A stretch of DNA of 47,883 nucleotides from Actinomycetota bacterium (GTDB lineage Bacteria; Actinomycetota; Thermoleophilia; RBG-16-64-13). Every line of letters begins with the position of its first letter. Positions within the stretch are counted from its first letter, which is position 1. Location: assembly GCA_012514635.1 (NCBI GenBank), contig JAAYZX010000059.1, positions 1 to 47,883 of the forward strand, in the 5' to 3' direction. The notes under the pieces were generated by a model, which saw only the letters and a program-made list of their open reading frames with translations, did no database searches and was not told where the DNA came from. The position numbers were made by a program, and so were the translations under genes. This document shows, one piece after another, positions 1 through 47,883 of the stretch.

Positions 1-181
1 CGGTTGCCGGTTGCTGTCGCCGGTCGTCGTCGGTTACCGCCGCTGATTGCCCCCGATAGTTGCTATTCCCTGCGCGCCCCCCAGTGTGCCGAGGCTTCAA
101 TGAGCTGCGCTGTGATACTCAAGAAATTGCATCTCCAAGCCGATTAACCAGATACGACCGATTCCGCCAAGGCTGGGTGAT

Positions 182-784
182 ATGATCGGCATGGAACTTG
201 TGGCACCCCCCGAACACCTCGTGGAGCCCACAGAGCATGAAATCAAGCTTCTGGCCATGCGCGCCGCGCGCAGTGACCCTGAGGCTTTCACGGCCCTGTA
301 CCGCATGTATTTCGCCCAAGTCTATACATTCATCAGTTTTCGTATCTCCGGCCATGAAGATACTGAAGACCTAGCGAATACGGTGTTCGAGAAGGCCCTG
401 GCCGCGATTGCACGGTACCAGCCCAAGCCCGCACAATTCTCCACCTGGCTCTACACCATCGCCAAGAACTGCATCATCGACCACTACCGCAAGCGACGCC
501 TTCCCGTTGACAGCGAGATGGAACCCGAGGACACGGCCCATCAGGACCCAGACGGAGACCCTGAGCTCCGCATGCTGATGGAGGAGCGCAAACGCACTCT
601 GCGGGAGGCGCTCCGTTATCTCACTTCGGATCAGCGCGAGGTAATTGAGTGCCGCTTCTTCTTCGAGCTCTCCGTTCAGGAGACGGCTATGGCCATGAAC
701 CGAACGGAGGGGGCCGTCAAGGCCCTTCAGTTTCGGGCGCTGGAGAACCTGCACCACCTACTCACGGAGGACGCGTTCAACTGA
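182..784 (+). CDS. ECF-type RNA polymerase sigma-70 family factor
   Basis: 200-aa ORF with region 2 (DPEAFTALYRMYFAQVYTFISFRI...EDLANTVFEKALAAIARYQP...FSTWLYTIAKNCIIDHYRKRR) and region 4 HTH (LTSDQREVIECRFFFELSVQETAMAMNRTEGAVKALQFRALENL). Start may be 182 or the in-frame ATG at 191. Confidence 0.93.
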   Translation: MIGMELVAPPEHLVEPTEHEIKLLAMRAARSDPEAFTALYRMYFAQVYTFISFRISGHEDTEDLANTVFEKALAAIARYQPKPAQFSTWLYTIAKNCIIDHYRKRRLPVDSEMEPEDTAHQDPDGDPELRMLMEERKRTLREALRYLTSDQREVIECRFFFELSVQETAMAMNRTEGAVKALQFRALENLHHLLTEDAFN

Positions 785-829
785 AGAGGGGAGACGGCCC
801 ACGAGTGATGGCCTCTAAGCCCTGAAGGG

Positions 830-1336
830 TCAAACTCCACCGGTCGCCTTAGAAAGATAGGTTTCAGTCCCGCAATACGGACACTTGACCAAGCCCTTCC
901 CCGCAAGCTCCACCGCACCTCCGCAGTTTGGGCATACCCCTTCCTTTATGTTGGCCGCCTCGGCAGAGACAAGCTCACCTTTCTCCCAGTTCACGTAGCC
1001 GGTGAAGAGGTCCTTTCCAATGAGATCATAAATATATTCGCGAATTTCGTCGCGGGTGGAGTCCGTTTCGATCGCCAAGTCGGCGACTCCCACCCGGCCG
1101 CGGGTCATCACCGAGTTCAGTATGGTGCGTTCCTTGTCCACCCTACTTTGCTCTTTTATCTCGCCCTTGGAACGAAGCAGCAGATATAGCCCTACCGCAA
1201 TGAATGGTAGACAGAAAAGCACAAATCCCAGTGTGACACCCGTCACCGACTTTCCGGAGGCCAGTCCAGAACCGAGCCAGATGCCGACACCCGCACCAAC
1301 CACAATCAGCACAATGCCCATGATTCTGCTCTGCAT
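830..1336 (-). CDS. Membrane protein with two N-terminal TM helices and a C-terminal zinc ribbon
   Basis: 168 aa; hydrophobic N-terminus, then a winged-helix-like stretch (NSVMTRGRVGVADLAIETDSTRDEIREYIYDLIGKDLF) and CPNCGGAVELAGKGLVKCPYCG. Confidence 0.8.
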   Translation of the reverse strand: MQSRIMGIVLIVVGAGVGIWLGSGLASGKSVTGVTLGFVLFCLPFIAVGLYLLLRSKGEIKEQSRVDKERTILNSVMTRGRVGVADLAIETDSTRDEIREYIYDLIGKDLFTGYVNWEKGELVSAEAANIKEGVCPNCGGAVELAGKGLVKCPYCGTETYLSKATGGV

Positions 1337-1362
1337 CGGGATGCTTCCTCCCTATGTTGGTC

Positions 1363-1398
1363 CGACGGCCGGGGGCCGCGTGCGGCCCCCGGCCGTCG
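1363..1398. terminator. GC-rich perfect hairpin (16-bp stem, 4-nt loop), candidate terminator or attenuator
   Basis: cgacggccgggggccg-cgtg-cggcccccggccgtcg, directly after the stop of the 1400-3238 gene and before the next operon gene. No clear U-tract. Confidence 0.6.
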
Positions 1399-1399
1399 C

Positions 1400-3238
1400 T
1401 TACCCCGCTCGGAACCCTCCTCCGCCACCACCACCGGAGAAGCCGCCACCAAAACCTCCACCTCCGCCCCCAAACGCTCCCCGTCCCGACCCCGAACTGG
1501 ACGGAGCCGAGGTCAAAGTATTGGAAACGTTGTTCAGCCCCGAGAACAAACTATCCGAAATGGAGTCAAGACTGAAACCGCCGCCGCCCATGGGAAGCGT
1601 CCCGTCGGTTGTTCCGCCCGCAGCGCGCCCGGTCCCGCTCAAACCGCCAGTATAAGTAGGGATGAAGACCGGATGGTACCAGGTAGGCGCGGGAACCTGC
1701 ATATCCTGGAACCTCCGCACCCAATCCTTCTCCACCCGGAACGCGATGGCGTAAGGAAGGTACTTCTCAAAGGTCTCTTTGGCCGAAGACATATCTTGGA
1801 AGCGGGTGAGGTCTCGTAGGTAGTTGCGAAACGCCTCCCACTTCTTTGTCTCTTCCGCCCCCTTCGCCGTACGCTGAGGCATTTTGGATGAGAAGACAAA
1901 AACGATGACTACCGACACAATGGAACCAAACGCCCAGTAACCCCAGCCGGCGATATCATACGTAGCCATAAGGAAACTGAGGCCTCCCAGCACAATCGCC
2001 GCGCCGATGGCTATGCTCACCCATCTCTGCCTAACCTTCTGCGGATTCCCATAGAAGAAGCCACGCGAAGTCACCTCGTTATAGATGGCGTTGCAAATGG
2101 GTTGAACGTGCTTATAGAAATGGTTCTTGAGCTCCTTAGTGCTCACGGAATCCTTGTCCTTGGAAAAAAGTGCGTTGGCCACCTTCAGCTCAAAGCCGCT
2201 CAGGTCAAACTCCTTGAGCTTCCGAAACGTCATAATCGATTTGGTGAACAACTTACCTTCTTTATCTTCCACCATGTCGATGTACCCGCGTCGTGCCAGA
2301 TCCACGATAGTGGCCGTCACCTCAGTGACATTCGCCTCCTCGTCGATCAGCGCGCCGGCCAGGCCGGGTGACAGATCAGACGGCGGTTCGGACACATATT
2401 TGGCGTGCGCCCCTGATGGGTCGTCGCGTCCGCGCTTCCGCCAGATAAGAAGCATACCTAAGAATACCGCAATCGGCAGTACAAAGCCCGCCCGCGGGAC
2501 CACAGCCGCAAGAACCCGCTTAAACGTCCACTCAAAGTTGACGACACCTTTGGGGAAACCCACAACCACCCAGTAGTTCGTGTGAGGAGGAACCAGACCC
2601 GCTTCAAAAACCGCCTCACCCGCAGCCGGCGTACTGTAGTCTCGGTCTACGGAGGAACCGGTATTGAGAGCTACAGTCATTTGCTCAGGAGGAACCGGTT
2701 CCGGCAGCTTCACAGTAGCCCTGACACGACCGATAGGCACAGGAGTGTCGGCATCAAAGACATACCAGCGTAGCTCATCACCTTCATCAAAGAAGAACAC
2801 GGAACCCGACGCCCTATAGCGAAACACCCAAGTGGCAGACGCATCCGTCAAAGCAAAGTTGACCTTGATGATCCGGCTGTCTCCCTCCATGAAGGTCTCC
2901 CAGGTACCGGCTGCGCTTCCCTGGGGGAGAGGGCGGCCGTCCTGCAGCACCTCAATATCCGTTAGAGATTCCAGATTTTTAGTTGGGATGACCCTCCCCA
3001 CGTACGAATACGAGCCTTCGAAGGTAAAGGTGACCGTTTCCTCCACCCAAACGGAGCTGTTCTTCTGGACGTCGAGCACCACATCCATACTGTCGATGCG
3101 CCAAGATTTGGCTTGAGCCTCTGCGGTCGGTATCAAGATCAGCACGGCTACGGTCAAGAGCATAAGAAACATGAGCAGGCGGCGCCGCGATGCGGCGCCG
3201 CCTCCAAAACCACGATACGTTGACTTGAGCACAGTCAT
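1400..3238 (-). CDS. DUF2207-family membrane protein
   Basis: 612 aa; signal/TM start, WRIDSMDVVLDVQKNSSVWVEETVTFTFEGSYSYVGRVIP beta domain, TM segments, Gly-rich C-terminal tail (GGGGGFGGGFSGGGGGGGFRAG), typical of DUF2207. Confidence 0.88.
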   Translation of the reverse strand: MTVLKSTYRGFGGGAASRRRLLMFLMLLTVAVLILIPTAEAQAKSWRIDSMDVVLDVQKNSSVWVEETVTFTFEGSYSYVGRVIPTKNLESLTDIEVLQDGRPLPQGSAAGTWETFMEGDSRIIKVNFALTDASATWVFRYRASGSVFFFDEGDELRWYVFDADTPVPIGRVRATVKLPEPVPPEQMTVALNTGSSVDRDYSTPAAGEAVFEAGLVPPHTNYWVVVGFPKGVVNFEWTFKRVLAAVVPRAGFVLPIAVFLGMLLIWRKRGRDDPSGAHAKYVSEPPSDLSPGLAGALIDEEANVTEVTATIVDLARRGYIDMVEDKEGKLFTKSIMTFRKLKEFDLSGFELKVANALFSKDKDSVSTKELKNHFYKHVQPICNAIYNEVTSRGFFYGNPQKVRQRWVSIAIGAAIVLGGLSFLMATYDIAGWGYWAFGSIVSVVIVFVFSSKMPQRTAKGAEETKKWEAFRNYLRDLTRFQDMSSAKETFEKYLPYAIAFRVEKDWVRRFQDMQVPAPTWYHPVFIPTYTGGLSGTGRAAGGTTDGTLPMGGGGFSLDSISDSLFSGLNNVSNTLTSAPSSSGSGRGAFGGGGGGFGGGFSGGGGGGGFRAG

Positions 3239-3241
3239 CTC

Positions 3242-4384
3242 CTACGACGAAGTCCCACCTTGGCTCCCCTCGCCTGCTGGGGGTCCCTCAGGCGCAGGAG
3301 CGGAAGGAGATGCGGAAGCATCCTGAACGGGCGCTCCCAATTGCTGTCCACAGTTGGGGCAGAATTTGGAGGTGGCGGGCAGGGTAGTGCTGCATTTGGG
3401 GCAATTGATGGTGGCCTGAAGATTGTGTCCGCAGTTGGGGCAGAATTTGCCGTCCGCCGGTATGTCCGTGCCGCAATTGGGGCAGCGCATCTTCGGCTGA
3501 GCCCCCGAGGCCATAGCCTGCTGGAGCATACCGGGCAGCATCATGCCTAGACCTGCACCGGCGCCCAACCCCAGACCGGTCGCGGCTGCGCCACCCAGGT
3601 TCGTTCCGCCGCCCTCAGTGCCGCCTTCGCCACCGGCACCGATATTGCCGAGCGCTTGTGCGGCCTTGAACTGGAAGTAACGATCCATGCCGCCAACCGC
3701 CTCCATACCGGAGCGCTCGTCGATACGTTTCTGCACATCTTCGGGAGGTGTGATGGCGTTGATGATGAAGTCGGCAACCGAGAGACCGTACTGGTAGAAG
3801 TCATCTTTGGTGCGCGCCTTCAGACCGGCACCCAACTCATCGAAGTAACGCGGCAGATCCAATACCGAATCCAGATTCTCTCCCAATAGATCCGCCAGAC
3901 GTCCCACTATCACGCCGCGTAGGAAGTCCTCGATAGCGATGTTGGTGTAGATAGCCCTAGTTCCCACAAGTTTCTCGACGAAGAGCTTGGGGTCTACGAT
4001 TTGCATGGTATAGATACCGTGCGCGCGCAGGCGGATCATCTTGAACTCGGAATCCCGGAAAAGGATGGGCTCCGCCGTGCCCCACTTCAGATCCGTGAAC
4101 ACCGCTCGGTTGACGAAATAGACTTCCGAACGAAATGGTGAATCACCAAACAGAGGAGTGGTGATGAGTGCAGTTAGAAGAGGGATGTTGAGTGTGGTCA
4201 GCGTGTGGCGTCCGGGACCAAAGACATCCAATGCCTTACCGTCACGATAGAACACCGCCCACTGATTCTCTCGCACAATCATCTGCGAACCAATTTTGAA
4301 CTCACCGGATCCGTGCTCGGGAATACGGTGACACATCTCGTTGCCGGCTTGATCGATATACTCGATCAGATTCATGAGAGCCAT
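3242..4384 (-). CDS. SPFH/virion-core (YdjI-like) domain protein with C-terminal double zinc ribbon
   Basis: 380 aa; N-terminal SPFH-like sequence (NLIEYIDQAGNEMCHRIPEHGSGEFKIGSQMIVRENQWAVFYRDGKALDVFGPGRHTLTTLNIPLL) and two ribbons (CPNCGTDIPADGKFCPNCG; CPKCSTTLPATSKFCPNCG). Confidence 0.88.
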   Translation of the reverse strand: MALMNLIEYIDQAGNEMCHRIPEHGSGEFKIGSQMIVRENQWAVFYRDGKALDVFGPGRHTLTTLNIPLLTALITTPLFGDSPFRSEVYFVNRAVFTDLKWGTAEPILFRDSEFKMIRLRAHGIYTMQIVDPKLFVEKLVGTRAIYTNIAIEDFLRGVIVGRLADLLGENLDSVLDLPRYFDELGAGLKARTKDDFYQYGLSVADFIINAITPPEDVQKRIDERSGMEAVGGMDRYFQFKAAQALGNIGAGGEGGTEGGGTNLGGAAATGLGLGAGAGLGMMLPGMLQQAMASGAQPKMRCPNCGTDIPADGKFCPNCGHNLQATINCPKCSTTLPATSKFCPNCGQQLGAPVQDASASPSAPAPEGPPAGEGSQGGTSS

Positions 4385-4387
4385 ACG

Positions 4388-4903
4388 CTACCTCCCAGCG
4401 CCCGTGACGACGTGGTCGCGCTGGGCAAAGAATTCGTCCAATGCCTCCACACGCTCGTCCAGAATATCGATGTCCGCCCGCAAAGACGGGCTGTCCGCCC
4501 TTAAGGACTTGGCCAACTGCTCTATAGCCACAGCCGCCTCCTGAGCCTGTGCATCGAGCTGATAGATGCTGTCCAGGACACCCTGATCCACTTTGACCGC
4601 ATCAAACCATCCTGCGTAACCGTAATCTGCAAAAAGGAACCGATCCTTGACCGTTCTGAGCTTACGCGCCACCGTGTCCACAATCCCCAGAATATCGAGT
4701 TTGCCGCTGCGGCTGATGTCCAACTCCAGATTCTCTAGAGCCCGTCTACCGAACTCCAGACGTTCTGCCACGAAGGTCCGCTGGATCTTGTCGGCCTCCC
4801 GGCGCAACTCCTTCTGCTTGTACCCTTTGTAGCCGGGTACGCGTTCGGCGGCACGCTCGAACCAGTTCTTGCTCTCCTCGATCCTGGCTCCGATGTCACC
4901 CAT
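4388..4903 (-). CDS. Small soluble coiled-coil protein of unknown function
   Basis: 171 aa starting MGDIGARIEESKNWFERAAERVPGYKGYKQKELRREADKIQ. The ATG at 4903 fits operon spacing; the upstream part of the provided 4388-5269 ORF overlaps the 4920-5621 gene and is probably not translated. Confidence 0.78.
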   Translation of the reverse strand: MGDIGARIEESKNWFERAAERVPGYKGYKQKELRREADKIQRTFVAERLEFGRRALENLELDISRSGKLDILGIVDTVARKLRTVKDRFLFADYGYAGWFDAVKVDQGVLDSIYQLDAQAQEAAVAIEQLAKSLRADSPSLRADIDILDERVEALDEFFAQRDHVVTGAGR

Positions 4904-4919
4904 GAACCCTCCCTCTCGA

Positions 4920-5621
4920 TCACGCCACGAGTCCGTCGAACTCGCGCAACAAAAAGCGCCACCCCGAGTCTCGCACGTATCTCCTATCGTACACGGCGGG
5001 GAGAAAGAGCAGATCTCCTTCGCCGACGTCCACATGGTAATCGATCCGGCGCAGATCAATGCTACCCCGGTTCTCCACCGCCAGATACACATAATGGGCC
5101 ACCGCCTCGGCGTCACGGCGGCCCAGCACGACGGGAGACACCGTACCAAACCCCGGCCCTCCTTCGTCCTTCCCTGCATCCACAGAAACGACGCCTTCGT
5201 GCAAGAGAGACAATAAGGGAACCTCCCACGGAATCCTCTCCTCCAGAGAAAGCACAGGCTGTGCCTCAACCAAACCGGCTCCCAACTGTTGCACCACTAG
5301 GCGACCGAAGGCAAAGGCCGGCACATATAGAAACGGCGGACCAGGCGCCGCGGCACGTTTCACGCCATCCCACACATGCTCCGGTTGCGCTCCCGAACGC
5401 GTGTCCTTACTGCGAACCTCAACGCTCGCCGCAAATTGCCACACAGCCAGGTACCTCACCACCGGAGGAGGAGCCGATTTCGTAGTTAGTGACGCAGTCA
5501 ATGGTTTCAGTTCTACAAGCCGCTCTGCAGCCGCCTCGAACGCAAGACCGCAGGCCCGGCACAGATACACCACGGCATTTGGGGGAGCATCTAATCTCCC
5601 CCTGCACCGTGTGCATACCAT
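4920..5621 (-). CDS. Zinc-ribbon protein of unknown function
   Basis: 233 aa; N-terminal CTRCRGRLDAPPNAVVYLCRACGLAF; in operon context with short spacing. Confidence 0.75.
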   Translation of the reverse strand: MVCTRCRGRLDAPPNAVVYLCRACGLAFEAAAERLVELKPLTASLTTKSAPPPVVRYLAVWQFAASVEVRSKDTRSGAQPEHVWDGVKRAAAPGPPFLYVPAFAFGRLVVQQLGAGLVEAQPVLSLEERIPWEVPLLSLLHEGVVSVDAGKDEGGPGFGTVSPVVLGRRDAEAVAHYVYLAVENRGSIDLRRIDYHVDVGEGDLLFLPAVYDRRYVRDSGWRFLLREFDGLVA

Positions 5622-5631
5622 TTCTATAAGA

Positions 5632-6654
5632 TCAGTGGGAGAAGGGTGCGTGATATTCCACCTCTCGTATCAGACGAAACCGCCAATACACTCCAACCGT
5701 CAACGCCACGATCACTGCACCGACATAGACTACGATCTCCCTGGCGTTTTCCCAACCGGCCCAAACCCAAACTACCACTCCCAAGGCAGCAGCCAGCGCA
5801 ACATACGAGCCGAGGAGTACCACAATGCCCCGACGGTTGTCGGCGGGCGCGCGCGCTGAGTGAACGGTCCCGTATCTGCCATCAATTGTGATCTCGTACC
5901 GACGCCCCCTATACGTGTACTGCAAAAACCAGAAGGGATAGTAGAGGAGAACAATTGCTTCCCGAAGCAAGAAAAGTTTGACCGATCCTGCCGTCCCCAT
6001 GGGTGGTCTCAGGAATGCCCGCCGGGCATCTGCCATTACAAGCTCGCAATCGTCGTTGTTATCGAGAACCGCCGCGCCTTCTTCGAGTTCCCCGGCAGAA
6101 TACGGCAGCGCGAAATCGCGTCCAGAAACCTGCGGTCTACCTATTCCCAGCGCCGCCAGATCTGTGGCCGCTCGATAGAATCTCCTCTCCGTGAACAACC
6201 CCTCCTGGACGCCTTCTTCTATCATCTTGATAACGATGTACTCATCATCACCCTGACGGACCAACTCCTGTCGCGCTCTAAACTTGCGACCAAACTCCCA
6301 TCCTACAACGTACGCCTTGGCTTCCCAAATAGGAACATACAATAGATGGGCATCCACCACCACGGCTGAATCGATATCCGGAGGAGTGTCCGGGTTTTCC
6401 TGTAGCCACTTCTTGGCCAACCCTGCCGCACGAAGCCTCTCTACTCTCACTGGGAAATAGCGTCGAGGGACGCCTGGCGGCTGAGGGAGAAGGAAGGCAC
6501 TGCCGCAACGTAGGCACTCCAGCCTACGCTCTCCATCCTGTGCAGCCAGAGATCCCGCGCAGTTGGGGCACGATAACGAACGAAGCGCAGGGGGCACCAT
6601 CTGCGGCCTCCCTAAAGGCAATATCTCCACTGCCGACACCGGCGTTTCATCCAT
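5632..6654 (-). CDS. Zinc-ribbon membrane protein of unknown function
   Basis: 340 aa; CPNCAGSLAAQDGERRLECLRCGSAFLLP, LLYYPFWFLQYTYRGRRYEITIDG, and two C-terminal TM helices. Confidence 0.8.
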   Translation of the reverse strand: MDETPVSAVEILPLGRPQMVPPALRSLSCPNCAGSLAAQDGERRLECLRCGSAFLLPQPPGVPRRYFPVRVERLRAAGLAKKWLQENPDTPPDIDSAVVVDAHLLYVPIWEAKAYVVGWEFGRKFRARQELVRQGDDEYIVIKMIEEGVQEGLFTERRFYRAATDLAALGIGRPQVSGRDFALPYSAGELEEGAAVLDNNDDCELVMADARRAFLRPPMGTAGSVKLFLLREAIVLLYYPFWFLQYTYRGRRYEITIDGRYGTVHSARAPADNRRGIVVLLGSYVALAAALGVVVWVWAGWENAREIVVYVGAVIVALTVGVYWRFRLIREVEYHAPFSH

Positions 6655-7393
6655 ATCGACGCACCAGAAACATCACCAGAGGAAAGAGCCCGGCTCCTGT
6701 GACGACTATCGCTGTCAGCTTCAGAGCCAGGCCGGGAACGAACAATGCCTCCGAGAACAGGAGGGCAACCACCCCAGCTGCTATCACCCGTTCGCCTACG
6801 ATTTCGCGGCGTACGGGTCGCCGATTGGAAAGCGGGCTTCCACCTGCGGCCGGAATAACGCCCGAATACTGGTTACCTCGGTACGAATACTGCAAAGGAT
6901 AGTAGAGTCGTTTCTCGATCAGGATGTCGTGGACGCCCGCGTCGGCAGCCAATGGGTGAAGCGCGTCACGGACCAGCGAGGCATCCACCCAGTTGGGAAT
7001 CGGATCGGTTTCCGCAGTAGATCTCATGTCGGCCGGTACAGACGACAGCCGGACCATTTCAGGCGCCGACACCGGGTCCAGCGGCATCACCACATCTTTG
7101 TCCCTACGGCGCACGCGCAGGAAGGCGACAGATTCTGCCGGTCCCACGTACACCGTGCTGCGACCTGCTACGTCCGCAGCAAAAGTGGGGCCCGCCAGCC
7201 AGGCCAACGCCAGCTCGCGGGCCCCGTCATTACTAAACCTAGGGATTTCCTCCAAGTAGTGTAGAGGCACTCCCTCCTGTGCATGAAGAGTCGCCCCGCA
7301 CCATGAGCAGGAAAAAACGGTGGCATTCCGCGGCACGACCAATGGCGCTCCGCACTGCGGACAAGACGTACGCCGCACATCGTCCGATCCCAT
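6647..7393 (-). CDS. Zinc-ribbon membrane protein, apparent paralog of the neighbouring 5632-6654 product
   Basis: 248 aa; CPQCGAPLVVPRNATVFSCSWCGATL, RLYYPLQYSYRGNQYSGVIPA, and C-terminal TM helices; overlaps the downstream gene by 8 nt. Confidence 0.8.
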   Translation of the reverse strand: MGSDDVRRTSCPQCGAPLVVPRNATVFSCSWCGATLHAQEGVPLHYLEEIPRFSNDGARELALAWLAGPTFAADVAGRSTVYVGPAESVAFLRVRRRDKDVVMPLDPVSAPEMVRLSSVPADMRSTAETDPIPNWVDASLVRDALHPLAADAGVHDILIEKRLYYPLQYSYRGNQYSGVIPAAGGSPLSNRRPVRREIVGERVIAAGVVALLFSEALFVPGLALKLTAIVVTGAGLFPLVMFLVRRYG

Positions 7394-7399
7394 ACGCTT

Positions 7400-8530
7400 C
7401 TACTTGTAGCGTAGCAACGCCGCAATCCCACCCATATCGTGAAGCAGGTCCACCCGCTCCACAACTTCTACTTCCGCTCCTTGCAGTATGGCTTGACGTA
7501 CCGCTTCTCCCAGAATGTCATCCAAGTATATCGTTGGGCCGCCGCACGCCGGGCAGGCAGCCTCCTCTGTAACCCTAATCAAACCTTCCTGCATACACAT
7601 ACAACCCGGCGGACGATGGCCACGCTCCACCAGTAAAATCTGAACCTGTCCCAACGCCAGAGCCTGCATGGTCTGGTCGAACCCAGCGACACCTAGGCCC
7701 TGCGGACCCAATCCCTCGTGCACGCGCGTGACGAGCCGGCTCTGTTCGCCGATTCTGGCGTCGTATATGGCCTCTCGCGCCGCCACCAATAACTGGTTCA
7801 GGCTGGCCGACGCATCGCAAGGGATCTCCGCAACCACTTTCGCGTTGGTACGCGCCGGCAATTGTCTACAGAACTTGACCGCTATCTCGTGCTGTCCACA
7901 GATGGCCACGCGACGCACGCCTGTCTCTTCCAATAGCCTATCTAGTGCCTGGCCCACATCCTTGAAGTGCTGATCCACAAGAGACTCTTGGCGGGCGGCA
8001 GCGTAGTACTCCTTGACGGGAGCTTCGCCGGTCTCGCGATCACCCGAGCGGAGGTAGGGACCTTCGAAACTATCCTCCCGCGTCAGCTGCCACCAGTCCA
8101 CCAGGTAGATGCTGCTCTCGTCGCGGCTGACACGCACCACCAGAAAGGATTCCATCACGGCCATTGCATGGACCAACGGCCGGATGTATGGATGAGGTTC
8201 CACAATCAGCCGGTTCTGGAGGCGAAGTGGCAACTGAAGGTGTTCGAACACCCCTTGCGACCCGTCGGCTACCACCACTAGTCCCTGCGTCCGCTGCTCT
8301 ACCTCATAGTTGAGGACTTCCAGAACCCTCTGGAAGTCCTCCTCCAGAATACGTTTGTATTCTTTTTCAGGATTCCTCTCTTTGATGATTCGGTTGAACT
8401 CGCTATTCAGAAACGTAGGAGCCGTTTGACGCCAGTCGTCTAGACGACTGGTGGACAGGCTCACCGTGAGCATGAAGCCCCTCTCGTTATGGTAGGCGGC
8501 AAGCGTCTTGAGATAGTCTCTATCGATCAT
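7400..8530 (-). CDS. Bacterial eRF1-like (baeRF/Vms1-type) protein
   Basis: 376 aa; N-terminal LTVSLSTSRLDDWRQTAPTFLNSEFNRII, middle VRRVAICGQHEIAVKFCRQLP...KVVAEIPCDASASLNQLL, and an eRF1 domain-3-like end (CPACGGPTIYLDDILGEAVRQAILQGAEVEVVERVDLLHDMGGIAALLRYK). No GGQ motif seen. Confidence 0.75.
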   Translation of the reverse strand: MIDRDYLKTLAAYHNERGFMLTVSLSTSRLDDWRQTAPTFLNSEFNRIIKERNPEKEYKRILEEDFQRVLEVLNYEVEQRTQGLVVVADGSQGVFEHLQLPLRLQNRLIVEPHPYIRPLVHAMAVMESFLVVRVSRDESSIYLVDWWQLTREDSFEGPYLRSGDRETGEAPVKEYYAAARQESLVDQHFKDVGQALDRLLEETGVRRVAICGQHEIAVKFCRQLPARTNAKVVAEIPCDASASLNQLLVAAREAIYDARIGEQSRLVTRVHEGLGPQGLGVAGFDQTMQALALGQVQILLVERGHRPPGCMCMQEGLIRVTEEAACPACGGPTIYLDDILGEAVRQAILQGAEVEVVERVDLLHDMGGIAALLRYK

Positions 8531-8603
8531 TGACGGCCCTTTCCGGCATACGAGGTGACCAGGATGATTTGCGGAGCAACAGGCACCGCCCGGAGGGGAC
8601 GGC

Positions 8604-8867
8604 TCATTCCCTGGACTGCGTTCCGGTGTAAGACTCTTCCGGCAAAGACCCTTCCTCTGCCTGGTCCGCTATCGACTGCTCACGACGGTACCGCTCTTCT
8701 CTCTCACGGAAGCGGTCCAGAAGACCAGATTTTGCCTTGTCGGCCGCTCGATGGTCCATACTCAGCATCCCCGTCTTCGATATGGAGGACTGAAGCTTTT
8801 CCGTTGGGGTGGTAGGACGCTCTTCATCTGAAGAACGAACGTTACGCTCCACCTTTTTGTCGGCCAT
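8604..8867 (-). CDS. Small highly charged protein, first gene of the minus-strand operon
   Basis: 87 aa, MADKKVERNVRSSDEERPTTPTEKLQSS...; strong Shine-Dalgarno AAGGAGGAAACATG upstream. Confidence 0.6.
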   Translation of the reverse strand: MADKKVERNVRSSDEERPTTPTEKLQSSISKTGMLSMDHRAADKAKSGLLDRFREREERYRREQSIADQAEEGSLPEESYTGTQSRE

Positions 8868-9136
8868 GTTTCCTCCTTGGTTCCCTTACCGCCGGGTATC
8901 CCCCGGCCCGGCGTGTGGCACCAACTGTCATAAATCTCATACCCACGGCACAAATGCGCCTAAACGACAGCACCCCAGCTCAACTATAGTTTTGGCGCGG
9001 ACAGATGGCTCCTTATCCATCATGACATAATCACTTAAAGACAATCTACCCACCGGCGGCGCGGATCGCAGCGCACGCATCCCGCCACCCGTGAACTGTT
9101 GCGGGTAAGGAAGTCGCCCGGGAGGACCGGCATACG

Positions 9137-10642
9137 ATGCACGTAGTTGTCATAGGCGCAGGGCCGGCCGGACTCGCGGCCGGCCGCTACGCGCTGGCAC
9201 AGGGGTTCGACTGCACAGTGGTGGAACGCCATACCGCCGCAGGCGGCTTAGCGGCAACATGGCGGCGCGGCGACTTTGTTATCGAGGGAGGGGTGCGCCT
9301 CTTAACGGGGGTAAACCCGGGCCTGCAGGCATACGATCTCTACCACGATCTCGGCCTGCTTCCGGGTCTCCCGCTGACGGAACTTTCAACCCTATGCCGC
9401 TTTCTCGACGAACGAACGGATCGGGCTATAGAGATCTCACGCAACATGGATCGTCTGGCACTGGAGCTCCGACAGCTGTCGCCCGACGATGCTGAACACG
9501 TGGAAGATCTGATCAGGGGAACCAAACGCATGGGCCTCCTCGATTGGGCCAAGATGGAGCGACCACTGGAAATTATGACCACCGGCGACCGCTTGAGGCA
9601 AACCTGGCGGCTTCGACACCAGCTCCGTTACTTCGGAGGCATATTCGTGCAGCCGGTAAGTGCATTGGTTGCCAAGATCAGTCACCCGCTCATCAAATCA
9701 CTTCTGCTGACGCTGTGCGCGCCCGAGACTCCTCTCTGGTACCTCATGATGCTACTCAGTACCTTTTCGCACGGTCAGAAGGCCCTGCTTACCGAGGGTT
9801 CCATCAGTTTGGTGGGCAGGATGGTGACAAGCTTGGAAGAGGCCGGCGGAAAACTGGAGACAAACTGCTGTGTCAAAGAGATCCTAACAGAACAAACGGC
9901 ACACGGCGATAGAGCCGTAGGCGTACGTCTGGCAAACGAGGAGGTGCTGGAGGCCGACTACGTTGTCTCTGCCGCCGATGCTTACTCCACTCTGTACGAG
10001 ATGCTCCACGGAAAGTATCTCGATTCTGCCGCAAAGACACGCTTCCGCGAATGGAAACTTTGCAGACCAATGATACAGGTGAGCCTGGGCGTAGCACGAC
10101 GCTTCACCGGTGAGACCCCTCTAAAGGTGCTCATGTTACGACGCCCCTTCTTTGTAGGCGAAACCACCGTTGAAAACCTGTCGCTCAGGATCTTCAACTA
10201 CGCACCCCATTTCGCTCCGCCTCGGAAAACTATGATACAGGCATCCTTCGAGACTTCGTGGTCCCATTGGAACGCCCTCGCCGAAGGCGATCGTTCCGGC
10301 TACGAAGCGGAGAAGGAGCGCGTAGCCAAAGAGGTGATCCGCCGCCTCGAGCTTCACTACCCCGGCATCTCACGCCAGGTGGAGTTGGTGGATGTCGCCA
10401 CTCCCTATACCACGTGGCGTTACACACGAAATCTGCAGGGCGCCAACGAAGCCTGGCTGCCTATCCCAGAAGTGATCGTGAGCGCGATTCCACGCACTCT
10501 GCCTGGGCTTGCCCATCTGGTTCTCGCCGGTCATTGGGTGGCGCCGGGCAATGGTGTTGCAGGAAGCATCCTCTCCGGCAGGCACGCCGTCCAACTGATA
10601 TGCCATCAGAGTCAGACTCCGTTCCACAATATCCGCACTTAA
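9137..10642 (+). CDS. FAD-dependent oxidoreductase, phytoene desaturase (CrtI)-like NAD(P)/FAD family
   Basis: 501 aa; Rossmann motif VVIGAGPAGLAAGRYALAQGFDCTVVERHTAAGGLAATW and C-terminal VLAGHWVAPGNGVAGSILSGRHAV. Confidence 0.85.
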   Translation: MHVVVIGAGPAGLAAGRYALAQGFDCTVVERHTAAGGLAATWRRGDFVIEGGVRLLTGVNPGLQAYDLYHDLGLLPGLPLTELSTLCRFLDERTDRAIEISRNMDRLALELRQLSPDDAEHVEDLIRGTKRMGLLDWAKMERPLEIMTTGDRLRQTWRLRHQLRYFGGIFVQPVSALVAKISHPLIKSLLLTLCAPETPLWYLMMLLSTFSHGQKALLTEGSISLVGRMVTSLEEAGGKLETNCCVKEILTEQTAHGDRAVGVRLANEEVLEADYVVSAADAYSTLYEMLHGKYLDSAAKTRFREWKLCRPMIQVSLGVARRFTGETPLKVLMLRRPFFVGETTVENLSLRIFNYAPHFAPPRKTMIQASFETSWSHWNALAEGDRSGYEAEKERVAKEVIRRLELHYPGISRQVELVDVATPYTTWRYTRNLQGANEAWLPIPEVIVSAIPRTLPGLAHLVLAGHWVAPGNGVAGSILSGRHAVQLICHQSQTPFHNIRT

Positions 10643-12408
10643 TGCACGCTTCACTTACCGAATTGCCGCGTAACGCCGACATCGCCGGTCTGCTCACGCG
10701 AATAGCCCGCTTCTTCACCCTCCAGGGCGACAGCACATACCGCATCCTGGCTTACGAAAAAGCAGCACAAATTATCCGCGACCATCCTACATCGGTGGCG
10801 CAGCTCGCCCTCTCGGGCGGGCTGCGCACTCTGCCGGGAGTGGGAGCGACCATCGAAGAAACAATACGAGAATACGTGGACACCGGCCACGCCGCTCTTC
10901 TTCAAAACCTAAGGGGCGAGTACCCTGACAGCATCGTCGACCTCCTGGATATTCCCGGCCTCGGTCCCCGCAAAGTCATCACCCTCTGGAATGAGCTTGG
11001 CATCGACAATCTAGACGCCCTTAGAGAAGCATGCCTCAGAGGCAAGGTAGCTGGAGTGACCGGCATGGGTCCCCGCACTGAGGAGAAGCTGCTCGCAGAA
11101 CTCGATGCCATTGATGTCCGCTCCTCCCAATTTCTCTTAGGCTTTGCGGAGCCTCACGCCTACCACCTGGCAGCCGCCTTGCGCAATATTCCCGGCGTAT
11201 CCACTGCCGATACGGCCGGCAGCATCAGACGTCGTTGCTCCACAGTTCAAAGTATCGATTTGGTGGCGGGCAGCCGCCGGCCAAATGACGTGATGAACGC
11301 TTTCGCTGCCTTTCCCGAGGTCGCGCATGTCCGGGAACGGGGGAATACCTCACTTGTTGGGACCGCACACACGAGTATCCCTCTGCATCTGCGCGTGGTA
11401 GATCCTTCCGCATACGGCAACCTACTCCAATACGCTACGGGAAGCGAGAATCATAATGCCGCATTGCGGACTTACGCTCTGGGTCGAGGCCTCGATATCT
11501 CTGAACACGGGGTAGCAAACAAGCGCCAAGACTCCATTTTTACTACACCTGCGGAGTCATGCTTATACGATCACCTGGGGCTACCATGGATACCTCCCGA
11601 ATTGCGCGAGGACCGCGGTGAGATCGAGGCGGCCCAGGGCGGCAGCCTACCTCGCCTCATTGAACGGACCGACCTACGTGGCGATCTCCACGTACACACC
11701 GATTGGTCAGATGGTAAAGCCAATATTGAAGAGATGGCTCTTGCCGCCCGGTCGGCCGGACTCGACTACATCTGTATCTGTGATCACACACAGTCCCTAG
11801 CAGTGGCACGAGGTCTCAACACGGAACGTCTCTATCGCCAACGTGAAGCTATAGCTGAAATCAACAATAGGATTGAGGGTATTACCATCCTTGCAGGTTG
11901 CGAGCTCGACATCCTTGCCAACGGTCGCCTGGATCTGCCGGACGGCGTGCTCAGCGAACTTGATTTCGTGGTGGCAAGCATCCATTCTGCCCTCTCTCAA
12001 CCTCGGAAACAGATCATGAAACGTTTGAAGGCGGCCATGGAGAATCCGCACGTGGACGCTATCGGACACCCCACGGGTCGCCTGCTCCTCCGCCGTACCG
12101 CTTACGACGTCGATGTAGAGTGTATCCTTGAGCTTGCAGCCCAAACCGGAACAGCTCTTGAGATCAACTCTAGTTTTGAACGTCTGGACATCCCCGGCAA
12201 CATCGCACAGGAGGCCGTCGTCCGCGGTGTCTCTCTTGTCATCAACAGCGATGCTCACAACCCAGAAGGTTTTGGCCTTTTGCGCTTCGGCATCGGCGAG
12301 GCACGTCGAGGTTGGGTAGAGCCCAGCAGCGTCTTGAACACGCGCCCGTGGCCGGAGATGGTGCAGATTCTACGAGATCCCAAGGGTGGCTTCAGTCGAC
12401 CTCGGTGA
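10642..12408 (+). CDS. polX: DNA polymerase X family / PHP domain protein with degenerate polymerase site
   Basis: 588 aa from ATG 10642, overlapping the upstream TAA by 1 nt. HhH region (LPGVGATIEETIREYVDTG, IPGLGPRKVITLWNELG), Pol X core (AGSIRRRCSTVQSIDLVAGS...LLQYATGSENHNAALR) and full PHP site (HVHTDWSDG, CDHTQ, GCELDI, ASIHS, GHPTGR, NSDAH). The 10258-10641 extension overlaps the upstream gene. Confidence 0.9.
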   Translation: MHASLTELPRNADIAGLLTRIARFFTLQGDSTYRILAYEKAAQIIRDHPTSVAQLALSGGLRTLPGVGATIEETIREYVDTGHAALLQNLRGEYPDSIVDLLDIPGLGPRKVITLWNELGIDNLDALREACLRGKVAGVTGMGPRTEEKLLAELDAIDVRSSQFLLGFAEPHAYHLAAALRNIPGVSTADTAGSIRRRCSTVQSIDLVAGSRRPNDVMNAFAAFPEVAHVRERGNTSLVGTAHTSIPLHLRVVDPSAYGNLLQYATGSENHNAALRTYALGRGLDISEHGVANKRQDSIFTTPAESCLYDHLGLPWIPPELREDRGEIEAAQGGSLPRLIERTDLRGDLHVHTDWSDGKANIEEMALAARSAGLDYICICDHTQSLAVARGLNTERLYRQREAIAEINNRIEGITILAGCELDILANGRLDLPDGVLSELDFVVASIHSALSQPRKQIMKRLKAAMENPHVDAIGHPTGRLLLRRTAYDVDVECILELAAQTGTALEINSSFERLDIPGNIAQEAVVRGVSLVINSDAHNPEGFGLLRFGIGEARRGWVEPSSVLNTRPWPEMVQILRDPKGGFSRPR

Positions 12409-12497
12409 GGAGCTTTGGTATGAACAGAGCAAACCCCGGGTATTCAATTGAAATGCGCGGATTTCGGGTGCGCAAACCGGACCAACGGGAGAACACC

Positions 12498-12716
12498 ATG
12501 AACGACATACCGCCCAACCAACCTACTCCGCCACCGATTACGCCCAACGACCTCCGCGCCCGGCGCAGGCTGTGGGCAGGGGTGGTCCTGCTGCTCATAG
12601 GAATCCTATTCCTGCTGCGTGAGATCTGGGGTACGTGGTGGGACTGGGGTAGGCTGTGGCCCATTGTGCTCATCGTGATAGGCGTGGCCATGCTTCTGGA
12701 GGGTCGCAGGCGATGA
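12498..12716 (+). CDS. Small membrane protein, LiaI/LiaF-type transmembrane domain
   Basis: 72 aa with two TM helices (RRRLWAGVVLLLIGILFLLREI...RLWPIVLIVIGVAMLLEGRRR); start chosen at ATG 12498. Confidence 0.75.
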   Translation: MNDIPPNQPTPPPITPNDLRARRRLWAGVVLLLIGILFLLREIWGTWWDWGRLWPIVLIVIGVAMLLEGRRR

Positions 12717-13588
12717 AAACCGGAAGGCTGATCTGGGGACTGCTCATCGTCATCGTGGGCGTAATCCTCCTAGCTGCAAGCCTGGACTGGATATCGTGGC
12801 ACTTCCTTCTCTCCCTGCTGCAACTGTGGCCGCTGGCCCTGGTGTTGGTCGGCGTCCATCTGCTTCTCAACCGGAGACACCCGGCATTGGCAGCCGTGAT
12901 CATGGCCGTGATCCTTATCGGCGGCGTGGTGTCCGCATGGTATGTTTGGGGAGATGGGGGCAGCAGCCTGTCCACTCGCTCTATCGAGGGACCATCCGTG
13001 GCGGGAGTAACGTCGGCATCAGCCAAAGTCGAGGTTGGCGCCACAACTCTCACCATTACGGGAGGTTCTCAGGAGGCGGCGGTAACCGGGTCTTACCGCT
13101 CACGCGCCGAATACCGAATCCAACACCATAAGGCCGGCAACAACTACCAACTGACGGTCTCTCCCAACCTGAAGCGTGGGCCCTGGTTGGGCATCAGCAG
13201 TATCGATGCCATGAAGCTCACTCTTGCCCGTGAGATTCCGTGGGCCTTGGAGGTCAAAGCCGGTGCCGCCGGAGCAGATCTGGACTTGACGGAAGTCACA
13301 CTCAGTCGTCTGCGCATCAGTGCAGGGGCATCGACGATCAAGGTGCGTGTGGGAAACGTGATGGACACGGGGACACGCGTAGACATTGCAGGTGGCGCAA
13401 CCTCCTACCACATAAGTTTTCCACAGAATCTCACCGTGGTCGTGCGAGGTCATTCCGGTCTGAGCTATCTCCAGGTGGCGGGTTTTCGCAAAACAGGCGA
13501 TGGAGCCCTCGTTCATGATGGGGGCGGCCCCACCGTGGAGGTCACGGTACGGACGGGAGTGAGCTCAGTCCGAGTTGATGTGTACTAG
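12713..13588 (+). CDS. LiaF-like / toast-rack domain membrane protein
   Basis: 291 aa from ATG 12713 (ATGA overlap). LiaF-type TM helices (RLIWGLLIVIVGVILLAASLDW...LWPLALVLVGVHLLL) followed by a beta-rich domain (GAAGADLDLTEVTLSRLRISAGASTIKVRVG). Confidence 0.8.
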   Translation: MKTGRLIWGLLIVIVGVILLAASLDWISWHFLLSLLQLWPLALVLVGVHLLLNRRHPALAAVIMAVILIGGVVSAWYVWGDGGSSLSTRSIEGPSVAGVTSASAKVEVGATTLTITGGSQEAAVTGSYRSRAEYRIQHHKAGNNYQLTVSPNLKRGPWLGISSIDAMKLTLAREIPWALEVKAGAAGADLDLTEVTLSRLRISAGASTIKVRVGNVMDTGTRVDIAGGATSYHISFPQNLTVVVRGHSGLSYLQVAGFRKTGDGALVHDGGGPTVEVTVRTGVSSVRVDVY

Positions 13589-14014
13589 AGCCGACACGGC
13601 CCATTCGGGGGCTCGAATCGCTTTGAGGTCACGATCGACGAATACATGTTGGGTGACCCCTTCCACCAGGAGCCGGCCACTATCTGCGTGCTCAATCCTG
13701 TACTCGAATACCACTTCCCGGCTGCGCACACAACCCACTCGAGTACGCACCCTCAGGAGATCATCATAGACGGCCGGCGCTTTATATATGAGATCTGCTC
13801 GAGTGACCACTAGGTTCACACCACGCTCCTCGAGCAGCTTATAGGGCACTCCCAGCGCCCGCACCAGTTCGCATCTGGCTTCTTCCATGTACACCAGATA
13901 CTCCGCGTGGTGCACGATACGCTGAGCATCCGTCTCAGCAAAGCCAACTCTCAGCTGCCAGCTGAACCAGCCGTCGGCCTGCGGAACGGCAGGCTGAGAA
14001 CAGACGCCGCCCAT
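13565..14014 (-). CDS. Acyl-CoA thioesterase, 4HBT hotdog fold (YbgC-like)
   Basis: 149 aa; RVGFAETDAQRIVHHAEYLVYMEEARCELVRALGVPY is the hotdog thioesterase signature. Confidence 0.85.
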   Translation of the reverse strand: MGGVCSQPAVPQADGWFSWQLRVGFAETDAQRIVHHAEYLVYMEEARCELVRALGVPYKLLEERGVNLVVTRADLIYKAPAVYDDLLRVRTRVGCVRSREVVFEYRIEHADSGRLLVEGVTQHVFVDRDLKAIRAPEWAVSALVHINSD

Positions 14015-14052
14015 GTATAGGATCTCCGTCCGTCTTCCTCGGTCTGTGCTTC

Positions 14053-14826
14053 CTAGTTATGAGTGAAGTCGGGTGATCTCTTCCCCAAGAAGGCCGCCAT
14101 GCCTTCCTTTTGATCGTGGGTGGCGAAACACAGGCCAAAGAGATCAGCTTCCAACCGTAATCCACCTCTAAGATCCTGCTCCAGCGCACGCGCCGTAGCC
14201 AGCTTGATATTCCGCAATGCCGCTGCACTCTTGGATGCAATCAGCTCAGCCGTCTCAAGGGCCTTGGGCACCAGTTCGTCCTTGGGGTAGACGGCACTAA
14301 CCAATCCCCATTTCAGAGCTTCCGCAGCGTCGGCCATGCGTCCCGTGTAGAGAAGTTCGTTGGCAAAACTGGGGCCACAGATGCGAACGAGACGTTGCGT
14401 GCCGCCCCAACCGGGGATAATCCCCAGATTTATCTCTAGCTGCCCGAACTTGGCATTCTCGGAGCAAAAGCGTATATCGCACGCCATAGCGATCTCGCAA
14501 CCGCCGCCCAACGCGTAGCCGTTCACCGCAGCAATCACCGGAACCGGCATCTCTTCAATGATGCAGGTGGCCTTCTGGCCCAACTCAGAGTAGGCCCGCC
14601 CCTGCTCCGGAACGTAGTCTTTCATCTGCGCGATGTCGGCACCTGCCCCGAACGCCCTGCCGGCGCCGGTCACCATCACCGCTCCTACGTCCTTGTTGAC
14701 GGCCAGAGCGCTCATCTCTGCAATGAGAACTTCCAGAAGCTCACTGTTGAAAGCGTTCATCGCTTCTGGTCGGTTGATTAAGACGGTGGCCACCCGGCCA
14801 CTCAACGAAGTTTCCACCAATGCCAT
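14053..14826 (-). CDS. Enoyl-CoA hydratase/isomerase family protein
   Basis: 257 aa; crotonase signatures GRAFGAGADIAQM, AVNGYALGGGCEIAMACDIRFCSENAKFGQLEINLGIIPGWGGTQRL with both expected catalytic Glu positions. Confidence 0.93.
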   Translation of the reverse strand: MALVETSLSGRVATVLINRPEAMNAFNSELLEVLIAEMSALAVNKDVGAVMVTGAGRAFGAGADIAQMKDYVPEQGRAYSELGQKATCIIEEMPVPVIAAVNGYALGGGCEIAMACDIRFCSENAKFGQLEINLGIIPGWGGTQRLVRICGPSFANELLYTGRMADAAEALKWGLVSAVYPKDELVPKALETAELIASKSAAALRNIKLATARALEQDLRGGLRLEADLFGLCFATHDQKEGMAAFLGKRSPDFTHN

Positions 14827-15022
14827 CAGTCACCCTCCTTGTGATCGTAAGTATTTTCCTACCCCATACATCGCATGATCCCACGTACCGAGGCAACAAT
14901 GTTAGCGGACGCAGGCACATTAGTCGCACCTGCCAGAGAAAGGTCTGTAGCCATCCTTATCTTTTTGCGGAGCCTCACTCCTGCGCCACAGATTGTAGAG
15001 CAGGGCCGGCGATGAGAGAAAA

Positions 15023-15244
15023 TCAGAAGACCCGAACGGACACCACCGCCGTTAGAAGTCTGTTGAAGATGTTCGGTGGCATATCCTGTACGTAGCAGGA
15101 ACACAGAGCGCGAGCAAGTGCCTCTCTCCTGCGATGCGACATATCGCTCATTCTTGAATACTCGTCTGCATCCACACAGATGCGAGAACCGCAGGAAGGA
15201 CAGACCAGCTCCTTTGTGCTCCACTGCATCGTGATCGCCACCAT
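15023..15244 (-). CDS. Possible small Cys-rich protein
   Basis: Up to 73 aa; CPSCGSRICVDADEYSRMSDMSHRRREALARALCSCY in an otherwise empty 480-nt gap. No clear ribosome-binding site. Confidence 0.3.
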   Translation of the reverse strand: MVAITMQWSTKELVCPSCGSRICVDADEYSRMSDMSHRRREALARALCSCYVQDMPPNIFNRLLTAVVSVRVF

Positions 15245-15310
15245 CCCATCTCTTCAAACAACCGACCTCACAATGAGTTATCGACCGATGGGGACGAAAG
15301 ATGAGTGAAC

Positions 15311-16291
15311 TCACACCTCCTCATCACGCACACCGAATACACGGGTGAGTATGAGACGCACGGCAGAGAGAGGATCCGTATTTCTCTCCGCCACACTCCT
15401 CAAGATGCCCGCCAGTTCGGGATTGGAGTGAGCCTCCCGCTGCAGTCGCCCAGCCATGCGCTTGACTGCCAATGCCATCACTGCCTGTTCCAGCTGGCGT
15501 TCGCGTCTGAGATGAAAGGCTCCATTCTGCTTGGCCTGCGCTATGTGCGCCTCGATCTGTTCCCATAGCTCCGGAACGCCTTCTCCAGTCTGAGCCTGGG
15601 TACCAAGCACCGGGGGTATCCACCCGTCGCTCTGACCTTTCAGGCAGAGCATGCCGTAGACCTCGTCTATCATCTGCTCCGCCTGGGGGTGATCCTTCTT
15701 GTTGACAACGATGATGTCGGGGATCTCCATGACGCCGGCTTTCAGGGCCTGAATGGAGTCCCCCGATCCAGGCATGAGCACCAGCACCACGGTATCGGAG
15801 ATCGTGACAACCTCGATCTCGCTCTGCCCCACTCCCACCGTCTCAATGAAGATTACATCCTTCCCCGCTGCATCCAAAACAAGGGATGCCTCCACGGTGG
15901 ATTCGGCCAATCCTCCCAGGTGGCCCCGACTGCCCATGGAACGTATGAACACCTCGGAGTCCAGGAAGTGCTCACTCAGTCTGATGCGGTCACCCAGAAG
16001 CGCCCCCTGCGTGAACGGGCTGGATGGATCCACGGAGATTACGCCCACGGACTTATCCTGTGCGCGGGCGGCGGAGACCAACCCCGACGTCAAACTAGAC
16101 TTGCCTACTCCCGGGGGCCCCGTGATCCCTATGCGCTGGGCACGCCCCGTGTGGGGGAACAACAGTTTGAGTAGCTCCTCGGCAACGGGATCCCGATTTT
16201 CTACCAGCGAGATCGCGCGTGCTACCGCCCGTTTGTCGCCATTGACCACCCGCTTCGCAAGCCCGACGGTATCAATCCTATTGGTGGGCAT
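15311..16291 (-). CDS. meaB: Methylmalonyl-CoA mutase-associated GTPase (MeaB/ArgK family)
   Basis: 326 aa from MPTNRIDTVGLAKRVV; Walker A GPPGVGKSSL, VGVISVDPSSPFTQGALLGDRIRL, FIETVGVGQSE, VVNKKDHP. Confidence 0.92.
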   Translation of the reverse strand: MPTNRIDTVGLAKRVVNGDKRAVARAISLVENRDPVAEELLKLLFPHTGRAQRIGITGPPGVGKSSLTSGLVSAARAQDKSVGVISVDPSSPFTQGALLGDRIRLSEHFLDSEVFIRSMGSRGHLGGLAESTVEASLVLDAAGKDVIFIETVGVGQSEIEVVTISDTVVLVLMPGSGDSIQALKAGVMEIPDIIVVNKKDHPQAEQMIDEVYGMLCLKGQSDGWIPPVLGTQAQTGEGVPELWEQIEAHIAQAKQNGAFHLRRERQLEQAVMALAVKRMAGRLQREAHSNPELAGILRSVAERNTDPLSAVRLILTRVFGVRDEEV

Positions 16292-16319
16292 CCTATTAAC
16301 GCTCCTCAGGTAGGATTCA

Positions 16320-18137
16320 GTGGGCCAAACCAGTATAGTGAAAAGTAGCTTCAACTGCTCCGTCGCGGGCGCCGACGCACCGACTGATCATCCAAGAGGG
16401 GCGGCGATTGTGCAGGAAACCAATTCCGCTACGGGTTCAGCGGCAAGAGAGCTGTGCCGAAACCTCGAGCGTGCATGTCGTGAGAGTCGCATGTATCAAG
16501 AGGGCCATCCTACACGGGAAGGTGGTTTTCAGCAGTTGATAGCGGCAATGGATCGCGCGCTGGCCGCTGCCTCCCCTCTGAAGCTCATCATTCACGATAC
16601 CAATATCAGTGTAGGCGATGAAGCCGTCTATACGGGAGACCCCGGGTCCGACAACCTGGCCTTTGTTCTCTTTCGCGACGGCCTCCGAGAACTGATCTTC
16701 TATCCGGAGATCCCGCAGGACGAGTTGCTTCTCCTGGTCGATGCCATAGCCAATGTGGATTCGATCGATCGATGGGATCATGACCTCGTGACGACGCTCT
16801 GGGAGGCAGACTTCCTGCATATCGATTACGTGGTGGCAGACCCGCTTATGACAGGCGCTGAGATTAGTACCGAGATTGTGGATTCGTTGCGGAACGTGGT
16901 ATTGCGCAGACTCGCACAGGCCGAGGATGCAATCGCGGCAATGCCTGAGCGCACACTCGACACGCCCTCCGAACTCGCAAATACACCAAGCCCCTCAGAC
17001 GAGACCGCCTTGAGACGACTGCTCGATTCTCCTCCGCTAGATGCTGAGACCGTCCGGCAAATGGCAGCCGACCCCTGCCCTTTGGACGACCTCTACCTCT
17101 TCTTGACTCAGCTCTTGCCTAAAGCGGAGACTCCTGAAGCCGCCGCTATCATGATCGGCGCGCTGGTCGATGAGATTGCAAAGATGATCAAAAATGCCGA
17201 CCTGGAAACTGCAAGACACCTTATCAACCTCGTGCACGATGCGGCTGGAGCTAATCCAGCCGTAGTTGCAGCCGTTGAACAAGCGGACTTCCGCACTCCT
17301 GAGCTCGCGCGCGCCGTTCGTCTGTTGCTCGCACAGCGCAGCGACGTGAGTGGAGACCGGGAGGGAGGCGAGGAGGATGGAAGCTGCGCACAACTCCTGC
17401 TCACCGACCCCACCCTCCGCCCCATACTGTTGCCGGTTCTGCTCGATCTGCTGGCCGACGAGGAGGACCGCGCAGTTCGCCGGTCCCTACTAGCTATACT
17501 TACCGCCCGCCGCGATCTTCCCTCTAGATTCATAGTCTCCCATCTCGACGACCACCGATGGTACGTAGTGCGTAACATGGTTCAGCTCCTTGCGGTCAGC
17601 CCGGATGCTCGTCCGGACCTTCACCTTAGAGCCACCGTCCACCATCCGGATGAACGCGTCCGCAAGGAAGTCATCCGCACTCTCGAGCGAATGGCGGCCG
17701 CCGGGCAGGACTCGTCACCACTTCTGCGCGTCTTCCTCAGAGACTCCGACTCGGGCGTCAGAACCCTGGCGGCCAGAATCGTTGGACCGTCCATAGGGGA
17801 GCGGGGCATGCGGGAGGTGCTCAGTCTAGTTGAACGTCCAGATTTCTCCACCCGACCCGAAAGTGAAAGCGAGGCGGTGTTCAGCGCCATTGCCCGGCTG
17901 GCTCGGGCCGGATTGGCCGTCTCCACAGCTGTGGAGACCCTGGAATCACTCTGGCAACCACAACTGTGGCGTAAAAAGTCGGCCGCATTGCGGACGGCCG
18001 CCCTCCGTACGCTGGGGAGCATACCGGGAGACGAAGCCACGAGGTCTCTGCGTAGGGCCGCCAAATCCCGTGATCCTAGAATCCGGCTCCTTGCCGAGGA
18101 ATCGCTCTCGCGAAAACGCATACCTGAAAACGAATGA
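16320..18137 (+). CDS. HEAT-repeat-containing protein
   Basis: 605 aa; helical repeats near the C-terminus (DDHRWYVVRNMVQLLAVSPDARPDLHLRATVHHPDERVRKEVIRTLERM; LRVFLRDSDSGVRTLAARIVG). GTG start at 16320; GTG 16410 is an alternative. Confidence 0.75.
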   Translation: MGQTSIVKSSFNCSVAGADAPTDHPRGAAIVQETNSATGSAARELCRNLERACRESRMYQEGHPTREGGFQQLIAAMDRALAAASPLKLIIHDTNISVGDEAVYTGDPGSDNLAFVLFRDGLRELIFYPEIPQDELLLLVDAIANVDSIDRWDHDLVTTLWEADFLHIDYVVADPLMTGAEISTEIVDSLRNVVLRRLAQAEDAIAAMPERTLDTPSELANTPSPSDETALRRLLDSPPLDAETVRQMAADPCPLDDLYLFLTQLLPKAETPEAAAIMIGALVDEIAKMIKNADLETARHLINLVHDAAGANPAVVAAVEQADFRTPELARAVRLLLAQRSDVSGDREGGEEDGSCAQLLLTDPTLRPILLPVLLDLLADEEDRAVRRSLLAILTARRDLPSRFIVSHLDDHRWYVVRNMVQLLAVSPDARPDLHLRATVHHPDERVRKEVIRTLERMAAAGQDSSPLLRVFLRDSDSGVRTLAARIVGPSIGERGMREVLSLVERPDFSTRPESESEAVFSAIARLARAGLAVSTAVETLESLWQPQLWRKKSAALRTAALRTLGSIPGDEATRSLRRAAKSRDPRIRLLAEESLSRKRIPENE

Positions 18138-19627
18138 AAACACCCAAAGAGAAACTATCACAGGATCCAATTGCTCTGGATAGGGCGTTGGTGCAGGCTC
18201 TGGCGGTGGGTTTTCGCACCGCCGAGCTATACAAACCCGATAATGCCGTGATGACCGATGTAGTGGATAGATTATCCACGCTCATTGCGCAACGGGCAGA
18301 GAGCGGGCCGCTCGGTCTAGGGGTGAAAAACCGGTGCGTTTTCGCCAACGGCCGACGTGTACGTCTTACAGCAGCCGACTACCCGCGTTTTGTGCACCTG
18401 CTTCGCATATTCGAAGAGTGGGGCATTCTGGGCTTCAACTTCCTCGCACCGGTGCCGTCAGATCATCTAGCCACTTTTTTAGCACTCGTTGTCACCGACC
18501 GTACCGGTTCTGCAGAAGAGTTGATGGATCGCCTGGAATCGGCTGCCGTGTTCGACATAGAGGTGGTAGAAGCAGACGAAATCGATGCACTGGTCAAGCG
18601 TACCAGAGAGACTCAATCACCCGATGACCCTCGAAAAACGGAAGGACTTCTGGGAGGACAGCATCCAGAAGGGATCCGCGTGCACAACGAAGCTCCGGAG
18701 GTTGCGTACCTACGTGCCGTAACAGCTGCCCAAGATGCCACCGACAGCCTAAGACGAGGCAACAAGCTGGGCGCGCGTCGGATCCGTCGGATAACTCAGG
18801 CCATAGTGGACCAAGTAATGCGCGACCCCACCTCACTGCTGGCGCTGTCCACCATAAAAGACTACGACATTTACCTTATCTCTCATTCCATCAACGTTGC
18901 GATCCTCTCGGCGATGTTGGGACAGCGGTTAGAGCTGACCAAAGTGCAGCTGGGAGAGCTGGTGCTTGCTGCGTTTCTGCACGACATCGGCAAGACACAA
19001 TTGCCGAACGAGCTCGTAGGGAAACCCGCCGCCCTCAACGACGACGAGTGGACAGAGATGAGGCGCCATCCCGAGCTGGGTGCCCGCGTTATTCTAAGGC
19101 AGCGGTACCTCACCCGGTCTCTGATGAGAGCGCTGCGCGCGACCTTAGAACACCACATAAAGTACAACCTCAACGGCTATCCATCGATAGACGGCCTCAC
19201 AAGTACGAGTCTCTTCGCGCGCATCATCATGATCGCCGATCGCTACGACGCCATGACCACTCCCCGCCCCTATAGGCAACGCAACCTTACTCCCGTAGAG
19301 GCCGTCAAAGCCATGGTTGAAGAGGCGGGCACCTCTTTGGACCCAACGATACTTTGGCACTTCGTGGAGATGATGGGAGTCTATCCGGTCGGGACGATGG
19401 TCAGACTCACCGGTGGTGAAGTGGGTATCGTGGAGGCTCCACCGGCCACGGATACTCCGTCCAACCGCCCACGCGTTCGTCTATTGTCCGACAACAGCAG
19501 CGTAGACCTGGCCGAATACACCGACTCCGGCGCCTTCGTCAAGGCTATTGCCGAGATTATCAATCCCGGCAGCATGGGGATGGTGCCTGCTGTGGGACCC
19601 GAACGTCTGATCCTGGACGAGGAATAG
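18134..19627 (+). CDS. HD domain (HD-GYP-like) phosphohydrolase
   Basis: 497 aa; ATGA overlap with the upstream gene. YLISHSINVAILSAMLG, FLHDIGKTQLPNELVGKP, MRRHPELGARVIL, EHHIKYNLNGYPSI, ARIIMIADRYDAMTTPRPYR. Confidence 0.88.
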   Translation: MKTPKEKLSQDPIALDRALVQALAVGFRTAELYKPDNAVMTDVVDRLSTLIAQRAESGPLGLGVKNRCVFANGRRVRLTAADYPRFVHLLRIFEEWGILGFNFLAPVPSDHLATFLALVVTDRTGSAEELMDRLESAAVFDIEVVEADEIDALVKRTRETQSPDDPRKTEGLLGGQHPEGIRVHNEAPEVAYLRAVTAAQDATDSLRRGNKLGARRIRRITQAIVDQVMRDPTSLLALSTIKDYDIYLISHSINVAILSAMLGQRLELTKVQLGELVLAAFLHDIGKTQLPNELVGKPAALNDDEWTEMRRHPELGARVILRQRYLTRSLMRALRATLEHHIKYNLNGYPSIDGLTSTSLFARIIMIADRYDAMTTPRPYRQRNLTPVEAVKAMVEEAGTSLDPTILWHFVEMMGVYPVGTMVRLTGGEVGIVEAPPATDTPSNRPRVRLLSDNSSVDLAEYTDSGAFVKAIAEIINPGSMGMVPAVGPERLILDEE

Positions 19628-19659
19628 GAGGAGGGTGAACCCCCGACGGCCCAGTATTT

Positions 19660-20859
19660 TTAATCGACCTCGATGATATCGTCGGTAGTGATAGTAAGTG
19701 CCCGAGGCCTATCTTGGCCCACCAGCCACGTATTCTCTACGCCCACAGCCCCGCGCTTTGGAAAAGCCAGCTTGGGCTCCACCGCAATCACGTTGCCCTC
19801 GGACAACGTATGTGTGTTTCCCCGCGAGAGGTACGGCATCTCATCGATCTCAAGACCCACTCCATGGCCGATAAAACTCACCTGATTAGGAGATTTGCCC
19901 ATGAAGTTGTCTGCTAATCCGGCAGAACGCGCATACTCAACGGCTGCTGAATAGAGATCTCCACAAGGCACTCCTGCTACAGCCTTCGATATCACCAATT
20001 CTTGAATATCACGACAAACTTGGTACGCGTCCTTGAACTCCTGAGATAAGGGGCCCACACTAAATACTCTCGTCTGATCCGAAAGATAGCCATGCACTCC
20101 GCCTGAGAGATCCATCACTACCGGTTCGCTCCGCCGAATAGCTCGATACCCTGCACCCTGAGCCACCGCCGGCGTGAGCCCACGCCCGGCCAGCGGCGTA
20201 TCCAGATGTGAGGCCACAGCTCCATTGGGGCCCGAGATTAGATGACCGTGATACAACTCCTGGTTGAAGGCTCGAAAACGCACGAATCCGTGATGCCCGG
20301 CCCTCCGTACGACACGCTCCAGATGAGCGGCCAACTCTATCTCGGTCATGCCCTCGCGAAGAACCCGGGCGGCCTCCTGGTAAATAAGATGACTTTGCCG
20401 GCCTGCTTCCTCAATCAACCCCACTTCAAAAGCGGACTTGACGGCCCTAACCTCGCGGATCACCGGCGAGCAATCCACAAGTCTGGCTCCCGGCAGAAGC
20501 GTTTGGTAACGACGGAACAAATTGACCGGCAACACATCGAGCTCCAGACCCACCGTAGCCTGGTCTGAGAAGCCCAACGTTCTGAGTGCGGGCTCTAGAT
20601 CAGCCAACCGCTTCATGGGTCGTACGTCCGGCAATGCCGACTCTTCGCGGGCGCGGTCTAAGCTCTTCCGCACAAGATGGACGGGATGCCCCGAAGCTGG
20701 TACCAACAAGTGGCCCTGCTGAATAGTGCCGGTTAAATAGTACAGATCGACGTTCTGTATCACCACCGCCACATCAATGCCATCACGCTCCAGACCAGCC
20801 TGCACCTTGCTTATGCGATTCTCCAGCTCTGAACGAGGAACGCGGAAGATATGTTCCAC
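19660..20859 (-). CDS. M24-family Xaa-Pro aminopeptidase-like protein
   Basis: 399 aa; MDLSGGVHGYLSDQTRVFSVG, FIGHGVGLEIDEMPYL, VIAVEPKLAFPKRGAVGVENTWLV carry the expected metal ligands. Confidence 0.9.
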   Translation of the reverse strand: MEHIFRVPRSELENRISKVQAGLERDGIDVAVVIQNVDLYYLTGTIQQGHLLVPASGHPVHLVRKSLDRAREESALPDVRPMKRLADLEPALRTLGFSDQATVGLELDVLPVNLFRRYQTLLPGARLVDCSPVIREVRAVKSAFEVGLIEEAGRQSHLIYQEAARVLREGMTEIELAAHLERVVRRAGHHGFVRFRAFNQELYHGHLISGPNGAVASHLDTPLAGRGLTPAVAQGAGYRAIRRSEPVVMDLSGGVHGYLSDQTRVFSVGPLSQEFKDAYQVCRDIQELVISKAVAGVPCGDLYSAAVEYARSAGLADNFMGKSPNQVSFIGHGVGLEIDEMPYLSRGNTHTLSEGNVIAVEPKLAFPKRGAVGVENTWLVGQDRPRALTITTDDIIEVD

Positions 20860-20862
20860 CGC

Positions 20863-21846
20863 TCAACCCCCCTTCCGTACAACATAACTCCAGACTACCC
20901 CTTCATCCCGCCGCTCCACCACACCTCTCTCACGTAATGCTTCCAGGCGCGCAAACGATTCGACCAGAGTGACGAAGACGTGATAGCTGTTGGATAGGTC
21001 GCAACCGGGGAACAACTTTGCTGCCAGATCCTGAACCGTAGATGGGACATGCACCACATCTTCGGCCTCACGAAGCCGTACTTCCAGCTGCTCCAAAAAA
21101 CCGGCCACCTTGTCGGCGCAATCGGTGAATGATTCTCCGTGACCAGGCAGAACCACCGCAACCGGCAGTTCAGCGATCCGTCGCAGCGACTGTTCGTAGT
21201 CAGATAGACCGTGTCCTGGGGGATCGAGCGCAAAGTATAATGCCGGGTTGGGAACGATCTCTGCCAGCAGCTGATCCGACGAGATAAGTACCCCATCCGT
21301 CTCACGGAAAAGACCGATGAGACCTTCCGTGTGACCGGGGAGATCTATGACCCGCCACGATTGCCCAAATCCCGCAAGCTCTTCTCCATCGAGCAGCCCT
21401 TGTGCCCAGGGAGCGTCGTCGCCCGCCGCGCTGAGTCGTCCAAAAAACTTGGGTACAGTCTGAGCATTGGCGCCCACAACCCCCCAGCGCGGGAGGAGGG
21501 CGCGCACAGCCTGCTCGTACCGACGCAGGTGGGCCTGGTAATCGGCCACTTTAGGAAGATCCAAGAAACCCACACGCAACTCAGCCCAATTGAACCGGTA
21601 GGCCTGACCATCGTGGTCGGCGTGCCCGTGAGTCAGCACCACCAGATCGATATCCTCGGGCCTGTGACCCAACGAGCGCAAACCTTCAATCAGATCATCC
21701 CATGTCCGACGATGCAACGGCCCCACATCTACAAGCGCGAGACGATCGCCCACAAGTAGGTAGGTGTTGGTGGATTGCACTCCAAACGGATTGTGAACCG
21801 GGATGCGAAATACTCCGCCCGCTTCTTCGAACACAGACACGTGCAC
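20863..21846 (-). CDS. MBL-fold metallohydrolase
   Basis: 327 aa; VVLTHGHADHDGQAY, DLPGHTEGLIGLF, VVLPGHGESF. Confidence 0.9.
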   Translation of the reverse strand: MHVSVFEEAGGVFRIPVHNPFGVQSTNTYLLVGDRLALVDVGPLHRRTWDDLIEGLRSLGHRPEDIDLVVLTHGHADHDGQAYRFNWAELRVGFLDLPKVADYQAHLRRYEQAVRALLPRWGVVGANAQTVPKFFGRLSAAGDDAPWAQGLLDGEELAGFGQSWRVIDLPGHTEGLIGLFRETDGVLISSDQLLAEIVPNPALYFALDPPGHGLSDYEQSLRRIAELPVAVVLPGHGESFTDCADKVAGFLEQLEVRLREAEDVVHVPSTVQDLAAKLFPGCDLSNSYHVFVTLVESFARLEALRERGVVERRDEGVVWSYVVRKGG

Positions 21847-21929
21847 TCCCTATAGTTGAGCAACCAGCCTACCAAACCAGCCGCTTCGAAGCTAGAATCG
21901 CCATGTCTCCTTCACCGTGAGAGCAAACA

Positions 21930-22892
21930 ATGAATATCAAATGGGTAACAGACTACGCAGGCTATGATCCCGGACCCGTAAATCTGGGTGTGGTCCGGCT
22001 TGGAGCTGACAAGGCTCTCGTAGTGGATACCGGCCTGGACGAGGGTAGAGCAGCCAAGTTTATGCGCCACCTGAGGGCGGAGAGACTCACGCCGCACGCC
22101 GTATTTCTAACGCATCACCACGCTGATCACATGGGGGGAGCACGTAGGATTCTCAGAGAAGGTGCGGAATTTGCTGCCACATCGGCGGCGGAGGCCGCGC
22201 TTGCGCGCCGGCCGGAACTGCAACCGCTACTCTTTTCAGGCGGCGGCGCCCCGCTACCCGAACTCACGGTGAAATTCCTCATGCCCAATCACATCGACGT
22301 GGAGGTGGAAGTGGCGACGGGTCCTTGGACCGTTCCCGGAGCAGATTCCACGGTGGAGCTCCAAGTGGTGGACTTGGCGGGGCATTCTCCCGGGCAGGTG
22401 GGACTGCGCGCCGGCGAGGTTCTCTTCTGTGGAGATGCGCTCTTCCCTGAGGACACGTGGAACAAGTATGGTTTGGTCTACTTTGCGGATATCGATGGCG
22501 CTCAAACCACACTGGACACGCTCGACCACCTGGCCGCAGAAATCTTGGTAGCCATCCCCGGACACGGCTCAGCCGTGTCCGGGGATGGCTACCTGCGCCC
22601 TCTCGACGACACGTTGACCAACCGTGTGGCTCTCAACCGCAGGGGCGTCCAAAGACTGGTGAACATCATCGGCGCACTGCTCAATAACAGAGCTTGCGGT
22701 GATGCTACAGACGGTCTCTCGCTGGAGCAGCTCATCCATGGCACGTGTAACCATTTGAAAATCGTGCCAAGAGATATCCCCGAGTACTACCTGAACCGAG
22801 CTACGGTCCAGGCAGTACTCACCCACCTATACCGCAGAAAGGCGATACAGGTGGAGCTGCAGGGAGCACGTCTCGCATGGTACGCATGCTGA
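21930..22892 (+). CDS. MBL-fold metallohydrolase
   Basis: 320 aa; FLTHHHADHMGGARRI, DLAGHSPGQVGL, LFCGDALFP, VAIPGHGSAVSG. Confidence 0.9.
   Translation: MNIKWVTDYAGYDPGPVNLGVVRLGADKALVVDTGLDEGRAAKFMRHLRAERLTPHAVFLTHHHADHMGGARRILREGAEFAATSAAEAALARRPELQPLLFSGGGAPLPELTVKFLMPNHIDVEVEVATGPWTVPGADSTVELQVVDLAGHSPGQVGLRAGEVLFCGDALFPEDTWNKYGLVYFADIDGAQTTLDTLDHLAAEILVAIPGHGSAVSGDGYLRPLDDTLTNRVALNRRGVQRLVNIIGALLNNRACGDATDGLSLEQLIHGTCNHLKIVPRDIPEYYLNRATVQAVLTHLYRRKAIQVELQGARLAWYAC
22547..22593. repeat. 47-nt perfect inverted repeat (23-bp arms, 1-nt centre) inside a CDS
   Basis: ggtagccatccccggacacggct-c-agccgtgtccggggatggctacc, within the 21930-22892 MBL-fold gene. Confidence 0.95.
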
Positions 22893-22945
22893 GGGCAAAA
22901 CATGCGGCCTGTCGAAAGCATAACCCTAGTCCTCAGAAGACCCAC

Positions 22946-24730
22946 TCAAGGATAACCGAGCAACCCTGTCTTTGAATCAAGAAGACCGCTGGGCGTGAGC
23001 CTGATAAAGGGCAGACCCGTGAATGTCAAAAAATTCATGCCGAAGAAAGGGTCGTCCCAAGGACAGCCGCGTTCCTGCAGGTAGCGGTTGATAGCCGTCA
23101 TCTCCGCAGCCACGTGCTCCAGAGGCTCCGTGGAGAGCAATCCCCCGCACTCCAGAATCATCTCGAGCTGGACTTTTCCTTCCTCCACGAGCACGATCCC
23201 CCCACCTATCTCGAACATCCGGTTAACCGCTAAGGCCATGTCCTGAGGGGAGGAGCCCAACACAAGCGGAGCGTGCGTCTCGTGAACAACGGTGGCGGCC
23301 AGCCCTCCTACAGGAGCGCCCCAACCTGATAGCGGCACAGTTAGCCACCTATGCCGCAATTGCGACCAGAGACTCAGGTACATTAGTTCCACCTGCTCAC
23401 CCTCCAGCACGCCCGCGATGCAGCGCCCCCGGTTCTCATCCATGAAACCATCCGTCACCGCCACTGCCACCTGCAGCGGACGCGTGACGGTTTTGTTGAC
23501 CATGTGAACCGCCGTGAACTCGCCGCCGTCATCCACTACCGTCTCCGGTTTCCTCAAAGCAAACGCGGCAGGCGTGACCGGAAGAGGTGGAACACGATGG
23601 CTCGGCCAATCCAACACCTTCACTTTAGGAAAAGAGGGGAAGCGTTCTTTTATCAAACCATCCTCCGCCACTACCTTCCCGCCCACCATGACCAAGCGCG
23701 GTCGTGGGTGTTCTAAATCCTCGCATATGATGAGGTCGGCCTCGCGTCCCGGTCCGATACCTCCCAAACGATGATCTATCCGTAGGTACGTTGCCGGATT
23801 GATCGTCGCCATCTGGTAGGCACGAATAGGTGGTATGCCGCAGGCGATGGCTTTCTCCACCACGCTCTCCATGTAGCCATGCGCCACGACATCTTGCGGG
23901 CTCATCCAATCAGGGGTAAGCATGACTCGAGCAGTATCAAGATCCGGATTGGCTGTGATGGCGGTGGAGAGAACATCGAGATCGGCTCGAATGGACCCGT
24001 GTCGCAGCACCGTGGCAAAGCCCAGACGAAGACGATGCAGCACATCTTCTGCCGAGACGCTCTCGTGGCAGGACGTGATACCCAACCCGGCAAGCGCAGC
24101 CAGCTTATCGAACGAACAACCCGCTGTGTGACCCTCCAGGCGCAGCCCTGCCTCACGAGCAGCATCGATCTTCTCTGTCAGCTCCACGTCTTCTGCCAAA
24201 AGCCTTGTCCATGCCGTCAACTCAGAGACCGCCAGCACTCGCGGGTGCCCCAAAAAATCGCGGAACTCGCTCAAAGGAAGCAGATCCCGGCCCTCTATCT
24301 CCGGCAAAGGAGGACAGTGGGCAGGCACTGTCAGGAAGTAGTGGAAGGGAAGATCCTCCGTAGATCGGATCATGATCTCCAGACCCAGTCTTCCCAGGGC
24401 ACCGCCTATGTCGTGAGTATCGGAAAGCATGGCGGTGGTGCCCAGCGGCACAATGGCCTTTGCCAGCTCTACCGGACTCACCAAAAAGTCTGCGTGACCG
24501 TGCACATCGATGAAGCCCGGGCTGAGGTAGGCTCCACCTGCATCGATGATACGGGTTCCAGGGCCGGACAGACGCTTTCCGCGGCCCACCCACGCGATGC
24601 AGCCCTCAGCCACTGCCACCTGGCACCCGTCTATGATCTCCCCAGAATAAACGTTAAGGAGACGGGCATCGACGATCAATACATCGGGTGACACCTCTCC
24701 CAACGCAACCTGTTTCAATCGTCGTCTCAT
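22946..24730 (-). CDS. Adenine deaminase-like amidohydrolase
   Basis: 594 aa; PGFIDVHGHADFLVSPVELAKAIVPLGTTAMLSDTHDI, EGHTAGCSFDKLAALAGLGITSCHESVSAEDVLHRLRLGFATVLRHGS, MATINPATYLRIDHRLGGIGPGREADL. Ade-like layout with divergent signatures. Confidence 0.8.
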   Translation of the reverse strand: MRRRLKQVALGEVSPDVLIVDARLLNVYSGEIIDGCQVAVAEGCIAWVGRGKRLSGPGTRIIDAGGAYLSPGFIDVHGHADFLVSPVELAKAIVPLGTTAMLSDTHDIGGALGRLGLEIMIRSTEDLPFHYFLTVPAHCPPLPEIEGRDLLPLSEFRDFLGHPRVLAVSELTAWTRLLAEDVELTEKIDAAREAGLRLEGHTAGCSFDKLAALAGLGITSCHESVSAEDVLHRLRLGFATVLRHGSIRADLDVLSTAITANPDLDTARVMLTPDWMSPQDVVAHGYMESVVEKAIACGIPPIRAYQMATINPATYLRIDHRLGGIGPGREADLIICEDLEHPRPRLVMVGGKVVAEDGLIKERFPSFPKVKVLDWPSHRVPPLPVTPAAFALRKPETVVDDGGEFTAVHMVNKTVTRPLQVAVAVTDGFMDENRGRCIAGVLEGEQVELMYLSLWSQLRHRWLTVPLSGWGAPVGGLAATVVHETHAPLVLGSSPQDMALAVNRMFEIGGGIVLVEEGKVQLEMILECGGLLSTEPLEHVAAEMTAINRYLQERGCPWDDPFFGMNFLTFTGLPFIRLTPSGLLDSKTGLLGYP

Positions 24731-25761
24731 TTCATCGCCTCCTGATCACGACGTGCCGACGAGTATTGGTCACTGGTGAGTTTGCAGAGTAGACGCTCGG
24801 TCAACACCGTGACCATCAAGCGTCTCTGACCCGGGGTGGTGGCCTGGTTGGGCACCGGGCGGGCGGCGCGGGCGGCGGCCTGCGCCGCCCGCGCCGCCAC
24901 TTCCGCGTTTGGCTCTCTTCCTTCTAGCTCCTGCATCGCCTCCAGAGCCATGATCGGAGCAGAAGCCACTCCGCCGAGCACTACTCGTACGTCCCTCATG
25001 CAGCCATCAGCCATACGCAGGCCTACTGCGACCGCCGCCAAGGGAAAGTCAATGGACCGTCGCAACCGATACTTGAGATAACCTGAACGATATTCTCCCG
25101 CCGAGATGACCGGAGGCACTATCACGTGGGTGATAATCTCACCGGCATCCAACTGAAGCCCGCGACTCCCTTCATCGCAATACAAGTCCTCCATGAACCG
25201 TTCGCGCCTGATGCACTGCTCCGCACTCCAGCGCGCAGTCCTCACTCGACCGCGTAATGCAATAAGTGCCGGAGGCGTATCGGCCGCAAAAACCGCGTGA
25301 CAACGTTGGGAACGAGGCGCTGCAAGGCAGACGTCGCCTCCTCTCTTGAGGCACCGCTCGACCGCCTGCCGCCATGTGGCTGTACGATCGTAGAACCAAC
25401 ATCGGGTATCGAGACAGACATTGCCTCCTATGGTCCCCACATTCCGCAGTTGTGGCCCTCCAACCGAAGCTGCAGCCTCCGCCAGCGCCCTCCAATCCTT
25501 CCAGATGCGAGGTTCAGCGGCCACTACGGACAGTGGAGCACAGGCGCCCATGTATACACCTGCCCCAGTGCAATCGACTGCCTCCAGTCCTTCCACCGAC
25601 TCCAGATCCACCAAAACCGAGGGATTATGCAGACCCAACTTGAGAGCCGGAATCAAACCGGTCCCGCCTGCCAGTGGCATGGCCACTTTTAAAGTCGCCA
25701 ACAAACGAACGGCCTCCTCCACGCTAAGAGGGCTCTCCACCTCAAATTTGGGAAGAATCAC
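24727..25761 (-). CDS. Xanthine dehydrogenase-family FAD-binding subunit
   Basis: 344 aa; PLAGGTGLIPALKLGLHNPSVLVDLESVEGLEAV, SVGGPQLRNVGTIGGNVCLDTRCWFYDR, Cys-rich insert VERCLKRGGDVCLAAPRSQRCHAVFAADTPPALIAL. Confidence 0.9.
   Translation of the reverse strand: MILPKFEVESPLSVEEAVRLLATLKVAMPLAGGTGLIPALKLGLHNPSVLVDLESVEGLEAVDCTGAGVYMGACAPLSVVAAEPRIWKDWRALAEAAASVGGPQLRNVGTIGGNVCLDTRCWFYDRTATWRQAVERCLKRGGDVCLAAPRSQRCHAVFAADTPPALIALRGRVRTARWSAEQCIRRERFMEDLYCDEGSRGLQLDAGEIITHVIVPPVISAGEYRSGYLKYRLRRSIDFPLAAVAVGLRMADGCMRDVRVVLGGVASAPIMALEAMQELEGREPNAEVAARAAQAAARAARPVPNQATTPGQRRLMVTVLTERLLCKLTSDQYSSARRDQEAMK
24862..24898. repeat. Intragenic GC hairpin (16-bp arms, 5-nt loop)
   Basis: ggcggcgcgggcggcg-gcctg-cgccgcccgcgccgcc inside the FAD-subunit CDS, encoding an Ala/Arg-rich stretch (EVAARAAQAAARAARP). 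Confidence 0.85.
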
Positions 25762-28022
25762 GAGCCACCCCGCGAGATAGCCGCACGTACCGTATGTGGC
25801 TGCAGCGGCAAATCGTGGATCCAGACACCCGCGGCGTCGTACACTGCGTTGATGATGGCAGGAATGGCCGGATGCAGACTTCCCTCACCCACCTCTTTGG
25901 CCCCGAACGGACCCTGCGGATCATTGCTTTCTACCAACAACGACTCCACTTCCGGTGCATCAAGGCTTGTGGGGAATTTGTACTCGAGAAAGTCGCTCGC
26001 CTTCAGGCGCCCGTGGCCGTCGACCTCATGGATCTCGAGGAGGGTCTCCCCGAACCCCATAACCGCCGCACCTTCCACCTGGCCTTCTGCCGCAACCGGG
26101 TTCAAGGCCCGCCCCAGATCGTGTGCGGCGGCCAACCGGATGACGCGAACCTCACCCGTGAGCTCATCGACCTCCACCTCTGCAGCGTGAGCACCAAAAG
26201 AGTATGCCGGGCTTGGACCCACTCCGCCCCCCTTGTAACGCCCGGCCAAATCAGGAGGACGGTATCCGCCCACGCCGGTCAACGGAACTCCCGCCCCTTC
26301 GGCAGCCGCAACAGCCTCTCCGAAACTCATGGCGGGTTCGGCGGCGCTTATTTTCTGTATCACACCGGCCCGCAGTTCTAGGTCTTCCACCGCTAGCCCC
26401 AACTTCTCTGCCGCTCCGGCAAATAGCTTATCCCTCAATTCCTCAGCTGCCTGCCGACAGGCATTACCGGCCATGAAGGTCACCCGGCTGGAATAAGATC
26501 CCAGATCCACCGGTGTTATCCCAGTATCCGCCGCAACCACGCGCACGGCCTCCATGGGAAGGCTGAGTACTTCCGCCGCCACGAGGGCGAGCATGGTATC
26601 CGACCCCTGGCCTATATCCGCAGCTCCCGACAGCACGGTCACTCCGCCATCGCGATCAGCGGTAATCACCACATTGCTGTGCGGCATATCATTGAAGTAG
26701 ATGGGCAAGGCCGCCCCACTCACGTACGCACCGCCGGCTAAACCTACGCCGCGACCCCGTGGCAATCGCCCTCGACGCCTGCTCCAACCAACAGCCTCCG
26801 CCGCCGCTTCCACGCACTCTCCAAAACCACACGATGTGACCTTCAGTTCGTTTATCGTTACATCTCCCGAACGAACCTGATTGCGCAGCCGTATCTCCAC
26901 GGGATCCAAGCCTAGATCAGAGGCAATCCTATCCAGCTGCACCTCAAATGCGAAGCGCGGCGCCACACCTCCGTGGCCGCGCTGCGCACCGCAGGCAGGC
27001 TTGTTAGTGAAGACCCGTGCACCCTGGAATTCCAGCGCCGGTACATGGTACGGCAATGTCAGCAACTGTCCCGAGTAGTAAAGAGTCACAACCCCGAAGG
27101 ACCCGTATGCCCCTCCATCGAGCAGACAGGAGAAGCGAACAGCGGTTATGAGACCCTCCGCAGTGACTCCCGTCTCCAACTCCATGGTGTAAGCGTGCCG
27201 TCCTCGGTTTGTGAAAAACACTTCTTCGCGGTCGTAAGTGATCTTGACCGGACGCCCGCACCTGACGGCCAGAGCTGAGGCGACCAATTCCAACGGCATG
27301 GGCTCGCCTTTGCCACCGAAACCGCCCCCCAACGTCGGTTTGATCACACGGATTCGCTCCATCGGCATCTGCAAAACCCGAGCAAGAGTGCGATGTACGT
27401 AGTGTGGAACCTGCGTTGCCGTCCACAGCGTGAGCCCGTCCTGTGTGAACGAAGCTATGGCGGCATGCGGCTCCAACGACGCATGTCCCGCCCCCTTCTT
27501 GGTGAACCGATCTTTGCGTACATGCACCGCGCGGCGGAACCCATCCTCGACATCTCCAAACACCAGCCGCACACGACGTTCCACATTCGCCTCGACCGCC
27601 CGGTCTTGGATCTTGACGTCGTTCCGCACTAGGGCTTCGCTAGGATCCAGGATGGCCGGTAGAAGTTCGTAATCCACATTGATCAAATCCAGCGCTCGGG
27701 AGGCAATGCGTTCGTCCATCGCTGCCACAGCCGCCACCGGCTCTCCTACATGGCGAACGACATCCACCGCCAAAGCGTGCTCGTCCTGCGAAACCGGCAA
27801 CATCCCGTATGCAATCGGCAGGTCACGACCCGTGATCACGGCCTTGACGCCGGGCAAAGCCTCTGCGGCAGATGTATCGACATGCAGCACCCGCGCATGG
27901 GCGTGTGGAGAGCGCAGAAGTTTCCCCACCAACATACCCGGCAAACGAATATCGTCCGTGTACATCGCGGTACCTCTAACCTTGGACACGCCATCGATAC
28001 GCGGTTGTGATTTCCCAATCAT
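25758..28022 (-). CDS. Xanthine dehydrogenase/aldehyde oxidase-family molybdopterin-binding subunit
   Basis: 754 aa; IGKSQPRIDGVSKVRGTAMYTDDIRLPGMLVGKLLRSPHAHARV, KPTLGGGFGGKGEPM, and GAKEVGEGSLHPAIPAIINAVYDA with the active-site Glu. Confidence 0.93.
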   Translation of the reverse strand: MIGKSQPRIDGVSKVRGTAMYTDDIRLPGMLVGKLLRSPHAHARVLHVDTSAAEALPGVKAVITGRDLPIAYGMLPVSQDEHALAVDVVRHVGEPVAAVAAMDERIASRALDLINVDYELLPAILDPSEALVRNDVKIQDRAVEANVERRVRLVFGDVEDGFRRAVHVRKDRFTKKGAGHASLEPHAAIASFTQDGLTLWTATQVPHYVHRTLARVLQMPMERIRVIKPTLGGGFGGKGEPMPLELVASALAVRCGRPVKITYDREEVFFTNRGRHAYTMELETGVTAEGLITAVRFSCLLDGGAYGSFGVVTLYYSGQLLTLPYHVPALEFQGARVFTNKPACGAQRGHGGVAPRFAFEVQLDRIASDLGLDPVEIRLRNQVRSGDVTINELKVTSCGFGECVEAAAEAVGWSRRRGRLPRGRGVGLAGGAYVSGAALPIYFNDMPHSNVVITADRDGGVTVLSGAADIGQGSDTMLALVAAEVLSLPMEAVRVVAADTGITPVDLGSYSSRVTFMAGNACRQAAEELRDKLFAGAAEKLGLAVEDLELRAGVIQKISAAEPAMSFGEAVAAAEGAGVPLTGVGGYRPPDLAGRYKGGGVGPSPAYSFGAHAAEVEVDELTGEVRVIRLAAAHDLGRALNPVAAEGQVEGAAVMGFGETLLEIHEVDGHGRLKASDFLEYKFPTSLDAPEVESLLVESNDPQGPFGAKEVGEGSLHPAIPAIINAVYDAAGVWIHDLPLQPHTVRAAISRGGS

Positions 28023-28510
28023 CGTGCGGCCTCGCGCTCTGTCGTATCACGCATCCATGTTGCGGCAAGTTTCACGGCTTCCACTACTTTGACGTAACCC
28101 GTGCACCTACAAAGGTTTCCGGCGAGGGCCTCCCTGATATCTCCCTGCGCGGGATTGAGGTTGGTGTCCAGATATGCCTTTGCGGACAGAATCATACCCG
28201 GCGTGCAGAACCCGCACTGCACCGCACCTGCCATGTGGAACGCTTCTTGCAAAAGATGAAGCTTAGGCCCTTCTGCAAGCCCCTCGATAGTGGTGACCAC
28301 CCGGCCCTGGACACGCCACACAGGCAGGAGGCAGGAGAGAATCGGCCGACCGTCGAGCAAAACGGTGCAGGCACCGCATGCGCCCAGATCGCAGCCGCGT
28401 TTGGTCCCGGTCAATCCAAGCCGATCGCGAAGCGCCTCCAGCAGAGTCTCGCTGTCATTGGCTCCTATCTCGACCAAGTCCCCGTTCACGGTGAAACGCA
28501 GGATTCTCAT
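28019..28510 (-). CDS. (2Fe-2S)-binding subunit of Mo hydroxylase
   Basis: 163 aa; GCDLGACGACTVLLDGRPILSC and CGFCTPGMILSAKAYL...IREALAGNLCRCTGYVKVVEAV. Confidence 0.95.
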   Translation of the reverse strand: MRILRFTVNGDLVEIGANDSETLLEALRDRLGLTGTKRGCDLGACGACTVLLDGRPILSCLLPVWRVQGRVVTTIEGLAEGPKLHLLQEAFHMAGAVQCGFCTPGMILSAKAYLDTNLNPAQGDIREALAGNLCRCTGYVKVVEAVKLAATWMRDTTEREAAR

Positions 28511-28661
28511 GGTAGCTCCTATGGTTCAGGCAACCCTTGTTCATGCGGGTGCTTGGACCAGATACGCCGGTAAAGCCTGACGGCGAGGGTGCGCAGCGCC
28601 CAAATCCTAGGCCGGTCCATGGCAGTGTCTTTGATGTGGTAGGCGCCATCTGTCCCGGCGG

Positions 28662-29264
28662 TCATTTCACACCATCCCCGCATAGACCACACTCATGTGC
28701 CGCGACAGAGTAAGTCGCCTCCTGTCTGCCGAAGGCTCCTATGGCGTTATCCGTATAAGCAACCCTTTCCACCCGCAAAGAGAAAAGGCCTATGTCCGCA
28801 GGCAGGCGACGGGTCCAGGATTCTTTCATAAGCTGAGTCACAAACGGAAACCGTAGTGTATACACGGCTAGAGCTGCCCCGCGGGCAACGCCGCGGAGCC
28901 TAAAGGCACGTCCCCAAACTTGTACTCCCCGGATATCGCGCCAGTTGTCGTAGTGTTCCGAAACCGTGGCGGCGACAGGAACTCCTTCCGTACCCGCCGC
29001 CACATGTCGTCCATGTCTGCTATCCGCCTTCCCGGCGAATATGAGTTCCATTATCACCCGCCGTCCGAACTCATCTTCAACCTCGTTCCGCCTCATTGCA
29101 TAGAAGACCGTAGCAGCGTGAGGAACAGGCGCACTATCGGGGAAGATGGGCCCATATGTACAAATTGTCATAACATGATGACTACCTAAGTATGCCTCCA
29201 CCGCCGTCCGCGTGGCCCGATATCCTGCCGCAAGACGACCGGCCTCCTCGGAATGCTCAGACAT
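28662..29264 (-). CDS. Pyridoxamine 5'-phosphate oxidase-like (PPOX class) putative FMN-binding protein
   Basis: 200 aa; EAYLGSHHVMTICTYGPIFPDSAPVPHAATVFYAM ... VAATVSEHYDNWRDIRGVQVWGRAFRL, typical of split-barrel flavoproteins; overlaps ubiX by 8 nt. Confidence 0.7.
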   Translation of the reverse strand: MSEHSEEAGRLAAGYRATRTAVEAYLGSHHVMTICTYGPIFPDSAPVPHAATVFYAMRRNEVEDEFGRRVIMELIFAGKADSRHGRHVAAGTEGVPVAATVSEHYDNWRDIRGVQVWGRAFRLRGVARGAALAVYTLRFPFVTQLMKESWTRRLPADIGLFSLRVERVAYTDNAIGAFGRQEATYSVAAHECGLCGDGVK

Positions 29265-29862
29265 CCTGCGCGCGATCCCTTTTGGGGGGTCTGGTCATTC
29301 CGCCCTCCCAAGATGGGTACAGATCATGCTCCATATGAAACAGACCGAGAATCTTGCCCACGGTATGATTCACAATATCGTCGATGGACCGCGGACGCAC
29401 ATAGAATCCTGGAACAGGCGGCAAGATAATCGCCCCCAGCTGTGTAGCCCGAGTCATTAGACGCAAGTGCCCCTCATGGAGCGGAGTTTCACGCACTACC
29501 AAGACCAGCCTACGTCGCTCCTTGAGTGCGCAGTCGGCCGCACGCACTAGGAGTCCCTCGGCGTAGGCGTTGGCAACACCAGAGAGAGTCTTGATGGAGC
29601 AGGGCGCCACAACCATGCCGTCGCAGCGAAACGTACCAGAAGCGGGAGGCGCAGCGGTATCGTCGTCGTTATAGACCGCGTCCGCCATACCCTCGGCCTC
29701 TTCTATCCCCCCCGGAATTTCTAAATCCCCCACACGACGAGCCGCTTCGGTAACAATGAGATGTATCTCCACACCTGCACGGATAAGCTCACTCACCAAA
29801 CGTACACCGTAGATGATGCCGGAGGCGCCCGATATCCCAACGATGATGCGCTTCACATCCAC
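29257..29862 (-). CDS. ubiX: UbiX-family flavin prenyltransferase
   Basis: 201 aa; GISGASGIIYGVRL, DGMVVAPCSIKTLSGVANAYAEGLLVRAADCALKERRRLVLVVRETPLHEGHLRLM, GAIILPPVPGFYVRPRSIDDIV. Confidence 0.93.
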   Translation of the reverse strand: MDVKRIIVGISGASGIIYGVRLVSELIRAGVEIHLIVTEAARRVGDLEIPGGIEEAEGMADAVYNDDDTAAPPASGTFRCDGMVVAPCSIKTLSGVANAYAEGLLVRAADCALKERRRLVLVVRETPLHEGHLRLMTRATQLGAIILPPVPGFYVRPRSIDDIVNHTVGKILGLFHMEHDLYPSWEGGMTRPPKRDRAQDV

Positions 29863-29932
29863 CTCCCCGAACGTCTACTCCCTGATACGGCTCGCTCGGT
29901 TGTCTGGAACCTGTGGGTCAAGAAGGCTCGGG

Positions 29933-30529
29933 CTATTCTAGTTGACCGCGAATGGCCCCATCCGGATACGACGTGTTGTCCACACTCACGTAGGCCAATC
30001 CCGACCGGACGAGTAGAATCAGGTCGGCCGGCGTCTTCCCCTCTAATGATCCCATCAGGTCTGCCTCTCTGATGGGGCCTTCTGCAATCACACCTACGTG
30101 AGGACCCTCAACCGTGGGACCGTCGAACAACTTCACCACTGCTCTACCCGACTCACCAGGCTCTCCCTCGTAGATGTACGCAGCACTCGTATTGATTAGC
30201 CCGTCCACTTCCAGCACGAAGTTGACGGTAGATGTGCTGGGATCAACCGTCAACCTCAGCACACCGGTAGAGTTGGTGTCCACCGGCGGAACCTGCTCAC
30301 CACCAGTAAGCGTAGCCGCATACATAGCCGCCGTCACGTCACCCAACCCTCCCGGTTCAGTCGACGTAGCGCCACCACCGCACCCGCGTATCGCCACCAG
30401 GATAACCACCAAGGCGACAATTCCCAACACGACCAGAAGAAGCACCAGTCTCCTCCTGCGAATCTGCTGCGCGCGTATGCGGCGGGCGACTTCCCGGGCT
30501 ACCGGATCATGGGGAGATATGCGGGCCAT
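29933..30529 (-). CDS. CHRD-domain protein with N-terminal membrane anchor
   Basis: 198 aa; TM helix LVLLLVVLGIVALVVILVAI, then AATLTGGEQVPPVDTNSTGVLRLTVDPSTSTVNFVLEVDGL...AYIYEGEPGESGRAVVKLF...DGAIRGQL. Confidence 0.85.
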   Translation of the reverse strand: MARISPHDPVAREVARRIRAQQIRRRRLVLLLVVLGIVALVVILVAIRGCGGGATSTEPGGLGDVTAAMYAATLTGGEQVPPVDTNSTGVLRLTVDPSTSTVNFVLEVDGLINTSAAYIYEGEPGESGRAVVKLFDGPTVEGPHVGVIAEGPIREADLMGSLEGKTPADLILLVRSGLAYVSVDNTSYPDGAIRGQLE

Positions 30530-30809
30530 GACAGCGCCTCCAAGGTCGAGGATGGGTTAGAAGTTCCGCCGGTGCTCTACGCTAAGTCTACCCAATATGA
30601 CCCTTTGTCCATGCCGGAGATACGCACCTCTCAAATGAGTGGGTAATAACTGCATTATGCCCTCGAGCGACATTTGGCATTCGACGACGCCGCAGAGATG
30701 CCTACGCGGAAGACAATCGCGCGCAGTTCTATAGACGACAATTCCCTAGTTAACAACCTCTCCCAGGACTGCAACCGCGTGTTGCTTACGGGCCGTGGCC
30801 AAGTCACGT

Positions 30810-30838
30810 TTGCTCCTCGGTTGTCATACGTATACAAT
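30810..30838 (+). promoter_or_regulatory. Possible sigma-70-type promoter in the iorA leader
   Basis: TTGCTC-17 nt-TACAAT about 120 nt upstream of the iorA start; weak -35 match. Confidence 0.25.
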
Positions 30839-30958
30839 GGTCCAGTTTCGCCGACCCCAAACGATGCCATGGATCGGCAACGCCGCCGTCCCGCAAGGTG
30901 CACGCAACAGTGTCGGTCGAGATACAGCACCCCTTCCCGCTCCACATGGAGGAATAAC

Positions 30959-32752
30959 ATGCGAGAAATCCTTTCAGGCAACGAGGCCATAGCCCGCGGC
31001 GCTTGGGAGGCGGGTGCTCGATTTGCCGGCGCCTACCCAGGCACTCCTAGTACCGAAATACTCGAGAACATCGTCGAATACCCGGACATCTATTCCGAAT
31101 GGTGTCCTAACGAGAAGGTGGCTTTGGAGACGGCGCTGGGCGCGGCCTTGGCCGGCGCCCGCGCTCTTTGCGCCATGAAACACGTGGGAGTAAACGTTGC
31201 GGCAGATCCGCTGATGACCGCCTCTTATGTAGGCGTCAAAGGCGGCCTGGTCCTTGTTTCGGCCGACGATCCTGCACTTCACAGCTCCCAGAACGAGCAG
31301 GATAACCGCAACTACGCCAAGTTCGCCAAGATCCCGCTGTTGGAACCGTCGGATAGTCAGGAATGCAAGGACTTCACACGTTTAGCTTTTGAGATTTCAG
31401 AAGAGTTCGACACACCGGTCATGCTACGCACCACTACCCGCATCTCTCACTCCAAGAGCATTGTGGAACTATCGGAACGGGCACAACAAGAACCTCTCAC
31501 TACTCTCGAAAAGAACGCCCCCAAATACACCATGTTGCCGAACTTCGCCAAGGGACGGCACGTGGCTGTGGAACAGCGCCTCCTGGCACTCAGCCGGCGC
31601 TCCGACAGCATCGACATCAATCGCATCGAGATGGGCGATCCCCGTGTTGGTATCGTGGCGTCGGGTGCTGCCTATGTCTACGCTCGCGAAGCCTTCCCGG
31701 ATGCCAGTTTCCTCAAGTTGGGTATGAGCTATCCGCTACCGAAAACACTTCTGCTGAAGTTCCGAGCCCAGGTGGACAAACTCTATGTGGTCGAGGAGCT
31801 CGACCCCTTCTTCGAAGACCAGATCAAAGCAATGGATATCGCAGTGGACGGCGGCAAGAGCCTACTGTCGCTGTTGGGCGAACTCGACCCAGGTATAGTG
31901 GCCTCCTCGCTGGCCTCCGAAAACGTGTACGGCGCAAACCCGGACCTGACGGTAACGCCTTTGCCAATGCGGACCGACCTACCCACGCGCCCGCCCACCA
32001 TGTGTCCGGGATGCTCTCACCGCGGAGTTTTCACGGTGCTCAGCCGCATGAAGGTATTCGTCAGCGGCGATATCGGTTGCTACACATTGGGAGCGTTGCC
32101 GCCCCTGGCCTCCATGCACTCGTGCGTATGCATGGGTGCCGGCATCGGTATGGCTCACGGCATGGCCAAAGTTCTAGAGCCTGGAGGTCGCACCAGAAAT
32201 CGTCCGGTTGCCGTCATCGGAGACTCCACGTTCTTCCATTCGGGCATGACTCCGCTTCTCAACTCCGTCTGGAACCAGAGCGACACGGTTACTATAATCC
32301 TTGACAACCGCACCACGGCCATGACCGGTGGTCAGCAGAACCCCGGATCCGGCAAGACGCTGTCCGGCAAATTCTCTCCCGCCGTTGACCTCGTAAAGTT
32401 ATGCGAAGCTTTCGGTGTCAAACATATCCGTACGGTTGATTCCTACGACCTCGCCTCCGTGGAAACCACAATCAAGGACGCTCTCCTGGATCCCGGGGCG
32501 TCGGTCATCATCACGCAGGGGCCCTGCGTGCTCGAATACAAGATTAAGCACGATCCCTGGGTTGTCGACACCGAGCTCTGCACCGGGTGCAAACGGTGCC
32601 TGCGTGTGGCCTGCATTGCGCTCGGCTTGGCAGTCACGCCCGATGGCAAAACGATCGTCGAAATAGATCCCACCCAGTGCAATGGGTGCGGTGTTTGCGC
32701 GCAGATGTGCCGCTTCGATGCGATTAAAGCCCCGGCCCCTGTGTCGGCCTGA
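30959..32752 (+). CDS. iorA: Indolepyruvate ferredoxin oxidoreductase alpha subunit
   Basis: 597 aa from MREILSGNEAIARGAWEAGARFAGAYPGTPSTEILE, preceded by GGAGG; TPP region GDSTFFHSGMTPLLNSVWNQSDTVTIILDNRTTAMTGGQQNPG; two 4Fe-4S motifs CTGCKRCLRVAC and CNGCGVCAQMC. Confidence 0.95.
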   Translation: MREILSGNEAIARGAWEAGARFAGAYPGTPSTEILENIVEYPDIYSEWCPNEKVALETALGAALAGARALCAMKHVGVNVAADPLMTASYVGVKGGLVLVSADDPALHSSQNEQDNRNYAKFAKIPLLEPSDSQECKDFTRLAFEISEEFDTPVMLRTTTRISHSKSIVELSERAQQEPLTTLEKNAPKYTMLPNFAKGRHVAVEQRLLALSRRSDSIDINRIEMGDPRVGIVASGAAYVYAREAFPDASFLKLGMSYPLPKTLLLKFRAQVDKLYVVEELDPFFEDQIKAMDIAVDGGKSLLSLLGELDPGIVASSLASENVYGANPDLTVTPLPMRTDLPTRPPTMCPGCSHRGVFTVLSRMKVFVSGDIGCYTLGALPPLASMHSCVCMGAGIGMAHGMAKVLEPGGRTRNRPVAVIGDSTFFHSGMTPLLNSVWNQSDTVTIILDNRTTAMTGGQQNPGSGKTLSGKFSPAVDLVKLCEAFGVKHIRTVDSYDLASVETTIKDALLDPGASVIITQGPCVLEYKIKHDPWVVDTELCTGCKRCLRVACIALGLAVTPDGKTIVEIDPTQCNGCGVCAQMCRFDAIKAPAPVSA

Positions 32753-32787
32753 GGCCTGGACACCCAAAGCCGGAGGAGGATACGAGA

Positions 32788-33369
32788 ATGAGCCGTACCA
32801 CCAATATCGTCATCACCGGGGTTGGAGGCCAAGGTGTCATTATGGCCAGCTACGTGCTGGGCCAGGCGGCACTGACAGACGGTTTTGATGTCAAACAGAG
32901 CGAGGTTCATGGAATGAGCCAGCGCGGGGGCAGCGTACTCAGTCACCTGCGCTTCGGAGGCAAGGTTTGGTCACCTTTGGTGTCTGAGGGAACCGCAGAT
33001 ATCCTGCTGTCCTTCGAGGCTCTGGAGGCCCTGCGCTACATGAGCTGGCTACGCCCGGGCGGTAGACTCGTGTACAACACGCTGCGCGTAAACCCCAGCA
33101 CTGTGTCCGCCGGTCTGGCGGAATACCCCTCCGACATACACGAACAAATCCGCCGGAGCTGGGATACCGTAGTCGGCGTGGACGCGAACGCACTGGCACT
33201 GGAGGCCGGCAACCCTCGAGCCGCCAACATGGTAATGCTGGGAGCCATCTCCGGGAATCTCCCATTTGTAGACAATACATGGGAGAAGATAATTGCCTCT
33301 GTGGTTCCGCCCAAAACTGTGGAGGCAAACATGCGGGCCTTCCGGCTTGGCCGCGACTGCGCTGCATAG
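32788..33369 (+). CDS. iorB: Indolepyruvate oxidoreductase beta subunit
   Basis: 193 aa; NIVITGVGGQGVIMASYVLGQAALTDGFDVKQSEVHGMSQRGGSVLSHLRFG; strong SD (GGAGGAGG). Confidence 0.93.
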   Translation: MSRTTNIVITGVGGQGVIMASYVLGQAALTDGFDVKQSEVHGMSQRGGSVLSHLRFGGKVWSPLVSEGTADILLSFEALEALRYMSWLRPGGRLVYNTLRVNPSTVSAGLAEYPSDIHEQIRRSWDTVVGVDANALALEAGNPRAANMVMLGAISGNLPFVDNTWEKIIASVVPPKTVEANMRAFRLGRDCAA

Positions 33370-33402
33370 GCCACCTGATGCCCGGCCGTTGACTCTACCG
33401 TC

Positions 33403-34083
33403 ATGACAGGCACTCCACTTCACCCAATCTCGGCCCAGGTTATTGAAATTATACGTCGTCTACGCTTGGAATTTCCCAAAGCGGGCATTGCATTGGAGTT
33501 CGCAAACCCTTGGGAGTTGACGGTAGCCGTCATTTTGTCCGCGCAATGTACCGACAAGATGGTGAATAGAGTCACGGCCACCCTCTTCTCTAAATACCCT
33601 GCACTTACGGACTACGCGGCCGCCGATCCGGCCGAGTTTGAAAAAGACATTAGACCCACCGGATTCTTCCGAAACAAGACCAAGCACATCCTGGCAGCCG
33701 CCCACAAAGTTCTCGTCGACTACAATGGGGAAGTTCCCCACACCATGCATGAGCTGCTCACCCTGCCCGGCGTGGCTCGAAAGACCGCTAATGTCGTTTT
33801 GGGCAACGCGTACCCATCCGCCTACGCTGCAGACCCAGACGCCGGCATCGCTGTAGACACTCATGTGCACCGACTCGCCAACCGTCTAGGGCTGGCGTCC
33901 ACCAAGGCCCCCATAAAAACTGAGACGGCGCTCATGGCCGTGGTCCCTCGAGAGGATTGGTTTCAGCTCACCTACCTCCTAATCGAGCATGGGCGCGCCA
34001 CCTGCACTGCCAAGAAGCCTCGTTGCGGGCAGTGCAATCTTGCAGAAATCTGCCCGTCGGCGGGGGTTGCGGGCCGGTTGTAG
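33403..34083 (+). CDS. nth: Endonuclease III
   Basis: 226 aa; SAQCTDKMVNRVT, LTLPGVARKTANVVLG, VDTHVHRLANRLGL, and the C-x6-C-x2-C-x5-C cluster motif CTAKKPRCGQCNLAEIC. Confidence 0.96.
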   Translation: MTGTPLHPISAQVIEIIRRLRLEFPKAGIALEFANPWELTVAVILSAQCTDKMVNRVTATLFSKYPALTDYAAADPAEFEKDIRPTGFFRNKTKHILAAAHKVLVDYNGEVPHTMHELLTLPGVARKTANVVLGNAYPSAYAADPDAGIAVDTHVHRLANRLGLASTKAPIKTETALMAVVPREDWFQLTYLLIEHGRATCTAKKPRCGQCNLAEICPSAGVAGRL

Positions 34084-34103
34084 ACCCTTCTTCTATACAG
34101 GCC

Positions 34104-34128
34104 TATCGGGAAGCCCGGCTTCCCGATA
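34104..34128 (+). terminator. Hairpin (11-bp stem, 3-nt loop) after nth
   Basis: tatcgggaagc-ccg-gcttcccgata, 20 nt downstream of the nth stop; no clear T-tract. Confidence 0.5.
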
Positions 34129-34184
34129 CACTATGTACCTATCGCTTTATTCGTAAATGCAAACGCCTACCATAGGAGCGGGGC

Positions 34185-35054
34185 ATGAAAGTCGACGACA
34201 TCAAGACCATCGGCGTCTGTGGGGCGGGAACCATGGGGGCCGGGATTGTACAGCTCGCTGCGCAGAGCGGCTTCAACGTCAAGGTCATCGACGTACAGGA
34301 AGCCTTCATCCAACGCGGCATGAGCATCATCACCAAAAACTTGGGGAGACTCTTATCAAAGGAAAGGATCTCCCAAGCCGATCATGACGCAATAATGGGA
34401 CGTATCAGCGCCTCCACTGATGCCACGGTCATGGCCGATGCCGATTTCGTCATCGAAGCCATTCTGGAAGAAGTCGAGGCCAAGAAGGCGTTGTTTGCTC
34501 AGCTGGAGGCCGTTTGCCGCCCGGATGTCGTTTTTGCAACCAATACCTCCTCCATCTCGGTCACGCAGCTTGCCGGCGTCTCGGCCAGGCCGGACCGCAT
34601 TGTGGGCATGCATTTCTTCAATCCTGTACCGGTGATGAAGTTGGTGGAGATCATCCCCGCATTGCAGACCAAAGCCGAAGCTGTGGACCTCACTATAGAG
34701 CTCACCAAGAAACTTGGCCGCACTCCGGTGCCCTGCAAGGACACCCCCAGTTTCATCGTGAACCGCATCCTCGTACCTATGATCATCGACGCCGTGCGTG
34801 TCTACGACAGCGGGGTGGCCACCGCCGCAGATATAGATACGGCTATGAAGCTTGGGGCCAATCTCCCTATGGGTCCGTTGGAGCTTGCGGACTTTGTCGG
34901 CCTCGACATCGTATACCACATTGGAAATATGCTCTTTGAGTACACCAAAGAAGCCCGCTTCAACCCGCCGGATTTGCTTCGCAACATGGTCCAAGCCGGT
35001 TGGTTGGGTCGGAAGACCGGAAAGGGCTTCTACGACTACGCGGAACGCACCTGA
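34185..35054 (+). CDS. 3-hydroxybutyryl-CoA dehydrogenase
   Basis: 289 aa; TIGVCGAGTMGAGIVQLAAQSGFNVKVID, FATNTSSISVTQLAGVSARPDRIVGMHFFNPVPVMKLVEII, DTPSFIVNRILVPMI. Confidence 0.95.
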   Translation: MKVDDIKTIGVCGAGTMGAGIVQLAAQSGFNVKVIDVQEAFIQRGMSIITKNLGRLLSKERISQADHDAIMGRISASTDATVMADADFVIEAILEEVEAKKALFAQLEAVCRPDVVFATNTSSISVTQLAGVSARPDRIVGMHFFNPVPVMKLVEIIPALQTKAEAVDLTIELTKKLGRTPVPCKDTPSFIVNRILVPMIIDAVRVYDSGVATAADIDTAMKLGANLPMGPLELADFVGLDIVYHIGNMLFEYTKEARFNPPDLLRNMVQAGWLGRKTGKGFYDYAERT

Positions 35055-35109
35055 AGCTAAAGCCGGCAAGCGGGCGGCGGATGACGGCCGTCCGCGAAAC
35101 GCAGGAGTG

Positions 35110-35145
35110 GGGCGGAGGTGGCCGGCATACCGACCACCTCCGCCC
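35110..35145 (+). terminator. Hairpin (12-bp stem) downstream of the hydroxyacyl-CoA dehydrogenase gene
   Basis: gggcggaggtgg ... ccacctccgccc with 12 nt between arms, including a short inner cgg/ccg stem. Confidence 0.5.
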
Positions 35146-35290
35146 ACCCAGTCGCAGCGATTCCACGCTACATGTTGCGTTTCGGAATCCGTTTTGTCTG
35201 CTATCCTGAGACTACGCATATGGGCACTCCTGACCAACCCCGAAGTACCATGTGGCTCCAGGCCCGCTTTGGAGGCAGCAGTAGTAGCTG

Positions 35291-36637
35291 ATGAACGGTG
35301 GCTGGGGTATAGCCCTGATTCTCGTGTTGGTGGTGATCAACGGCATCTTCGTGGCCGCTGAGTTTGCCATCGTAAAAGTCCGCACCACGCGTATCGTCGA
35401 GTTGGCCGACGGAGGGAACCGGCTCGCCCGCATAGCACGGCCCATGCTCAACCAGGTGGAGTCCTACCTGCCGGTCATTCAACTGGGTGTTACTATGGCC
35501 ACTCTTGCACTCGGCTGGGTGGGTGAACCGGCCATATCCACGTTGTTGACCCGACTCATAGTCTGGATAGGAATCCCCTCCAAGGTTGCCGTAGGCACCA
35601 TCACCACCGTCGTCACCTTCGGACTTATCACTATCGTTACCATCGTTCTGGGGGAACTGGTCCCCAAATCTCTCGCCATTCGCCGGGCGGAAGGCGCCAC
35701 CCTGACTCTTGCGCCACTCCTGCGCTCGTTCTTCTGGCTGTTCTGGCCGGCGGTATGGGTGCTGAATGGCCTGACCAAGGGCGTGCTCAAGATCCTGCGC
35801 GTCCAACCGGCCACGGCCGCCGATCTTGCCCATAGTGAAGACGAGCTTCGCATGATCCTAAGCGCCAGCGCCGAAGGCGGGCATATCGACGAAGTTGAGC
35901 AAACAATCATGCGTCGGGCCCTCACGCTCGGAGATCGCACTGTTGGCCAAGTCATGGTCCCCAGAACAGAGATGGCCGCACTCCCAGCATCCATGCCCCT
36001 GCGGGAGGCTCTGGGAGGGATAGCCGTCACCAACCACACCAGGTATCCGGTATATGAAGACGACTACGACGACACCATAGGTTACGTTCACGTCAAAGAC
36101 ATCTACAGGGCCGACCTGGACAAACCGGTCCGCTCCGTATTGCGCCCTGTGAGCTTCATCGCAGAGACGGCCAGCGTAGAAATTGCGCTGTCTAGGTTCC
36201 AGACCGCCCGCACACCTTTGGTCATCGTCGTTGACGAACACGGCGGAACCAGCGGCATCGTCACCCTACAGGACGTAGTCGAGGAGTTGATAGGCGAAGT
36301 CCAAGACGAGTTCGATCAGGACGCACCCCTGGTGGAACCGGTAGAAAACGGAGCCTTTTCGGTCGACGGTAGGGCACGCCTAGACTATCTGCTGGAGCAC
36401 GTGGGACTCGACTTACCGGCTGAAGGATTCCCCACTCTAGGAGGCCGGGTATTTGAACAACTGCAACGCCGCCCGCACGCCGGTGATGAAGTGATACTGG
36501 GCAACTTCTCGGCACGAGTGCTGCAGGTAGACGGTATGCGCATTGCACGCGTTCTCCTGGCTCCTTTGATTGAGCCGGAGACGGTGAACAATGAAGATTC
36601 CGGCAGCTCGACAACCGCCACTTCCTCAGAATCGTGA
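35291..36637 (+). CDS. Hemolysin C / CNNM-CorC family transporter-like protein (DUF21 + CBS + CorC_HlyC)
   Basis: 448 aa; DUF21 (LILVLVVINGIFVAAEFAIVKVRTTRI...LVPKSLAIRRAE), CBS (GQVMVPRTEMAALPASMPLREAL...RYPVYEDDYDDTIGYVHVKDI), VVDEHGGTSGIVTLQDVVEELIGEVQDEFD. Confidence 0.95.
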   Translation: MNGGWGIALILVLVVINGIFVAAEFAIVKVRTTRIVELADGGNRLARIARPMLNQVESYLPVIQLGVTMATLALGWVGEPAISTLLTRLIVWIGIPSKVAVGTITTVVTFGLITIVTIVLGELVPKSLAIRRAEGATLTLAPLLRSFFWLFWPAVWVLNGLTKGVLKILRVQPATAADLAHSEDELRMILSASAEGGHIDEVEQTIMRRALTLGDRTVGQVMVPRTEMAALPASMPLREALGGIAVTNHTRYPVYEDDYDDTIGYVHVKDIYRADLDKPVRSVLRPVSFIAETASVEIALSRFQTARTPLVIVVDEHGGTSGIVTLQDVVEELIGEVQDEFDQDAPLVEPVENGAFSVDGRARLDYLLEHVGLDLPAEGFPTLGGRVFEQLQRRPHAGDEVILGNFSARVLQVDGMRIARVLLAPLIEPETVNNEDSGSSTTATSSES

Positions 36638-39600
36638 CGTGCACACCGCAAACCGAAACCCGCTACCCATTGAATCCGATGCCCTGAGAGCCAACATCGC
36701 AGGAACTGCGATCACTCCAGAGATACCTGAGCGCTTCCGTATCCTGCTGGAAGCCGTGGCGGACCACTATGGACCTCGCCGGCTTCTAAGGGAGACCTTG
36801 GACGAGTATTTCCATCAGTTCCGTAACTCCGGAACCGTGATCGACGGCCTGCAGACCATCCTCCTCCGCGACTGGACCTACTTCGACAAGCACCCAGCAC
36901 GCCGACAGCTTTCAGAGCTCGTGCTCGAGATCGTGTTGAGCTTGTTGCGCAGTCCCCTGCCGGACGAGCGAACCACTCAGTTGCTTCGTCAAGTTCTTCT
37001 GTGGATGACGACAATCCTCCAAGGCGAGCACGGTCATGATTACATCGACATCGGCATCGATGCCGCCGACGCTCTGCGAAGACTCCTGCCCCGAATGCCG
37101 ATCTCGTTTCTGGAGCGTGACAAACCACTTCGCACCTTGGCTCGGACAGCCTTAGCACTCGAGGCCGTCCCCTCGCCTGTTGAGGAGCGGGCATTCAAAA
37201 TGGCTGTCCATCTGGCATCCCTCTATCGGCAGGTCCTTCGCCTTGGCTACCTCGAGATCGCAGATCACTTAGACGTAGCCGCCTGGGCCCAGACACGCGA
37301 CATACGGCTGCGCGATGAAGCGCGCGTCGTGGAACTATTCGGGCTTGCAGAACGCGATCGTATGGAATCATTGGCCAAACACGCATTGGCCGTGCCGCTT
37401 GAGCAAATTATCTCGGAGGATTTCCCCACCTTCTCGGAAGTCGTCGACTCCATCATCCGCCAGATATTCAGCATCGAAAACCTTGAGGATAGATTCGCCG
37501 TCTGCCTCTATCTGCTGAAGGACAATACGCTCGGTCTACGGCAGAGAGAGGTAATGGTTGAGCTGCTCGCTGTGGTACGCCTGTTGATCGAACCATCGCA
37601 TCACGTGCATTTTCATCGCATCCTGAGACGTCTCGCCCGCTTCTTTCGTCAACGCGAGAGACTGTTCCCGGACATGCGGTTGCAGTGTTATGAGGCCATC
37701 GGCGTCGCCATAGGTGAAACCGGAGCGGTAGGTGCAGCCGACCGCATAACGGATGACCTGCTGTCCTGGAATTTTGAGTACCCGGATGTGTGCGGCGCCA
37801 CAGACGAATGGCAGATGCTTGCCAACCCGTACCACCTTGCCAACATCCGCTGCTGGATGCGCATAGTGCAGTCCAATCCGGCGCTCTACGAACGCCTGGC
37901 GGCGGCACTTGCCGTAGCACTCAGACTGGGCGGTGCCTTCATAGCCGATACTGATCTCTTCCAGAAAGACATCACATCGCTTCTCAACGCGGACCTCAAG
38001 CCCGTCTACTCGGTGATCAAACAGCTGCTACGCTCGTTTCCCGCATACTTCAACGAGATCGGTGCAGAAGGGGAGTTGCGCTCCGTCTCTACCGAGATCG
38101 ACGAAATCTGCGGACGCAAGGACACCCTCATGCACTTCCTGCGTAAGCAGGTGCATGCCGAATCCTCAAGTCGCCTCATCGACTTCACACGAGCAGTCCT
38201 GGATTATTGGAAGACGCTGGACGACAGCCTCCTCGCCCCCTATGTCTCCCCAAACACCCTTCTCGCCGTGGCAAATGAACGAAACTGGGCGGAAGGGCCG
38301 CATGCGGTTGTCGTGGGAGAACCGGCGTCCGCAGAGGACCGTCGTCGTGTGACGCTTGTCAGACGAATGCTGGAGTTGCTGGAGATCAAGTACTCCACTT
38401 CGCCCAAGAATCTAGCGGTTCAAGTAGACGCGGTCGCCGGACTGCCGAAGGAAACCCGCACCGTATTCGTGCAGTCGCTCACTGCCTGGGAGGTCGGTCT
38501 CCAGTCGCCACAGCCGGGCATCATGGCCACTGTATATCGCTACTCGCGTGCACGCGTACGCGAGGCTTTGCTCGACTCTTCGCTCGATATCCTGGAAGCC
38601 CTTCGCGAGATCATCCTAAACCCTGTTCGCTCGGAAGGCCGGGAGAACATCTTCCGCAAGAGACACATCGCGGCCGGCATCCCTTCTATGTACGGCACCT
38701 ATCGCGAGCCCAAGTTCGACGCCCTGGGGCTATCGTTTAGAATAGAGGCCCTGGTTGGACAGCTTCTCGACGAGATCGCGGACGAGATCACAGACCAGTA
38801 CGTAAGCCGAGCCTCTCTCCGTCGTTTTGCCTCAAATTTCAATAAGTTTGGTCGAGCCTTGGCCGTAGACGGCATCAATTCGCAGAACCTGCAATCTGAT
38901 TTCACTCTATTGCGCGAAGGAGCGGGGCATCGTTCTTTCACTTACGCTCAGTGCCGCAATGTCTTCCAGTTTCTAGCGCACGGCGTGTCAAATCTGGTGC
39001 GGCTCTCTACGCAAACCTATGATCAGGCGCTCCGCGTTATCCTGGAGCGCGACGATCAACAATGCGTGGACCGCGGTCTCACACCCGATGCTCTGGCCGA
39101 GAGCATTCTACGGGAGCTGGTCGTATCCACATTGGGACTGCAGAGCCTCGACCGTTATGTGAGCAACGCCCTGCGCCACCTCACCGACCTAGGCGACAAG
39201 GTGTCGGAGAGGGACCTCACCCGCATGATGAACTACGACCCAGACCGTCTGGTGTCCTGGTTGAACAAACCACAACCCAATCTGGACAGCCAGATGACTC
39301 TCGGTTACAAAGCGCTGGGACTGAAGGAAATGATGTCATACGGATATCGTGTGCCCCAGGGTTTTGTATTGACCACCGAGCTGTTCGCCGTTTTCTCCTC
39401 GATGAGTCACCGGCCGCTCTATGAGCACACCATAGCCCGTATAAGACACGCGCTTGCGCAGCTCGAAGATGCCACCGGCCTACGCCTGGGCGACCCTGAG
39501 CGACCTCTCACACTATCCATTCGCTCCGGCGCTGCCATTTCCATGCCCGGTCTAATGCTGACCCTCATCAACGTCGGCCTCAACGACGAACTGACGGCCG

Positions 39601-40850
39601 AAATAGCAACCCAGCCGGAAATGGCTTGGACGGCATGGGACTCGTACCGCAGATTCATACAATCGTGGGCCATGTCGGCAGGCCTGGATCGCGATATCTT
39701 CGACGAGATCATTGCCGGCTACAAAGACAAATACCACGTTGCCAAAAAGGTGAAGTTCTCGCCGGAGCAGATGCGGGAGATTGCCCAAACCTATCGGGCG
39801 CGGGCCCAGGAACTGGGAGTCGTCTTCATAGATGATCCGTTCCTGCAGATAATTGCTGCCATAGGACGAGTTCTCGATTCCTGGTATGCGGCTCCCGCGC
39901 GTTTCTACCGTCGATACATGGGGATATCCGACCACTGGGGAACCGCCGTCATCATCCAAAGAATGGTGCTGGGGAATCTCTGTCACGAATCGGGATCCGG
40001 AGTCACCTTCACCCGTAGCCTGGTGGAGTCCCACGGCCGCCAAGTGCGACTTTTTGGCGACTTCGCCATTGGAGCACAGGGAGAGGACCTGGTCGGCGGG
40101 TTGGTATTTCCACTCCCCGTTTCGGAGACGCAGCGACGAGCCAGCCCCGCGTACCGCGGTGTACGCAGCAGTCTGGAGAGCCGCTTTCCCCTGGTGTACA
40201 AACGACTGCTTGAAGTGGCTCAAGACCTCGTAAGCACTCGGCATCACGACCCGCAAGAGATCGAGTTTACATTCGAATCCCCTGACCCCGAGGATCTCTA
40301 TATCCTCCAGAAGCGATCTATGGTAGAAGATGTTGAAGAAGAGCTACCTCTCTTCCTCCGTCCGGAAAAAGGTCGTCTACCCAAACCTGATGCAGTGGGA
40401 ATCGGAGTATCGGGGGGAGCCATTGCCGGCAGAGTGGCAGTGAACGCTGCGCAGATCGACATCCTGCTATCCAAGAATCCCGAGGAGGGAGTGGTTCTCA
40501 TAAGACCCGACACAGTACCGGAAGAAATCGCTATGATTGTGCGCGCGCAGGGACTCCTCACCGCACGGGGAGGAGCCACATCACATGCGGCAGTCACTGC
40601 TAAACGCCTCGGCAAAACCGCCGTGGTAGACTGTAGAAGTCTGGAGGTAGACGAAGTGGCTGGAACGGCATGCTTGGCGGGAAGATTGCTGAACATGGGC
40701 GACTGGCTAAGCATGGATGGCCACACAGGCCAGATCTTCTTCGGCAAGAGGGAGGTCGTATCGCATTTGACACAGGCCAACCGGGGATACGATAGCAGGG
40801 GGAGTCACCACATAAGCAATTTTCCCGTCTCCAAGGAGGACCCTCGATGA
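36591..40850 (+). CDS. PPDK N-terminal-like protein: large N-terminal helical region of unknown function + ATP-grasp-type PEP/pyruvate-binding domain + phosphohistidine swivel domain, no TIM barrel
   Basis: 1419 aa; LGYKALGLKEMMSYGYRVPQGFVLTTELF, LTLSIRSGAAISMPGLMLTLINVGLND, AVIIQRMVLGNLCHESGSGVTFTRS...FGDFAIGAQGEDLVGGL, ILQKR, GLLTARGGATSHAAVTAKRLGK. Start codon uncertain (ATG 36591 overlaps the upstream gene by 47 nt). Confidence 0.85.
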   Translation: MKIPAARQPPLPQNRDVHTANRNPLPIESDALRANIAGTAITPEIPERFRILLEAVADHYGPRRLLRETLDEYFHQFRNSGTVIDGLQTILLRDWTYFDKHPARRQLSELVLEIVLSLLRSPLPDERTTQLLRQVLLWMTTILQGEHGHDYIDIGIDAADALRRLLPRMPISFLERDKPLRTLARTALALEAVPSPVEERAFKMAVHLASLYRQVLRLGYLEIADHLDVAAWAQTRDIRLRDEARVVELFGLAERDRMESLAKHALAVPLEQIISEDFPTFSEVVDSIIRQIFSIENLEDRFAVCLYLLKDNTLGLRQREVMVELLAVVRLLIEPSHHVHFHRILRRLARFFRQRERLFPDMRLQCYEAIGVAIGETGAVGAADRITDDLLSWNFEYPDVCGATDEWQMLANPYHLANIRCWMRIVQSNPALYERLAAALAVALRLGGAFIADTDLFQKDITSLLNADLKPVYSVIKQLLRSFPAYFNEIGAEGELRSVSTEIDEICGRKDTLMHFLRKQVHAESSSRLIDFTRAVLDYWKTLDDSLLAPYVSPNTLLAVANERNWAEGPHAVVVGEPASAEDRRRVTLVRRMLELLEIKYSTSPKNLAVQVDAVAGLPKETRTVFVQSLTAWEVGLQSPQPGIMATVYRYSRARVREALLDSSLDILEALREIILNPVRSEGRENIFRKRHIAAGIPSMYGTYREPKFDALGLSFRIEALVGQLLDEIADEITDQYVSRASLRRFASNFNKFGRALAVDGINSQNLQSDFTLLREGAGHRSFTYAQCRNVFQFLAHGVSNLVRLSTQTYDQALRVILERDDQQCVDRGLTPDALAESILRELVVSTLGLQSLDRYVSNALRHLTDLGDKVSERDLTRMMNYDPDRLVSWLNKPQPNLDSQMTLGYKALGLKEMMSYGYRVPQGFVLTTELFAVFSSMSHRPLYEHTIARIRHALAQLEDATGLRLGDPERPLTLSIRSGAAISMPGLMLTLINVGLNDELTAEIATQPEMAWTAWDSYRRFIQSWAMSAGLDRDIFDEIIAGYKDKYHVAKKVKFSPEQMREIAQTYRARAQELGVVFIDDPFLQIIAAIGRVLDSWYAAPARFYRRYMGISDHWGTAVIIQRMVLGNLCHESGSGVTFTRSLVESHGRQVRLFGDFAIGAQGEDLVGGLVFPLPVSETQRRASPAYRGVRSSLESRFPLVYKRLLEVAQDLVSTRHHDPQEIEFTFESPDPEDLYILQKRSMVEDVEEELPLFLRPEKGRLPKPDAVGIGVSGGAIAGRVAVNAAQIDILLSKNPEEGVVLIRPDTVPEEIAMIVRAQGLLTARGGATSHAAVTAKRLGKTAVVDCRSLEVDEVAGTACLAGRLLNMGDWLSMDGHTGQIFFGKREVVSHLTQANRGYDSRGSHHISNFPVSKEDPR

Positions 40851-42061
40851 GCAGTCGCGTTCTGGGCATCAACGCACTCGGCCGGATCGGTAAACTAACC
40901 CTCTGGTATCACCTCGACCGCGGTACCTTCGATTCGTTCGTCATGAACGCAGGCCGCAACGTCGGCCAGTCATTGGACGCCGTCGGACAATACCTGTGCA
41001 AAGATAGCACTTACGGTCCTCTGTACCGCTACCTACTGGGGCATAACGGCAAACCCGATGTTCAGATTGTCGACGAGGCGGCCGGCCTCATGAAGATCCA
41101 CGGCAAGGAAGTCCGCATTCTGCGCACGGCGCGGAACCCCAAAGACATCAACTGGCGTGACTATGGCGTAGACATCGTGGTGGATTGCTCCGGCACCTTC
41201 GCAGATCCTACCGTGCCCGGAGACGACGAGAAGAAGGGGTCTATCCGCGGTCACCTGCTGGGCGGCGCCAAGGTCGTCATCAACAGCTCGGCCTTCAAGA
41301 TCAAGGACAAATCCAAGACAATGCCGGAAGATGCCGTGATGCTCATTTGCGGCATCAACCATGAACAGTACGTGCCCGGCAAGCATCTGCTGGTCTCGGC
41401 CGCCTCCTGCACTACCACCGGCCTAGCCCACATGCTTAAGCCGCTGCTGGAGAATGAGGCCACTTCAAATATGCTGACCGCAGGCATGGGAACTGTCCAC
41501 GCCGCCACCAACACGCAGTCGGTGCTCGACTCAGTGCCCAAAGCCGACGAGAAAGACCTGCGCAAGAAGCGGTCCATCTTCAACAACATCATCATCACGT
41601 CAACCAATGCCGCCAAAGCTCTCGAGCCTGTCATGCCCTCTATGGGCGACATCGGGTTCATGGCCGACTCGCTGCGCATCCCCACCAACACGGCCAGCCT
41701 CATAGTGCTGAACGCCACCTTCCAATCGGAAATGACACCCGAAGGCACGCCCAGCATCACACAAGACAGCATCAACAAACTCTACGAGCAGGCAGCCGCC
41801 GGAGTAGGCAAGGACTTGGTGAAGGTGAGCTACGAGCAGAACGTCTCCAGCGATATGATCGGCGAGGATGCCGCCGTAGTTATTGAGGCTCTTGAAACGC
41901 ACACACGAACGGGATTCCTCAGCCTCAAACTACCGGATAGCGGCGACACGGTTCAGATTCCTGTGACTCATGCCAAAATCTTTGGATGGTACGACAACGA
42001 GCTCGGCAGCTACACGCACCGGATGGGTGAGCTGACCACATACATCGCGGAAAATCTGTAA
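40847..42061 (+). CDS. Divergent glyceraldehyde-3-phosphate dehydrogenase-like protein
   Basis: 404 aa; GINALGRIGK, SAASCTTTGLAHML (catalytic Cys), GTVHAATNTQ (catalytic His), SLRIPTNTASLIVL, WYDNELGSYTHRMGEL; ATGA overlap with the upstream gene. Confidence 0.9.
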   Translation: MSSRVLGINALGRIGKLTLWYHLDRGTFDSFVMNAGRNVGQSLDAVGQYLCKDSTYGPLYRYLLGHNGKPDVQIVDEAAGLMKIHGKEVRILRTARNPKDINWRDYGVDIVVDCSGTFADPTVPGDDEKKGSIRGHLLGGAKVVINSSAFKIKDKSKTMPEDAVMLICGINHEQYVPGKHLLVSAASCTTTGLAHMLKPLLENEATSNMLTAGMGTVHAATNTQSVLDSVPKADEKDLRKKRSIFNNIIITSTNAAKALEPVMPSMGDIGFMADSLRIPTNTASLIVLNATFQSEMTPEGTPSITQDSINKLYEQAAAGVGKDLVKVSYEQNVSSDMIGEDAAVVIEALETHTRTGFLSLKLPDSGDTVQIPVTHAKIFGWYDNELGSYTHRMGELTTYIAENL

Positions 42062-42086
42062 CAACTCACAGCAGGAGCAGGAGATC

Positions 42087-42126
42087 GGGCGGCCGGGGGC
42101 CGGCTGAAGCCGGCCCCCGGCCGCCC
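42087..42126. terminator. Strong GC-rich hairpin (18-bp stem, 4-nt loop) between convergent genes
   Basis: gggcggccgggggccggc-tgaa-gccggcccccggccgccc, between the GAPDH-like stop and the convergent phosphodiesterase stop. Confidence 0.75.
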
Positions 42127-42130
42127 CGCC

Positions 42131-42607
42131 TCATACCGGTCTTAACTCCACTACTTCCGGGCGCGGTACACCCTTCTGATCCACAGTCAGAAAACCGACA
42201 GTGCTCGGCAGTCCAAAGCGACGGGGTCCCGCAGATCCGGGATTGAAGAACACTCTATCCCTCCGCCACACGATCTCCGCCCGGTGGCTGTGACCAAACA
42301 CTACAATGTCGATGAACTCTCCGGCATCTCGCTCCAAATGGAAACGGTTAAGATCGTGCACCACAGCAATGGACAGACCCTCCCATTCCAGGACCTCAAC
42401 GGTGGCAAGTCCCGCAGCACGTCCGTTGACATCCGTATTACCCCTCACCGCCGTAAGCGGCGCCAACACCGCCAATTCGTCCAGCACGCTATCGGCGCCC
42501 ACATCCCCGGCATGCACGATCCCGTTCACTCCGCGGAACAAGGCCGACACACCGGGATGAAGCATGCCGTGCGTATCCGAGATAATCCCCAGCGCTCCTT
42601 TCGGCAT
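42131..42607 (-). CDS. YfcE/MJ0936-family metallophosphodiesterase
   Basis: 158 aa from MPKGALGIISDTHGMLHPG; GIVHAGDVGADSVLDEL, VRGNTDVNG, VVFGHSHRAEI, FFNPGSAGPRR. Confidence 0.93.
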   Translation of the reverse strand: MPKGALGIISDTHGMLHPGVSALFRGVNGIVHAGDVGADSVLDELAVLAPLTAVRGNTDVNGRAAGLATVEVLEWEGLSIAVVHDLNRFHLERDAGEFIDIVVFGHSHRAEIVWRRDRVFFNPGSAGPRRFGLPSTVGFLTVDQKGVPRPEVVELRPV

Positions 42608-42909
42608 CCGGCCCACCTTTTCTCGTGCCTGACTCACTCTTCCACCGTACCGAAATCTTCTCACTCACCCCAGCCCCATCTACTGCCGGGTTTCACTTGC
42701 CGCTCGCGTGGGCACCCCATTACCGCAAAGGAGGCTTCTATAGCTGTACCAAAGTGCCCGGGTGGTGCGGCTCCCGATCCCGAGACCCTCGGACGCTCCG
42801 GATCCCGGGCTATGGGCATGCGTCAGAAGGCGCCGTAGTAAACGAGAATTCGGCCCAGACCCATTGTCCCTCGCGCAGAAGGCGTCGACATAGCCACAGA
42901 AGCGCCTCT

Positions 42910-43821
42910 CTACATGGTGGTAGTGGGAAGGGAGTGACCCCCAAAACGGTTGCGCAACACGGCGACCACCTTTGCCGCATAGCTCTCAGGCCGCCGACTG
43001 GATAATCTTGCCAACAGCGCCATGGTAATGACCGGCGCCGCGATATTCTGAGCGATCGCCTCCTCGACAGTCCACCGCCCTTCTCCACTATCATCCACAT
43101 ACGCTGCCACGCCATCCAGTAAGGGGTCTTCTCCCAGAGCTTCAGCGGCCAAATCTAGTAGCCACGAGCGAATGACGCTCCCGTGGCGCCACACTTCGGC
43201 AACACGATCCACTTGAAGGCCTAGGTCACCACGAAATCGGATGAGATCAAGACCTTCCGCATAAGCCTGCATTAGACCATATTCGATGCCATTGTGGACC
43301 ATTTTTGCGAAATGACCCGCGCCATGTTCGCCCACGTGGGCCCAGCCCAGCTCAGGCGACGGGGCAAGCGACTCCAATGCCGGCCTCAGCACACGTACCG
43401 CCTCCGCAACCCCACCCACCATGAGACAGAAGCCTTCATGCAAACCGCGGATACCACCGCTAACACCTATATCCACATAGTGAATCCCCGCGTTTGCCAG
43501 AATCGAGGTCCGTCGCAGCGTATCTTGGTAAAAACTGTTGCCTCCGTCAACAAGAATATCCCCCAATGCGAGCAGATCCGCAAACTCGGTTACGGCCTCC
43601 TCCGTGACAGCCCCTGCGGGCAGCATGAGCCATACCACCCGTGGCGGATCGAGTGCAGCGACAACTTCCCCCCTCGTAGCTATACCCTGCGCTCCTGCCG
43701 CTGAAAGCTCCTCTACCGGCCCCATGGAACGGTTTGCTACCACTACCCGATGCCCCGCTGCAAGCAATCGGCGGGATATCCGAGACCCCATTCTGCCCAA
43801 CCCTACAACTGCAATATCCAT
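42910..43821 (-). CDS. gnd: 6-phosphogluconate dehydrogenase, short decarboxylating (GndA-type)
   Basis: 303 aa from MDIAVVGLGRMGSRISRRLLAAGH; DILVDGGNSFYQDTLRR, YVDIGVSGGIRGLHEGFCLMVGG, GHFAKMVHNGIEYGLMQAYAEG. Confidence 0.93.
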   Translation of the reverse strand: MDIAVVGLGRMGSRISRRLLAAGHRVVVANRSMGPVEELSAAGAQGIATRGEVVAALDPPRVVWLMLPAGAVTEEAVTEFADLLALGDILVDGGNSFYQDTLRRTSILANAGIHYVDIGVSGGIRGLHEGFCLMVGGVAEAVRVLRPALESLAPSPELGWAHVGEHGAGHFAKMVHNGIEYGLMQAYAEGLDLIRFRGDLGLQVDRVAEVWRHGSVIRSWLLDLAAEALGEDPLLDGVAAYVDDSGEGRWTVEEAIAQNIAAPVITMALLARLSSRRPESYAAKVVAVLRNRFGGHSLPTTTM

Positions 43822-43971
43822 GTTTATCCTCACTTCTAGAGTGGCGAAGATCTCACCGCGGCACGACATTACCCTCGTCACGTCTCTATCCCGCATACGC
43901 GGCCAACCCTAACCTGCGAAAATCCATCGTGATAGACTGCATTAACTGGTCAGCCAACCAACTCTGAGGTT

Positions 43972-44631
43972 ATGGGACGGCCTAGAACCAAGGAAGATGA
44001 GCGTCGGGAAGAGATCGTGATAGCGGCGTTGCGGCTGGTTCTCAAGACGGGCTATAACCAGGTCACCCTTGCCGATATCGCAGATCATGTGGGGGTCAGC
44101 AAGGGCCTCATTTCCTACTATTTCCTGCGCAAGGAGGACGTATTCCTCGCCGTGCTGGACAGAATCGTAGAGCGCATGGACGCGCAGTTCGAGCGATTCT
44201 GCACAGCTTCCGTCACCGCCCCCGAGAAACTGGAGCTGTTCTTAACCAACCTTTTCAGCAATGAGAGGCGGGCGCGCCGCTACTACACGGTAGTCATCGA
44301 CTACATGGCGCAGGCCATTCGCCAGCGGGCGGTTCAGGAGTACACACAGCGCATCTACGATTCTTATCGCACGTATATGGAGCGCGTGATCCATGACGGC
44401 GTCGTTACCGGCGAATTCCGCAAGGTTGACAGCGGGCGCTCTGCTTCACTGCTGATGGCGCTTATGGAAGGTCTCATACTTCAGTGGTTCTTCGACAAGA
44501 AAGGCTTCAATCTCGATGAAGCCTATCAGGCCTGCGTGGATTTCATGGAGTCCTATCTGCTACCGGAAGACAGAGCAGCCACGAACGATACCCCCAAGCC
44601 GACCTCTTCCCCCGCGCACCCAAGCGATTGA
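43972..44631 (+). CDS. TetR/AcrR-family transcriptional regulator
   Basis: 219 aa; REEIVIAALRLVLKTGYNQVTLADIADHVGVSKGLISYYFLRKEDVFLAVLDRIV. Confidence 0.95.
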   Translation: MGRPRTKEDERREEIVIAALRLVLKTGYNQVTLADIADHVGVSKGLISYYFLRKEDVFLAVLDRIVERMDAQFERFCTASVTAPEKLELFLTNLFSNERRARRYYTVVIDYMAQAIRQRAVQEYTQRIYDSYRTYMERVIHDGVVTGEFRKVDSGRSASLLMALMEGLILQWFFDKKGFNLDEAYQACVDFMESYLLPEDRAATNDTPKPTSSPAHPSD

Positions 44632-44712
44632 GTCCCCACCGCGCGCCTTGTACTGCCACCTCATATACGCGCCTCACTGCTGCTCGGCCGGGTAGGGCTT
44701 GAATAAAGGCTC

Positions 44713-45330
44713 CTACCCCAGGCCCTTGAGTTCCTTTATCCAGGACAGCTTGTCGCGGGGCGACCCCATAGCAGCCCATGCCTCTTGCGACAATAGACAC
44801 TCGGAGAGCGGCACTTCCCGCAGGTCATAGAGACAACGTTCCGCCAGTTGCTGATACCAAACGGTCCCCAAGTGCTTGGAGGCAGCCAGTTCAGGGGACA
44901 CGTCGCCCACGATGCGGGCCGGAACCCCTAGGGCAAGTTTTCCGGTCGGGACCACGAAACCAGTCGGAACCACACAGCCGGCACCAACAATACAACCCTC
45001 CTCCAACACGGCATCGTCCTGAACCACTGCGTTCATGCCCACCAAGACATTGTCCGCCAGACGAGCACCATGAATAACGCAGCCGTGTCCCAGATGTGAA
45101 TCGTTCCCTAGAACAATTTCTGTACCCGGATAACCGTGAATGATCGACGCCTCCTGCACATTGGAGCCTTCGCCCACACTGATGGCCACCCAGTCGCCCC
45201 GCAGGTACGCTCCCGGGCCTATGAAGCAGCGGGGACCGATAACCACATGGCCTAACACGACCGCGTCTGGATGCACAAAGGAGGAGGGATCGATAATAGG
45301 ACGACCCCCATCGAACTGATACACGGGCAT
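44713..45330 (-). CDS. Gamma carbonic anhydrase-family (left-handed beta-helix) protein
   Basis: 205 aa; YLRGDWVAISVGEGSNVQEASIIHGYPG, HLGHGCVIHGARLADNVLVGMNAVV, hexapeptide repeats. Confidence 0.92.
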   Translation of the reverse strand: MPVYQFDGGRPIIDPSSFVHPDAVVLGHVVIGPRCFIGPGAYLRGDWVAISVGEGSNVQEASIIHGYPGTEIVLGNDSHLGHGCVIHGARLADNVLVGMNAVVQDDAVLEEGCIVGAGCVVPTGFVVPTGKLALGVPARIVGDVSPELAASKHLGTVWYQQLAERCLYDLREVPLSECLLSQEAWAAMGSPRDKLSWIKELKGLG

Positions 45331-45342
45331 CAGGAAGCTTCC

Positions 45343-46089
45343 TTAAGCTTGAAGCATATCCGCGAGATGAGGCAGGATCTCCTCGAGCGGGCGAGGATCC
45401 ACAACAGCAGCCCTTTCATCATACGGCGTCTCCGACGCGGTAAGGATGACCAGCTTGCCCCCGGTCCTCAATGTGATGTCCGGTAGCCCGGCCACCGGCC
45501 ACACCGCCAACGACGACCCCGCTACAAGCATCAAGTCGGCCCGTTGCGCCCAGCTGACAGACAGAGCATACTGCTCCTCAGGCAGTGCTTCTCCAAAGAA
45601 AATCACGCCCGGCTTAAGAATGCGACCACAATCACACCGAGGCAGCCCATTGGGATCCACCAAAGCTTCCGCCATGCGCGCATGCGGATACTGCCGGCCA
45701 CATGTGAGGCACACCGCAGAATCTATGCTACCGTGGACCTCGGCTATGGCAGAACTCCCCGCCCGCTTATGCAAACGGTCAATGTTCTGCGTAATGAGCG
45801 CCTTCAGGTAGTCGGCCTTCTCCATTCTAGCCAGCGCGTAGTGGGCCGGGTTGGGTTGAGCTGTATCAAGGGCCCCTAGACGATGCCGGTAAAAGGACCA
45901 GAACTCCACCGGATCGTCGAGGAAGGCGTCAATACTCGCAGCCTTCATGGGATCAACCTTGGTCCACAACCCTGTATCGGGAGACCGGAAATCAGGAATT
46001 CCTGATGCCGTGCTGATCCCTGCGCCGGTGAGGCAAACAGGGAAAGACGCACCGCGAAGGAGATCGGCTACCTGTTCAATTGCATCCAT
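45343..46089 (-). CDS. SIR2-family NAD-dependent protein deacylase
   Basis: 248 aa; LTGAGISTASGIPDFRSPDTGLW, LITQNIDRLHKRAGSSAIAEVHGS, CLTCG...CDCG, VAGSSLAVWPVAGLP. Confidence 0.95.
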   Translation of the reverse strand: MDAIEQVADLLRGASFPVCLTGAGISTASGIPDFRSPDTGLWTKVDPMKAASIDAFLDDPVEFWSFYRHRLGALDTAQPNPAHYALARMEKADYLKALITQNIDRLHKRAGSSAIAEVHGSIDSAVCLTCGRQYPHARMAEALVDPNGLPRCDCGRILKPGVIFFGEALPEEQYALSVSWAQRADLMLVAGSSLAVWPVAGLPDITLRTGGKLVILTASETPYDERAAVVDPRPLEEILPHLADMLQA

Positions 46090-46131
46090 ATTCTACAGTT
46101 TACCAAAGTACACCCAGATGAGCACAAATGC

Positions 46132-47883
46132 TCAGCGCCTCTCGGCAACCCGGCGGCCAATGCGCCGCGCGGACATCCCGGCGCCCCGGCGCCGAAAGAG
46201 CACCCCACCCAACACGACCACGACCACGACCACGACCACCAAAGCTACGCCGCACAGGATCCACCACCATATGTTTTGAGCCATCCAGCCGGAAGTCGCA
46301 GGCCATGGAGCAACCGCCACTACTGTTGAGCCGGCCAGAATACGCACCGCGTGACCCTCTGTCCCGCTCTGCGGTCCCAACGCTCGGCCTTCTGCTCCAC
46401 CGTTGTCCCGCACCGAAGCAAAGAACACATTCCGCCCGGGAGCCACACTGACAGTCTTCGAACTTATCCTCTCTTCCTCTTCGCCCGCAACAGACTCCAG
46501 AATTAAATTCCACGAATACGAGGAGGCATTGTCTATGCTCACGCGAAGTTCGGCCCCTACGCCGGCGCCGCGAGTCACTTCTAGGTCGACAATTGTTATC
46601 CGAGCCAACTCCTCCTCGGCAGCCGCCAGCGCAGCACGTGCATAACGGATGCCCTCACCAGCCAACTCGGGCGGCAGATCGGATCGCAGCCAGTGTCGAC
46701 TCTGGGCACGAAACAGCTTGACCGCCACGGCCACCGCCTGCGATGCAGCGGCGTCGGCCGCCGCAAGATAGTCGGACACCACACCGCGGACTGCAGCAAT
46801 CTCGTCCAATAACGCACGACTTCTGAGACCCTCAGCATAGCCGCCGTACCTGCTCAAGTAGATGGGACGTCGATCCGGAGGCCAACTCTCGACCAATTCA
46901 TCCAAAGTCACCAAACGGAAAGCACCCGACGCCAGGATCTCCCGTGCAAAAGATGCGATCTGTTCGAACGAAGGAACATCGTATTCGTCGAGCGGAGCGA
47001 CAACGATCGCTTGAGCTGATCCATCGGCCGTCATATGCGCCAAAGCCGCACAAAGAAGCCCCACGTCGCACTCAGCGGCAAAGACCGACGCCAGAGCCTC
47101 CGAGACCGGCAGCACCGTCAGCCGATTGTTAGCCGCGTCGGTTATTCTTACTGGTTGCAAAGCGTCCGACAAGGATTCCGCCAGATCCGCAAGCACCGTG
47201 TCTCTCACCAGTACGTAATCCACCGACGCTTGACTGAACGCGGCAATACTCGCGGTGTCAAGCTCTAGAGTGGGCGGGTAGGCGCCTCTGGGGGTCTCAA
47301 AAAGACCCACTAACCGCAATAGCTCCGTCTTGCCCAGTCGCACCTGGGCGGGTCCATCATCCCAACCCTGGGCGGCCAAAGTACACAAGGACGGCAACGC
47401 ATAAGGCATGGGTACACATTGAATCTCATCCGATAGGGCCAGAGACCGCAACGAGTTGAGTAGCATGACGGCACCGGAGGCCGCAACCGAGTCGCGACCC
47501 CTGTCTTCCAGTTGACCTGATGCAGTGCGTGCAGTGTAACCGTTGCTCATGTCTTCCAGCTGTGACAGTAGCACCGGTTCTATCGCAAGAGTGAAGTTAA
47601 AATCAGGCGACATATCCACGAGCCGAGCAAGCCCGCTCAGACCAGCCGTTGAGCATGAAGGCGCAACTGCTTCATCGAGAACATTGCCAAAGAACGTCCC
47701 ATCTGCATCTTGCCAAATTCCGGCTGCCAGCGGCACAACTATAGCCACATCCACAGTCGAGCCGCCGTCGACCACTCGGCCCAGCCAAGCCTCGTATACC
47801 GCCTGCTCTCTACCGCCCGACACCAAGCCCACCCGCACCAGGTAAGCACCCGCCTCATCCAGCCACGACGGAGCGATCTCTAC
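46132..47883 (-). CDS. Large exported/membrane-anchored protein of unknown function, truncated by the window edge
   Basis: Open frame continues from 47838 to 47883 (VEIAPSWLDEAGAYL upstream of the first GTG), so the start lies outside the window. Extracellular-type sequence, C-terminal TM helix (WWILCGVALVVVVVVVVVLGGVLF) and basic tail; layout resembles actinobacterial DUF6049-type proteins, but the family is not confirmed. Confidence 0.7.
   Translation of the reverse strand, partial: VEIAPSWLDEAGAYLVRVGLVSGGREQAVYEAWLGRVVDGGSTVDVAIVVPLAAGIWQDADGTFFGNVLDEAVAPSCSTAGLSGLARLVDMSPDFNFTLAIEPVLLSQLEDMSNGYTARTASGQLEDRGRDSVAASGAVMLLNSLRSLALSDEIQCVPMPYALPSLCTLAAQGWDDGPAQVRLGKTELLRLVGLFETPRGAYPPTLELDTASIAAFSQASVDYVLVRDTVLADLAESLSDALQPVRITDAANNRLTVLPVSEALASVFAAECDVGLLCAALAHMTADGSAQAIVVAPLDEYDVPSFEQIASFAREILASGAFRLVTLDELVESWPPDRRPIYLSRYGGYAEGLRSRALLDEIAAVRGVVSDYLAAADAAASQAVAVAVKLFRAQSRHWLRSDLPPELAGEGIRYARAALAAAEEELARITIVDLEVTRGAGVGAELRVSIDNASSYSWNLILESVAGEEEERISSKTVSVAPGRNVFFASVRDNGGAEGRALGPQSGTEGHAVRILAGSTVVAVAPWPATSGWMAQNIWWWILCGVALVVVVVVVVVLGGVLFRRRGAGMSARRIGRRVAERR

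Follow-up and report, generated by a model that had tools for sequence, protein, structure and literature searches.

Computational evidence for a conserved Actinomycetota operon that may co-induce a probable Balon-type ribosome-hibernation factor and a YdjI-like membrane scaffold in the general stress response

The window analyzed here is the whole 47,883-nt stretch of contig JAAYZX010000059.1. An ORF check verified nine minus-strand open reading frames at positions 830-8867, designated genes A to I (Table 1). The intergenic gaps from A to I were 73, 6, -8, 10, 16, 3, 3 and 63 nt. Hence, B-H are seven genes lying end to end with a real 8-nt overlap, and A and I stand off by 73 and 63 nt respectively. 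Paired CxxC motifs were found in the products of C, D, E, G and I, with four CxxC forming a double ribbon in G, and transmembrane (TM)-like segments in those of C, D, H and I. The earlier count of at least five ribbon-bearing products, and of at least three membrane proteins besides DUF2207, was thus confirmed.

Table 1. Genes and other features at the operon locus (positions in the window).
Feature	Position	Strand	Description
ECF-type sigma-70 gene	182..784	+	convergent to the operon
Gene I	830..1336	-	2 TM helices, possible winged-helix segment, zinc ribbon
H-I hairpin	1363..1398	-	perfect 16-bp stem, GC-rich; possible attenuator or processing site
Gene H	1400..3238	-	DUF2207 membrane protein, Gly-rich tail
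Gene G	3242..4384	-	SPFH (Band_7_1), Gly-rich linker, double zinc ribbon; YdjI-type
Gene F	4388..4903	-	helical-bundle protein, 171 aa; constant partner of G
Gene E	4920..5621	-	N-terminal zinc ribbon and soluble domain
Gene D	5632..6654	-	N-terminal zinc ribbon, long beta-rich domain, 2 C-terminal TM helices
Gene C	6647..7393	-	N-terminal zinc ribbon, then globular domain, 2 C-terminal TM helices; paralogue of D
Gene B	7400..8530	-	baeRF family 10 / Balon-like ribosome-hibernation factor, three-domain aeRF1 architecture
Gene A	8604..8867	-	small, highly charged, probably disordered; matches no known family
sigmaB-type promoter (predicted)	8939..8965	-	-35 GTTTAG, 15-nt spacer, -10 GGGTAT; gene A starts 71 nt downstream

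E is related to C and D chiefly through its zinc ribbon. A fold assignment for D was dropped, as no PDB structure matched its AlphaFold2 model (pLDDT 76.9) at an E value lower than 0.09. When the PDB was searched by sequence, D, F and I hit only zinc ribbons or noise. The H-I gap folds at -53 kcal/mol; a conserved terminator at this position was rejected, because comparably strong stem-loops occur only in the window and its nearest relatives. The ECF-type sigma-70 gene, which adjoins the operon end in several relatives too, probably lies outside the operon unit. An anti-phage defense system was rejected as well, since none of the nine proteins matched a PADLOC model.

Conservation was assessed in 18 genomes of the window's family, which consists of uncultured, Thermoleophilia-affiliated Actinomycetota known as metagenome-assembled genomes. 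Gene B is encoded in 17 of them. The linked genes appeared in the same order in 12 genomes, were split over two contigs in one, and ran into a contig end in four. The A to I order recurs even where B shares only 46-67% identity with the window copy; therefore the arrangement is not a matter of chance. The existence of the nine-gene operon is confirmed, within this family both its order and its orientation are kept, and the neighborhoods of relatives show co-location rather than scattered homologues, in agreement with the single gene unit proposed earlier. Gene A is always directly upstream of B in the family loci, and the A-E cassette was seen only in this family. No C-I neighbors were present beside more distant homologues of B within the class (23-27% identity). 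The HPF gene is present in all 18 genomes and always outside the operon, hence a RaiA/HPF linkage was rejected.

The sigmaB consensus GTTTaa-N13-15-GGG(A/T)A(A/T) was taken from PMC7824861, and the predicted promoter before gene A, GTTTAG-N15-GGGTAT, matches it at 11 of 12 positions. The strict pattern was present upstream of A in 12/17 family loci. It occurred 13 times in 633 kb strand-bases of family sequence, 12 of these just upstream of A. Most loci without the strict pattern carried near matches, and one (L035) carried none. The pattern was not enriched genome-wide (4 sites versus 6 for the reversed control); the support for this promoter is its positional conservation. The genome also encodes a SigB/F/G factor on contig C111, which scored 297.6 bits against TIGR02980 (cut-off 234) and contains regions 2, 3 and 4. 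In B. subtilis, SigB regulon listings include the Balon homologue yocB and hpf (PMC7824861; PMC10901736). The stress character suggested in the preliminary description is supported; the conserved sigmaB-type promoter predicted before A had been overlooked there. No sigma-70-like promoter was detected inside the operon. In one genome (G014), separate contigs carry A-B, which has the sigmaB site, and C-G, which lacks it, and in one locus (L037) two unrelated genes are inserted between B and C. Genes C-I may therefore have a promoter of their own. Judged from these sequence patterns, co-regulation of the operon genes is well supported.

The product of gene B belongs to PF18854 (baeRF_family10, 66.3 bits), a model matched by 16/16 members examined. 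Among the NCBIfam hibernation factors, NF052288 aligned across residues 3-375, although the equivalog cut-offs lie far above the score of B (65 versus 480 bits). The match to the Balon structure of MSMEG_1130 (8v9j) had E=1.7e-8 over profile positions 87-380, and the homology to hibernation factors spans all three aeRF1-like domains. Like Balon of Psychrobacter, MSMEG_1130, Rv2629 and B. subtilis YocB, B is a full-length, three-domain aeRF1-like protein without GGQ. It also shares the stress-type gene context of the Balon family, for which SigB control has been reported in the case of yocB. Unlike other Balon-type factors, B falls in Pfam family 10, carries a Gln in the catalytic-loop region and has a four-Cys, aRF1-like ribbon in domain 3. 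This C-x2-C...C-x2-C ribbon, in the domain where Balon-type factors carry an EF-Tu-binding beta-hairpin, aligns with aRF1 and is complete in 15/16 members; the window copy lacks one Cys, so that the domain-3 Cys motif noted before is present but degenerate in the window. The neighbors of B differ as well, being SPFH, DUF2207 and zinc-ribbon membrane genes instead of RaiA, Hsp20 or HdeD. B is probably a Balon-type ribosome-hibernation factor, which fits it better than a quality-control or rescue factor.

The remaining genes include a unit that recurs outside the family. G matched PF13421 (Band_7_1, 196 bits) and the double zinc ribbon PF12773 (DZR), and H matched the C and N domains of DUF2207 (PF20990, 168 bits; PF09972, 66 bits). 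The winged-helix match of I was weak (E=0.22). The AlphaFold2 model of F (pLDDT 79.8) contains helices only. Each of the 63 loci that an F profile detected contained both F and G. F-G-H(-I) occurs without A-E in other Actinomycetota, the module likewise lacks A-E in Chloroflexota, where its order is H-I-F-G, and the F-G pair extends to other phyla and archaea. By its gene neighborhoods, F-G-H-I is an independent core module, to which A-E appear to have been joined only in the window's family. The earlier view of all nine products as one complex is therefore not upheld, given that F-G-H-I stands alone elsewhere and A-B is apart from C-G in one genome.

Taken with the conserved operon, the homology of B and G, the promoter motif and the genomic sigma factor, all obtained by computation, these results make it reasonably probable (roughly 0.6) that the locus is a general-stress operon inducing both ribosome hibernation and a YdjI-like membrane scaffold. 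A SigB-type promoter before A would turn on B, with its small partner A, and the membrane module. From what is known of their families, B would enter the ribosomal A site and bring ribosomes into hibernation, and G would assemble as an SPFH scaffold beneath the membrane. F may be the constant soluble partner of this scaffold; H, I, C and D (with E) would anchor it by their TM helices, and the zinc ribbons might link the parts. Gene context suggests one complex of F, G, H and I, which C-E could join. The two arms would then guard ribosomes and cell envelope simultaneously.

It is conceivable, although fairly unlikely, that B also works physically with the membrane module. B or dormant ribosomes would then be held at a sub-membrane SPFH/zinc-ribbon scaffold and be stored or protected there, F-G-H-I with C-D-E forming a membrane-tethered hibernation apparatus induced by SigB as one unit. 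That B has long been tightly linked to C-D-E and F-G-H-I in one family is in line with this, and the zinc ribbons of five neighbors and of B domain 3 could be shared interaction or RNA-binding surfaces. However, shared regulation accounts for the linkage equally well, the separation of A-B from C-G in G014 argues against tethering, and F-G-H-I exists without B in other lineages. Such physical coupling, which would directly connect ribosome storage with envelope maintenance, is thus speculation.

Another reading, which we regard as quite unlikely, takes B as an active peptidyl-tRNA hydrolase for release or rescue and the operon as a system for co-translational quality control of membrane proteins. 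A well-conserved glutamine has been described in baeRF family 10 (PMC6514570). Gln181, near the GGQ position, is kept in 14/16 members beside the invariant R180, hence B may be capable of peptidyl hydrolysis, and the membrane neighbors are compatible with rescue of stalled membrane-protein synthesis. On the other hand, GGQ is absent at the aligned position in 16/16 members, which read AARQ, and two of them (L036 and L046) have V or H instead of Gln181. The operon contains no known ribosome quality-control partner. As the GGQ glycines are missing and the closest characterized full-length relatives of B are hibernation factors, the rescue or quality-control reading suggested earlier is less likely than hibernation.

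With F substituting for PspA, the locus might also represent a phage-shock (PspA-YdjGHI) system, an idea we find very doubtful. In B. subtilis, YdjI, YdjG, YdjH and PspA form a membrane interaction network (PMC8581546). The parts are alike: both pspA-ydjG-ydjH-ydjI and the window operon encode a Band_7_1 SPFH protein with C-terminal zinc ribbons, a zinc-ribbon TM partner, a further TM partner and a helical soluble partner, and a short helical protein is encoded beside the SPFH gene (PMC11237479). Since G is in Band_7_1, a model that the B. subtilis proteome also matches, the loose Psp/YdjI analogy of the preliminary description is sound at the level of this membrane, SPFH and zinc-ribbon set. 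PspA_IM30 (PF04012) matched none of the nine operon proteins, nor was PspA found anywhere in the window genome (98% complete), which would suit a substitute. However, seven family members encode PspA elsewhere in the genome, and the F model matched no PDB structure at E<=0.001, its 50 best hits including neither ESCRT-III nor PspA. On sequence, fold comparison and genome search, F was rejected as a recognizable PspA/ESCRT-III protein; the coiled-coil protein proposed earlier has an all-helical model but no detectable relation to these proteins. Moreover, H matches DUF2207 and not the TPM domain of YdjH, and the window operon differs from its B. subtilis counterpart in its added hibernation factor and its sigmaB-type rather than sigmaW promoter.

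That gene order was merely kept by shared descent among nine functionally unlinked genes is highly improbable: the complete nine-gene cases do all come from one family, but order and mostly short gaps persist though B differs at up to half its residues, and the linkage of F-G and of F-G-H-I crosses phylum boundaries, with the order varying.

Other stress operons also contain hibernation factors, but no report of one within a membrane-scaffold operon was found. Likewise, no report of DUF2207 with SPFH, or of baeRF with SPFH, was found in the open-access literature. The joint cluster suggests that a stressed cell turns on ribosome shutdown and a membrane scaffold together, and the locus offers a connection of ribosome dormancy to envelope stress that can be tested. 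The F-G-H-I module, found in several bacterial phyla and partly in archaea, places DUF2207 and an unnamed helical family alongside YdjI-type SPFH proteins as likely partners. The family of B, Balon-like and with an aRF1-type zinc ribbon, may also help to trace the path from archaeal release factors to bacterial dormancy factors. Archaeal Meth_adaptin ESCRT loci (PMC10936438) have an SPFH protein with zinc ribbon in common with the window operon, in which, unlike those loci, neither Vps4 nor ESCRT-III was detected. The F-G pair is located near an arrestin-zinc-ribbon gene in Bathy- and Nezhaarchaeota.

All nine minus-strand ORFs (A-I) proposed in the preliminary description were recovered in the window, as listed in the table. 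The near end-to-end packing claimed for them held for the seven genes B-H, with gaps of 6, -8, 10, 16, 3 and 3 nt, but not for A, which lies 73 nt upstream, or for I, which lies 63 nt downstream. In a Pfam search B fell into baeRF_family10 and H into DUF2207; G matched Band_7_1 together with a double zinc ribbon. Apart from their zinc ribbons, C, D, E and I matched no family, and A and F had no Pfam match. Transmembrane-like segments were found in C, D, H and I. Stem-loops resembling that of the window's H-I gap occur in loci L034 and L035 only. The adjoining ECF-type gene may be regulatory or merely a conserved neighbour.

Features of the operon and its flanks
Feature	Position	Strand	Remark
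Predicted sigmaB-type promoter	8939-8965	-	GTTTAG-N15-GGGTAT
A, small charged protein	8604-8867	-	
B, baeRF family 10/Balon-like	7400-8530	-	
C, zinc-ribbon protein	6647-7393	-	
D, zinc-ribbon protein	5632-6654	-	
E, zinc-ribbon protein	4920-5621	-	
F, helical bundle	4388-4903	-	
G, SPFH-zinc ribbon	3242-4384	-	
H, DUF2207	1400-3238	-	
I, TM-zinc ribbon	830-1336	-	
Hairpin between H and I, perfect 16-bp, GC-rich	1363-1398	-	-53 kcal/mol for the gap; no T run
ECF-type sigma-70 gene, convergent with operon end	182-784	+	adjoins operon (or A-B, or G) in several relatives
FAD-dependent oxidoreductase-like gene, divergent, upstream of operon	9137-10642	+	beside operon in closest relative (L034) only

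The window lies on contig C41 of a 2.34-Mb genome (98% complete). Its relatives, all of them MAGs, were submitted under the names Gaiellales, Thermoleophilia or Actinobacteria and include RBG_16_64_13; the taxonomic placement of the window rests on these relatives. Gene B is present in 17 of the 18 family genomes, the sole genome without it being 64% complete. The preliminary description had treated the genes as one unit, and their homologues are indeed co-located: all nine stand in order at seven loci (at one of them with two unrelated genes inserted between B and C), and others hold partial sets. A separate C is missing in three loci (L041, L045 and L042), C and D in one, and H and I in one; four loci are interrupted by contig ends. 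Because the family B proteins are only 46-67% identical to the window's B, the gene order has been long maintained.

The top NCBIfam matches of B were three ribosome hibernation factor models, the best spanning residues 3-375. As the scores fall far under the equivalog cut-offs, we class B as a relative rather than as a demonstrated orthologue. A profile of 16 family B proteins matched the solved M. smegmatis Balon (8v9j, E=1.7e-8) and archaeal aRF1. GGQ was not found at the aligned place in these 16 members, where AARQ stands instead; R180 is invariant and Q181 is kept in 14. A glutamine conserved in baeRF family 10 was pointed out by Burroughs and Aravind, who left activity open (PMC6514570). 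Cys312, 315, 326 and 329 of domain 3, matching the aRF1 ribbon in position, are present in 15 of the 16 proteins; the window's B deviates, with Glu315 and an extra Cys310. For Balon homologues, A-site occupancy, translation inhibition and location in stress operons have been shown (Helena-Bueno et al., PMC10901736).

In the family, A is preceded by a shared GTTTA-N15-GGGTA, which is the SigB consensus as given in PMC7824861. The strict pattern, defined after inspection of the alignment though equal to the textbook consensus, occurred there in 12 of 17 loci, with one match elsewhere in 633 kb of strand-bases. It showed no genome-wide enrichment (4 sites vs 6 for the reversed control), and thus isolated sites carry little meaning. 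One of the three other genomic sites (L165, G000:C24:54608-54632) is followed, about 38 nt on, by the gene for a small protein, MESVYKIVEIIGTSETSWEDAAKNAVE, which reads by eye as dodecin-like. The window's genome encodes a SigB/F/G sigma factor, and the SigB regulon of B. subtilis includes hpf and the Balon homologue yocB (PMC7824861).

Two members of the membrane arm, C and D, proved paralogous by hhalign (98.4%); E is related to them mainly via the ribbon. At the three loci without a separate C, D gains an additional N-terminal ribbon matching that of C, which suggests a fusion with C or its remnant. This two-ribbon D has both ribbons ahead of its domain and TM helices, the layout described for YdjG of B. 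subtilis (PMC11237479), and G belongs to the same Pfam family as YdjI. AlphaFold2 folds F into a helical bundle, for which the PDB gave no match. PspA was not found in the window's genome. In B. subtilis, membrane localisation of YdjI and PspA depends on YdjG and YdjH (PMC8581546); by analogy this offers a model for how the membrane arm may operate, and not evidence of membership.

Most likely, SigB would drive the operon under stress, B with A would bring ribosomes into hibernation, and F-G-H-I with C-E would form a sub-membrane scaffold. Co-regulation of the hibernation and membrane arms has good support at the sequence level; physical contact between them would be speculative. In one family genome (G014) A-B and C-G lie on different contigs, which speaks against a physical link being obligatory, or shows at the least that the genes can become unlinked.

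Searching GTDB genomes with the F profile gave 63 loci, many on short contigs; being anchored on F, the survey covers B-SPFH links only where F is present. G adjoins F in all of them, Thorarchaeota locus L127 being an exception in distance (a few genes apart). Many Anaerolineae have the order H-I-F-G, and two further Actinomycetota families have F-G-H, one of them with I close by. The F-G pair is present as well in Coatesbacteria, Edwardsbacteria, one Bacillota MAG, and Bathy-, Nezha- and Thorarchaeota. Since A, B, C and E were absent near F-G at every F-profile locus outside the window's family, F-G-H-I is an independent module, to which A-E were joined in this family. Among these outside loci a D-like gene stands near F-G at L127 only (3408-4643; zinc-ribbon protein, E about 1e-12), a few kb away from the pair. 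In Bathyarchaeota and Nezhaarchaeota a gene with an arrestin-N domain and zinc ribbon closely follows F-G (L117:6032-8366, L124:9953-13702). It should be further pointed out that locus L038 carries a second DUF2207 gene (2922-4763) immediately after I, 37% identical to H, and that tandem DUF2207 genes are found in several Anaerolineae loci too (L097, L098, L103, L116).
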